A DNA stretch of 48,641 bases, taken from positions 1 to 48,641 of the forward strand of contig CAMHTE010000004.1 of the NCBI GenBank assembly GCA_946187975.1, in the 5' to 3' direction. Below are positions 1-48,641 of the stretch, one piece after another. The notes under the pieces are model-generated. The model saw only the letters and a program-made list of their open reading frames with translations. It did no database searches and was not told the origin of the DNA. The translations under genes and the position numbers were made by a program. The first letter of the stretch is position 1, and each line of letters starts with the position of its first letter. Origin of the DNA: an uncultured Bacteroidales bacterium. Lineage in GTDB: Bacteria > Bacteroidota > Bacteroidia > Bacteroidales > UBA932.

Positions 1-497
1 AGGATATTGACCTTTCCTGCTCTGCAGGGGCCACGATTACCTTCTACCATGCCGGTAACTACTTCTCCGATCCTGCACATACTGACGCCCATGCCAACAT
101 GCGCTCTGACGCCCATATGCTGTTCAGTAAGGACGGTGGCCAGACATGGAGCTCCCCGGTGAACATCAACTATCCTCCGGGAACCAACTGGATTTACATC
201 AAGGCCCAGGCGGAGATTCCTTCGGACTACCTGGTATCCAACTTCCGTGTTGCTTTCGAGTGCGAGAGTTTCCCGGACCACTTCACACAGCTCTACTACA
301 CGGACAACAGCTATACTGAAACCACCACCAGCGTGACTTCGTATCCCGTGTACTATGACGTGATAACCGTGGCTGAGGAACAGCGCGTAACTACCAGCTA
401 CACTCACACTAACACCGGTTACCCGGTAAGCGTAACCCTTGACGACGGCCGTGCCGGAACCTGGGAAATCAAGAATGTCCAGATAGTGGAGAAGTAG
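1..497 (+). CDS. C-terminal part of a putative secreted/surface protein (5' end outside window)
   Basis: Frame open from base 3 (DIDLSCSAGATITFYHAGNYFSDPAHTDAHANMRSDAHMLFSKDGGQTW...) to the TAG at 497; beta-rich extracellular-like composition. The ORF-track ATG at 99 is internal. Confidence 0.6.
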   Translation, partial: DIDLSCSAGATITFYHAGNYFSDPAHTDAHANMRSDAHMLFSKDGGQTWSSPVNINYPPGTNWIYIKAQAEIPSDYLVSNFRVAFECESFPDHFTQLYYTDNSYTETTTSVTSYPVYYDVITVAEEQRVTTSYTHTNTGYPVSVTLDDGRAGTWEIKNVQIVEK

Positions 498-500
498 GGG

Positions 501-2456
501 ATGAAAAGGCTCTCGTTAACCGTTGCGCTGTTGTTCGCATGCCTGCTTCCGCTGGCATCGCAGAACAACGCGTACGGTCTGGATGACGAGTGTTTCCACT
601 GGTTCAGCGAATCCGAAAGACTGGTTGGCAAGGAAGGTTTCGATAAAGCGAACGAGAATCTCCTTCACGCTGCAATCAGCAAAGGGGATACAAAGGCCCA
701 GACGCTCTATTATGTGGAGCGCCTGAAGAACCTTACAAATACATACATTGGCAAAAGCGTAACGGGTGCGGACGATGCCAGGGTAGATAAGGCGATGGAG
801 GAACTCAAGTCCGTCGCCTCCAGGCTCGGGTACTCACAGTACTTCTATTATGCCTACGAGCTGGCCCAGAACTATTACTACAACCACCGGAAGCCTTTAC
901 GCACCATGGAACTGCTGCAGGAAATGGATCAGATTTCCATCGAGCGCGGTGAGGACTATGGTCTGTGGATGGGCAAGCGTTATATGGTGGCGCTGTATAT
1001 GTCGCAGAACGACTACATAACTGCGAAGAAGTATATACTCGAGGCTTTACGCATTTTCAATTCGAGCTCCGATCCCACGGTGCGCAGGCAGAGTGTTTGC
1101 CGCCTGTACTGCGATCTTTCCGAAACCTACGTCATAGGCACTGACTCGGTTAAGGTCAACATCAACAAGGCCGTAAAGACATCGAAGGTGCATCTTGACA
1201 CGCTCCGTTGCGAGTATCTTCTTGCTAAGATTGCAGCGTACGAAAAGGATGTTGAGGCCTATATCAGGCATAGGGACTACTGTCTTGCCGATCCTCTGCT
1301 TCACACCATCAGCCCTACGGCCAGACTCCTTTTCGAAACACTCGATTCCATAGTTGAGGGGCACTTCAACTACGACAAGGTGCAGAACCTTACTTTCTCC
1401 CGTATCCGCGAGGTGAAGTATATCGCCAACGTGGCGGAAATGTACGGCTACAAGGACCAGGCGTTCGAAATCGAGCGTCTGATGGTTCGCAAGTATGAGA
1501 AGCTTTTGGCTGACAGCAACCAGTCCAAGATTGCGGAAATGGACGCCCGCCTGAACAACACTGTCCTGAGTGCGGACCTGAGGGTGAAATCCCAGATACT
1601 TAAACGCACTACCAGCTATCTTATTCTGCTGGTTATGCTTGTTCTGGTTGGGGCCATGGTGCTTTTGATAGTGCAGGTACGTTCCCTGCGCCGCCGCAAG
1701 GTGAGGGACGAGCATCTTATCGAAGAGCTTCGCAACGCAAACGAAAAGGTGAAACTGGCGGACGCAGCAAAGACACGTTTCGTGCAGAACATGAGCCATG
1801 AGGTGCGTACACCACTGAACGCCATAGTTGGCTTCAGCCAGCTGCTTTCCCTGCCGGACGGGTCTTTCACCCCCGAAGAGAAGGATGAGTTCTCCGGGCA
1901 CATAATCAACAATTCCAAGATGTTGACAATGCTGTTGGACGACATTCTTAATACTTCGGCCATGGATTCTGGCAATTACAGCATCCAGATTGAGGACGGT
2001 GAGTGCGGATTCATGTGTCGCGCCGCTATTACGAGCGCAGAGCATCGCCTGCAGCCCGGTGTCACCATGGAATATGTCTCCCAGTTACCGGAACCCTATG
2101 TTATCCGCACCGATCCTCGTCGTGTGCAGCAGATACTTATCAACTTGCTCACCAATGCCTGCAAGCATACGGCAAAGGGTGAGATTAAGCTGACCTGTTC
2201 GCTGGACGAGGCAGCTGGAGAAGTAAGCTTCGCCGTTACCGATACAGGTACCGGAGTCCCTGCCGACCAGGCTGAGCGCATCTTCGATCGCTTCACAAAA
2301 CTGGACGAATTCGTACAGGGTACCGGTCTCGGACTTAGTATCTGCCGCGACATTGCTTCGCGCATGGGTGCGCGCGTGTACCTTGATACAAGCTATACGG
2401 CAGGAGGCGCACGTTTCGTATTTACCGTTCCCGTTAATTATCAACCTGTAGCATGA
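501..2456 (+). CDS. TPR-type sensor histidine kinase
   Basis: Signal peptide, helical TPR-like region, TM segment, H-box 'RFVQNMSHEVRTPLNAIVGFSQLL', and HATPase motifs 'ILINLLTNACKHT', 'DTGTGVP', 'GTGLGLSICR'. Confidence 0.93.
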   Translation: MKRLSLTVALLFACLLPLASQNNAYGLDDECFHWFSESERLVGKEGFDKANENLLHAAISKGDTKAQTLYYVERLKNLTNTYIGKSVTGADDARVDKAMEELKSVASRLGYSQYFYYAYELAQNYYYNHRKPLRTMELLQEMDQISIERGEDYGLWMGKRYMVALYMSQNDYITAKKYILEALRIFNSSSDPTVRRQSVCRLYCDLSETYVIGTDSVKVNINKAVKTSKVHLDTLRCEYLLAKIAAYEKDVEAYIRHRDYCLADPLLHTISPTARLLFETLDSIVEGHFNYDKVQNLTFSRIREVKYIANVAEMYGYKDQAFEIERLMVRKYEKLLADSNQSKIAEMDARLNNTVLSADLRVKSQILKRTTSYLILLVMLVLVGAMVLLIVQVRSLRRRKVRDEHLIEELRNANEKVKLADAAKTRFVQNMSHEVRTPLNAIVGFSQLLSLPDGSFTPEEKDEFSGHIINNSKMLTMLLDDILNTSAMDSGNYSIQIEDGECGFMCRAAITSAEHRLQPGVTMEYVSQLPEPYVIRTDPRRVQQILINLLTNACKHTAKGEIKLTCSLDEAAGEVSFAVTDTGTGVPADQAERIFDRFTKLDEFVQGTGLGLSICRDIASRMGARVYLDTSYTAGGARFVFTVPVNYQPVA

Positions 2457-2872
2457 TTCCTTTATACGCTCAAGAACACGACTATTCCAAGTACAACATC
2501 CTTGCGGTAGACGACATTCCCCTGAACCTTCTTCTGGTCCAGAAGATGCTTTCGCGCTTCAACTTCCGTATCCGTACCGCCGCCAACGGGCAGCAGGCAC
2601 TCGATGCGGTGGCAGCGGAGAAACCGGACCTGATCCTGCTGGACCTGATGATGCCGGGAATCGACGGCTTCGAGGTTATCAGGCGGCTTCGTGCCGATGC
2701 GGCTACGGCCGATATTCAGATAGTGATCCTGTCGGCTCTCAATTCAAATGAGGATGTCGTAAAAGGGTTCAGCCTGGGTGCGAACGACTTCATAATGAAG
2801 CCCATCATTATGGAGAAGCTCCTCAGTTGCGTAGTTACCCAGATGCAGCTTGTAGAGGCTAAGAAGGCCTAG
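2453..2872 (+). CDS. Stand-alone response regulator receiver (CheY-like)
   Basis: 'NILAVDDIPLN', 'DLILLDLMMPGIDGFEV', 'FIMKPI'; 139 aa with no output domain; 4-nt overlap with the kinase gene. Confidence 0.9.
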   Translation: MIPLYAQEHDYSKYNILAVDDIPLNLLLVQKMLSRFNFRIRTAANGQQALDAVAAEKPDLILLDLMMPGIDGFEVIRRLRADAATADIQIVILSALNSNEDVVKGFSLGANDFIMKPIIMEKLLSCVVTQMQLVEAKKA

Positions 2873-3294
2873 ATGTGACCTCCTCCGGAGGCGCGCAGCT
2901 CTTCGTCCACCCGCTTCTTTTCTTCCATCAGAAGATCCAGCAGCCATTCTTTCTGCTCGTCGCTCAACCCAAGGTCGCGGCAGGCGGATTCGTAACGGTT
3001 GATGACAGCTTCCTGATAGCGGTGGTACACCATCGACTTACGGATTTCGTCCTCGATGGTCTCGTGTTCGATCTCGTAGCTGTCCTTATAGTAATTCTTG
3101 TAAACGCTTTCCGAGGAAAAGCTCAGGCAGTAATAGAAGAGGCCGGAAGCCAGGATCACTATGCCCAGGATTCCCAGCACCAGCGGTACGCGCTGAATGA
3201 GGCCGAGCATGCCGAGGGTTCCCCCGGAAAAGAACATCAGGAGGGCTATCAGTTCGTTCTTGTGATATTTCAGAAGGGACATCTTCGGTTTCAT
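2869..3294 (-). CDS. Small two-TM membrane protein of unknown function
   Basis: 141 aa, two hydrophobic segments, charged C-terminus; overlaps the upstream TPR gene by 4 nt. Confidence 0.7.
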   Translation of the reverse strand: MKPKMSLLKYHKNELIALLMFFSGGTLGMLGLIQRVPLVLGILGIVILASGLFYYCLSFSSESVYKNYYKDSYEIEHETIEDEIRKSMVYHRYQEAVINRYESACRDLGLSDEQKEWLLDLLMEEKKRVDEELRASGGGHI

Positions 3295-4607
3295 AATCGT
3301 ATGGTGTTGGATTTACGGTTCTGCAATATTTTGATCTTCACGGAGTTCTCCGCCTCCTTGGCATCCAGGGCTTTCTGGTAGGCCCTCCGGGCGACGAGCA
3401 TCTCGTTGTTCTTATTTTTCATCTCGTCGAGGTTCTGCCTCAGCTGCCACTGTGAGAGCAGGATAGCCATGAAGGCTATGGCGAACATCACGATGAAGCC
3501 TATAAGGATAATATTCTGGTTGTGGGCTTTGAGGCGTTCGGCGTCCCGGCGCAGTTTGGCATTGTTCATTTCTGCGTCAAGGATGGCCATGTCCTCGTTC
3601 TGTACCTTAATATATATGGAGTCCTTTTCGCTCATCAGACTGCTCAGCTCTCCGTAGGCATCTCCAAAGGAGTGCTGCGCCGCGTAGATGACGTGTTTCT
3701 TCTCGTGACGTGCTTTGGCTGTTCCCAGGGAGTCGGCCTTTGCTAATGCCTCCTCAAACAACCCCTTGGACTGGAGATAGCAGACGTCCATCTCGTAACG
3801 GTCGTCGTTGTTTGTCTGCATACGGTAAAGCGGATCGGACACCAGTTTATCGTAACAGTCCCAGAATGCGTCCCATTCTCCCTTCGAATCGTAGAGGTAG
3901 GCGCGGGTCATAAGGACCTTGATGCGCAGGGTAGGGAAGAATGCCTGGTAGTGCTCCGCCTTCACGCAGTACTCTTCTGCGTGAAGGTAATCCTTGAGTT
4001 TGATATACTCCTGCGCTATGAGGATGTATAGGTTTGGAAGCTCCTGTTCCGCCTTTGCCTCCACGCAGCTGCTTGCGGCGTTGACGAAGTTTCGTATTGC
4101 CAGATAGGAATTGGTGCGGTAGCTCTGTATGAGTCCGGTAATGCGGTAGGAGTACATCTGCCCTAGGGGAATGCGCTCCTTGGAAGCGATGCGGCCCATC
4201 ATCCTGGCTTCGAGCATGGCGTCTGCGGCACGTCCCAAATGAATCAGGTACTGGCAGTACTCGTGGATTATGCCGAAGTAAAAGGCGCGGGTATCGGCCC
4301 TTTTCCCCAGCATCTCCTTAATCTCGGCGACGGCTGCGTCCATACGTTCGGTATCTCCCTGGGCGAAGCGGACAGGGAATTCCAGCGACAGCGCAAGACA
4401 TTTATAGCGGAAGTTCCCCTCTGCCACGCCGGCGTTGTACAGGGAGTCGGCAAGCACGAGGTTGGCGGGGTCGTATTGCTGCATGCGTCCGAACGCATAG
4501 CGTTGGAAAACATCGTCGTCCACCTTGAGCCGGTTCACGATCTGGGCCCTGCAGAAGACGCTCGCAAGGCATAGCAGAAGGATGATTATGGCTGATTTGT
4601 TTCTCAC
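3291..4607 (-). CDS. TPR-repeat membrane protein with C-terminal TM and coiled coil; resembles a histidine-kinase sensor module without kinase domain
   Basis: Signal peptide, helical repeats, TM 'IILIGFIVMFAIAFMAILL', then coiled coil; similar layout to the kinase at 501-2456. Confidence 0.75.
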   Translation of the reverse strand: MRNKSAIIILLLCLASVFCRAQIVNRLKVDDDVFQRYAFGRMQQYDPANLVLADSLYNAGVAEGNFRYKCLALSLEFPVRFAQGDTERMDAAVAEIKEMLGKRADTRAFYFGIIHEYCQYLIHLGRAADAMLEARMMGRIASKERIPLGQMYSYRITGLIQSYRTNSYLAIRNFVNAASSCVEAKAEQELPNLYILIAQEYIKLKDYLHAEEYCVKAEHYQAFFPTLRIKVLMTRAYLYDSKGEWDAFWDCYDKLVSDPLYRMQTNNDDRYEMDVCYLQSKGLFEEALAKADSLGTAKARHEKKHVIYAAQHSFGDAYGELSSLMSEKDSIYIKVQNEDMAILDAEMNNAKLRRDAERLKAHNQNIILIGFIVMFAIAFMAILLSQWQLRQNLDEMKNKNNEMLVARRAYQKALDAKEAENSVKIKILQNRKSNTIRL

Positions 4608-5317
4608 TGTGCTATGAACTGGTAAATGATATAACCTGCCTGGCGGTCGGGAGCTGTCGCACTTGACGAAAACTTAGAGAGCCTTGCGGCCCTTATCGCG
4701 AAGGCCCGAAGGCATCCGTCGGAAGAAGATGCATCCTCATCGATGCGTGCTATGACCACATCTCCCTGACGGCTGACTCCTATGTTGACCTTAACCTCTC
4801 CGGCGCCCATGCAGCGATAGGCCGGGATGGGCAGATGGCTGGCCTTGCGTCCTTCCAGTTCGTATGAAAGGACGGAGGGGCCGGAGTAGCGTGACTCCTG
4901 CTTCTTCTCTTCGTTTTTTTTGCGGGGGGAGGGGTCTGCGGCGGAGAAGTCGTCGGGAATGTCAGCATTCTGTTGCAGTGCCTTCCGAAGGGCTTCGGCG
5001 TCCTTGTAAAGCTTTTCGGCTTCTTCCGGCGAATTGCGGTCGTCCTTGAGGGCGGAACGGTCCACCGCCACGTTGCGTATGGGAGTATTGCCTTCGGCTG
5101 CGAGTATTTCGTTGAGCCTCTGGTTGATTGCCTGCTTAAGAGCGAGTTCTTTCTGGAGTTTTTCGATTTGTTCGGCCTTGGTGAAGTCGAGGACGAACGA
5201 GCTTTCCTTCTTGATGGCCGCTCCGAGTTGTACGCTCAGCAGGACGATCAACACCACAAGGTGCACGATCACCGTCACGTACAGACCGGCGCGGTCCTCT
5301 TTGGGAAGGCGTTTCAC
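4604..5317 (-). CDS. TonB/TolA-like protein (N-terminal TM, coiled coil, TonB-like C-terminal domain)
   Basis: 'GTG' at 5315-5317 overlaps the udk stop (GTGA). TM 'YVTVIVHLVVLIVLLSVQL', coiled-coil middle, C-terminal '...GEVKVNIGVSRQGDVVIARI...'. The ORF-track start at 5491 runs back into udk. Confidence 0.7.
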   Translation of the reverse strand: MKRLPKEDRAGLYVTVIVHLVVLIVLLSVQLGAAIKKESSFVLDFTKAEQIEKLQKELALKQAINQRLNEILAAEGNTPIRNVAVDRSALKDDRNSPEEAEKLYKDAEALRKALQQNADIPDDFSAADPSPRKKNEEKKQESRYSGPSVLSYELEGRKASHLPIPAYRCMGAGEVKVNIGVSRQGDVVIARIDEDASSSDGCLRAFAIRAARLSKFSSSATAPDRQAGYIIYQFIAQ

Positions 5318-5943
5318 TGGGCGGTTTTTCTTGCTCCCCGGAGCGCCTTTTCCACAGTGTTGAGTATCATATTGATGGCAACCTTGTTGTGGCCGCCCTG
5401 GGGGATGATGATGTCGGCGTAGCGCTTGCTGGGTTCGATGAACTGCAGGTACATCGGTTTTACGGTCTTTGTGTAGCGCTCGATTACCCATTCCACGTTC
5501 TTTCCGCGTTCGCGTATGTCGCGGGCCATCACTCGCATGAGACGGTCGTCGTCATCTGCATCCACGAAAAGCTTGATATCCATCTGCTCGCGGAGCTTCT
5601 TGCATGTAAAGATCAGGATACCTTCGATAATGATGACGTCGGAAGGGCCCACCTGTACGGTTTCGGTTTTGGAACGTGAGCAGCTGATGTACGAATACAC
5701 GGGCTGCTGGATAGTCTTACCCTCCTTGAGTTCCTTCAACTGTTTGCACAGAAGTTCCCAGTCGATGGCGTCGGGATGGTCGAAGTTCTGGTTGCGTTTT
5801 TCCTCGTCGGTAAGGTCGCTGGAGTCCTTGTAGTAAGCATCCTGGGGGATGACCACCACATCTTCCTTAAGCCTCTCGGTAATGGCCTTTACGACCGTGG
5901 TTTTGCCGGAGCCGGAACCGCCAGCTATTCCTATGACTAACAT
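5314..5943 (-). CDS. udk: Uridine kinase
   Basis: P-loop 'GIAGGSGSGKTTV'; 'FDHPDAIDWELL'; 'RDIRERGKNVEWVIERY'. Confidence 0.95.
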   Translation of the reverse strand: MLVIGIAGGSGSGKTTVVKAITERLKEDVVVIPQDAYYKDSSDLTDEEKRNQNFDHPDAIDWELLCKQLKELKEGKTIQQPVYSYISCSRSKTETVQVGPSDVIIIEGILIFTCKKLREQMDIKLFVDADDDDRLMRVMARDIRERGKNVEWVIERYTKTVKPMYLQFIEPSKRYADIIIPQGGHNKVAINMILNTVEKALRGARKTAQ

Positions 5944-5957
5944 ATCGTGGTTTTTTA

Positions 5958-7361
5958 TTAAAATTCAGCGTTCTTTGGAGTACGGGGGAAGGGGATAACG
6001 TCGCGTATGTTGCTCATTCCCGTTATGAAGAGAAGCAACCTTTCGAAGCCAAGCCCGAAGCCGCTGTGGGGGCAGCTGCCGAAGCGGCGGGTGTCGAGGT
6101 ACCATTCGAGGGTACGACGGCTCATTCCCAGCTCGTTGATGCGCGCCTCCATCTTTTCGAGGGAGCTTTCACGCTCGCTGCCGCCGATGATTTCGCCAAT
6201 CTTCGGGAAGAGTATGTCCATGCCGCGCACGGTCTTGCCGTCGTCGTTCTGCTTCATGTAGAAGGCCTTGATATCCTTCGGGTAATCCGTCATGATGACG
6301 GGGCGTCCGAAATGATGCTCGACGAGGTAACGCTCGTGCTCGCTCTGGAGGTCTATGCCCCAACTGACGGGATACTCGAAGACATGCCCGTCGGCGACGG
6401 CCTTTTCCAGTATCTCTATGCCTTCGGTGTAGGTGAGGACCTTGAACTCGGTATTCACCACTCCCTGCAGGCGCTCGATCAGAGTATTGTCGTAACGGTC
6501 GTTGAGGAAGCGGATATCGTCCATGCAGTTGTCCAGCGCATAGCGGACCAGGCTCTTGATGAAGTCCTCCGCCAGCACCATGTTGTCCTTGATGTCGTAG
6601 AAGGCCATTTCGGGCTCTATCATCCAGAACTCCGCCAGGTGGCGGGGAGTGTTGGAATTCTCGGCCCTGAAGGTGGGTCCGAAGGTGTAGATCTCGCCAA
6701 GGGCCGTGGCGCCGAGTTCGCCTTCGAGCTGTCCGCTCACGGTAAGCGAAGTCTGGCGTCCGAAGAAGTCCTTGCTGTAATCCGGTTCACCCTTTTTATT
6801 TCTGGGGACGTTGTTCAAGTCGAGGGTAGTCACCTGGAACATCTCACCGGCACCTTCCGCGTCCGCGGCGGTAATCAGGGGAGTGTTGAGGTAGACGAAG
6901 CCCCTTGAATGGAAGTAATCGTGTATGGCGAAAGCCATCTGGCTACGCAGGCGCAGGATCGCTCCGAAGGTATTGGTGCGCGGGCGCATGTGTGCGACGG
7001 TGCGGAGGTATTCGAATGAGGTGTCCTTCTTCTGCAGGGGATAGCGCATGGGGTCGCACTCTCCGTAAAGGGTAATTTCGCCTGCACGGACTTCAACCGC
7101 CTGTCCGCTGCCTATCGATTCCACAAGCGTGCCGCGTACCGCGATGCAGGCGCCGGTTGTGATCTTCGCGAGCAGATCGGCGTCCGTGGCGGTCTTGTCC
7201 ACTACTATCTGGATGTTGTTGATAGTGGAGCCGTCGTTGAGGGCGATGAAGGCAATCTCCTTGTTGCCCCTCTTGGTGCGTACCCAGCCTTTGGCAAGAA
7301 CTTCCTTGCCGGGAGCCATTCCAAGAAGGTCTTTAACCTTGATACGTTTGATTTCTTCCAT
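5958..7361 (-). CDS. asnS: Asparaginyl-tRNA synthetase
   Basis: OB-fold N-terminus '[21 protein letters not shown]'; class II motifs '[28 protein letters not shown]' and '[29 protein letters not shown]'. Confidence 0.97.
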
Positions 7362-7376
7362 TTGCTTGATTTTAAA

Positions 7377-7405
7377 AAGGCGGTGGCCGTAAAGGTCACC
7401 GCCTT
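7377..7405 (-). terminator. Rho-independent terminator after the exbB/exbD operon
   Basis: aaggcggtggcc-gtaaa-ggtcaccgcctt, 12-bp stem with one G-U pair; T-run on the minus strand beyond the stem. Confidence 0.85.
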
Positions 7406-7422
7406 GAAAAGTCCGGCCGAAC

Positions 7423-7887
7423 TTATTCGGCCTTCCTCGAAGAGTACATGATCTTAAGGGCGGAGCAACGTCTGAGCTCCTGCTTGACGTCGGTGATGAT
7501 ACCCATACGGACGTCCTGGTCAGCCCTGATGCAAACAGTCATGAAGGAACGGTCGGCCTCGCTCTTGGAGTCGCGCTCTGCGGCGATGAAGTCGCGGATG
7601 TCGGACGTAGTCTTGAACGAGTCGTTGAGCTGGATACGTGCGTCGGTACCGTACTGGGCCTGGAGGCTCGGTATAGGAGTACCTATATTGATGTACGAAG
7701 CCAGGTCCTTGCGCTCAAGCTTTGCCGCTTCGGATGCCTGCGGGATCTTTACGACCACCTTGTTCTCCGTCTCGCGGAGCTGCGTGGTGACCATGAAGAA
7801 GAACAGGAGCATGAACACGATATCCGAAAGGGAGCTCGACGTAATGGCGGGCATTTCTTTCTTGCCGTCTTTTCTGAACATTGACAT
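7423..7887 (-). CDS. exbD: ExbD/TolR family biopolymer transport protein
   Basis: '[25 protein letters not shown]' N-terminal TM typical of ExbD/TolR. Confidence 0.9.
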
Positions 7888-7898
7888 AGCGTATCCTC

Positions 7899-8480
7899 CT
7901 ATCTTCTTCTTTTACCCACATCCTTGGGCTCTGCTTCAGAAATCTGCTGAGGCACGAGGTCCTTGATGGTTTTCTGCTGTTCTTCGGTGAGGGCAAGATA
8001 CTTGCGTCCGTACTCACGCATCGAGGCCTCGTCACGCAGTTCGTTCACGGCCTTCACAAGTTCGTTCTGAACGGCTATGTAGGCCTGATAACTGGTACCG
8101 CGGTCGTTCTGGAGGGAGATGACGCCCTTGGACACGGGACGTGTGCCGAGGCCTTCGATCTCCGTGGGCTCCATGACGGGAAGCGACGGGTCGTCGGTGG
8201 GGTTGGTAAGGAATATTTTGATCTTGTCCTTAAGCTGGCTGACATCTATGGGCTCACTACCGGCAAGAATCCTATCGGCCGAGTTGATCTTCACAATAAT
8301 GATATTGCGGCGGTTGACCTTCTGGTCCTCTACCTTCTGGTTGGGATCCGGCATGGGGGGCAGACGGCGGCTGAGACCGGTCTGCGTTCCCATCGTGGTC
8401 GTCATCAGGAAGTAGCAGAGCAGGAGGAACGCTATATCGGCTGTAGAACTCGAGTTGATTGCAGGTGTTTTCTTTGCCAT
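7899..8480 (-). CDS. exbD: ExbD/TolR family biopolymer transport protein (second copy)
   Basis: 'TPAINSSSTADIAFLLLCYFLMTTTM' ExbD signature. Confidence 0.9.
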   Translation of the reverse strand: MAKKTPAINSSSTADIAFLLLCYFLMTTTMGTQTGLSRRLPPMPDPNQKVEDQKVNRRNIIIVKINSADRILAGSEPIDVSQLKDKIKIFLTNPTDDPSLPVMEPTEIEGLGTRPVSKGVISLQNDRGTSYQAYIAVQNELVKAVNELRDEASMREYGRKYLALTEEQQKTIKDLVPQQISEAEPKDVGKRRR

Positions 8481-8486
8481 AGCGGT

Positions 8487-8930
8487 TTAACCTTTTTTGT
8501 TGGTGATGGCAAGACGAATCTCACCTGCAATGATGGCGAGAACCGCCAGGATGCCGGCAAAATAGGTCAGGTAAAGGATTGTGTCGGTCAGTTTGAGCGT
8601 TGAAGCGTTCGGCTGCTCCGTGGTGAGACTCACCGCCGGGGAGCCCGGGGCCACGAGGTATGCTACGAAGCACACCACTGCGATGGCGGCAAGGCCGATC
8701 CCGAGCTTGATGACGCTCTTGGGATTGTTGGCTATGCCTATCGCAAGGCCCACGCCGATGACCGCGATTACTGCGAGTCCTACCATGATGTAGGCCCAGA
8801 GCAGCAGAGCGTCAACGGGAAGGTCATCCTTGAAATCCCATCCCTTGGCGAAGCCCCACACAAGCAGGACCACGCTTATGACGATCAGCGCGACCATCGT
8901 CCAGGTGAATATTTTATTAAGGTTTTTCAT
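8487..8930 (-). CDS. Small integral membrane protein in the exbB/exbD operon
   Basis: 147 aa, four hydrophobic segments, between exbB and exbD with 4-nt overlap to exbB. Confidence 0.75.
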   Translation of the reverse strand: MKNLNKIFTWTMVALIVISVVLLVWGFAKGWDFKDDLPVDALLLWAYIMVGLAVIAVIGVGLAIGIANNPKSVIKLGIGLAAIAVVCFVAYLVAPGSPAVSLTTEQPNASTLKLTDTILYLTYFAGILAVLAIIAGEIRLAITNKKG

Positions 8931-9715
8931 TTCTTGGAACCGTGTTTTGTAAGAACGTCAACGAGCGAGATGGAGCTGTCCTCCATGTCGATGGTGATGG
9001 ATTCGATCTTTGCAAGGATGTAGTTGTAGAACACCTGCAGGATCATGGCGACGATCAGACCGGCCACGGTGGTGATAAGGGCGACCTTCATACCGCCTGC
9101 AACGACGTTAGGGGAAATGTCACCTGCAGCCTGGATGGCGTCGAATGCCTGGATCATACCGATAACGGTACCGAGGAATCCGAGTGACGGGGCGATGGCG
9201 ATGAACAGGGAGATCCAGCTGAGGCCGCTCTCCATTTCGCTCATCTGCACGGAACCGTACGAAACGATGGTCTTTTCAACCACGTCGATGCCCTGGTCGT
9301 AACGGAGGAGACCCTGATAATAGATGCTGGCGACGGGTCCGCGGGTGTTGCGGCAAACGTCCTTAGCTGCCTCGATGCCTCCGTCGGCGAGAGCCTTCTC
9401 AACATCCTCGATGAGTTTCTTGGTGTTGGTCTTGGAGAAAGTGAGGTAGAGGATGCGTTCGATGGCAAGGGCCAGACCGATGATAAGGCAGATGATGATG
9501 AGGGACATGAATCCCGCACCGCCTTCGATGAATTTGGTCTTGAGGGCCTGGGTGAGCGGAACCTCGGGAGCTGCTGCAGTAAGGGCTGCCAGGTCGTTGG
9601 CAGGGGCTACCTGTTCTGTTGCGGCCTCTTCGGGAGCTGCTTCCTGCGCAGATGCAATGTCAGCAGTGAAAGCCATGAGGGCGACAGCTGCCAGAATCGT
9701 AAAGAGCTTTTTCAT
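8927..9715 (-). CDS. exbB: MotA/TolQ/ExbB proton channel family protein
   Basis: 'ISLFIAIAPSLGFLGTVIGMIQAFDAI' and 'VALITTVAGLIVAMILQVFYNYI'. Confidence 0.93.
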   Translation of the reverse strand: MKKLFTILAAVALMAFTADIASAQEAAPEEAATEQVAPANDLAALTAAAPEVPLTQALKTKFIEGGAGFMSLIIICLIIGLALAIERILYLTFSKTNTKKLIEDVEKALADGGIEAAKDVCRNTRGPVASIYYQGLLRYDQGIDVVEKTIVSYGSVQMSEMESGLSWISLFIAIAPSLGFLGTVIGMIQAFDAIQAAGDISPNVVAGGMKVALITTVAGLIVAMILQVFYNYILAKIESITIDMEDSSISLVDVLTKHGSKK

Positions 9716-9771
9716 AACGGTTTTTAAGTATTGTTTAAATTATAAGTTGCCGTAAAATCAACGCAATTTAG

Positions 9772-9779
9772 CAAAAATA
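9772..9779 (-). promoter_or_regulatory. Candidate -7 box for the exbB operon
   Basis: Minus strand TATTTTTG, 56 nt before the exbB start. Confidence 0.45.
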
Positions 9780-9795
9780 TTTCATTGCACAATAT

Positions 9796-10836
9796 TTATT
9801 TTGATATTTCGCCTTTCAAATCCTGGCCCAAAAGACGCTTTACCTGTTCATTGTCAGCGTATTTGCCCATTAGATGAAAAAGCTTGCCAAGGCCCGCTTC
9901 GGTGGTGATGTCCTTGCCGGATATCACACCCGCGGCCTTGAGGGCCTTGCCCGTGGCGTAGAGGTCCATGTCCACCTCGCCGGCATTGCATTGGGTAACG
10001 TTCAGCAATATCTTTCCCCGCCTGTCGGCTTCGCGGACTATATCGGTGAACCAGGGTTTGGAAATAGCGTTTCCAGAACCGTAGGTTTCGAGTATGACGG
10101 CGCGTATGCCATCGCCGAGGAGGATGTTGCGGGCCACCTGCTCGGTGATGCCCGGATGTATCTTGAGTATCGCCACCCGGGTGTCGAGGGCTGTACTGAT
10201 CTGTAGAGGAGCGTCCCCAGAGGGCGCTTTTCGTATTATTTCAGAACGGTAGCGTATGTTGATGCCGGCCTCTGCAAGGGGAGGGTAGTTGGGGGAGAGG
10301 AATGCATCGAACGAGGTCGCGTTGACCTTGGTCGTGCGGTTTCCTCTGAGTAACTGAGAGTTGAAATAAACGGAGACTTCGGGCACCATCGGATGCCCTT
10401 CGGCGTCCCTCGCTGCGGCCACTTCTATCGCCGATACCAGGTTCTCCTTTCCGTCCGTGCGGAGGGCGCCGACCGGAAGCTGGCTCCCGGTGAACACCAC
10501 CGGCTTTCCGAGGCCGTCGAGCATGAAACTCAGTGCCGATGCCGAATACGCCATGGTGTCGGTCCCATGAAGCACTACGAAGCCGTCATAGGCGTCATAG
10601 CGCTCCTTTATCAGCTCCGCCAGTTTGACCCAGAGCGACGGTTCCACGTCGGACGAATCTATCAGCGGATCGAAAGTGTAGGAATCGATGCGGAGGGTGA
10701 ACTTTCGGAGTTCGGGAACTTCGTCGAGTATGCCTGCGAAGTCGAAGGGCACCAGCCCTTTTCCGTCATCCTTCATCCCTATGGTGCCGCCGGTGTAAAT
10801 AATAAGAATGGCGGACTTGGTATTCTGGCCTGTCAT
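9796..10836 (-). CDS. ansA: Type I L-asparaginase
   Basis: 'ILIIYTGGTIGMKDDG' and 'FVVLHGTDTMAYSASALSFML'. Confidence 0.95.
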   Translation of the reverse strand: MTGQNTKSAILIIYTGGTIGMKDDGKGLVPFDFAGILDEVPELRKFTLRIDSYTFDPLIDSSDVEPSLWVKLAELIKERYDAYDGFVVLHGTDTMAYSASALSFMLDGLGKPVVFTGSQLPVGALRTDGKENLVSAIEVAAARDAEGHPMVPEVSVYFNSQLLRGNRTTKVNATSFDAFLSPNYPPLAEAGINIRYRSEIIRKAPSGDAPLQISTALDTRVAILKIHPGITEQVARNILLGDGIRAVILETYGSGNAISKPWFTDIVREADRRGKILLNVTQCNAGEVDMDLYATGKALKAAGVISGKDITTEAGLGKLFHLMGKYADNEQVKRLLGQDLKGEISK

Positions 10837-11600
10837 AATCTGAACAATTTTATTGCGTTAGATGTTGTGACCGCTGCGACCGTCTCCACGTCGGTTCCCT
10901 TGATCTCCGCGACCTTGGCCGCGATCAGGGGTATGTTGGCGCTTTCGTTGCGGCTGCCCCTCAGGGGAGTGGGGGCGAGGTAGGGGGCGTCGGTTTCGAG
11001 CAGTATGCATTCGAGGGGAATGCGCGTCACCGTCACCGCGAGGGAAGCGTTCCTGAAGGTTACCACACCGCCTATCCCGACGGACCATTCTCCCAGGCGG
11101 CGGAGGCGCTCAAAGGTCTCCGCGCTGCCGCTGAAGGCGTGAAGGTTCCCCCGGAGGTGCAGGTGACGGCAGTCTTCCATCACTTCGAAAAAGTCCTCGG
11201 TCGCGTCCCTGAGGTGGATATTCACCGGCAGGTTCCATTGCGAAGCCAACTCCAGCTGGATGCGGAATGCTTCCTTCTGCTGTTCGCGGTATTCAGTGGA
11301 CCAATGGTAGTCCAGCCCTATCTCCCCGACAGCTACGACCCCGCTGCGGTCATGGGTTGCAACCGCATCGAGTTCGTCCTTCCAGTCGGCTTCGACCGAG
11401 CCCGGATACAGGCCCAGCATGGGGAAAAGCACTCCTGGATTGGCTCTTGTGAGGGAGAATGCGGTTTCGCGCTCCTTCGAGTCGATGTCCGCCACGAGCA
11501 TACGTCTGACACCGGCGTTGACTGCGCGCCGTATGCATTCCTGCTCTTCTCCCCGGAAAGCCTCGTCCGCCGGATGGGTATGCGTGTCGATGAATTCCAT
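10833..11600 (-). CDS. tatD: TatD family hydrolase
   Basis: 'FIDTHTHPADEAF', 'VAVGEIGLDYHW', 'PVNIHLRDA', 'LLETDAPYLAPTPLRGSRNES'. Confidence 0.94.
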   Translation of the reverse strand: MEFIDTHTHPADEAFRGEEQECIRRAVNAGVRRMLVADIDSKERETAFSLTRANPGVLFPMLGLYPGSVEADWKDELDAVATHDRSGVVAVGEIGLDYHWSTEYREQQKEAFRIQLELASQWNLPVNIHLRDATEDFFEVMEDCRHLHLRGNLHAFSGSAETFERLRRLGEWSVGIGGVVTFRNASLAVTVTRIPLECILLETDAPYLAPTPLRGSRNESANIPLIAAKVAEIKGTDVETVAAVTTSNAIKLFRL

Positions 11601-11612
11601 CGGAGGACAAAG

Positions 11613-12782
11613 TTAACTATTTTTGGGATTGATGGTGCAGCGTCCGAGCAGGTCCGTAGTGATGAATCCGTCGCTTTCCAGGATGCCGATGAGGCGCAGG
11701 ACCTCCCCTCTGGGTTTTCCGCTGAGGGTGCACAGTTCTTCCGTGTCCGCACCCCTGTGCCTCCTTATCAGCGATGCAAGCGATGCTATGGCGTCGCGTT
11801 CGGTCCGGTCGGCCAGTGCGGAATAATAGGAAGATACGCACGAATCGAAGGTCTTCACCCCTCCGGCGGTAATGCGCCCGAGGCCCAGTTGGCGCCCCAG
11901 GAGGCTTATGTCGGTGATGGGTTCGGCCAGTTTTTCCGCCAGGAGCAGGTTGCACCCGGCCGAACGGACGTCGTCGATGCGCCCGGGCAGTACAAGCACG
12001 TCCCGTCCGTAACCGCATGCCAGCCTGCAGGTCAGCAGTCCGCCCCCTTTAATCCGTGATTCCACCAGTATCGTGGCGCCGCTCAGTCCCGCTATGATGC
12101 GGTTGCGCCGAAGGAAGGTGAATGCCGCGGCTCCCGTGCCCGGAGGATAGTCGGTGACCAGGGCGGAACCGGGGGTTGAGGCAATCCTTTCCGCTGCTTC
12201 CCTGTGCCTTGCGGGATATATGTCGTCGATACCCACGGGCAGCACCGCAATCGTAGGTAGTCCGTATTCAAGAGCGCTGAGATGGGCCCGGATATCCACT
12301 CCGAAGGCAAGTCCGCTGACTATGGCGGGTCGTTCCGGAGTCCTTGCGAGATGCTGTACTATGCGTGCGGTCCATTCCCTGCCATAGGGAGAGATGTCCC
12401 TCGTGCCCACCACCGCCACGGCCCGTTTTCCGGAAAAGATTTTCTCCGGAGGGTCCGAACTTCTGACATACAGCCCCGCCGGAGGATCTTCGCAGGCCTT
12501 GAGCATTTCGGGATAGGATTTGTCGGTAATGGGAACGAAGCGGCAACCGTCGCGTTCCAGACGTTCCAGTTCTTCCGCGGCCTCGTCCAGGGCCTGTCGG
12601 GAGATGCTGCCCGCATAGCGCCACGCGGGTCCAGTCAGGCGTTCCAGCTCGCTGGCCGGAAGATCGAAGACGGCCCTGGCCGACCCCAGGGTCCGGATAA
12701 AGCCGAGCGCATAACGGGGCTCGTAACCAAAGATGCGGTTGAGGGCGCAGGCGGCCGTTTTTTCTGCAATGAAGTTTTCCAT
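11613..12782 (-). CDS. dprA: DNA-processing protein DprA
   Basis: 'AVAVVGTRDISPYG', 'AIVSGLAFGVDIRAH', 'IIAGLSGATILVE', C-terminal winged-helix-like region. Confidence 0.95.
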   Translation of the reverse strand: MENFIAEKTAACALNRIFGYEPRYALGFIRTLGSARAVFDLPASELERLTGPAWRYAGSISRQALDEAAEELERLERDGCRFVPITDKSYPEMLKACEDPPAGLYVRSSDPPEKIFSGKRAVAVVGTRDISPYGREWTARIVQHLARTPERPAIVSGLAFGVDIRAHLSALEYGLPTIAVLPVGIDDIYPARHREAAERIASTPGSALVTDYPPGTGAAAFTFLRRNRIIAGLSGATILVESRIKGGGLLTCRLACGYGRDVLVLPGRIDDVRSAGCNLLLAEKLAEPITDISLLGRQLGLGRITAGGVKTFDSCVSSYYSALADRTERDAIASLASLIRRHRGADTEELCTLSGKPRGEVLRLIGILESDGFITTDLLGRCTINPKNS

Positions 12783-12931
12783 GGCCGCAATGTACGCAGA
12801 AGTTCCGGATTTTTGCGGGTAGGATATGTGGTCCCGTTTTGTTTTCTTTTGTTTTCGAAAAAAATAATTTTGTTTGCAAATGTCATCGAAATTTCCGAAA
12901 ATTGTGGAACAAGCGAAACAATTCGAAAAAT

Positions 12932-14167
12932 ATGGATAAACGTTTTTTACTGTCCTTCGCGGCTTTGATGATGCTTGCCCTTGGATCCTGCTCCAAGGAT
13001 AACGCGGAAAAGCCCGGCGGAGGCGACCAGGATTCAGTCGTGTCCAACGTCATTCCGGCGCAGCAGTCAAAGTATTACATGACGGCGGCGGAGGACCTCT
13101 CGGGCAAGACCTCCGACAAGATCGCAGGAATCAAGGTGCTTCTCAGCGACAGCAAGTACTACGCAATCGGCGAGAGGGTCCTTTCGGTGACCTTCGATGC
13201 AGACAAGGACATCGTCGGTACTTACAAGGACGGTGTGCTTACCGAAGCCGGTAAGTCCGTCAAGGTCGTATGGGCATCCGATGATCCGGTAAACCGTCCG
13301 GCCGTTCAGCACGCTCCGGCCGCCGGTGAGTTCGGCATACTCTGCGCCCCCGGCGACTATACCGGAAAGTTTACGGTAGTGACGTCCCGTTACACCTACA
13401 CTTTCTCCGGTAAGACCGTGAAGGCGAAAGCCGGCGAAACTGTTTCCGTGACCCTGGACTTCGCCGCCCCCGACGTACAGCCCACCCGCAAGGTAGGCGT
13501 GATGGGCGACTCCATTTCCACTTTCCAGGGCATGCTCGTAAGCGACGAGTTCTCGGCTTTCTACCCCGGCAGCGATCCCAACTGCAAGGCCACCGACGCG
13601 GCGACTCTCGCCAAGGCGGTGAACGTCAAGGAAAGGACCTGGTGGCATATGGTCATATACGACAAGATGAAGCACGGCGTCCTCGATGTCAACAATTCCT
13701 GGTCCGGCACGCGCGTGGTCCACGAAATGAAGACCGGCAAGAGCGGCAAGTCCATCGACGCTGGTTTTGTGGACCGTGTGGACCTGTTCAAGGATCCCGA
13801 TATCATCCTTCTTCACGGAGGGCGTAACGATGTCGTTCATTCTTCTCCCATAGGCAGCGATTTCGGCTGGGACCTTCCCATAGGCGAACTTGATGTCTAC
13901 AGCTATCAGACCGCATTCGTGCTGCTCATCAAGATGCTGCAGAACCGTTACGAAGGTGTTCAGATCATCATGATCCTGGGCGACATGCTCTACGAACCCT
14001 ATCTCACTCCCGCCAAGGAAGTTGCCGAGCATTTCAATCTACCTTACGTCGACTTCTCCAAGGACAAGAGCAAGATTGAGAAGTGCAGCGGAAGCCACCC
14101 GACTTATCAGGGCTTCCAGTTCATGGTCAACAAGATTTACGAGACCTGTGCAGATTATCTACCGTAA
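12932..14167 (+). CDS. SGNH/GDSL-like hydrolase lipoprotein
   Basis: ATG at 12932 gives lipoprotein signal 'MDKRFLLSFAALMMLALGSCSK'; 'GVMGDSISTFQG' and 'LLHGGRNDV' match SGNH blocks I and III. Confidence 0.82.
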   Translation: MDKRFLLSFAALMMLALGSCSKDNAEKPGGGDQDSVVSNVIPAQQSKYYMTAAEDLSGKTSDKIAGIKVLLSDSKYYAIGERVLSVTFDADKDIVGTYKDGVLTEAGKSVKVVWASDDPVNRPAVQHAPAAGEFGILCAPGDYTGKFTVVTSRYTYTFSGKTVKAKAGETVSVTLDFAAPDVQPTRKVGVMGDSISTFQGMLVSDEFSAFYPGSDPNCKATDAATLAKAVNVKERTWWHMVIYDKMKHGVLDVNNSWSGTRVVHEMKTGKSGKSIDAGFVDRVDLFKDPDIILLHGGRNDVVHSSPIGSDFGWDLPIGELDVYSYQTAFVLLIKMLQNRYEGVQIIMILGDMLYEPYLTPAKEVAEHFNLPYVDFSKDKSKIEKCSGSHPTYQGFQFMVNKIYETCADYLP

Positions 14168-14172
14168 GAATT

Positions 14173-16596
14173 ATGAAAAAGTACATTATAATGATTGCTG
14201 CGGCCGTACTTATGGCCGCCTGCGGTAAGGATTCGGATTCCGGATCCGGATCCGGTAAGCCGTCCGGCAGCGGACACAAGCCCGGGGACGAAGTAACTAT
14301 TACGGCTACCCTGCCCGTGCTGGAGCAGAGGGACACGAAGGGTACGGTCGAAGCCATGGTCAGCGGAGGGCTCAAACCCTGCTGGTCAAATGACGACCAT
14401 CTTATAATAGGAGGGGAGACCTTCTCCGTGGAATCTATCAATGGATCCAAGGCCACCCTTAAGGGAAAGTATCCCGAAGGAGACAGTTTCGACATCGTTT
14501 ACGAGGGCGCCGCTTCCGATTCCTTCGTCCAAAAGGCCAACGGAGACTGCAGCCATATCCGTTACACGGCTACTCTGAAGGGTGTCAACGACTGTTCCGA
14601 CATAGAGTTTACCCATGCCTGGGCCGGTGTTCACGGCGGAAGCCTTACCCAGTCCGGTTGCCTGTGCCTGGTGCTTAACCTTCCCAATTCCGCTTCCAAC
14701 ATCGCATCCGTTACCTTTGCCAACGGCGAGGAAGAGGGAATGACGCTTTCCTTCGAAAACGGCAGCGTCAGTAAGAATCAGTACGTCGCCTATATCAACT
14801 GCGACGAAATCGTCCTGTCGGCCGACAAAAACGTGACGATTACTGTGGAGGCGGTTTCAGGTGAGAAATACCTGATAACCTATACCCCCGGTCCCCAGAC
14901 CCTGTACACAGGCTATCTGAACTGCATCTTAACATCCCCCACCCTCTGGCTCAGCGAGCTTTCGGGTAAGGGAAGCGAGTCCGATCCTTACATAATCACC
15001 AATGCCGACGAATTCAACGGCATGCACTCGACTCTCGTTGCCAATGCCCGTACTTACTACCGCCTTGCCAACGATATCGACGTGTCCGGAATAGTTGACT
15101 GGGTTCCCGTGAACCTCAATGCGGATCCTTACGGAATTATGTTCGACGGCGGCAACCACACCATTTCGAACTTCAAGTGCACCAGCTCAGACCGTGCCAG
15201 TATGTTCGGAGTGCTGTACGGGGAAGTCAAGGACCTTAACATCGCCAATTCCCAGATCATCACCTCCGGAGATACTCCTTGTGGAACCGTGGCGGCATGG
15301 GCCGGTAACGGCGACCAGCAGCCCGGCAAGATAGAGAACGTTCATGTGACTAACGGAAAGGTGTCCAATTCGGGTACCGGTGCATTTATCGGCGGCATAG
15401 CCGCACGTGCAAGTTACGGAACCATAGTCAACTGCTCGTTCGACGGTACTGTCGAAAGGACTTCCACGACCGCTTTCACCACCTCTTATTATCCCCTCGG
15501 CGGTATAATCGGACACGCCGGAGAGCATGTAGCGTTAAGCAATTGCTCTTCGTCCGGAACCATTACCGCCAAGAGCGGACGAGCGGTGGGCGGCATACTC
15601 GGATATTGCATCCTCAATATGGATATAGCCGACTGCAGCAGCTCCATGAACATCACTTCGCGTGACGACGTGGTCGGCGGTATAGCGGGTTATTATGGCA
15701 ACGGCAACTTCACCGGATGTTCCGCTACGGGCGACATCGAGGTTACTACTGGATATGCCAGCACCATCACCTATGCCTTTATAGGCGGAATGCTCGGAAC
15801 CACGGTGGGCGACGTCAATATGTCGAACTGCCATTACAGCGGCAACATCACTGCCAACGGAGCAGTCGTGGGCGGCCTCATGGGTCGTTGCGCCACCGAT
15901 GCCGATGCAGGTGACGGTGCCACGCTGTCGCAGTGCTGGGCATCCGGCAAGATTACTGGCACGTCCCTGTGCCACTATGCGGGAGGCCTTGTTGGTATGT
16001 GCAAGAACGGCGGACTTACCATGTCCGACTGCTATGCCATGGTGGATATCGATTCTGCTGGTTACCACACGGGAGGCCTGGTCGGCGATGCCCCTAAGAA
16101 CTCGACCATAAGGAACTGCTACGCAACTGGTTCCTTGAAGGCTTATTACGCCATCGGCGGTCTTCTCGGCCGTGCCTACGGATTAGGCAATTCCAAGGGC
16201 GATCCCTCCACCAACGTCAATTCGACGGTGGAAAACTGCATAGCGTTCAATCCTTCGATCAAGACCACGGCCGCAGCCAAGATCAACGCGACCAAGACTT
16301 ATAGCGGCGGTGCGATCATTGGCTTCTCGTCGTATCCCAACACGCTGAAGAACTGCTGGCGCAAAGCTTCCTTGGAGTTCGATTATTTCGCTGATTCGGA
16401 ACTCAACGCCCTTTGCGACCATGCCGACAGTTCTCCTTCGTCACCCCTGACGCAGCCCTGGTCCGGTTATAAGTGGCTCAGCCCTTACCATGGCAAGGCT
16501 GCCGCACCGGAAGCTACGGTGTCTTCCATCGCCCAGACGCTGGGATGGTCAAGCACCATCTGGGACTTCAGCGGGGACCTTCCCAAGTTCAAATAG
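14173..16596 (+). CDS. Lipoprotein with fimbrillin-like N-terminal region and GLUG-motif repeats
   Basis: ATG at 14173: 'MKKYIIMIAAAVLMAACGKDSD'; repeated 'GGIAGYYGNGNFTGCSATGDI', 'AGGLVGMCKNGGLTMSDCYAMVDI', 'TGGLVGDAPKNSTIRNCYATGSL'. Confidence 0.85.
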   Translation: MKKYIIMIAAAVLMAACGKDSDSGSGSGKPSGSGHKPGDEVTITATLPVLEQRDTKGTVEAMVSGGLKPCWSNDDHLIIGGETFSVESINGSKATLKGKYPEGDSFDIVYEGAASDSFVQKANGDCSHIRYTATLKGVNDCSDIEFTHAWAGVHGGSLTQSGCLCLVLNLPNSASNIASVTFANGEEEGMTLSFENGSVSKNQYVAYINCDEIVLSADKNVTITVEAVSGEKYLITYTPGPQTLYTGYLNCILTSPTLWLSELSGKGSESDPYIITNADEFNGMHSTLVANARTYYRLANDIDVSGIVDWVPVNLNADPYGIMFDGGNHTISNFKCTSSDRASMFGVLYGEVKDLNIANSQIITSGDTPCGTVAAWAGNGDQQPGKIENVHVTNGKVSNSGTGAFIGGIAARASYGTIVNCSFDGTVERTSTTAFTTSYYPLGGIIGHAGEHVALSNCSSSGTITAKSGRAVGGILGYCILNMDIADCSSSMNITSRDDVVGGIAGYYGNGNFTGCSATGDIEVTTGYASTITYAFIGGMLGTTVGDVNMSNCHYSGNITANGAVVGGLMGRCATDADAGDGATLSQCWASGKITGTSLCHYAGGLVGMCKNGGLTMSDCYAMVDIDSAGYHTGGLVGDAPKNSTIRNCYATGSLKAYYAIGGLLGRAYGLGNSKGDPSTNVNSTVENCIAFNPSIKTTAAAKINATKTYSGGAIIGFSSYPNTLKNCWRKASLEFDYFADSELNALCDHADSSPSSPLTQPWSGYKWLSPYHGKAAAPEATVSSIAQTLGWSSTIWDFSGDLPKFK

Positions 16597-16616
16597 TTTA
16601 TTTGGAAGATAAAAAG

Positions 16617-16646
16617 AAGCAGCCGGGCATTTCCGCCCGGCTGCTT
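16617..16646. terminator. Bidirectional intrinsic terminator between the GLUG lipoprotein and queA
   Basis: aagcagccgggc-atttcc-gcccggctgctt perfect 12-bp stem between convergent genes. Confidence 0.85.
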
Positions 16647-16665
16647 TGTTCTTTGTCGACGACCT

Positions 16666-17718
16666 TTAATCTATAATCAGAAGGGCGTCGCCGTAGGGGC
16701 CGAAGCGATAGTCGCTTTCGAGAGCGACGCGGTAGGCCTCCATTACATTCTTGAATCCTCCGAAAGCGGCCTCGCACATCAGCATGGTCGATTCCGGCCT
16801 GTGGAAATTGGATACGAATGCATCCGCCACGGCGAAGTCGTACGGGGGGAAGATGAACTTGTTTGTCCACATGTCCGTAGGCTTGACTTCTCCGGAAGTG
16901 GTGACATAGCTTTCGAGAGCCCTGGCAACGGTTACTCCGACGGCAAGGACCTTATGTCCGGCCCTGTGGGCGGCATTAATCTTTTCGGCTGCCTCTTCGG
17001 AAATAATCATGCGTTCTCCGTCCATGCGGTGCTTCGACAGGTCCTCCACGTCCACGCGGCGGAAGTGCCCTATGCCCATGTGTACGGTTATGAAGGTCTT
17101 GTCGATGTCGCTCAGGATCATGCGGTTGAACAGCTCGCGGCTGAAGTGCATGCCGGCGGCGGGGGCAGATACGGCACCCTCGTGGGCGGCAAAGATGGTC
17201 TGGAAATTCTCCACATCGTCCTCGTCGGGGTTTTCCTTCACCCATTCGGGCACTGGAGTACGTCCGAGGCCGAAGAGGGCCTTCTTGAACTCGTCGTACG
17301 GTCCGTCGTAGAGGAAGCGCAGGGTCCTGCCGCGGGAGGTGGTGTTGTCGATAACCTCGGCCACCATGCTCTCGTCTTCACCGAAGTACAGTTTGTTGCC
17401 TATGCGGATCTTGCGGGCCGGCTCAACTATGACGTCCCAGAGCTTCTGCTCGCGGTTGAGTTCCCTCAGAAGGAAAACGGTGATGTCCGCTCCGGTCTTT
17501 TCCTTTTTACCGAGAAGCTTGGCGGGGAAGACCTTGGAATCGTTGAGGACGAAGAGGTCGCCCTTTCCGAAGTACTCTATTATCTCTTTGAAAATCCTGT
17601 GCTCGATCTGCCCGGTTTTCCTGTGAAGCACCATAAGCTTGCACTCATCCCTCCAGCGGGTGGGTGCGGTTGCCATTTTTTCCTGGGGAAGATCGAAGTT
17701 GAATTGTGACAGTTTCAT
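16666..17718 (-). CDS. queA: S-adenosylmethionine:tRNA ribosyltransferase-isomerase
   Basis: 'MKLSQFNFDLPQEKMATAP', 'DLFVLNDSKVFPAKLLG', 'SAPAAGMHFSRELF', 'VSNFHRPESTMLMCEAAFGG'. Start moved from 17772 to 17718. Confidence 0.95.
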   Translation of the reverse strand: MKLSQFNFDLPQEKMATAPTRWRDECKLMVLHRKTGQIEHRIFKEIIEYFGKGDLFVLNDSKVFPAKLLGKKEKTGADITVFLLRELNREQKLWDVIVEPARKIRIGNKLYFGEDESMVAEVIDNTTSRGRTLRFLYDGPYDEFKKALFGLGRTPVPEWVKENPDEDDVENFQTIFAAHEGAVSAPAAGMHFSRELFNRMILSDIDKTFITVHMGIGHFRRVDVEDLSKHRMDGERMIISEEAAEKINAAHRAGHKVLAVGVTVARALESYVTTSGEVKPTDMWTNKFIFPPYDFAVADAFVSNFHRPESTMLMCEAAFGGFKNVMEAYRVALESDYRFGPYGDALLIID

Positions 17719-17768
17719 ATCAGCCGAATTGAATACTTTTATTATACGGCGGAAACTGCCCGGAAGTT

Positions 17769-18377
17769 TCACCTGGCCTCGCGAAATACTTCCTGAATCG
17801 AAGGGAAAGTGTTTTTAAGGAAAGGAGGAAGGCTCGATTTGGCCACCCAGGCGGCCTTGCTGATGTCTTCCTCGCGCTGCGGGGTAAGGTCCACGGGGTC
17901 GGTATAGAGCATGTTGTACCACCAGGTATGCTTGAGATGCCAGATCCCGTCGCGCAGGTAGCAGTGGTCGGTTATGCAGATGAGGTCGCCGGCCTCGAGT
18001 TTATCCACTCCGGTTTCTTCCATCACCTCGCGCAGAGCCGTAGTGCGTATGTCCTCGCCGTCCTCCTGATGCCCTTTGGGGAGGTCCCAGAGGCCGTTCC
18101 GTTTAATCAGGAGATAGTCTCCGCGGCGGTTGCTCACCAGCCCTCCGGCGGCGTTCACTTCCTTGAACTCGGCGCAGAGGCGGTGGTAAACCTTGTCGGT
18201 GTTGCGTGCCGGGATATAGAGGCGGCTGAGTTCCTTCGAGGCTTCGAACATCAGCACGAGGGTGTGGATGTCGATCTTCTCGCCGATGTGGAATTCAACG
18301 GCGTTGGGGTCGGCCAGAGCCTGATCCTCGGGCTCGCAGATGATGATGCAGCGTTTCTCGAAATATATCCTGTGCAT
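17769..18377 (-). CDS. NUDIX hydrolase
   Basis: Nudix box 'GHQEDGEDIRTTALREVMEETGV'; ATG at 18377. Confidence 0.9.
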   Translation of the reverse strand: MHRIYFEKRCIIICEPEDQALADPNAVEFHIGEKIDIHTLVLMFEASKELSRLYIPARNTDKVYHRLCAEFKEVNAAGGLVSNRRGDYLLIKRNGLWDLPKGHQEDGEDIRTTALREVMEETGVDKLEAGDLICITDHCYLRDGIWHLKHTWWYNMLYTDPVDLTPQREEDISKAAWVAKSSLPPFLKNTFPSIQEVFREAR

Positions 18378-18388
18378 ACAAAAATTGC

Positions 18389-18396
18389 TATCTTTG
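18389..18396 (+). promoter_or_regulatory. Candidate -7 box for the SRPBCC-like/RsmF-like genes
   Basis: TATCTTTG, 36 nt before the ATG at 18433. Confidence 0.5.
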
Positions 18397-18432
18397 CGGT
18401 GGCAAAAGTGCAAATTTAACAAAAAACCGTTT

Positions 18433-18876
18433 ATGGCCGCACATTTCGACAGCAAACACGGCACGGTGTCTCGCCCCCGCGAAGAACTCTACATGGCCTT
18501 TACCGACCTCCGCAACTTCGTGAACATGCTTCCCGAAGAACGCAAGCAGGGTGTCACGGCCACCTACGACAGCATAAGCGCTACGGTCCAGGGCTTCACG
18601 ATGGGAGTGAAGGTTACCCGTCGCGAACCTTATTCATATATGGAGCTCCAGGACGACGGCGCGCCCTTCAAGTTCACGGTCGGAATCCATTTCGACGCGG
18701 CGTCCGACCCGTTCAAGACCGACTTCCATATCGAGCTTGACGCCGATCTCAATGTAATGATGAAAATGATGCTCGGGAGCAAGCTGAAGGAGGCTCTCGA
18801 CAAGATAGTTGATTCGCTCGTTGACGTGTCCGAAGGCAGGATGCCCGAAGGATTTCCGGCGGATATGAAGATGTGA
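18433..18876 (+). CDS. SRPBCC/polyketide cyclase-like protein
   Basis: 147 aa starting 'MAAHFDSKHGTVSRPREELYMAFTDLRNFVNMLPEE', SRPBCC-like layout. Confidence 0.65.
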   Translation: MAAHFDSKHGTVSRPREELYMAFTDLRNFVNMLPEERKQGVTATYDSISATVQGFTMGVKVTRREPYSYMELQDDGAPFKFTVGIHFDAASDPFKTDFHIELDADLNVMMKMMLGSKLKEALDKIVDSLVDVSEGRMPEGFPADMKM

Positions 18877-19964
18877 TTCCGATGGAAGCTAAGGCCGGAA
18901 CAGCCGTACGGCTCAACCCGTTCAAGGGTTGCGACGGGCCGGAGGGGACTCCGGTCCCGTGGAGTCCGTACGGGCGCATTCTCGCTCAGCGGCCTAACTT
19001 TACCCTCGACCCACTTTTCCATGCTGGATGCTACTATGTCCAGGATTCGTCCTCGATGTACGTGGGGCACGTTTTCCGGAAACTGCTAGGCAAGGATATC
19101 ATCGGTCCGCTCCGGGTGCTGGACCTCTGCGCAGCCCCGGGAGGGAAGACTACGGACCTTGCGGCATCTCTCCGCGAAGCGGTGGGCGAGTCCTTCGAAC
19201 TGGTTGCAAATGAGGTCATACGGTCCCGCGCTTCGGTGCTCGCGGATAACGTGGGTGTCTGGGGCGACCCGGCCGTGACGGTGACCAGCGTGGATCCTGC
19301 CGTAATAGGGAAGAGCATGCGCGGATACTTTGACATCATCGTCGCTGACGTCCCCTGCAGCGGGGAAGGAATGTTCGGGAAGGATCCCCGTGCGAGGCAG
19401 GAGTGGAGCCCGCAGGTAGTGGAGCTTTGCGCCGCAAGGCAGAAACGCATACTCGCCGACGTCTGGCCGGCCCTTCGCGAAGGTGGTATCCTCATATATT
19501 CCACCTGTACCTATGAAGATGCCGAGAACGACTCCAATCTGGAATGGGCGGCAGACAAGCTCGGAGGGGAGATATTTGCTCCCGAAAACGAGTTCGCTTC
19601 TTCCGGAGTGCGTATGACCAGGCACGGAAACTTACTGAAGGAAGGCGAGGTGCCGGGGGGCGGACAATGGGTGGGAGCCCTGAAGAAGACTGCCTCCGAG
19701 GAGCCTGACCGCAGGGCGAATATAGCCTCCCTAAGACCTTTTGAGAGCAGAATGCAGATTTTTGATGCTTCGACACCTCGTGTGGAACTGGATTTGCAGC
19801 AAGCTTTGCGCTATCTGCACAGGGACTCGCTTTCCCTGTCCGGAGCGCCGCAGGGGCTGCTGGTGGTCTGCTACCGTTCGCATCCCCTTGGATTTGTAAA
19901 GAACATCGGCTCGAGGTGTAACAATCTCTACCCCAAGAGCCGCCGTATTATTATGGACATATGA
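18873..19964 (+). CDS. NOL1/NOP2/Sun (RsmF-like) RNA m5C methyltransferase
   Basis: 'VLDLCAAPGGKTTDLAA', 'VADVPCSGEGMFGKD', 'LIYSTCTYEDAEND' (both catalytic Cys). GTG start at 18873 or ATG at 18882. Confidence 0.92.
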   Translation: MIPMEAKAGTAVRLNPFKGCDGPEGTPVPWSPYGRILAQRPNFTLDPLFHAGCYYVQDSSSMYVGHVFRKLLGKDIIGPLRVLDLCAAPGGKTTDLAASLREAVGESFELVANEVIRSRASVLADNVGVWGDPAVTVTSVDPAVIGKSMRGYFDIIVADVPCSGEGMFGKDPRARQEWSPQVVELCAARQKRILADVWPALREGGILIYSTCTYEDAENDSNLEWAADKLGGEIFAPENEFASSGVRMTRHGNLLKEGEVPGGGQWVGALKKTASEEPDRRANIASLRPFESRMQIFDASTPRVELDLQQALRYLHRDSLSLSGAPQGLLVVCYRSHPLGFVKNIGSRCNNLYPKSRRIIMDI

Positions 19965-20791
19965 AGAGAGTGCTGACCGTCGTGATATTGATGCTTGCCG
20001 CCGTGGTTTCCATGGCGCAGACGGCCGATGCTTTCCGTTCGCAGTGCGAGAGGCAGATGCGTGTGGCCGGGGTGGCCGGTCCGGGAGTGGAGACGGTCCT
20101 GGACAAATGGGCGGCGGCATATCCCGACGATCCCGCCATGCTGGAGGCCCGCTTCAATTATTATCTCGCAAAATCGCAATCCGAGAGAGTCCTGCCGCTT
20201 GTCGGCAAAAAACGTTTCCTGGGAGAAGAACCTCTCTTTACGCTCAGGGACAGCACGGGCGCACCGGTACCTTATTTCCGCGTTCCCGAATACGACGACT
20301 CCCTGTTCCGTATGTCGCAGCAGGCTATCGACAGGGCCATAGCGCTCAAACCGGAGTCCCTGCTTTACCGTTTCGACAGGATATCCGCCCTTACGGCGTA
20401 CGAGAAGGACAGCCCTGACATGGCCGCGACGGCCGTACTGGACCTTATAGATTATAATTCAAAGGAGCATCCATCCTGGGAGTATGAGGGCGTTCGGGCC
20501 AGTGCGGAACAATTCAAGGCCTATATACAACAATATTGCTTCGTCTTCTACCGTACTGGAAGTGCAAACTCCTACGAGGCCTTCCGCATAGTCTCCGAGC
20601 GTATGCTCCGCGACGATCCGCGCAACACCAACTTCCTGGACAATCTGGGTTCTTACTGGCAGGTGGCACGCAGGGACGACCGCAAGGCGGCCAAATACTA
20701 CCGCAAAGCGCTGAAAATAGACCCTGACGACGATGTGGCTAAAAAGAACCTCTCAATTATCGAAAAGAACAAACAATCAAATAAGAAATGA
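19961..20791 (+). CDS. Secreted TPR-like protein of unknown function
   Basis: Signal peptide 'MKRVLTVVILMLAAVVSMAQ'; C-terminal TPR 'NLGSYWQVARRDDRKAAKYYRKALKIDPDD'. Confidence 0.7.
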   Translation: MKRVLTVVILMLAAVVSMAQTADAFRSQCERQMRVAGVAGPGVETVLDKWAAAYPDDPAMLEARFNYYLAKSQSERVLPLVGKKRFLGEEPLFTLRDSTGAPVPYFRVPEYDDSLFRMSQQAIDRAIALKPESLLYRFDRISALTAYEKDSPDMAATAVLDLIDYNSKEHPSWEYEGVRASAEQFKAYIQQYCFVFYRTGSANSYEAFRIVSERMLRDDPRNTNFLDNLGSYWQVARRDDRKAAKYYRKALKIDPDDDVAKKNLSIIEKNKQSNKK

Positions 20792-22800
20792 AAAAGATTA
20801 TTCTGTTTATGATTCCGCTCATGATGCTGGCGGCCTGCGGTGAACCCCGTGAGAAAGTGCCCGCCATCGATCTTGCCAACCTCGACGAGAGCTATGCTCC
20901 CGGACAGGATTTCTATCTTTACGCCACCCACGGATGGCAGGTTAACAACCCCCTCAAGCCCGAATTCAGCCGCTTCGGTTCGTTCGACAAGCTCCGCGAA
21001 GACAACATCACCCGTCTTAACGACCTCTTTGCGTCCATGACCAGCATGCGCACCAAAAAGGGCTCGGTGGAGCAGAAGATAGTCGACCTCTACAAGCAGG
21101 GACTGGATTCGGTGCGCCTCAATGCCGAGGGTGCCGCTCCCATCCAGAAGTATATTGCTGAAATCCAGGCAATTGCAAGCAAGGAAGAACTCGCCGCGCA
21201 GCTTGCAAAGATGCAGCTCGAGGGCGAAGGCGGATTCTTCGGCGCGTACGTTGAGGCCGACCTCATGGACAGCGACAGCCAGATCCTCTATATGGGCCAG
21301 GGCGGTCTTGGAATAGGCGACCGCGACTACTATGTGAAGGCGGAGAACGCAGCCCTCAAGGAAGGTTACAGAAGTTTCCTCGCCAAGGCTCTCGGTCTCG
21401 CTGGCGTACAGGAGGCACAGAAGGTTGCCGACAACACCGTTGCCGTTGAGGATTACCTCGCAGAGAACTCCTGGACGAGGGAGCAGGAAAGGGACTACGT
21501 CAAGCTCTACAACCCCATGTCCACCGCGCAGATCATCGAGGCTTTCCCCGGCTTCGACTTCGCCGCATACTTTAATGCAGGAGGCCTGCCCGAGCAGGAA
21601 AAGATAATAGTCTGCGAGCCTTCCTTCTTCAAGGCTTTCAGCGACTATGTGGCGTCCGCCGACCTGGAGGTGCTTAAGGATTATCTCCTGGCGCATCTCG
21701 TGAGCGGCAGCTGCGGTGCCCTGAGCGACGACTTCTATGCCGCCAGCTTCGAGTTCTTCTCCCGCCAGATGGCAGGTATCCAGGAGCACAAGCCCCGTTG
21801 GAAGAGGGCCATGTCCGTTCCCAACGGAGTGCTCGGCGAGGCAGTCGGAAAGATGTACGTGGAGCGTTACTTCCCGGCATCTTCCAAGAAGAGGATGATA
21901 AAGCTTGTCTCCCGCCTTCAGGAGGCTCTCGGGGAGCACATAGACGCCCTCGACTGGATGGGTGACAGCACTAAGGTCAAGGCTCACGAAAAGCTCGACA
22001 ACTTCACCGTCAAGATCGGTTATCCCGACAAATGGAAGGATTACAGCACCCTCGAGGTGGATCCCGATAAGAGCTACTACGAGAACCTGCGCGCTGCAAG
22101 CCGCTGGTACGTAGCCGACAACCTTTCCAAGCTCGGCAAGCCTACGGACAAGACCGAGTGGGGCATGACTCCTCAGACCGTGAATGCCTACTACAATCCC
22201 ACCACCAACGAGATCTGCTTCCCCGCAGCCATACTTCAGCCTCCTTTCTTCAATCCCGATGCCGACGATGCGGTGAACTTCGGTGCAATAGGAGTGGTAA
22301 TAGGCCATGAGATGAGCCACGGTTTCGACGACCAGGGACGTCTCTTCGACAAGAACGGCAATATGACCAACTGGTGGACCGATGAGGACGACGCTGCTTT
22401 CCGCGCCAAGGCGGAAGTACTCAAGGAGCAGTTCAACGCTGTTGAAATCCTTCCCGGAATCCATGCTAACGGAGAGTTCACCCTGGGTGAGAACATTGGC
22501 GACCACGGCGGACTCAGCATTGCCTATACCGCGATGGAGAACGCCATCAGGGGCCACAACCCCGGTCTCATCGACGGATTCACCCCCGCCCAGCGTTTCT
22601 ATCTGGCATATGCCACCGTATGGGCCCAGAACATCACCGACGAGGAGAAGGCCCGCCTTACCAACCTCGACCCTCACTCCCTCGCAGAGAACCGCGTGAA
22701 CGTGAGTCTGCGCAATTTCGACACCTTCTTCGAGGCCTTCGGCATCAAGGAGGGCGACGCCATGTTCCGTCCCGAAGAGGAAAGGGTGCATATCTGGTAG
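20788..22800 (+). CDS. M13 family zinc metallopeptidase lipoprotein
   Basis: 'VVIGHEMSHGFDDQGRLFDKNGN', 'LGENIGDHGGL', C-terminal 'VHIW'. Confidence 0.95.
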   Translation: MKKIILFMIPLMMLAACGEPREKVPAIDLANLDESYAPGQDFYLYATHGWQVNNPLKPEFSRFGSFDKLREDNITRLNDLFASMTSMRTKKGSVEQKIVDLYKQGLDSVRLNAEGAAPIQKYIAEIQAIASKEELAAQLAKMQLEGEGGFFGAYVEADLMDSDSQILYMGQGGLGIGDRDYYVKAENAALKEGYRSFLAKALGLAGVQEAQKVADNTVAVEDYLAENSWTREQERDYVKLYNPMSTAQIIEAFPGFDFAAYFNAGGLPEQEKIIVCEPSFFKAFSDYVASADLEVLKDYLLAHLVSGSCGALSDDFYAASFEFFSRQMAGIQEHKPRWKRAMSVPNGVLGEAVGKMYVERYFPASSKKRMIKLVSRLQEALGEHIDALDWMGDSTKVKAHEKLDNFTVKIGYPDKWKDYSTLEVDPDKSYYENLRAASRWYVADNLSKLGKPTDKTEWGMTPQTVNAYYNPTTNEICFPAAILQPPFFNPDADDAVNFGAIGVVIGHEMSHGFDDQGRLFDKNGNMTNWWTDEDDAAFRAKAEVLKEQFNAVEILPGIHANGEFTLGENIGDHGGLSIAYTAMENAIRGHNPGLIDGFTPAQRFYLAYATVWAQNITDEEKARLTNLDPHSLAENRVNVSLRNFDTFFEAFGIKEGDAMFRPEEERVHIW

Positions 22801-22801
22801 G

Positions 22802-23962
22802 ATGGGTGCAGGCAGCTTCATAGCTTCCAACCTAAGATTCAAGGGGAAGATGGCCGTCATCCCGACGGCCGTCTCCTTCTTTGCCGTCGTTTTCTCCCTC
22901 ATGGTAGCCGCCGGCTACCGGGGAGAATTCCGCACCCGCCTCTCCCGCATGACGGGCGACATCCAGCTTGCCTCCCCGCATTCCGGAATGGATATGGCAG
23001 GGGAGCCTGTCAGGGTGCGTCCCGAGCTTGTGGAAGGGATTTCTTCCATACGCGGAGTAGCCCGAGTGGAACCCGTGGTGTACCGTGCAGGAATAGTTAG
23101 GAACGGAGAACGGATTCAGGGCGTAATGTTCAAGGGAGTGCCTTCGGAAGGGGGCGTTTCCCTGGGAGCCAGCATCCCCTCCGGACTGGCTAAGACGCTG
23201 GAGCTCGCCCCGGGCGACGATCTTCCCGGTTATTTCGTAGGGGAGAGGCTGGCGGTCCGTAAGTTCAAGGTCACTGACGTTTACGAGGGAATGACGGGCT
23301 CCGGACATCAGATGGTTTTCGTTGGCTTGGACGACCTGCGTCGCGTCAACCTCTGGGACGACGACCAGGCTTCCGCCCTGGAGATTACCCTCGAACCGCG
23401 CTATGCCTCCCGCGAGAAGCAGAAGTCCAAGGCTGTGGAAGTGGCAGGCAGGGCGTACTCCCTTGCGGAGGATGACGACGATCCCGTGGTAGCCGTCGCA
23501 GCCAGCGACCGTTACTACAATCTCTTCGACTGGCTCGACCTGGTGGACATGAACGTGCTGACCATACTTCTGCTGATGATACTGGTCGCCGGGTTCAATA
23601 TGGTCTCCGGCCTTCTGATACTGCTTTTCCGCAACATCTCCACCATCGGTACCCTGAAGGCACTTGGCATGAGCGACAGGGGAGTAGCCGGAGTGTTCCT
23701 CCGCGTGGCTGCAAAGGGGGTGCTCGCCGGAATGCTGGCTGGCAACGTCCTTGCCATAGCGCTCGGCCTACTGCAGGAACACACTCATTTTATCAGTCTC
23801 AACCCCGACAATTATTTCCTCTCCTTCGTGCCGGTGAGCATCGACCTTCCCCAGATACTGGTGGTGGATGCCATCGCCTTCGCGGCCATTATGCTTCTGC
23901 TGGTGCTGCCGTCGCTTTTCATAGCGAGGGTGGATCCGGCGGACACCGTGCGGGTGCGCTGA
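22802..23962 (+). CDS. ABC transporter FtsX/LolC-like permease
   Basis: N-terminal TM, periplasmic domain, three C-terminal TMs with 'FRNISTIGTLKALGMSDRGVAGVFL'. Confidence 0.88.
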   Translation: MGAGSFIASNLRFKGKMAVIPTAVSFFAVVFSLMVAAGYRGEFRTRLSRMTGDIQLASPHSGMDMAGEPVRVRPELVEGISSIRGVARVEPVVYRAGIVRNGERIQGVMFKGVPSEGGVSLGASIPSGLAKTLELAPGDDLPGYFVGERLAVRKFKVTDVYEGMTGSGHQMVFVGLDDLRRVNLWDDDQASALEITLEPRYASREKQKSKAVEVAGRAYSLAEDDDDPVVAVAASDRYYNLFDWLDLVDMNVLTILLLMILVAGFNMVSGLLILLFRNISTIGTLKALGMSDRGVAGVFLRVAAKGVLAGMLAGNVLAIALGLLQEHTHFISLNPDNYFLSFVPVSIDLPQILVVDAIAFAAIMLLLVLPSLFIARVDPADTVRVR

Positions 23963-23964
23963 CA

Positions 23965-23996
23965 TTTGGGAGACAGATAAAAAAACGGTATCTTTG
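23965..23996 (+). promoter_or_regulatory. Bacteroidetes-type promoter: TTTG (23965-23968) - N20 - TATCTTTG (23989-23996)
   Basis: Matches the -33 TTTG / -7 TAnnTTTG layout; G of the -7 box is 6 nt before ATG 24003. Confidence 0.75.
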
Positions 23997-24002
23997 CATT
24001 TT

Positions 24003-26657
24003 ATGCAACTGTTCTCCAAAATAGGTTTCCCCGCCGCCGTGGTTTCGACCGCGCTGGCCCTGACCTTCGCGTTAAGCGATCCTGTGGAGAACGTACGCAT
24101 TTCCGCCCTCATGGCGGACCCGGTTGAGTTTACCGATACCGTTACCTATCCCGTGGCCGGTTACAAACTTCACCGCAGGGGCAGTTTCGACGAGCAGGCG
24201 CTTCCGGACAGCGTTCTGAAGGCGCTTGGCATCGAGATAAAGTTTGACTCGGAAGATACCGTTCCTAAACTGACAGCCCGCGACACCATTCCCGTGCCGG
24301 ATTCACTGCGTCTGATCGACCCGTTCCGTTACAGGTTCTACGTGGCCCTCCTCGACTCCCTGACTCACAGGATAGTCAGCGATTCGCTGCTCGCGTCGTG
24401 GAAGACCCTTCTCGAAGCGGGCGACACCATTCCTGCGAGGGCCGATTCCGCCGACCGTTTCAAACTCGACTCGCTCTACGCGGTCGATTCTACGGCCAGG
24501 GCTAGGGCGGCTTTCCTGGCATGGTACAACTCACTCGACAAGGCGGCCCGCAAAAAGTACGATTACGAGCAGAAGGTCATGCGTAAGATGGCGCGCATGG
24601 ATTCGCTGAAGGCCATCAAAGAGGAGAAGCAGGCGGTCCGGGACAGCATACGGGAGAATGAACCCCGCGTGCTCGCTACCTTCGCGGTGCCCGATTCCAT
24701 GCACTACAAGCGCATTATCACCTGGACCGTTGACCAGAACTTCCACAACATATCGCCCCGTATTCCCGACACCACCTATAACCACTGGTTCTACGACTAC
24801 AGGTTCCGGCGCAACTGTGTTAACGCCACCTGGCTGGGAGTTGCCGGATCGCCGCTCGTGCCCTACAACTACTTCGACAGGAAAGGCAGTGACATGCCGG
24901 ACTTCTATGCCGTGCAGGAGCCGTGGACATATACCCCCTCCACCCTCCCGATGTACAATACCAAGACGCCGTACACCGAGCTGGCTTATTGGGGAACGCT
25001 GATTTCGGCCGATGAGAAGGAGGAAGACAACTTGCACATCTTCACTACCCAGAACATCACTCCGGCGCTGAATTTCTCGCTGCTCTACGAACGCTGGGGA
25101 GCCGGTGGAATGCTGGTGAACGAGACAACCAAGAACAAGAACTTCGCCTTCGGCTCCAACTACCTCGGCAAGCGTTACCTGATGCACGGAGGGTATATCT
25201 ACAACATGGTAGCCAGGGGCGAGAACGGAGGACTCAAGGACGTTGCGGACGTCAGGGATACCACTATCGACGCAAGGGAGATGGGGGTTTATCTCACTAA
25301 TGCCTCGTCCAAGATCAAGAAACATACGTGGTTCCTGGACCAGCAGTACCGTATCCCCCTGACCTTCCTTTCCAAAAAGGAACCGGTCGATACTTTGGGT
25401 GAGGAAGATGGGGCCGCTGCCGCCGACAGCCTCTGGATAGACCGCGACGTCACGACCGCATTCATAGGGCACAGTTTCCAGTATTCTACCCTCGGGCGCA
25501 TGTATACCGACAAGATAGGAACCGGCGAAACGGATGCCAGGAACTTTTACAACAACGTCTTCAATTACAACCCCACGGAGTCTGCCGACACGATGCACGT
25601 CACGGAGATCGACAACAAGCTCTTCGTGCGTCTGCAACCTTGGAAGGACGACGCCCTGGTATCCAAACTGGACGTGGGCTTGGGTGACAACATACGCACC
25701 TACTTCGACAGCGTAGCCACCGCAACCCGCTGGCGCGAGCACTCGATGTATACTTACGCCGGGGCCAACGGAAGGCTGTCCCGATACGTGTCATGGGACG
25801 CCTCGGGGCGTTTCTTCTTCGAGGGATACAGGGCCGGGGATTTCTCCCTCGATGCGAACGCATCGTTCAATCTCTACCCCTTCCGCCGTGCGCGCAACAG
25901 CCCCCTGTCGATAAGCGCCCATTTCGGTACATCCCTATCGGAACCGGACCATTACCAGCAGAAGATACGTTCCAACCACTTCAACTGGGACAACAACTTT
26001 TCCAAGATATCCACCACCCGCCTCGAAGGCAGCGTGGACATTCCTTACTGGAAGCTGTCGGCCCGTGCCGGCTATGCCCTCCTGGCTGATAACATCTACT
26101 ACGACACCCTCGGGGTGGTACGCCAGAACGGGACTCCAATGAGCGTGCTATCGGCTTCGGTACGCAAGGAATTCGTCTTCATGGACTTCCTGCACATGGA
26201 CAACCGCGTCCTGTTCCAGGCATCTTCCAACCAGGAGGTCCTGCCCCTGCCGGCACTCTCGTTCAACGCCCGCTGGTTCATTCAGTTCGTGGTTCAGAGG
26301 GACGACGCCCGCCGCAAGGTGCTCGAACTTCAGGCAGGTGCCGATGTGTGGTACAACACTCCCTGGTACTCGCCTGCGTGGAATCCTAACCTCGGCGTCT
26401 TCCACAACCAGCAGAAGGTCAAATACAACAACGGTCCTGTCATAGACCTCTTCATAAACGCCCAGTGGAAGCGCGCCTGCATATTCGTTAAGATGGAGAA
26501 TATCAATATGGGCTGGCCTGCCGACAAGGCCGACTACTTCTCGGCCCATCACTTCATCCGTACGCAGAATGCCATAAAGGTAGGTATGTTCTGGCCCTTC
26601 TACATGCAGCCCGGAAAGTCGTCTTCCGGCAACAAGGCATCGTCGTTTGAAGAATGA
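24003..26657 (+). CDS. Putative porin (large outer-membrane beta-barrel protein)
   Basis: N-terminal signal, about 880 aa, alternating aromatic/polar strands; resembles Bacteroidetes 'putative porin' family. ATG at 24003. Confidence 0.7.
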   Translation: MQLFSKIGFPAAVVSTALALTFALSDPVENVRISALMADPVEFTDTVTYPVAGYKLHRRGSFDEQALPDSVLKALGIEIKFDSEDTVPKLTARDTIPVPDSLRLIDPFRYRFYVALLDSLTHRIVSDSLLASWKTLLEAGDTIPARADSADRFKLDSLYAVDSTARARAAFLAWYNSLDKAARKKYDYEQKVMRKMARMDSLKAIKEEKQAVRDSIRENEPRVLATFAVPDSMHYKRIITWTVDQNFHNISPRIPDTTYNHWFYDYRFRRNCVNATWLGVAGSPLVPYNYFDRKGSDMPDFYAVQEPWTYTPSTLPMYNTKTPYTELAYWGTLISADEKEEDNLHIFTTQNITPALNFSLLYERWGAGGMLVNETTKNKNFAFGSNYLGKRYLMHGGYIYNMVARGENGGLKDVADVRDTTIDAREMGVYLTNASSKIKKHTWFLDQQYRIPLTFLSKKEPVDTLGEEDGAAAADSLWIDRDVTTAFIGHSFQYSTLGRMYTDKIGTGETDARNFYNNVFNYNPTESADTMHVTEIDNKLFVRLQPWKDDALVSKLDVGLGDNIRTYFDSVATATRWREHSMYTYAGANGRLSRYVSWDASGRFFFEGYRAGDFSLDANASFNLYPFRRARNSPLSISAHFGTSLSEPDHYQQKIRSNHFNWDNNFSKISTTRLEGSVDIPYWKLSARAGYALLADNIYYDTLGVVRQNGTPMSVLSASVRKEFVFMDFLHMDNRVLFQASSNQEVLPLPALSFNARWFIQFVVQRDDARRKVLELQAGADVWYNTPWYSPAWNPNLGVFHNQQKVKYNNGPVIDLFINAQWKRACIFVKMENINMGWPADKADYFSAHHFIRTQNAIKVGMFWPFYMQPGKSSSGNKASSFEE

Positions 26658-27331
26658 GCCGTTTCCGCGAACCACACAGCCTCTGCCTGCTTGCACTCAC
26701 CGCCCTGCTTATCGTCGGGAGCGGAGTGTCGCTGCGTTTGCGTGATACCGCCGTCCTTGCCCATTCGGAGATTGAAAAGCCATGGGACGGCACCTGTGTC
26801 GATTATATAATCAGTCCTTACGATTCGCTGATGAAGATTTACGCCGATTCGGTGGGACTGGACTGGAGGCTCGTGTCGGCCGTGGCATACCATGAGTCAG
26901 GTTTCGATACCTCCGCCGTATCGCACAGGGGAGCCGCCGGGCTTATGCAGATGATGCCTTCGACTGCCGCAGACCTGGGTATCGATCCTTTCGATCCAGT
27001 CCAGAGCGTCCGCGCGGCCACCATATATCTCAGGCAGCTTCACCGCAATTACAGTGGCCTGGCGGCAGATGCCGAAGAGCAGCAGAAATTCATGCTGGCG
27101 GCCTACAATGCCGGGACGGGGCGCGTACGCGACTGCATCAACTACGCCCGTTACATGGGCGTGGACCCTTCAGTCTGGGATAACGTGGCAGCCCTCATCC
27201 CCGAGATGGATTCGGATGAGGTTGCCCAGCTCGATACGGTAAAGTTCGGCCGCTTCAACGGGGCCGAAACCGTAGCCTATGTTCAGAATGTGATGGACCG
27301 CTACGGCAAGTACAAGCGCAGGGCCCGTTGA
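26654..27331 (+). CDS. Lytic transglycosylase (SLT domain)
   Basis: 'SAVAYHESGFDTSAVSHRGAAGLMQMMPSTAADLGID' and 'LAAYNAGTGRV'. Confidence 0.93.
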   Translation: MSRFREPHSLCLLALTALLIVGSGVSLRLRDTAVLAHSEIEKPWDGTCVDYIISPYDSLMKIYADSVGLDWRLVSAVAYHESGFDTSAVSHRGAAGLMQMMPSTAADLGIDPFDPVQSVRAATIYLRQLHRNYSGLAADAEEQQKFMLAAYNAGTGRVRDCINYARYMGVDPSVWDNVAALIPEMDSDEVAQLDTVKFGRFNGAETVAYVQNVMDRYGKYKRRAR

Positions 27332-27334
27332 GGC

Positions 27335-27661
27335 TTATTCTTCCACTATATATACGTCGTCTCCCGGCTCGGCGAAGAGGAACTTCTCCCGCGCGAGCGC
27401 TTCGAGGGTGTCGCGGTTTTCGGTGAGCATACGAATCTGCTGTTCCAGCTCCACGATTTTCTTGTCGTAGAGGCGTAACTGCCTGTGCTGGTGCATTATC
27501 GTAATCTCGGCTCCCACCCAGCGCACGATGCTGTCTTTCTTCACGAAGAGGATAACCGCGAAGATAGCTGTTGCGACGATGGCAAGACGCAGGAAAGAAC
27601 GCTGCTCCCTGCGGTTGCCGTCCTTGCTGCTGTCCCAGATGTCTTTGAAGAATTTTGCCAT
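27335..27661 (-). CDS. Septum formation initiator family protein (FtsB/DivIC-like)
   Basis: Short single-TM protein followed by coiled coil 'RQLRLYDKKIVELEQQIRMLTENRDTLEALAREKFLFAEPGDDVYIVEE'; ATG at 27661. Confidence 0.85.
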   Translation of the reverse strand: MAKFFKDIWDSSKDGNRREQRSFLRLAIVATAIFAVILFVKKDSIVRWVGAEITIMHQHRQLRLYDKKIVELEQQIRMLTENRDTLEALAREKFLFAEPGDDVYIVEE

Positions 27662-27670
27662 TGATTTATG

Positions 27671-27688
27671 CAAAAATAGTTAAATTTG
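27671..27688. promoter_or_regulatory. Divergent -7 boxes: TATTTTTG (minus, 27671-27678) and TAAATTTG (plus, 27681-27688)
   Basis: Two oppositely oriented TAnnTTTG motifs two bases apart between divergent genes. Confidence 0.6.
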
Positions 27689-27712
27689 TGAAGATTTAAT
27701 ACTCTGAAAAGA

Positions 27713-28645
27713 ATGAAACCTACATTGCTTGTACTGGCTGCGGGAATGGGCAGCAGATACGGTGGACTCAAACAGATGGACGGCCTCGGCCCGTCCGGCG
27801 AAACAATCATAGATTACTCCATTTACGACGCCGTCAAGGCCGGTTTCGGCAAGGTGGTGTATATCGTGAGGGACTATTTCCTCGAGGATATGAAGGCTCA
27901 CGTGGCTAAGAGGTATTCCCATGTGAAATGCTCTGACGGAAGCCCCCTGGAATTCGTTTTCGTAACTCAGGAACTCAACAAGATACCCGCAGGCTTCACC
28001 CTCAACCCGGAGCGCGAGAAGCCCTGGGGCACGGCCCATGCCATACTGATGGCGAAGGACGTCATCCATGAGCCTTTCGCGGTAATCAACGGCGACGATT
28101 ATTACGGAAAGGAGTCGTTCAAGGTGCTTGGCGACTGGTGCCGGGCGCATGAGCACAGCAAGGGCCGGTACTGCATCGTCGGTTTCGAACTCGATAGGAC
28201 GCTCTCCGAGTCGGGCAGCGTTTCGCGCGGCATCTGCCACTATACCTCCGACGGCGTCCTCACCGCCATCGAGGAGCACCTTAACATAGCACGCGAGGCT
28301 GACGGCAAGGTATACGGCGACAATTCTGTAAACGGCGAAAAACACGTCACGCTGGAAGGCAAGGCCCTGTGTTCCATGAACATGTGGGGTTTTACCCCCG
28401 ATTATTTCGAAGGGTCTGAAGTCATCTTCCGCACGTTCCTCGAGGCCAATATCAACGAGCTCAAGAAGGAGTTCTATATACCCTATGCCGTCGACTGCAT
28501 GGTAAAGGATGGCAAGGCAGTGACCGAAGTGCTATCGACACCTTCCCGCTGGTTCGGGGTGACCTACAAGGAAGACCGTCCCGGGGTTGTCGCGAAGTTC
28601 GCCGACCTGGTTGCCGCAGGTGTTTACCCTTCACCCCTTTATTGA
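27713..28645 (+). CDS. NDP-sugar-type nucleotidyltransferase
   Basis: 'PTLLVLAAGMGSRYGGLKQMDGLGPSGETIIDYSIYDA'; 'VINGDDYYGKE'. Confidence 0.88.
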   Translation: MKPTLLVLAAGMGSRYGGLKQMDGLGPSGETIIDYSIYDAVKAGFGKVVYIVRDYFLEDMKAHVAKRYSHVKCSDGSPLEFVFVTQELNKIPAGFTLNPEREKPWGTAHAILMAKDVIHEPFAVINGDDYYGKESFKVLGDWCRAHEHSKGRYCIVGFELDRTLSESGSVSRGICHYTSDGVLTAIEEHLNIAREADGKVYGDNSVNGEKHVTLEGKALCSMNMWGFTPDYFEGSEVIFRTFLEANINELKKEFYIPYAVDCMVKDGKAVTEVLSTPSRWFGVTYKEDRPGVVAKFADLVAAGVYPSPLY

Positions 28646-28646
28646 T

Positions 28647-29537
28647 ATGCGCAGAGCCCGCGGTAATTTCAATCTCTTCCGCCGTTACGCCTGGTGCGTT
28701 CCTGCGGCGGCCGACGTTTTCATCCTGCTGGCACTGTTGCTCGTAGGCGCCCTGCTCGGAAGCCTGGTGACAATCCTTTTCGCAAAGGCTCTGGGAACAG
28801 CTGCATCCATGGAATACGCAACGCTTATAAGCTATCCCATAATGTTCCTGCCGGCCATGATCTGGGCGGCTTCCCGTAGCGGCCGCGCCAGCGCCTCGCA
28901 CAAGGGTCTGGCCCTCGACAGCGCCAATGTGAAGCCTCTTGGGTGGGTGCTTTGCGTCTTGCTGGTTTCCCTGCTTACCCTGGCGCTGGGAGTTAGCTGC
29001 GACCCCATAGGCGGTCTGCTTCCCGATATGCCGGACTTCCTGAAGAATGCGCTGGAAAGCCTGACTGCCGGCAAGTTCTGGGTCAATTTCCTCTGCGTGA
29101 GCATCTTCGCTCCCTTTTTTGAGGAATGGCTCTGCCGCGGTATGGTCCTTCGCGGACTTCTCGGCCACAAGATGAACCCCGTCTGGGCGATAGTGCTTTC
29201 AGCCGTCTTCTTTGCACTTATCCACCTGAATCCCTGGCAGGCCATTCCGGCCTTTATCCTGGGGCTTTTCTTCGGATATGTTTACTACAGGACGGGCTCC
29301 CTCAAACTGACGATGCTCATGCACTTCGTCAATAATACGGCGGCTCTTGTCATAGGCCACATCGAAGCCCTTAAAGACAAGGAAACCTGGATGGACGTGC
29401 TGGGACCTTCGTTCTGGTACTGCTTCGTAGGGAGCCTGCTGCTGGTGGCGCTCATTGTCCTTGCGTTCCAACGCATTGCGCCGCTTCGCCCTTCCGGGAG
29501 CTGCGACATAGTAGAGCCTCTCTTCGGAGAAGAATAA
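28647..29537 (+). CDS. CPBP family intramembrane metalloprotease
   Basis: 'FFEEWLCRGMVLRGLL' (EExxxR), 'ALIHLNPWQAIPAFILGLFFGYVYYRTGSL', 'MHFVNN'. Confidence 0.9.
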   Translation: MRRARGNFNLFRRYAWCVPAAADVFILLALLLVGALLGSLVTILFAKALGTAASMEYATLISYPIMFLPAMIWAASRSGRASASHKGLALDSANVKPLGWVLCVLLVSLLTLALGVSCDPIGGLLPDMPDFLKNALESLTAGKFWVNFLCVSIFAPFFEEWLCRGMVLRGLLGHKMNPVWAIVLSAVFFALIHLNPWQAIPAFILGLFFGYVYYRTGSLKLTMLMHFVNNTAALVIGHIEALKDKETWMDVLGPSFWYCFVGSLLLVALIVLAFQRIAPLRPSGSCDIVEPLFGEE

Positions 29538-29538
29538 A

Positions 29539-30240
29539 TCAGTGAATACGCAGTATATCGGCGCCCCGCTCTTCAGCGAGGCGTTCTGCGTATGCGGTGC
29601 CTGTCTTGCGGGTAAAGCGTTTGTCGGCCACTCCGACCAGGATGGGACGGCCGAAATGGCGGAATGCGCCAAGGTTTTCGAGCAGTTCCCAGTTCTGCTC
29701 CTCAGTCTTTGCAAAGCCGAATCCCGGATCCAGTATCCAGTCCTTGATTCCAAGGCTGCGTGCCTTTTCAGCAAAGGTCTCGAAGTATGCGTCAACTTCG
29801 GCCACGACCCCGCGCGGGTAATCGCACATGGCGTCCATGGTCCGGGGATTTCCGCGTTTATGCATCGCCACGTAGGGGAGTCCAAGTCCTGCAACGGTGG
29901 ATAGCATGTCCGGGTCGTCCTCTCCGGCGGAAATGTCGTTGACTATGAATGGGCCGAGAATCTCGAATGCCCTTTTTACAATCTCGGAACGGGTTGTATC
30001 AATTGAGACGGGCGGAGATTCCGCCCTTAACCACTCCAGGACCGGTTCCAGCCGGCGCCATTCCTCTTCGACGCTTACTTCCGCCGCTCCGGGACGGGTC
30101 GAGACCGCTCCCAGGTCGATGATGGAGCAGCCCCTGTCAAGGAGCTTCTGCATGCGTTCAGCCGCAGCATCCACGCTCCCGGCACGGCTCTCCGCAAAGA
30201 AAGAGTCCGGCGTAAGGTTTACTACTCCCATCAGTATCAT
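29539..30240 (-). CDS. folP: Dihydropteroate synthase
   Basis: 'MGVVNLTPDSFF', 'IDLGAVSTRPGA', 'VSIDTTRSE', 'ILDPGFGFAKT'; ATG at 30240. Confidence 0.94.
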   Translation of the reverse strand: MILMGVVNLTPDSFFAESRAGSVDAAAERMQKLLDRGCSIIDLGAVSTRPGAAEVSVEEEWRRLEPVLEWLRAESPPVSIDTTRSEIVKRAFEILGPFIVNDISAGEDDPDMLSTVAGLGLPYVAMHKRGNPRTMDAMCDYPRGVVAEVDAYFETFAEKARSLGIKDWILDPGFGFAKTEEQNWELLENLGAFRHFGRPILVGVADKRFTRKTGTAYAERLAEERGADILRIH

Positions 30241-30246
30241 ACACTG

Positions 30247-30275
30247 CAAAGATAAGCGAATAATGCTTATATTTG
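30247..30275. promoter_or_regulatory. Divergent folP/tmk -7 boxes: TATCTTTG (minus, 30247-30254) and TATATTTG (plus, 30268-30275)
   Basis: Each box ends 6 nt before its ATG within a 41-bp intergenic region. Confidence 0.7.
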
Positions 30276-30281
30276 CACATC

Positions 30282-30959
30282 ATGCTCATAGTTCTGGAAG
30301 GCCTGGACGGGGCGGGAAAGTCCACCCAGGTCCGCAAAATGAAGGAATACCTCGCGCAGAAGTGTGCAGGTCTCGAATACATACATTTCCCCCGTTATGA
30401 GGCTCCCGTTTACGGCGGACTAATCAGCCGTTTCCTGAGGGGAGAGTTCGGTGCCATCGACTCGGTCCATCCGCAGCTGGTGGCCCTGCTTTTCGCGGAA
30501 GACAGACATGGGGCTGCGGGGACGATTCGCGAGGCCCTGGACAAGGGGAGCACGGTGCTTCTCGACCGCTACGTTTATTCCAACATAGCCTACCAGTGTG
30601 CGAAACTTCCCAATCCGGATGAGGCGGAGGCCCTGAGGGAATGGATTTTGAACACCGAGTTCGGCGAATTCGGCGAGCCGCGTCCGGACCTTAATATCTT
30701 CCTGGATGTACCAATAGGTTTCGTAGAACACAGCCTTACCGCCGCCCGCAAGGGAAGCGACCGTGCCTATCTGCACGACTCCCAGGATATTCACGAGCAG
30801 GATATCAACTTCCAGAAACGTGTGCGTGCGATGTATTTGCGTCAGGCGGAAGTGGATCCTGCCCTTGTAGTTGTGGATTGCTCCGCTCCCGACGGCAGCA
30901 TGCTGCCTCCGGACGACATCTTCCTCAAGTTAAAAGCAGTGGTTGATGAACGGCTTTAA
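30282..30959 (+). CDS. tmk: Thymidylate kinase
   Basis: 'MLIVLEGLDGAGKSTQVRKM', 'VLLDRYVYSNIAYQ'; ATG at 30282. Confidence 0.92.
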   Translation: MLIVLEGLDGAGKSTQVRKMKEYLAQKCAGLEYIHFPRYEAPVYGGLISRFLRGEFGAIDSVHPQLVALLFAEDRHGAAGTIREALDKGSTVLLDRYVYSNIAYQCAKLPNPDEAEALREWILNTEFGEFGEPRPDLNIFLDVPIGFVEHSLTAARKGSDRAYLHDSQDIHEQDINFQKRVRAMYLRQAEVDPALVVVDCSAPDGSMLPPDDIFLKLKAVVDERL

Positions 30960-31998
30960 GCGCATATGCTCGGCCGCCCTCGGGCTGGTTCTGTTCCTGG
31001 CCGGACTCCTTAAACTGATGGATCCCGTCGGGGCGGGCCTGATAGCCGATGAGTATCTGCGGTTCTTCCGTCTGGGCTTCCTGCGCTTCGCCGCTCCCGT
31101 GCTTGGAAGCCTCATGGCATATATCGAGTGTGCCGCCGGAGCCGCCCTCATTACGGGGGTTTGGCGCAGGGTCACCTGTATCTTTACCGGAATCCTGCTT
31201 GGCTTCTTTACGCTGGTAACGCTGGTGCTGCTTATATTCAACCCTCCCATGGACTGCGGTTGTTTCGGTGAGGCGGTGCATCTGTCGCACGGTGCCAGTT
31301 TTATAAAGAACCTTGTCCTCGCCCTCATCTGGTTTGCCGCATTCGCGCCTTTCCGAGAGTTCGGAACGCCCCAGCGCAGCCGCTACGTATCCTTTACGCT
31401 GGCACTGATATCTTCGGCGCTATTCCTGCTTTATTCGGCATTGACGATTCCTCTGGTGGACTTCGCTTCCTTCAAGCCAGGTACCTTCCTTGCCGGAGCC
31501 ATCGATGACGGGGAAAGCTTCGAAGACCAGCCCCTGCTTCCTTTCATCGACGCCCGCGGAGATTATGCCGACAGTCTGGCCCTGAGCGGCAAGGCAATAA
31601 TAGTTTCGGCATACAACAGCCTCAACGGCGGGGGAGAGCGCCGTACGGCCGCCTTCCTCGATGCAGCCGCCGCGGAGGGATTTACGCCTCTCTTCATAGC
31701 CTCCGGCACTCCCTCGTCTCTCGCTGAGAAGCTTTCCGTGCCTACGCTTCTCCCGTACTGCTATTCGGGCGACAGGCGCATGCTTATGACCCTCAACCGT
31801 TCCAACGGGGGAGCCACTCTTGTGTGCGACGGTCAGATCATTGCCAAATGGCCGGCTTCGCGTCTTCCGGATTCGGAGAAACTCAGGCAGCTGGGTACAA
31901 AAGACCCTGTCGGGGTTATGCACGAGGCAAAAAACCGGGACAGGGTGCGTTTGCAGGGTTTTCTGATTTACGTACTGGCCGTAATGTTCTTCATCTAA
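30946..31998 (+). CDS. DoxX-like membrane protein
   Basis: 'ALGLVLFLAGLLKLMDPVGAGLIADEYL' and 'FNPPMDCGCFGEAV', multi-TM; ATG 30946, overlaps tmk by 14 nt. Confidence 0.75.
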   Translation: MNGFKRICSAALGLVLFLAGLLKLMDPVGAGLIADEYLRFFRLGFLRFAAPVLGSLMAYIECAAGAALITGVWRRVTCIFTGILLGFFTLVTLVLLIFNPPMDCGCFGEAVHLSHGASFIKNLVLALIWFAAFAPFREFGTPQRSRYVSFTLALISSALFLLYSALTIPLVDFASFKPGTFLAGAIDDGESFEDQPLLPFIDARGDYADSLALSGKAIIVSAYNSLNGGGERRTAAFLDAAAAEGFTPLFIASGTPSSLAEKLSVPTLLPYCYSGDRRMLMTLNRSNGGATLVCDGQIIAKWPASRLPDSEKLRQLGTKDPVGVMHEAKNRDRVRLQGFLIYVLAVMFFI

Positions 31999-33731
31999 AG
32001 GATGGTCACCTGGTAAGGCATGCGGGCGATTACCTGAGGCTTTGCCAGTTCGGAGATCTGTGCCTTCACGTATTCGTCCGGTTCCAGTTTCTGTCCTAAG
32101 GTTACCAAAATGCTCTCCATCTCGGTAAGAGGCTTGGGGTATTCCGCAATCTGCCAGTTGGCAAGATCGGCATCGCCGCCGGCCGCCGCTGCCCATGAAA
32201 TGGCATCCTCGAGTGTTCCGAGTTCGTCCACGAGACCTATATTCAGTGCGTCTGCACCGGTCCATACGCGTCCCTGGCCGATTTCGTCAACATAAGCCTT
32301 ATCCAGCGAACGTCCTTCGGCAACAATCGAGGTGAACTTGTCGTAGGTGTTCTCGATGCAGCGGAGCATATAGTTGTATTCGGCTGCGTCGAACGGGCGC
32401 ATTACGCCCCACATGTCGCCGTGTTTGTTGGACATGGCAGTGTAAACACCTACATGCAGCACATCCTTCGCAGTGCGGCTGAAGTCGGGAATCATACCGA
32501 ACACGCCGATAGAGCCGGTGAGCGTGGTGGGGCAGCTGAAGATTTTGTCGCAGTTGTGGGAAATCCAGTATCCTCCGGAAGCGGCATAATCGCCGTAGGA
32601 GGCAGCCAGAGGCTTTACTTCGGACAGAAGGTCGAGTTCGTGCTTGATCTTGTCGGAAGCCATCGAGCTGCCGCCGGGAGAGTTCACGCGCAGCACCACG
32701 GCCTTGACGGTCGAGTCGGAGCGCACCTTGTCGATAATCGAGGCAAAGCGGTCTCCCGCGATGTTCTGGATATCCTTTCCGTCAACTATGTTGCCTTCTG
32801 CGTAGATTACCGCTATCTTCTTGTGAGCACGGAAATTGGGCAGGACCTTGGCGTCTGCATAAGCGTCGAAGGGGATGAACTTCACATCCTTGAAGCGGTC
32901 AACAACCGCAAGATCGGCGAGTTTCTCCTTAAGTTCGCTGCGGTTGAGCACGCCGTCCACCAGGCCCTTCTGAAGGAGGTCCTGAGGCAGGCAGAGTTCG
33001 AGTCCGTCGACCATTGCGTTAAGCTCGGCTACTGAAATGCCGCGGCTTTCGGCGATCTCGGCCGAAATGCTCTCCCACATCGATTTGACCATGCGCTCGT
33101 ACTGCTCCTTGTTCTCGGCGCTGGGGGTGTTGCGCACGAACATCTCGCCCGCGGATTTGTATTTGCCATGGCGAATGAGCTGGACGTTCACTCCAAGACG
33201 ATCGAGAAGGTCCTTGAAGTACATGGTCTGGGCCGAAACGCCGTTTATGGTAACGGTTACGCCATCGTAGGAGGTTACATAAACCTTGTCAGCCACCGAT
33301 GCCAGGTAGTACGAGGCCGTGCTTGGGGATTCGGTATATGCCACGACGGCCTTGCCTTCCTTGCGGAAGTCGGCGAGAGCCTTGCGCAGTTCCTGGAGAT
33401 GGGAGATGCTGGTGGTATTGCCGTCGACACGGAGGAAGATGAACTTGACTCCGGGATCGGCTGCCGCTGCATGTATGGCCTGCACGGCCTTGTAAAGACC
33501 TATCTGCACTATGTCCTTGCCTTGGATGGAAGCCATGGGATTTGCAGGATTGCTCTGTTCCGTAATAGCGATAGCTGACATGTCGAGAGCCAGGACTCCG
33601 CTCTTTGGGATGACGGTTCCCTTGCCTCCCGACGCAGCTCCCGCAATGGATATGAGAATGATGAATCCGAGGACCCACATCAGCAGGATGCCGCACATTA
33701 CGGCAAGCACCATTTTGAAAAACTTCTTCAT
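31995..33731 (-). CDS. sppA: Signal peptide peptidase SppA (67K type)
   Basis: 'VVLRVNSPGGSSMASDKIKHEL', 'SYGDYAASGGYWISHNCDKIF', 'TLTGSIGVFGMIPDF'; ATG 33731. Confidence 0.94.
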   Translation of the reverse strand: MKKFFKMVLAVMCGILLMWVLGFIILISIAGAASGGKGTVIPKSGVLALDMSAIAITEQSNPANPMASIQGKDIVQIGLYKAVQAIHAAAADPGVKFIFLRVDGNTTSISHLQELRKALADFRKEGKAVVAYTESPSTASYYLASVADKVYVTSYDGVTVTINGVSAQTMYFKDLLDRLGVNVQLIRHGKYKSAGEMFVRNTPSAENKEQYERMVKSMWESISAEIAESRGISVAELNAMVDGLELCLPQDLLQKGLVDGVLNRSELKEKLADLAVVDRFKDVKFIPFDAYADAKVLPNFRAHKKIAVIYAEGNIVDGKDIQNIAGDRFASIIDKVRSDSTVKAVVLRVNSPGGSSMASDKIKHELDLLSEVKPLAASYGDYAASGGYWISHNCDKIFSCPTTLTGSIGVFGMIPDFSRTAKDVLHVGVYTAMSNKHGDMWGVMRPFDAAEYNYMLRCIENTYDKFTSIVAEGRSLDKAYVDEIGQGRVWTGADALNIGLVDELGTLEDAISWAAAAGGDADLANWQIAEYPKPLTEMESILVTLGQKLEPDEYVKAQISELAKPQVIARMPYQVTIL

Positions 33732-33756
33732 TTTCCGATTATTTTTTGCATTTGTG

Positions 33757-33784
33757 CAAATATAGGAATAAAGTGCTATATTTG
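33757..33784. promoter_or_regulatory. Divergent sppA/rubrerythrin -7 boxes: TATATTTG (minus, 33757-33764) and TATATTTG (plus, 33777-33784)
   Basis: Identical TATATTTG octamers on opposite strands, 12 bp apart. Confidence 0.6.
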
Positions 33785-33813
33785 CCCATACACGATAACA
33801 ATCATATTTTATT

Positions 33814-34359
33814 ATGGACAATCAGAATAAATACTCCGGTACCCAGACCGAAAAGAACCTGCAGGCCGCTTTCGCTGGGGAATCCCAGGCCCGCAACAAG
33901 TACACTTACTTCGCCTCCAAGGCCAAGAAGGAAGGGTACGAACAGATAGCCGCCATTTTCCTCGAGACAGCCGACAACGAGAAGGAGCATGCCAAACTGT
34001 GGCTTAAGGAGCTTGAAGGCATAGGGGACACCCCCGCCAACCTCGCCGCCGCAGCCGAAGGCGAAAACTTCGAATGGACCGATATGTACGAGGGCTTCGC
34101 CAAGACCGCCGAAGCTGAAGGCTTCAAGGCCCTCGCCGCCAAGTTCCGCATGGTAGGCGCCATCGAAAAGCGTCACGAGGAGCGCTATCGCGCCCTGCTC
34201 AAGAACATCGAGACCGCTCAGGTCTTTGCAAAGTCCGAGGTTAAGGTTTGGGAATGCCGTAACTGCGGCCACATTGTGGTTGGTACCAAGGCTCCCGAAC
34301 TCTGCCCCGTATGTGCCCATCCCAAGGCATATTTCGAAGTTCACAAAGAAAACTACTAG
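33814..34359 (+). CDS. Rubrerythrin
   Basis: '[21 protein letters not shown]', 'HAKLWLKEL', C-terminal rubredoxin-like '[29 protein letters not shown]'. Confidence 0.96.
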
Positions 34360-34376
34360 TTTAAAACCACATTATT

Positions 34377-34625
34377 ATGGGAATTCTTCTCACCCTGCTC
34401 TTCGGAGCCATCGCAGGCTGGCTTGCCGGTTTCTTTGTCAATAAGGACAAGTGCGGCCTCCTCTGGAACATCATCATCGGCCTTATCGGCGGTTTCGTCG
34501 GTGGCTGGCTTCTCGGTCTTATCGGTGCAACCGGTTCCTTCTGGTCTCACTGGTATGGACAGATAATCAGTGCCGTCATCGGTGCTGTCGTTCTTCTCTG
34601 GATCTGGAATAAGATTAAGAAGTAA
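34377..34625 (+). CDS. GlsB/YeaQ/YmgE-like small membrane protein
   Basis: 82 aa, Gly-rich TM helices 'LLFGAIAGWLAGFFV...NIIIGLIGGFVGGWLLGLIG'. Confidence 0.88.
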   Translation: MGILLTLLFGAIAGWLAGFFVNKDKCGLLWNIIIGLIGGFVGGWLLGLIGATGSFWSHWYGQIISAVIGAVVLLWIWNKIKK

Positions 34626-34633
34626 TCCTTCGT

Positions 34634-35200
34634 ATGAGAAGGTTTCATTTTATTGCCGCGCTGCTTCTGCTCGCGGCTGTGTCGGTATCCTGTAAGAAGG
34701 ATGACGATGGGATCCCCACCAGCGAGGCCAATGCCGCAAAGGGGGACCAGACAAGCATGATAGGTTATACTGCAAACGGGCAGGTTACCGAAGGGTCGGC
34801 CTTCATGTACAAGAGGGGCCAGACATTGTACTTCCTCCTTTGCGAGGGAGAGGCTCGCTCCTGGAGCAAAGCTTATGAACGTCCTCATCTCGAAATCCAC
34901 ATCTGGGAATCTTATGTCGTCGAGGATTTGAACAAGCTGATGAACGCTACCGCATATGCCATCGACATCACCTCCAAAGAGAAGAAGGTATATGTCTGCT
35001 GGGTTCCCGGTAACGGAGAACGCTTTTTCGACGTGAACAACTATGCCGTCGCAACCGGTAACTACAAGTTCGACAGCGGCAGCGTGCTGGTTTCCAAAAC
35101 GATGGGAATGTATACGATATCGTTCTCCGGAAGTTGCACTGACGGGAAAACGTTTTTTGGTCCCAGTTGGGTGTACACCGGAGCGTTCGCAAATCGTTAA
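34634..35200 (+). CDS. Hypothetical lipoprotein
   Basis: Lipobox 'LLAAVSVSCKKDDD'. Confidence 0.7.
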   Translation: MRRFHFIAALLLLAAVSVSCKKDDDGIPTSEANAAKGDQTSMIGYTANGQVTEGSAFMYKRGQTLYFLLCEGEARSWSKAYERPHLEIHIWESYVVEDLNKLMNATAYAIDITSKEKKVYVCWVPGNGERFFDVNNYAVATGNYKFDSGSVLVSKTMGMYTISFSGSCTDGKTFFGPSWVYTGAFANR

Positions 35201-35206
35201 GCGCCT

Positions 35207-35905
35207 ATGAAAAAGAGTGTTTTAACCATCCTGCTTGCTCTGTGCACGGTTCTGGCCTTTGCCCAGCCGGATTTCAGCAATCTGAAGTATGGTCTTCGCG
35301 GCGGAATTGGAATCGGCTCTGTCGATACCCATCACGATGGCGACCTGAACACCATGGGCGGCTTTGCCTATTCGCTGGGCGTTATAGCCGAAATGCCTGT
35401 GTGGAAGGCTGTAAGGCTGACCGCCGAAGTGAATTTTGAGCGCTCGTCGATTTCCGATGAGTCCAAGACGATGCATATGGAAGGAACTGGGCTTGCCGGT
35501 GCGACTATTTTCACTAAGACTAAAACCAAGTTCCCTATCACCTACATCCATATTCCTGTTCTTGCCAGGTTGTGCTTTGCAAAGGATATCTTTTACGTTG
35601 AGGCCGGCCCTCAGCTCGGTATCCTGGCGGGAAAGGTTGAGACCCATACCGAAGCCGAGGTGACGACAAAGCCCAATGCCGGCGGTAGTTCCACCGCTAC
35701 CAAAATAACCGATTCCGACGACACCGACCACTTCTCAAAGGGTCAGTTCGCCCTGGCTCTCGGATGGGGATTCAATTTCGGACATTATTCCGCCGGAATA
35801 CGCTTCGGGATAGGTATCGGTGACATCCAGGCGAAGGATTATGCGATAGACGGCTACCGTGTCAACCATACCGACTTCCAGGTAGGCCTCCGCTACTGGT
35901 TCTAG
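35207..35905 (+). CDS. Outer membrane beta-barrel (PorT-like) protein
   Basis: Signal peptide, 'KYGLRGGIGIG', 'YIHIPVLARLCFAKDIFYVEAGPQLGILAG', C-terminal 'FQVGLRYWF'. Confidence 0.82.
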   Translation: MKKSVLTILLALCTVLAFAQPDFSNLKYGLRGGIGIGSVDTHHDGDLNTMGGFAYSLGVIAEMPVWKAVRLTAEVNFERSSISDESKTMHMEGTGLAGATIFTKTKTKFPITYIHIPVLARLCFAKDIFYVEAGPQLGILAGKVETHTEAEVTTKPNAGGSSTATKITDSDDTDHFSKGQFALALGWGFNFGHYSAGIRFGIGIGDIQAKDYAIDGYRVNHTDFQVGLRYWF

Positions 35906-35926
35906 GATCCGGGTACATACCAACAG

Positions 35927-35953
35927 AAAAAGCCGCGATTTTCGCGGCTTTTT
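35927..35953. terminator. Bidirectional intrinsic terminator
   Basis: aaaaagccgcga-ttt-tcgcggcttttt, 12-bp stem with A and T ends, between the beta-barrel gene and tRNA-Asn. Confidence 0.88.
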
Positions 35954-35959
35954 CGTTTG

Positions 35960-36033
35960 CTCCCCTTCTAGGACTTGAACCTAGGACCCCCTGATTAACA
36001 GTCAGGTGCTCTAACCAACTGAGCTAAAGAGGA
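35960..36033 (-). tRNA. tRNA-Asn(GTT)
   Basis: Minus strand TCCTCTTTAGCTCAGTTGGTTAGAGCACCTGACTGTTAATCAGGGGGTCCTAGGTTCAAGTCCTAGAAGGGGAG; cloverleaf with GTT anticodon, G73, no encoded CCA. Confidence 0.95.
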
Positions 36034-36045
36034 AAATTGTGGACG

Positions 36046-36076
36046 CAAAGGTACTACAAAAAGTTTATTGTGCAAA
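36046..36076 (-). promoter_or_regulatory. tRNA-Asn promoter: TTTG (36073-36076) - N19 - TACCTTTG (36046-36053)
   Basis: -33/-7 Bacteroidetes layout on the minus strand, 12 nt before the tRNA 5' end. Confidence 0.7.
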
Positions 36077-36096
36077 AAATTTTTTTCATTTTTTCT

Positions 36097-36104
36097 TATC
36101 TTTG
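36097..36104 (+). promoter_or_regulatory. Candidate -7 box for the HU-domain gene
   Basis: TATCTTTG, 21 nt before ATG 36126. Confidence 0.5.
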
Positions 36105-36125
36105 TAAACCTGTAAACACAAAAAG

Positions 36126-36995
36126 ATGGATATAGCGCTGTTGTCCAAAATGGTACGGGAGCTTATCCTCGACCACGACGAAGTCGGTCTGCCCGGACTC
36201 GGAACCCTCGTGGCTGAGATGGTGCCCGCGGCTTTCTCCGACAGGGGCTATACCATCAATCCTCCGTACAGGCGCGTGGCCTTCATCCCGGGTCAGGTGG
36301 AAGACGACTCCCTCGTGCGGCTTTATGCCGGAAGTCTTGGTATCAGCCTGGAGCAGGCGGATGCCGTGATTAGACGCTTCGTGGGTGAGCTCAAGGCCCG
36401 TCTGATGGAAGAAAAGACGCTTGTCTTCCCCGGTCTCGGCCGTCTCCGCTCCACCAGGCAGAATCACCTGTTTTTCATAAGCGACGAAGACCTCGACATT
36501 TATCCAGATGGCTTCGGCCTTCCGGCAGTTTCGCTTAAGAATCATCCAGTCCAGCAGGAGGAACTTCATGCGGCGGTGCAGGAGCTTGCGAGCATAGTGG
36601 AGGGTGAGGCGGAGGTCCCGACCTCGGTAGAAACGCCGCTGGTCGAAGAGTCCCCGGACCAGACGCAGGCATACGAGGCGGAAGAGATACCGCTTATAGA
36701 AGAAGCCGTAGAAGCCGTTGAGCCCGAACAGTCCGAGCAGCGCGAACCCGAAGTGCCGACCGAAACACCGGCTGAAGTACCCGCGGAGGAGCTGTCTCCA
36801 GTCGCTCCCGAGGCAGTTCCCGAGGCGGCACCAAAAGCACTCCGCAAGCGTTCCCGCTGGTGGATTGCCCCGGTGGTTATCATCGTCCTGGCTGGTGTGG
36901 CCCTCGCAGCCTTCGTGGTGCTGGCCCATGCCGCTCCGGACTTCATCGACACCATCCTTTATACTCCCGAAGAACTCAGCATAATTAATTATTGA
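36126..36995 (+). CDS. HU-CCDC81-like domain protein with TM segment
   Basis: 'LLSKMVRELILDHDEVGLPGLGTLVAEMVPA...' and 'LVFPGLGRLRSTRQNHLFFI' resemble the Bacteroidetes HU-CCDC81 domains; C-terminal TM 'WIAPVVIIVLAGVALAAFVVL'. Confidence 0.75.
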   Translation: MDIALLSKMVRELILDHDEVGLPGLGTLVAEMVPAAFSDRGYTINPPYRRVAFIPGQVEDDSLVRLYAGSLGISLEQADAVIRRFVGELKARLMEEKTLVFPGLGRLRSTRQNHLFFISDEDLDIYPDGFGLPAVSLKNHPVQQEELHAAVQELASIVEGEAEVPTSVETPLVEESPDQTQAYEAEEIPLIEEAVEAVEPEQSEQREPEVPTETPAEVPAEELSPVAPEAVPEAAPKALRKRSRWWIAPVVIIVLAGVALAAFVVLAHAAPDFIDTILYTPEELSIINY

Positions 36996-37000
36996 GTCGT

Positions 37001-37570
37001 ATGTTCGAGCTCATCTATCCCGAAGTCCCGGCACCTCTAGTAGCCATAAAATCCGTTCCGCGGAAGGCCGAGGTCCTGCCAGTAGTGGACACCAGCGGGA
37101 TAGTGATCGGACGGACCGTGCGGAGCGTGTGCCACGACGGATCCCGCCTCCTTCATCCGGTGGTTCATCTTCATATAATCAGCCGTTCAGGCTGCATCTA
37201 TCTTCAGAAAAGAGCTGCTTCCAAGGATCTCTACCCGGGATTCTGGGATACTGCCGTGGGTGGACACGTGGGTTATGGCGAGACCTTCGGGGAGGCTCTC
37301 TACCGTGAGGCCTCGGAGGAACTCGGCCTGATTGACTTCAATCCGGTGAATATCGATTCGTACGTTTATTCCAACGACCACGAGCAGGAGCTGATAAGCG
37401 TCTATGCCACAATTACCGACAGGGAGATAAACCCCGATAACGAAGAAGTCGAGGACGGGCGCTACTGGAAAATCGAGGAAGTTGAAGCCTCGCTGGGTAA
37501 GGGTCTGCTCACCCCTCAGTTCGAACAGGAATTCATCCGCCTGAAAGACAGGCTCCTTGCATTGTTGTAG
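37001..37570 (+). CDS. NUDIX hydrolase
   Basis: Nudix box 'GGHVGYGETFGEALYREASEELGL'; ATG at 37001 preferred over TTG 36992. Confidence 0.9.
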   Translation: MFELIYPEVPAPLVAIKSVPRKAEVLPVVDTSGIVIGRTVRSVCHDGSRLLHPVVHLHIISRSGCIYLQKRAASKDLYPGFWDTAVGGHVGYGETFGEALYREASEELGLIDFNPVNIDSYVYSNDHEQELISVYATITDREINPDNEEVEDGRYWKIEEVEASLGKGLLTPQFEQEFIRLKDRLLALL

Positions 37571-37571
37571 A

Positions 37572-39662
37572 ATGGCGGATATCAGGAAATTCGTTAAGGA
37601 TCAGTTGTCCGTATGGCCTCTTGCGGCGGCCAATTTCCGCTCGCTCAAGAGTGCGGAATACAGGGAGTTCGACGTGGGCGGCCTGACCGTAAAGGTGCAG
37701 CTGAATCCCTGCCGCATCATTTCTTCCACGGCTGAGGTCGATCCGGCCAGCATTGCGGCACGCCCCTGTTTCCTTTGCGCCGAAAACCGGCCCAAGGAAC
37801 AGTTCCACATCAAGTACGAGGGCAAAAAGAACCGTGAGTACAACATACAGGTCAATCCTTACCCGGTTTTCCGCGACCATCTGGTTGTGGTGCGCGACAC
37901 GCATCTTCCGCAGACTATCTGGCATCACTTCCCGGATATGCTCCTGTTCACGAAGATGTATCAGGACTTTACGGTGTTCTACAACGGTCCGTTCAGCGGT
38001 GCCTCGGCGCCCGACCACCTGCACTTCCAGGCCTGCCCCAGAGGTCTGCTTCCGCTCGAACTGGCTGCAGATGCTGCCCTGGATAAAGCAACTGACGAAC
38101 TTGAGCGTGTGCAGGACGCGAGCCTTTACCAGTTCCACGTCTTCACCCGTGGGGTTTACATACTCAAGGGCACCACTCAGAAATCGATGGCCAAACTCTT
38201 CTACCGCCTGCTGGAATGTTCGCCGCGCAGGGAAGGGGAGGGTGAGCCTCGCTTCAACCTTTATTCCTGGTACAAGAACGGGGAGTTCCGTACAGCCGTG
38301 GTTCTGCGTTCGAACCTGCGCTCGCACCACTATACGGCGATAGGCAAGGAGCATCTGACCATGAGCCCCGGAGCGGCGGATATGGCCGGTTTCTTCATCG
38401 CCCCGAGGGAGGAGGAATTCCGTAAGATAACCCGCGAACAGCTTTCCCGAATGGTCGAGGAGGTTTCCGTCAGCGAGGAGGACGAGGCCCTTGTGCGTTG
38501 GCGTCTCACCCGCACCCAGCCCAAGATAGACGTGGGCATAATGGCGGCATCAGAGATTGAATTCGAGATTATCTCCGACGGTGCCGGCCCTCAGCGTGTG
38601 AGCTGGTGCGACGGCAAAATCAACTACAACGGCATGCTCTATGATGAGCTGACCTTCGATGCTGTAACCCGTTCCACGCTCTTCTCTGAACCCACTTTCA
38701 TCCTCCACGACATGCCCATAGGGATAGATTTCCACTGGCAGCAGAAAATTACCAGGCGCTTCGCCGGACGTCTCCGCTTCATAGTGGAAGGAGACAAGAT
38801 ACGTGCTGTCAACCGTATAGGACTGGAGGATTATCTGTTGAGCGTAATCTCGTCGGAGATGCGCGCGGATGCTCCGCTGGAATTCCTGAAAGCGCACGCC
38901 GTTATTTCGAGGAGCTGGGTGATGAGCAATCTCCGCACCCACGACCGTTTCGATGTATGCGCGGACGATCACTGCCAGCGTTATCAGGGCCTGGACCTTG
39001 CCGTGGGGCAGAACGTCCGGGATGCCGTGGACCGTACCTGGGGCAGCGTGCTGACTTACGACGGAAGCATCTGCGACGCCCGGTATTCCAAATGCTGCGG
39101 CGGGAAGACGGAATTATTCAGCACCTGCTGGGAAGACCGCGACTATCCTTATCTTCAGTCGGTTCCGGACGCTCCGGAGGGAGGGGAGCCGTACTGCTCG
39201 ACCGCAGACGAGGGGATTCTCGGCAAGGCCCTCAATAGTTATGACCTCAAGACCAAGGACTTCTACCGCTGGGAAGAACGTATCGGCCGTTCCGAATTGA
39301 GCGAACTTGTCCGTCGCCGCACCGGTATCGACTTCGGTACTATCGAGTCGCTGGAAGCGGTGGAAAGGGGCCCTTCCGGTCGCATCAAATATCTGAAAAT
39401 CAAAGGTTCCAAGGCGGAGAAGACCATAGGTAAAGAACTTGCCGTCCGCCGTGCCCTGAGCGAGAGCCATCTCAAGAGTTCTGCCTTTGAGATCGAATGG
39501 AAGGGGGACACCTGCATACTTCGCGGAAAAGGATGGGGTCACGGTGTCGGTCTCTGCCAGATAGGTGCCGCCGTCATGGCGGAGAAAGGCTTCAGCTGCG
39601 CTGAAATCCTTGCCCATTATTATCCCGGAACCAAACTGGAGGCGCTTGCCGATGAAAGCTGA
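37572..39662 (+). CDS. DUF4922/HIT-like domain fused to SpoIID/LytB domain
   Basis: N-half 'PCFLCAENRPKEQ', 'GASAPDHLHFQACPRG' (HIT-like HxHxQ); C-half 'YLLSVISSEMRADAPLEFLKAHAVISRSW', 'CADDHCQRYQG', 'GKGWGHGVGLCQIGAAVMA'. Confidence 0.88.
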   Translation: MADIRKFVKDQLSVWPLAAANFRSLKSAEYREFDVGGLTVKVQLNPCRIISSTAEVDPASIAARPCFLCAENRPKEQFHIKYEGKKNREYNIQVNPYPVFRDHLVVVRDTHLPQTIWHHFPDMLLFTKMYQDFTVFYNGPFSGASAPDHLHFQACPRGLLPLELAADAALDKATDELERVQDASLYQFHVFTRGVYILKGTTQKSMAKLFYRLLECSPRREGEGEPRFNLYSWYKNGEFRTAVVLRSNLRSHHYTAIGKEHLTMSPGAADMAGFFIAPREEEFRKITREQLSRMVEEVSVSEEDEALVRWRLTRTQPKIDVGIMAASEIEFEIISDGAGPQRVSWCDGKINYNGMLYDELTFDAVTRSTLFSEPTFILHDMPIGIDFHWQQKITRRFAGRLRFIVEGDKIRAVNRIGLEDYLLSVISSEMRADAPLEFLKAHAVISRSWVMSNLRTHDRFDVCADDHCQRYQGLDLAVGQNVRDAVDRTWGSVLTYDGSICDARYSKCCGGKTELFSTCWEDRDYPYLQSVPDAPEGGEPYCSTADEGILGKALNSYDLKTKDFYRWEERIGRSELSELVRRRTGIDFGTIESLEAVERGPSGRIKYLKIKGSKAEKTIGKELAVRRALSESHLKSSAFEIEWKGDTCILRGKGWGHGVGLCQIGAAVMAEKGFSCAEILAHYYPGTKLEALADES

Positions 39663-40923
39663 GCGTACTCCATGGTTGTGGGTGCCTACCCTCTACTTTG
39701 CGGAAGGCATTCCTTACTTCATCGTTAACGTCATATCGGTAACGATGTTCAAACGGCTCGGCATGTCCAATGCAGACCTTGCGATGTACACCAGCCTTCT
39801 CTACCTGCCATGGGTTATCAAGCCCCTGTGGAGTCCCATGGTGGACGTTGTACGCACCAAACGCTGGTGGATAATAGCCATGCAGGCACTGCTGGTGGTG
39901 TGTTTCGGTCTGCTGGCCACATCGCTTCCGCGTAGGACCGGGGAGCCTATGCCGGCTTTTGTGTGGCCACTCGTGCTCTTCTATATTTCGGCCATGCTGT
40001 CGGCCACTCACGACATTGCCGCAGACGGTTATTACATGCTGGCCCTCGACGCCCACAGGCAGAGCCTTTTCGTCGGAATACGCAGTACATTCTACCGTAT
40101 CTCTTCCGTCTTCGGACAGGGGGTGATAGTGGTGGTGGCCGGGCTCCTTGAACTCCGGTTCGGCGATATTCCGAAAGCCTGGACCATAACGATGCTCATG
40201 GCATCCGCCCTGCTGTGCCTTATGGTCGTGTGGCATGCGGCGGTTCTTCCCAAAGTGGAGAAGGCCTCCCCGGAGGCCGGGACAAAACGCAGCGTGGGAG
40301 CTGCGTTCGGAAGTTTCTTCCGGAAGGACGGCATATGGTTGGCCCTTGTGTTCATGCTGCTTTTCCGTCTGCCGGAGGCGCTTTCCGTGAAGATGCTGAC
40401 GCCTTTCCTGCTGGACGGAAGGGAACTTGGCGGGCTGGGTCTTACGACCACACAGTCCGGACTTGTTTACGGGACTGTGGGTGTCATCGCACTTACCATA
40501 GGAGGGATAATAGGAGGAATATTCTCCGCAAAGGTCGGTCTTCGCAAGTCGCTCTGGCCCATGGCATTGAGCCTTGCCCTGCCCTGTGCGGTGTATCTTT
40601 ACATGGCCGCGTTCCAACCGGAGAACATAGCGGTGGTTTACGCCTGCGTGGCCATCGACCAGTTCGGCTATGGCTTCGGTTTCACGGCTTACATGCTATA
40701 TATGATTTATTTCTCGGAAGGGGAGTACAAAACCTCGCATTACGCCATCTGCACTGCCTTCATGGCCCTCAGCATGATGCTTCCCGGCTTCTTTGCCGGC
40801 ATGATCCAGGAGGCTCTGGGCTATACTGGATTCTTTGTGCTTGTGATGGTCTGCTGCCTGGCAACCGTAGCCGTTACGGCCCTGCTTCCTTCACGTATTA
40901 ACCCGTCTTTCGGTAAAAAGTAG
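39652..40923 (+). CDS. MFS transporter, AmpG-like
   Basis: 'PTLYFAEGIPYFIVNVISVTMFKRLGMSNADLAMYTSLLYLPWVIKPLWSPMVD', 12-TM pattern; overlaps the previous gene by 11 nt. Confidence 0.85.
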   Translation: MKAERTPWLWVPTLYFAEGIPYFIVNVISVTMFKRLGMSNADLAMYTSLLYLPWVIKPLWSPMVDVVRTKRWWIIAMQALLVVCFGLLATSLPRRTGEPMPAFVWPLVLFYISAMLSATHDIAADGYYMLALDAHRQSLFVGIRSTFYRISSVFGQGVIVVVAGLLELRFGDIPKAWTITMLMASALLCLMVVWHAAVLPKVEKASPEAGTKRSVGAAFGSFFRKDGIWLALVFMLLFRLPEALSVKMLTPFLLDGRELGGLGLTTTQSGLVYGTVGVIALTIGGIIGGIFSAKVGLRKSLWPMALSLALPCAVYLYMAAFQPENIAVVYACVAIDQFGYGFGFTAYMLYMIYFSEGEYKTSHYAICTAFMALSMMLPGFFAGMIQEALGYTGFFVLVMVCCLATVAVTALLPSRINPSFGKK

Positions 40924-40998
40924 TAAAATTACGGCACGGAATGTGCTATTGTTGCATCTGATAACAAAGAACAAGTTGAACTAAAACTAATGAGCATT

Positions 40999-42381
40999 AT
41001 GAAAGCATTCCTCAAATATGCGATGACCGCCGCGGCAGTCGTGGCGCTCGCACTGACCCCGTGTAGCATAAATGCCCAGACCCGCAGCGGCGGAAGCAGC
41101 CGCTCCAATTCGACGTCGACGAGCCGATCCTCGTCGTCATCTTCTTCGAGCAGGGCTTCTTCGTCCTCGTCGAGCAGATCGTCCTCGACGGCCACCCGTT
41201 CGTCTTCGTCGACGAGGTCTTCCTCTTCGTCAACCCGTTCGGGAGGCAGTTCCGTCACGAGGTCCTCTTCCAGCTCCAGCAGATCTTCTGCGAGCAAATC
41301 ATCTGCCAGCAAGTCTTCGCCGCAGTCCCAGTCGCCTTCGAGGGCCCAGGGAGGTACGGTGAGCCGTTCCGGCGGAAGTTCTAAGAGCGCCGGCACCAGG
41401 AGCAGCAGTTCTTCTACTGCTTCGAAGAATGTCAAACCTGCCGACAAGCCCGCCAATAAGCCTGCAGCCGACAAACCTGCAAGCCGCAACAAAGGCAGCA
41501 ATGTCAGTAGTCATGGAACGGGCGGAAACCGCGGATACAACACCGGTAACAGCTACAGCCGCCAGACCGCCGGAGCTCCCGGCCAGGTGCGCTTCGATAA
41601 GCACGGCCACAGGGTTGCTCCCAAGCACCGTCCTGCGATGGCTTACGACCGTCCCGGTCATTTCTACAGCCGCACTCCTCACTACTACGGTTACAGGGTG
41701 ACATGGCTTCCCCGTTATGACCGTTACCGTTACTGGGGCCGCGACTACTACTATTACAATGGCATATACTATCGTTTCCTCAACGATATCTACTATGTGA
41801 CCCGTCCTCCTTACGGTATCCTGTTCAACAGGGCCCTGTACGAGCTGGAACTCGACGTGCTGCACTTTGCTTACTACAACAATGTGTATCGTACTTACAA
41901 TACCGTTAACAGCAACTACGCGACCATCAACGAGCAGAACCGCATAATAGCGGAGAACAACGCCACCATAGCCTCCCAGAACGCAACTATCGCTGCGCAG
42001 AACGCTGCAATAGCCCAGAACGCTGCAACTCAGTCGGCACAGGCATCTGCAGCCGCCAAGAGTCCTGAGGTGGATATGAACACGCTCAAGTCCTATGCGT
42101 CGTACCAGCTTGCCACCAAACTCGGACTCGTTCAGAGTTTCGCTGCCAACGGGCAGGAGTATTACTACGATGACGGAGTGTTCTTTGTAGCTAGTGACGA
42201 CGGGCAGTACAAAGTTATAGTGCCTCCTGCCGGAGCCCTTATCAAGGCCCTGCCCGAAGACTACGAGACCGTTACCCTTGCCGACGGCAACGAGTACTAC
42301 AAGGTGGACGATACCATCTATAGGATGAGCGTCTCCGACGGAGTTCCTTACTTCGAAGTAATAGGACAGCTTCCGGAATAA
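40999..42381 (+). CDS. Secreted Ser/Arg-rich low-complexity protein with C-terminal DUF6515-like domain
   Basis: Signal peptide, Ser-rich tract, Lys/Pro/Ala linker, Tyr-rich domain 'YWGRDYYYYNGIYYRFLNDIYYVTRPPYG', C-terminal 'YYYDDGVFFV..DDGQYKVIVPPAGALIKALPEDYETV'. Confidence 0.8.
   Translation: MKAFLKYAMTAAAVVALALTPCSINAQTRSGGSSRSNSTSTSRSSSSSSSSRASSSSSSRSSSTATRSSSSTRSSSSSTRSGGSSVTRSSSSSSRSSASKSSASKSSPQSQSPSRAQGGTVSRSGGSSKSAGTRSSSSSTASKNVKPADKPANKPAADKPASRNKGSNVSSHGTGGNRGYNTGNSYSRQTAGAPGQVRFDKHGHRVAPKHRPAMAYDRPGHFYSRTPHYYGYRVTWLPRYDRYRYWGRDYYYYNGIYYRFLNDIYYVTRPPYGILFNRALYELELDVLHFAYYNNVYRTYNTVNSNYATINEQNRIIAENNATIASQNATIAAQNAAIAQNAATQSAQASAAAKSPEVDMNTLKSYASYQLATKLGLVQSFAANGQEYYYDDGVFFVASDDGQYKVIVPPAGALIKALPEDYETVTLADGNEYYKVDDTIYRMSVSDGVPYFEVIGQLPE
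41087..41430 (+). repeat. Low-complexity serine-codon tract (tcg/tct/tcc/agc) within the DUF6515-like gene
   Basis: Encodes TRSGGSSRSNSTSTSRSSSSSSSSRASSSSSSRSSSTATRSSSSTRSS... Confidence 0.8.
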
Positions 42382-42410
42382 TCCGTAACCTGTCCTGTCG
42401 GACCTCTCAA

Positions 42411-42442
42411 CCCCCTGCACCCCCTTGCAGGGGGATTTTTTC
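42411..42442 (+). terminator. Intrinsic terminator after the DUF6515-like gene
   Basis: ccccctgca-cccctt... stem with tgcaggggg (42426-42434), then attttttc. Confidence 0.85.
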
Positions 42443-42513
42443 GGCCCGGACATGCCTTCTGACGGAGGCCGCCCGATTAAACAGAAATAATCAACGAATA
42501 AAGACTGAATATA

Positions 42514-43887
42514 GTGGCTAAGTTTATCAAAGAACCTGCACGTGAGATACCCGTAAGGGCGGAAGTGGATGTGCTCGTGGTGGGAGGAGGTCCTGCCGGA
42601 CTCATGGCTGCGCAGTCGGCTGCGCTGGTGCCCGGAACGAGCGTGATGCTGATAGAAAACCGTGGTTCGCTGGGCGGCAACATGACCCAGGGCCTGCCGT
42701 TGCTGGGTTTTCTCGGCCGCAAGGGCAACGAGGTCATCAAGGGCCTGCCGTTAAAGTTCGTGGAGCGTCTGCGTGAGAGGGGACAGGCTACGCACCACCG
42801 TGCCTGCCCGTTGCATGTGAGCCTTACGATGATTGATCCCGAAGGCACGAAGCTTCTCGCCTGGGAAATCATGGAGGAGTGCGGCGTGAAGGTGCTGATG
42901 TACGTGATGTTCGTGGACGCTATAGTCGAGGATGGCAAGATAAAAGGGGTTATAATTGAGTCCAAGAAGGGCCGTGAGGCGATTCTCGCGAAGACTGTCA
43001 TCGACTGCACCGGCGACGGTGACGTGGCATTCCGTGCAGGGGTTCCTATGGCCTACGGCAACGAAAAGGGCATAGCCCAGCCTCCTACCCTGATGTTCTC
43101 CATGCGCGGCGTGGACTCCCGAAAGCTCCGCGATGCCGTGGCCGACCATCCTGAGATTTACGACATCGACTTCATACCTAACGAGTTCTTCCGCTCTGAC
43201 GACAACTGCACAATGGTTGGATTCCGCAACCAGATCAAGCAGGCCCGCGAGGCTGGTTACAAACTGCCGGTTGAACGTACCATATTCATGACCGGCATGG
43301 CGCCCGACGAGTGGTGGGTGAATATGTCCCGCGTGAATGGCATAGACGCGACCGACCCCGAGCAGTATACCCGCGGTGAAGAGGTGTGCATAAAGCAAAA
43401 CGCGGAGATCGTACGCTATCTCAAGGCATATATCCCCGGCTTCGAGAACGCCTACATGGACCGCGTGGCTCCATTCATGGGCATACGCGAAACACGCCGC
43501 ATAATAGGAGAATACGTACTTACGGAGCAGGATATCTTCGACTGCGCCCGCTTCCCGGATGCCATCGGTGTTGCCGCGTATCCTGTCGATCTGCACCATC
43601 CCGTCGGAGGTGACTGTACGCTGATGTGGTGCCCCGACTGCTACGATATTCCGTACCGCAGTCTCGTGCCGCAAAAGGTGGATGGCCTGCTGTGCGCCGG
43701 CCGTAACATATCGGCGACGCATCTCGCGCTGGCGTCCGTGCGTGTCATGGGCCCTGCGATGTGCCTCGGCGAGGCTGCGGGCAAGGCGGCGGCTCTTTCT
43801 GTGAAAGCGGGCGTAGAGCCCCGTGCACTGGACGTGGCTAAACTTCAGGATGCCCTGCGCGCGGAAGGAGTATATTTCCGCGATTAG
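42514..43887 (+). CDS. FAD-dependent oxidoreductase
   Basis: 'VDVLVVGGGPAGLMAAQSAALVPG', 'IDCTGDGDVAFRAGVPM', 'DGLLCAGRNISATHLALASVRVMGPAMCLGEAAGKAAAL'; GTG start. Confidence 0.92.
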   Translation: MAKFIKEPAREIPVRAEVDVLVVGGGPAGLMAAQSAALVPGTSVMLIENRGSLGGNMTQGLPLLGFLGRKGNEVIKGLPLKFVERLRERGQATHHRACPLHVSLTMIDPEGTKLLAWEIMEECGVKVLMYVMFVDAIVEDGKIKGVIIESKKGREAILAKTVIDCTGDGDVAFRAGVPMAYGNEKGIAQPPTLMFSMRGVDSRKLRDAVADHPEIYDIDFIPNEFFRSDDNCTMVGFRNQIKQAREAGYKLPVERTIFMTGMAPDEWWVNMSRVNGIDATDPEQYTRGEEVCIKQNAEIVRYLKAYIPGFENAYMDRVAPFMGIRETRRIIGEYVLTEQDIFDCARFPDAIGVAAYPVDLHHPVGGDCTLMWCPDCYDIPYRSLVPQKVDGLLCAGRNISATHLALASVRVMGPAMCLGEAAGKAAALSVKAGVEPRALDVAKLQDALRAEGVYFRD

Positions 43888-44645
43888 AGTATTTCCTTAT
43901 ATGTTCTTTGGAGGGCGCTTGGATCGCCTGAAGAGATAAGTTCCACACCGGGATGTTCATCGGACATCCCGATGTTTTTTTCTGCCATTACCTGCAGAAG
44001 CCTTGCCGCTACGGCGGGGGCAGGGTCGATGAATTCCACTTCAGGATGTCCAAGGTCTGAGGCTACTTTCTGAAGGACCGGGAGGAGGAAGGGATAATGA
44101 GTGCATCCGAGCACTATGCGGTCTGCACCCTGCTGCAGGAGGGGGGCGAGGCTGGCACTCACGGTCTTTTCGGCTTCCGGGCCTTCAAGATGGCCGCTCT
44201 CAACGAGCTCCACGAATCCGCGGCCCACCTGTTCCTCTATCCGTACGTCGGTGGCGAAGCGGTCCTTGATGTCGAGGTATTTGCTCCCTTTCAGGGTTCC
44301 TGCCGTTGCGAGTACGCCTATGACTCCGGTTATGGTGCCGAGGGCGGCTGGTTTAACCGCCGGTTCCATGCCTATGAAGGGGATGTCGTACTCTTGCCTC
44401 AGCATCGCGATGGCAGCGGATGTGGCGGTGTTACATGCAAGGACCATCACCTGAACTCCTCTTTTCAGGAAGAAGTCTGTGATGAAGCGGAGACGCTCCT
44501 GTATGAATTCCGGACTTTTCTCGCCGTAAGGACAGTTGGCGTTGTCTGAATAATAGATGAACCGGCCCTGCGGAAGGACTTTGCGGATCTCCCTGAAAAC
44601 AGAGAGACCGCCTACGCCAGAATCCATAATGCCGATCGAAGCCAT
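43884..44645 (-). CDS. murI: Glutamate racemase
   Basis: 'IGIMDSGVGGLSVFREI', 'VLACNTATSAAI', 'VLGCTHYPFLLPVL'; ATG 44645. Confidence 0.95.
   Translation of the reverse strand: MASIGIMDSGVGGLSVFREIRKVLPQGRFIYYSDNANCPYGEKSPEFIQERLRFITDFFLKRGVQVMVLACNTATSAAIAMLRQEYDIPFIGMEPAVKPAALGTITGVIGVLATAGTLKGSKYLDIKDRFATDVRIEEQVGRGFVELVESGHLEGPEAEKTVSASLAPLLQQGADRIVLGCTHYPFLLPVLQKVASDLGHPEVEFIDPAPAVAARLLQVMAEKNIGMSDEHPGVELISSGDPSALQRTYKEIL
43949..43981 (+). terminator. Plus-strand intrinsic terminator inside the 3' part of murI
   Basis: cgggatgt (43949-43956)-tcatcgg-acatcccg (43964-43971), atg, then seven Ts; downstream of the FAD oxidoreductase stop. Confidence 0.65.
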
Positions 44646-44651
44646 CAGATG

Positions 44652-44680
44652 CAAAAATACAAAAAACATCGCTATCTTTG
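44652..44680. promoter_or_regulatory. Divergent murI/glycosyltransferase -7 boxes: TATTTTTG (minus, 44652-44659) and TATCTTTG (plus, 44673-44680)
   Basis: Minus box ends 6 nt before ATG 44645; plus box ends 8 nt before GTG 44689. Confidence 0.65.
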
Positions 44681-44688
44681 TATCTGCC

Positions 44689-45609
44689 GTGAAAGATTGC
44701 CAGGTAAGTGCCGTAATAGTATGCATGGACAGGCCGGAAACCCTTTATCCGTGCCTGGAGAGTATTTTGCATCAGAACGTTACGCCCATAGACATATGGG
44801 TGGTCGCCTATATGTTCTCGGCTGAACACCTTGCGGCCCTCCGGAAGGATTACCCTTCCATCCATATAGTGGAGAGCAATGAGCGCCGCGGTTTCGCCGC
44901 AAACAATAACCTGGCGTTGAAGCAGATAAACACCGAATACGTGTTCGTTGTGAACGACGACACCGACCAGTACATGCCCGTGGTGGATTTACTGCTGGAA
45001 GACATGCGGCATCTGCCCTCAAACGTAGCGGCCGTGTCGCCAATGATAGTATTTGCGGACGGTAATGTGCAGACATGCGGCCGTGCGCCCTGGACGGCAT
45101 GGCGGTGGATGAAGCATTATCTCCATTTCGGGGATGAGACGCGACGTACTAAGTGGACGATGCAGCCGGGGCTCTTCCGGACTTGGACCCTGAACGGTGC
45201 CTGCTTCCTTGCAAGGACCGACGCCTTCCGTGCGGCGGGGTGGTTCGACGAAACCTATGTATTCACCCCGGAAGACATAGCCCTCGGTCATACTTTCAAC
45301 GACATGGGCATGGAAGTCTATGCCGATGCGGATGTGGTAATCACGCATTATGCCGGAAGCACAGTTTCGAATATGGAACCTGTTATAAAGCCGATACGGA
45401 TAGCCGGTTCGCTGATTTTCTATTCCCGCGGGTCCCGGATCAGGAAGACGCTGCTGGCATGTTTCGCCTGGAGCGTTGAGGCTGCGCGTTATGCGAAATA
45501 CACCGTGCTCGGATGCCACAGCGACCGCGACCGTATTATGAAGGAAACCGCACGCAACGTAATGAAGGCGGTCTCCTCCGGCAAGACGCCAATAGAGCTG
45601 TTCAAATGA
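44689..45609 (+). CDS. Glycosyltransferase family 2 protein
   Basis: 'VSAVIVCMDRPETLYPCLESILHQ', 'VVNDDT', 'GACFLARTDAFRAAGWFDETYVFTPEDIALG'; GTG at 44689 is the likely start. Confidence 0.88.
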   Translation: MKDCQVSAVIVCMDRPETLYPCLESILHQNVTPIDIWVVAYMFSAEHLAALRKDYPSIHIVESNERRGFAANNNLALKQINTEYVFVVNDDTDQYMPVVDLLLEDMRHLPSNVAAVSPMIVFADGNVQTCGRAPWTAWRWMKHYLHFGDETRRTKWTMQPGLFRTWTLNGACFLARTDAFRAAGWFDETYVFTPEDIALGHTFNDMGMEVYADADVVITHYAGSTVSNMEPVIKPIRIAGSLIFYSRGSRIRKTLLACFAWSVEAARYAKYTVLGCHSDRDRIMKETARNVMKAVSSGKTPIELFK

Positions 45610-46457
45610 AGATCCTGGCCATAATAGTGACTTACAACGGGATGCGGTGGATAGATCGCTGCCTCGGCAGCGTATATGCATCGGAATGCCCGCTGGACGC
45701 TTTTGTGGCGGATAACGATTCTTCGGACGGAACTGCCGGCTACGTGGAGGAGCATTTCCCCAAGGCGGTGCTGGTCCGGAACGCTTCCAACCTCGGATTC
45801 GCAGATGGCAACAATCAGGGCTTCCGTTATGCGCTGGAGCATGGTTACGACTATGTGTACCTGCTCAATCAGGACGCATGGCTGGATCCGGATACTGTGG
45901 CTGAGCTGGTGCGGGTGCATGTTGCTCATCCGGAATTCGGCATACTCAGCCCGAATCAGTTCCAGGCGGATGGAAAAACATTTAACCCCGTGTTTGAGAA
46001 GGAGGTTATACCCTCCAGGAGGGAAGTTGCCGGTATGCCTGAGCTCTCTTCGGTGCCCTTTATAATGGCGGCGCACTGGTTTATGCCGACTGATAGTCTC
46101 CGCAAGGTGGGGCTTTTCGCTGAGCTCTTCCCGATTTACGGCAACGACGACGATTATTGCCATCGTGTGCTGTACCATGGACTGAAACTGGGAGTTGTCG
46201 CTACGGCAAGAGGGATTCACGATAAACAGTACGGACCTGTCAGCGTGGAGCAGAAGGTTTACCGCAATTATTATATGGGTAGCCTGGTGTCACTTGCCGA
46301 TCCCCGCAGACCTTGGTGCCTTTCCGCTGTTTACGTAATTGCGCTTACACTTGTGAAAATGTTACGTTACCAGTCTTTTCTGCCTTTGCGCTATTTCGTT
46401 CGCATTTTCGGTAAAGAAGACAGGAGAGCGGTCCGTAAATTAAGGAGGCAGGCGTAG
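45606..46457 (+). CDS. Glycosyltransferase family 2 protein
   Basis: 'MKILAIIVTYNGMRWIDRCLGSVYAS', 'ADNDSSDGTAGYV', 'NLGFADGNNQGFRYAL', 'NQDAW'; 4-nt overlap with the previous gene. Confidence 0.93.
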   Translation: MKILAIIVTYNGMRWIDRCLGSVYASECPLDAFVADNDSSDGTAGYVEEHFPKAVLVRNASNLGFADGNNQGFRYALEHGYDYVYLLNQDAWLDPDTVAELVRVHVAHPEFGILSPNQFQADGKTFNPVFEKEVIPSRREVAGMPELSSVPFIMAAHWFMPTDSLRKVGLFAELFPIYGNDDDYCHRVLYHGLKLGVVATARGIHDKQYGPVSVEQKVYRNYYMGSLVSLADPRRPWCLSAVYVIALTLVKMLRYQSFLPLRYFVRIFGKEDRRAVRKLRRQA

Positions 46458-46459
46458 CT

Positions 46460-47362
46460 ATGAAGAAGATAATCAATAGAATAAGACGATTTATCGGCTG
46501 CCATTTCCCGCTGCTCTCCATAAGGCTGAACTTCCTTCGTAAGACCGGAAAGCTTCCGAATTTGAAACATCCAGGGGATCTTAACGAGAAGATACAATGG
46601 CTAAAGTTGCATGTCGACATGGGGGTATGGGCGGACCTTGCAGACAAGTATAAGGTCAGGAGGTACGTCAGTGAGCACGGTTTTGATAACATTCTTGTTA
46701 CTTTGTTGGGTAAGTTCGATTCTTCGAGGGACTTCGCCGATGCCTGGGATAGCCTGGAGGCTCCTTTTGTAGTCAAAGCCAACAACAGTTGCAAGACGGT
46801 CATCATAGTAAAAGACAAATCTTCGGTTGACCTCCCGTCCATTCTCCGTCAGCTCGACGGGTGGCTTGCTGACAGGAGTTTCTGGGGCTTTTATTTCGAG
46901 CCGCATTACAGGCTGATCCGTCCCTGCATCATTGTTGAGCGTTTCCTGGAAGAGACCGGGCCTGCGTCGGAATGGTCATCCTCGCTGGTAGATTACAAGG
47001 TTTGGTGCTTCAACGGACAGCCTGAGTGTATCTGTGTCTATTTCGATAGGACCCCGCACAGTGTACGTATGGCCTGCTTCGATACGGCCTGGAAGGAGCA
47101 TCCCGAGAGGCTGGTGTATTCGGATCATTTCCGCAAGTCGGATGTTCAGATTGCTAAACCTGAGGGACTGGAGAAGATGTTGGAATATGCCGCCGAGCTT
47201 TCTGAGGGCTTCCCGCAGGTGCGGGTGGATTTCTACTATATCTCCGGCCGTATCTATTTCGGGGAGATGACTTTTACCTCCAACGGAGGATACATGGATT
47301 ATTTCACTCCCGGGTATCTGCGGGAGATGGGAACCCTTTGCCGGCTACCTGAGGAAAAGTAG
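46460..47362 (+). CDS. TupA-like ATP-grasp protein
   Basis: 'LNEKIQWLKLH', 'LADKYKVRRYV', 'PFVVKANNSCKTVIIVKDK', 'DYKVWCFNGQPECICVYFDR', 'QVRVDFYYISGRIYFGEMTFTSNGGYMDYFTP'. Confidence 0.85.
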   Translation: MKKIINRIRRFIGCHFPLLSIRLNFLRKTGKLPNLKHPGDLNEKIQWLKLHVDMGVWADLADKYKVRRYVSEHGFDNILVTLLGKFDSSRDFADAWDSLEAPFVVKANNSCKTVIIVKDKSSVDLPSILRQLDGWLADRSFWGFYFEPHYRLIRPCIIVERFLEETGPASEWSSSLVDYKVWCFNGQPECICVYFDRTPHSVRMACFDTAWKEHPERLVYSDHFRKSDVQIAKPEGLEKMLEYAAELSEGFPQVRVDFYYISGRIYFGEMTFTSNGGYMDYFTPGYLREMGTLCRLPEEK

Positions 47363-48079
47363 CAGGAACTTCCTGATGGCTCTGGGGAGTCCGGTGCGGC
47401 GAGGTCTCTTTCCGACGTGCGGATAATAATTCACGAACTCCACATTCCTGGCGTTCAGTCCCGGTCCGAACAGCAGATCCGGACTAATTCCCGCCTTGTA
47501 TAATACCGCAGTGGCGCTCAGCTGATCGCGGGGGATACCTTCCGAAAACGCCTTCCACCAGGCTTCGTCCACGGCAATTACTTCAGGATCAGTGTGCTTC
47601 CGCAGCACAATATTGGTTTCGTAAAGCCCGATATGTCTGGGAATGCGGTCGCGACGCAGATGCCTACGGAGCCTGAGAATGTCGCAAAAACCTGATAGGG
47701 AGGAGTCGAAGCATGCGGCCGCCTCGTCGTAAATGCAGTCGCGGGTGCTGTGAGGAACCATTCCGACCTTGGTCCTCTCCGAAGAGAGTTTTTCTTCCAC
47801 CTTTTCGTAAAAAACGTCCGAGGCAATCTGCAGGTTGGCATCCATGAAAAGGCTTAAATCGTATTCGGGAAGCACCTTATGGGGCAGCAGTTTGACATAC
47901 GCCGAGCGGACCTTGGGGCTGCTTTCCACCGTGGGGACGGGACGCAGCTGCCACACTCCGTCGCTCTTGGCCTCCGGCTTGTCCGTAAAACAGATGTAAT
48001 CCCAGTCGGGACGCGTGGCAAGCGGCTGGCGCAGAATATCGTATGCGCCCGTTATGCAGGTATAGACGACTTTTTTCAT
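47345..48079 (-). CDS. DUF616/TOD1-MUCI70-like glycosyltransferase
   Basis: 'KKVVYTCITGAYDILRQPLATRPDWDYICFTDKP', 'SAYVKLLPHKVLPEYDLSLFMDANLQI', 'CIYDEAAACF'; ATG 48079. Confidence 0.78.
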   Translation of the reverse strand: MKKVVYTCITGAYDILRQPLATRPDWDYICFTDKPEAKSDGVWQLRPVPTVESSPKVRSAYVKLLPHKVLPEYDLSLFMDANLQIASDVFYEKVEEKLSSERTKVGMVPHSTRDCIYDEAAACFDSSLSGFCDILRLRRHLRRDRIPRHIGLYETNIVLRKHTDPEVIAVDEAWWKAFSEGIPRDQLSATAVLYKAGISPDLLFGPGLNARNVEFVNYYPHVGKRPRRTGLPRAIRKFLLLFLR

Positions 48080-48641
48080 AGGGGAAGTTTGCATTGACCG
48101 CCCAGTTCCAGCAGGAATTGAGGGGTGTGGAAGTCCATTTTTCCGCCGTATGCGGAGAAGGTCATTTCGCCGAAATACAGCCTGCCCCCGGCTTCATAGA
48201 AATCGACGCGTACTTCGGGGAAACCCTTTGAGAGCCTTGCAGCCGCCTCAAGCATCTCGCTCAGATGGGCAGGAGGAGGAAGAGGACGGTCCAGGGTATG
48301 ATAATGCTCCGTGGATACGTCGGCGCCCTCAATCGGGGTCCAGTCAGTGCCGTAGGTCCGGACCTCTACGTGCCCGGCCTTGCGGTTGACGCAAGCCCAG
48401 ATGCAGTAGGGGCGCCCGTCGAAGCACCAGATTTTATAGTCGGGGATGGAATCGCCGCCTCCGGGGAGAGGAAGAAGGGTTTCTGCGAGTATCCTGCGAG
48501 GAATGCGGTCGTAAAAGAACTCTCCGTTGACATAGCCGAACCTGCGTTTGAGCTTGCGCTCGAGGGTTTTGCAGATAGAATCCCTTTCAAAATCCGGGGA
48601 GGATTTATCTACCAGGACGGTGGAACCGCTGTCGTGGTTGC
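48076..48641 (-). CDS. TupA-like ATP-grasp protein, C-terminal part (5' end outside window)
   Basis: Minus-strand frame ending TGA at 48076-48078 reads '...DYKIWCFDGRPYCIWACVNRKAGHVEVRTYGTDWTPIEGADVSTEHYHTLDRPLPPPAHLSEMLEAAARLSKGFPEVRVDFYEAGGRLYFGEMTFSAYGGKMDFHTPQFLLELGGQCKLPL*'. Absent from the ORF track because no start lies in the window. Confidence 0.85.
   Translation of the reverse strand, partial: NHDSGSTVLVDKSSPDFERDSICKTLERKLKRRFGYVNGEFFYDRIPRRILAETLLPLPGGGDSIPDYKIWCFDGRPYCIWACVNRKAGHVEVRTYGTDWTPIEGADVSTEHYHTLDRPLPPPAHLSEMLEAAARLSKGFPEVRVDFYEAGGRLYFGEMTFSAYGGKMDFHTPQFLLELGGQCKLPL

Follow-up and report, generated by a model that had tools for sequence, protein, structure and literature searches.

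The window, the whole 48,641-nucleotide stretch of DNA that was analysed, contains folP and tmk as divergent genes, folP on the minus strand and tmk on the plus strand, with 41 bp separating their ATGs. Two opposing -7 boxes lie in this interval at a gap of 13 bp, and both TATCTTTG and TATATTTG match the -7 consensus TAHHTTTG. The initial annotation had described a 41-bp divergent interval with each box 6 nt (N6) before its ATG, and this layout was exact to the base. The features, read from the sequence unless another basis is given, are as follows.

29539 to 30240, minus strand: folP (dihydropteroate synthase) coding sequence from ATG, stop included (PF00809, E 2.4e-64)
30240 to 30238, minus strand: folP start codon ATG
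30241 to 30246, minus strand: N6 spacer CAGTGT between the -7 box and the folP ATG
30247 to 30254, minus strand: -7 box TATCTTTG of the folP promoter
30259 to 30264, either strand: putative shared A/T tract AATAAT, with G/C-richer steps on its flanks (from the solitary-promoter profile, see below)
30268 to 30275, plus strand: -7 box TATATTTG of the tmk promoter
30276 to 30281, plus strand: N6 spacer CACATC between the -7 box and the tmk ATG
30282 to 30284, plus strand: tmk start codon ATG
30282 to 30959, plus strand: tmk (thymidylate kinase) coding sequence from ATG, stop included (PF02223, E 2.8e-25)

When folP was read from its ATG, the whole PF00809 pterin-binding (FolP) domain was kept. 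The top database relatives of the Tmk protein were found in draft genomes of rumen and gut Bacteroidales, several of them Candidatus Cryptobacteroides, which places the organism, an uncultured member of Bacteroidales, close to Cryptobacteroides.

With ATG, GTG and TTG allowed as starts, the open reading frame (ORF) track opens both genes at a TTG within the box (29539..30249, 'MQCM'; 30273..30959, 'MHIM'), as had been pointed out in the initial annotation. The last three letters of the box are TTG, and across a 6-nt spacer this triplet necessarily shares its frame with the ATG, so the extra TTG start recurs at every N6 promoter. The in-box TTG could not be part of the mRNA, because the mRNA would begin downstream of the box, and at N6 promoters gene callers would thus be prone to extend the protein by three residues that the message cannot encode. 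Both folP and tmk combine an AUG start codon with a box at a leaderless-type distance (N6). An unlikely alternative is that the boxes are real while the working starts lie elsewhere, at other promoters or at internal ATGs such as that of the MGVVN methionine of folP, which would make the genes leadered. An in-frame ATG does lie 15 nt after the folP box, and GTG or TTG starts are possible in principle; however, 15 nt falls on the near-empty edge of the box-to-ATG spacing distribution described below. Furthermore, most divergent orthologues retain the upstream folP ATG, which lies a few codons ahead of MG[IV]xN[LVA]TPDS, and a start there gives the domain its complete first strand; the tmk ATG was invariant in the relatives read, and no further consensus -7 box was found inside the 41 bp. 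Elsewhere in the window, the ORF track starts a 608-aa minus-strand ORF (31995-33821) at a TTG upstream of its -7 box (33757-33764), while this box points to an ATG 25 nt downstream and a 578-aa product.

The -7 box occupies -12 to -5 in the start-site map of Flavobacterium psychrophilum (PMC9723704) and lies 4-5 nt before the start site in Flavobacterium johnsoniae (PMC6847099), so that N6 spacing predicts leaders of about 1-2 nt. Transcription of folP and of tmk thus probably starts one or two nucleotides ahead of the start codon, with predicted start sites at about 30242 for folP (leader of about 2 nt) and about 30280 for tmk and predicted leaders of GU-AUG and UC-AUG, respectively. The lack of a ribosome-binding leader, to which the initial annotation had drawn attention, is less striking than it might appear, since Bacteroidota do not use Shine-Dalgarno sites (PMC9723704, PMC6847099).

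In the genome containing the window (own genome; a draft of 1.68 Mb, 82% complete, 56% GC), complete counts of TAnnTTTG-N4-8-ATG gave 159 matches versus 25 for the reversed pattern, a control of equal composition. Among the 100 matches listed, spacings of 4, 5, 6, 7 and 8 nt were represented by 17, 17, 34, 18 and 14, respectively. A genome-wide enrichment of N6 had been proposed as a check, and N6 was indeed the mode, with strong enrichment of the whole 4-8 nt class. The emphasis placed on exactly 6 nt therefore survives in part: N6 is favoured, but as the top value of a 4-8 nt class whose distribution is flat in close relatives. Distances backed by ORFs, i.e. to ATG starts opening at least 80-100 codons in 440 kb of stretches with uncurated gene starts, were bimodal, with 41 at 2-8 nt (mode 6), 2 at 9-14 nt and 58 at 15-40 nt. 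Control motifs gave a flat distribution, and GTG/TTG starts showed no 4-8 nt peak. Leaders of about 5-10 nt were nearly missing, as if so short a leader did harm.

After background correction, the leaderless share of box-led starts was 51% in the own genome (bootstrap 38-65%) and 27% (20-34%) in 63 close relatives. It was 5-18% in other Bacteroidales, with intervals that reach zero in the larger samples, and 0.05 in the outer families, not different from zero; the same-genus genome G008 yielded zero leaderless starts in the small sample of 80 kb. Ranking families by reversed-pattern ratios was dropped in favour of ORF-backed distances with control motifs, because the reversed-pattern background climbs with A+T content. 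Outside the order, TAnnTTTG-N4-8-ATG was 2-3 fold over control in G139 (same class, 2.2 Mb) and in the f120 genomes G199, G203, G211, G234 and G242. Given this enrichment outside Bacteroidales, there may have been more than one expansion of leaderless starts.

Leaderless mRNAs have been thought rare in Bacteroidota, a phylum also without Shine-Dalgarno sites. A leaderless-gene survey that included 37 Bacteroidetes/Chlorobi genomes reported them for one, at 2.4% (PMC3160421). In start-site maps, leaders <10 nt made up about 3.7% in Bacteroides thetaiotaomicron (PMC7366714), the leaderless fraction was 5.5% in F. psychrophilum (PMC9723704), and leaders <=10 nt accounted for at most 13% in F. johnsoniae (PMC6847099). 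In contrast to these figures, about half of the box-led starts are predicted to be leaderless here, while the placement of a promoter box right before the ATG is shared with the bacterial leaderless genes surveyed. A leaderless-rich lineage beside leaderless-poor relatives would be a natural system for questions of translation start and of the switch between modes.

The tract AATAAT (30259-30264) corresponds to -21 to -16 of the tmk promoter and to -22 to -17 of the folP promoter. Plus-strand AAAGATA (30248-30254), which lies in the folP box, corresponds to -32 to -26 of the tmk promoter, the expected place of its -28 A/T tract, and each -7 box of the pair falls within about -33 to -26 of the opposing promoter. 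In F. johnsoniae, AT-rich motifs have been reported one turn (-18) and two turns (-28) away from the box (PMC6847099), and comparison of AATAAT and AAAGATA with the lineage profile places A/T-rich tracts near both positions at folP/tmk. An exact -33 TTTG was absent on the folP and tmk sides, each of which has only TG(C) near -35/-33. This element is not firmly diagnostic, since the T/T/G preference at -33 is weak in the solitary promoters of the lineage and the element is also poorly visible in F. johnsoniae (PMC6847099).

Solitary promoters, defined as those without an opposing box, had an A/T content of 0.74-0.86 at -20 to -16 and 0.65-0.77 at -30 to -26, with weaker maxima near -40 to -37 and -50 to -47 and minima in between. 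The tracts recurred every 10.2-10.5 bp, and a period of 10.0-10.4 bp beat all 500 null draws in the own, related and outer sets. The -7 box and the -18/-28 tracts are already known for the phylum, and the promoters described here resemble the sigma-ABfr promoter of Bacteroidota in both the TAnnTTTG box and these A/T motifs. They differ from the known description in that the tracts reach about -38 and -48, in a 56% GC genome, and in that the tract pattern would govern the overlap of two opposing promoters.

Back-to-back -7 boxes were searched for across the whole own genome as CAAAnnTA-N0-30-TAnnTTTG. This yielded 90 pairs, with gaps clustered at 1-2, 11-14 and 19-24 bp, and the counts at gaps of 11-13, 6-8 and 16-18 bp were 41, 1 and 1. 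Further clusters at 29-34 and 41-45 bp were observed in relatives, giving lineage gap values near 2, 12, 22, 32 and 43 bp. The best gap period was 10.1 bp (n=131, about 1e-28), or 10.4 bp for gaps of at least 15 bp. In G008 the three classes numbered 14, 0 and 0, and quantised gaps were also present in G003, a member of another family. The relatives' loci all surround tmk, with orthologous promoters partly repeated, and orthologous pairs inflate the relatives' pooled gap counts (29 pairs form one cluster, mostly of gap 2). The counts were therefore redone in two ways, after merging orthologous pairs and for the own genome alone; the pattern persisted on merging, with no gap at 16-20, 26-28 or 35-40 bp. 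Across 97 other Bacteroidales, one genome per family, pooled counts at gaps of 11-13, 6-8 and 16-18 bp were 888, 575 and 508 with controls near 390 (Wilcoxon 1e-10), and the phase preference is thus order-wide, weaker yet significant. In 58 genomes of the same class outside Bacteroidales, 216 pairs at gap 11-13 compared with 219 at 6-8 (controls 203 and 222), so that these genomes showed no phase preference. Such periodicity was absent from face-to-face and same-strand box pairs. Besides the folP/tmk pair, the window contains the following back-to-back pairs.

11608 to 11625, both strands: gap 2 bp, ATG 7 nt (minus) and 6 nt (plus; short ORF) from the box
27671 to 27688, both strands: gap 2 bp, the relatives' orthologous cluster also being mostly gap 2
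33757 to 33784, both strands: gap 12 bp, both sides leadered (25 and 29 nt)
36046 to 36104, both strands: gap 43 bp
44652 to 44680, both strands: gap 13 bp, minus side with leaderless spacing (6 nt)

In the orthologous cluster of the pair at 27671-27688 (L051-L113), the gap was 2 bp in 22 of 29 relatives, so that CAAAnnTA-N2-TAnnTTTG forms an almost fixed 18-bp palindrome.

Phased A/T tracts do exist in solitary promoters, and the quantisation could in principle be their by-product, if such tracts yielded chance matches to opposing boxes and most second boxes were not promoters. This is very improbable: the reversed pattern of equal composition gave 3 pairs versus the 90, and 1 versus the 41 at gap 11-13, and most pairs are flanked on both sides by ORF starts at distances expected of a promoter (within 60 nt on both sides in 71 of 101 relatives' pairs). 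It is also improbable, if a little less so, that the cause of the quantisation is not tract sharing but the binding of a dimeric regulator, or of a nucleoid protein, to helically phased inverted CAAAnnTA/TAnnTTTG half-sites. A dimer, or a protein that recognises bends, would require its inverted sites to share a face of the helix, consistent with the 10.1-bp period. However, the putative half-sites are the known -7 element, the same 71 pairs are flanked by ORF starts, and the gaps reach four turns, beyond the span of a single dimer.

The make-up of solitary promoters also argues against the regulator. Tract compatibility computed from solitary promoters alone had maxima at gaps of 4, 12, 21-22, 32 and 41 bp, the profile favouring 4 over the observed 2. 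The solitary-promoter profile of the relatives predicted the gaps of the own genome, none of 20,000 random draws doing equally well, and this result stood when every position inside the -7 boxes was omitted. As the tracts of opposed promoters coincide at certain gaps alone, gap quantisation would follow from single-promoter make-up, and no extra protein would be needed to account for it. A reciprocal overlap of -33 and -7 elements (TTTGCAA read backwards giving TTG) was rejected as the main cause, since it accounts for the 12-bp gap alone and not for 2, 22, 32 and 43.

The positions, the enrichment, the bimodal spacing, the gap quantisation, the tract periodicity and the prediction of gaps from solitary promoters are all demonstrated by the DNA sequence. 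The reading that we favour, with a probability of roughly 0.75 as a full explanation, is that the 41-bp interval holds two back-to-back leaderless promoters of the Bacteroidota housekeeping-sigma type, which share phased A/T tracts and hence have whole-turn gaps. Each -7 box would fire about 5 nt downstream, both mRNAs would start 1-2 nt before the AUG, and the ribosome would take the folP and tmk mRNAs as leaderless messages. Each promoter would depend on short A/T tracts at about -18, -28 and -38, placed at the first, second and third helical turn upstream; the tract at 30259-30264 would serve both promoters, and each -7 box would replace the -28 tract of the other. Shared tracts would work solely with boxes a whole number of turns apart, a requirement that would explain gaps of about 2, 12, 22, 32 and 43 bp in the lineage. 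Housekeeping-sigma polymerase would bind the common scaffold one way or the other, and most likely both promoters lie on one phased A/T scaffold that serves a single direction at any given moment. With predicted starts 38 bp apart and each box in the -33 to -26 region of the other, one polymerase should exclude the other, and mutual exclusion of the two promoters is what the footprint overlap leads us to expect. For the lineage, it appears reasonably likely that about half of the box-led genes are leaderless with leaders of 5-10 nt avoided, that opposing promoters on a shared phased scaffold limit pairs to whole-turn distances, and that orthologous gaps shift mainly by whole turns.

In sigma-70 promoters of Campylobacter jejuni, the place of a strong -35 element is taken by A/T tracts that recur every 10-11 bp ahead of the box. 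The phased tracts are alike in the two systems, whereas the phylum is unrelated and the box different, and we know of no quantised divergent promoter pairs in C. jejuni. Bidirectional promoters of E. coli and Salmonella have overlapping -10 elements and start sites 7-25 bp apart, commonly 10, 18 or 23 bp (PMC12825309, PMC10268837), and in E. coli the two polymerase orientations exclude each other (PMC12825309). The folP/tmk pair is similar in having opposing promoters with overlapping elements and a presumed exclusion. It falls outside the E. coli-type definition, however, as its boxes are 13 bp apart and do not overlap and its predicted starts are 38 bp apart; furthermore, distances in this lineage, unlike those in E. 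coli and Salmonella, recur each helical turn, to about four turns. In literature coverage that mostly excluded subscription journals, and which gives a weak negative only, no report was found of bidirectional promoters in Bacteroides, of leaderless mRNAs as common in Bacteroidales, or of whole-turn spacing of divergent promoters. The 41:1:1 whole-turn rule is a strong and quantitative indication of a functional role for phased A/T tracts within the promoters of Bacteroidales, and it predicts that a half-turn change in spacing would be harmful and a full-turn change would not.

The orthologous promoters vary among relatives, distant Tmk matches being too diverged for promoter comparison. A consensus tmk box was found 4-7 nt, about 18-28 nt or farther upstream of the ATG, and none at 9-17 nt in the relatives read; tmk thus has leaderless spacing in some relatives, not all. 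The consensus box was absent at tmk in same-genus G008. For divergent folP, the box was mostly 4-8 nt from the ATG, and one folP/tmk orthologue had an off-phase gap of 5 bp. In two relatives (L059 and L085), the folP box and the tmk box face each other directly upstream of tmk and overlap, as TATCTTTGCAAAGATA. Both genes are leadered there (about 22-25 nt), and each start site would fall in or beside the box of the other, a different, nested solution at the orthologous locus.
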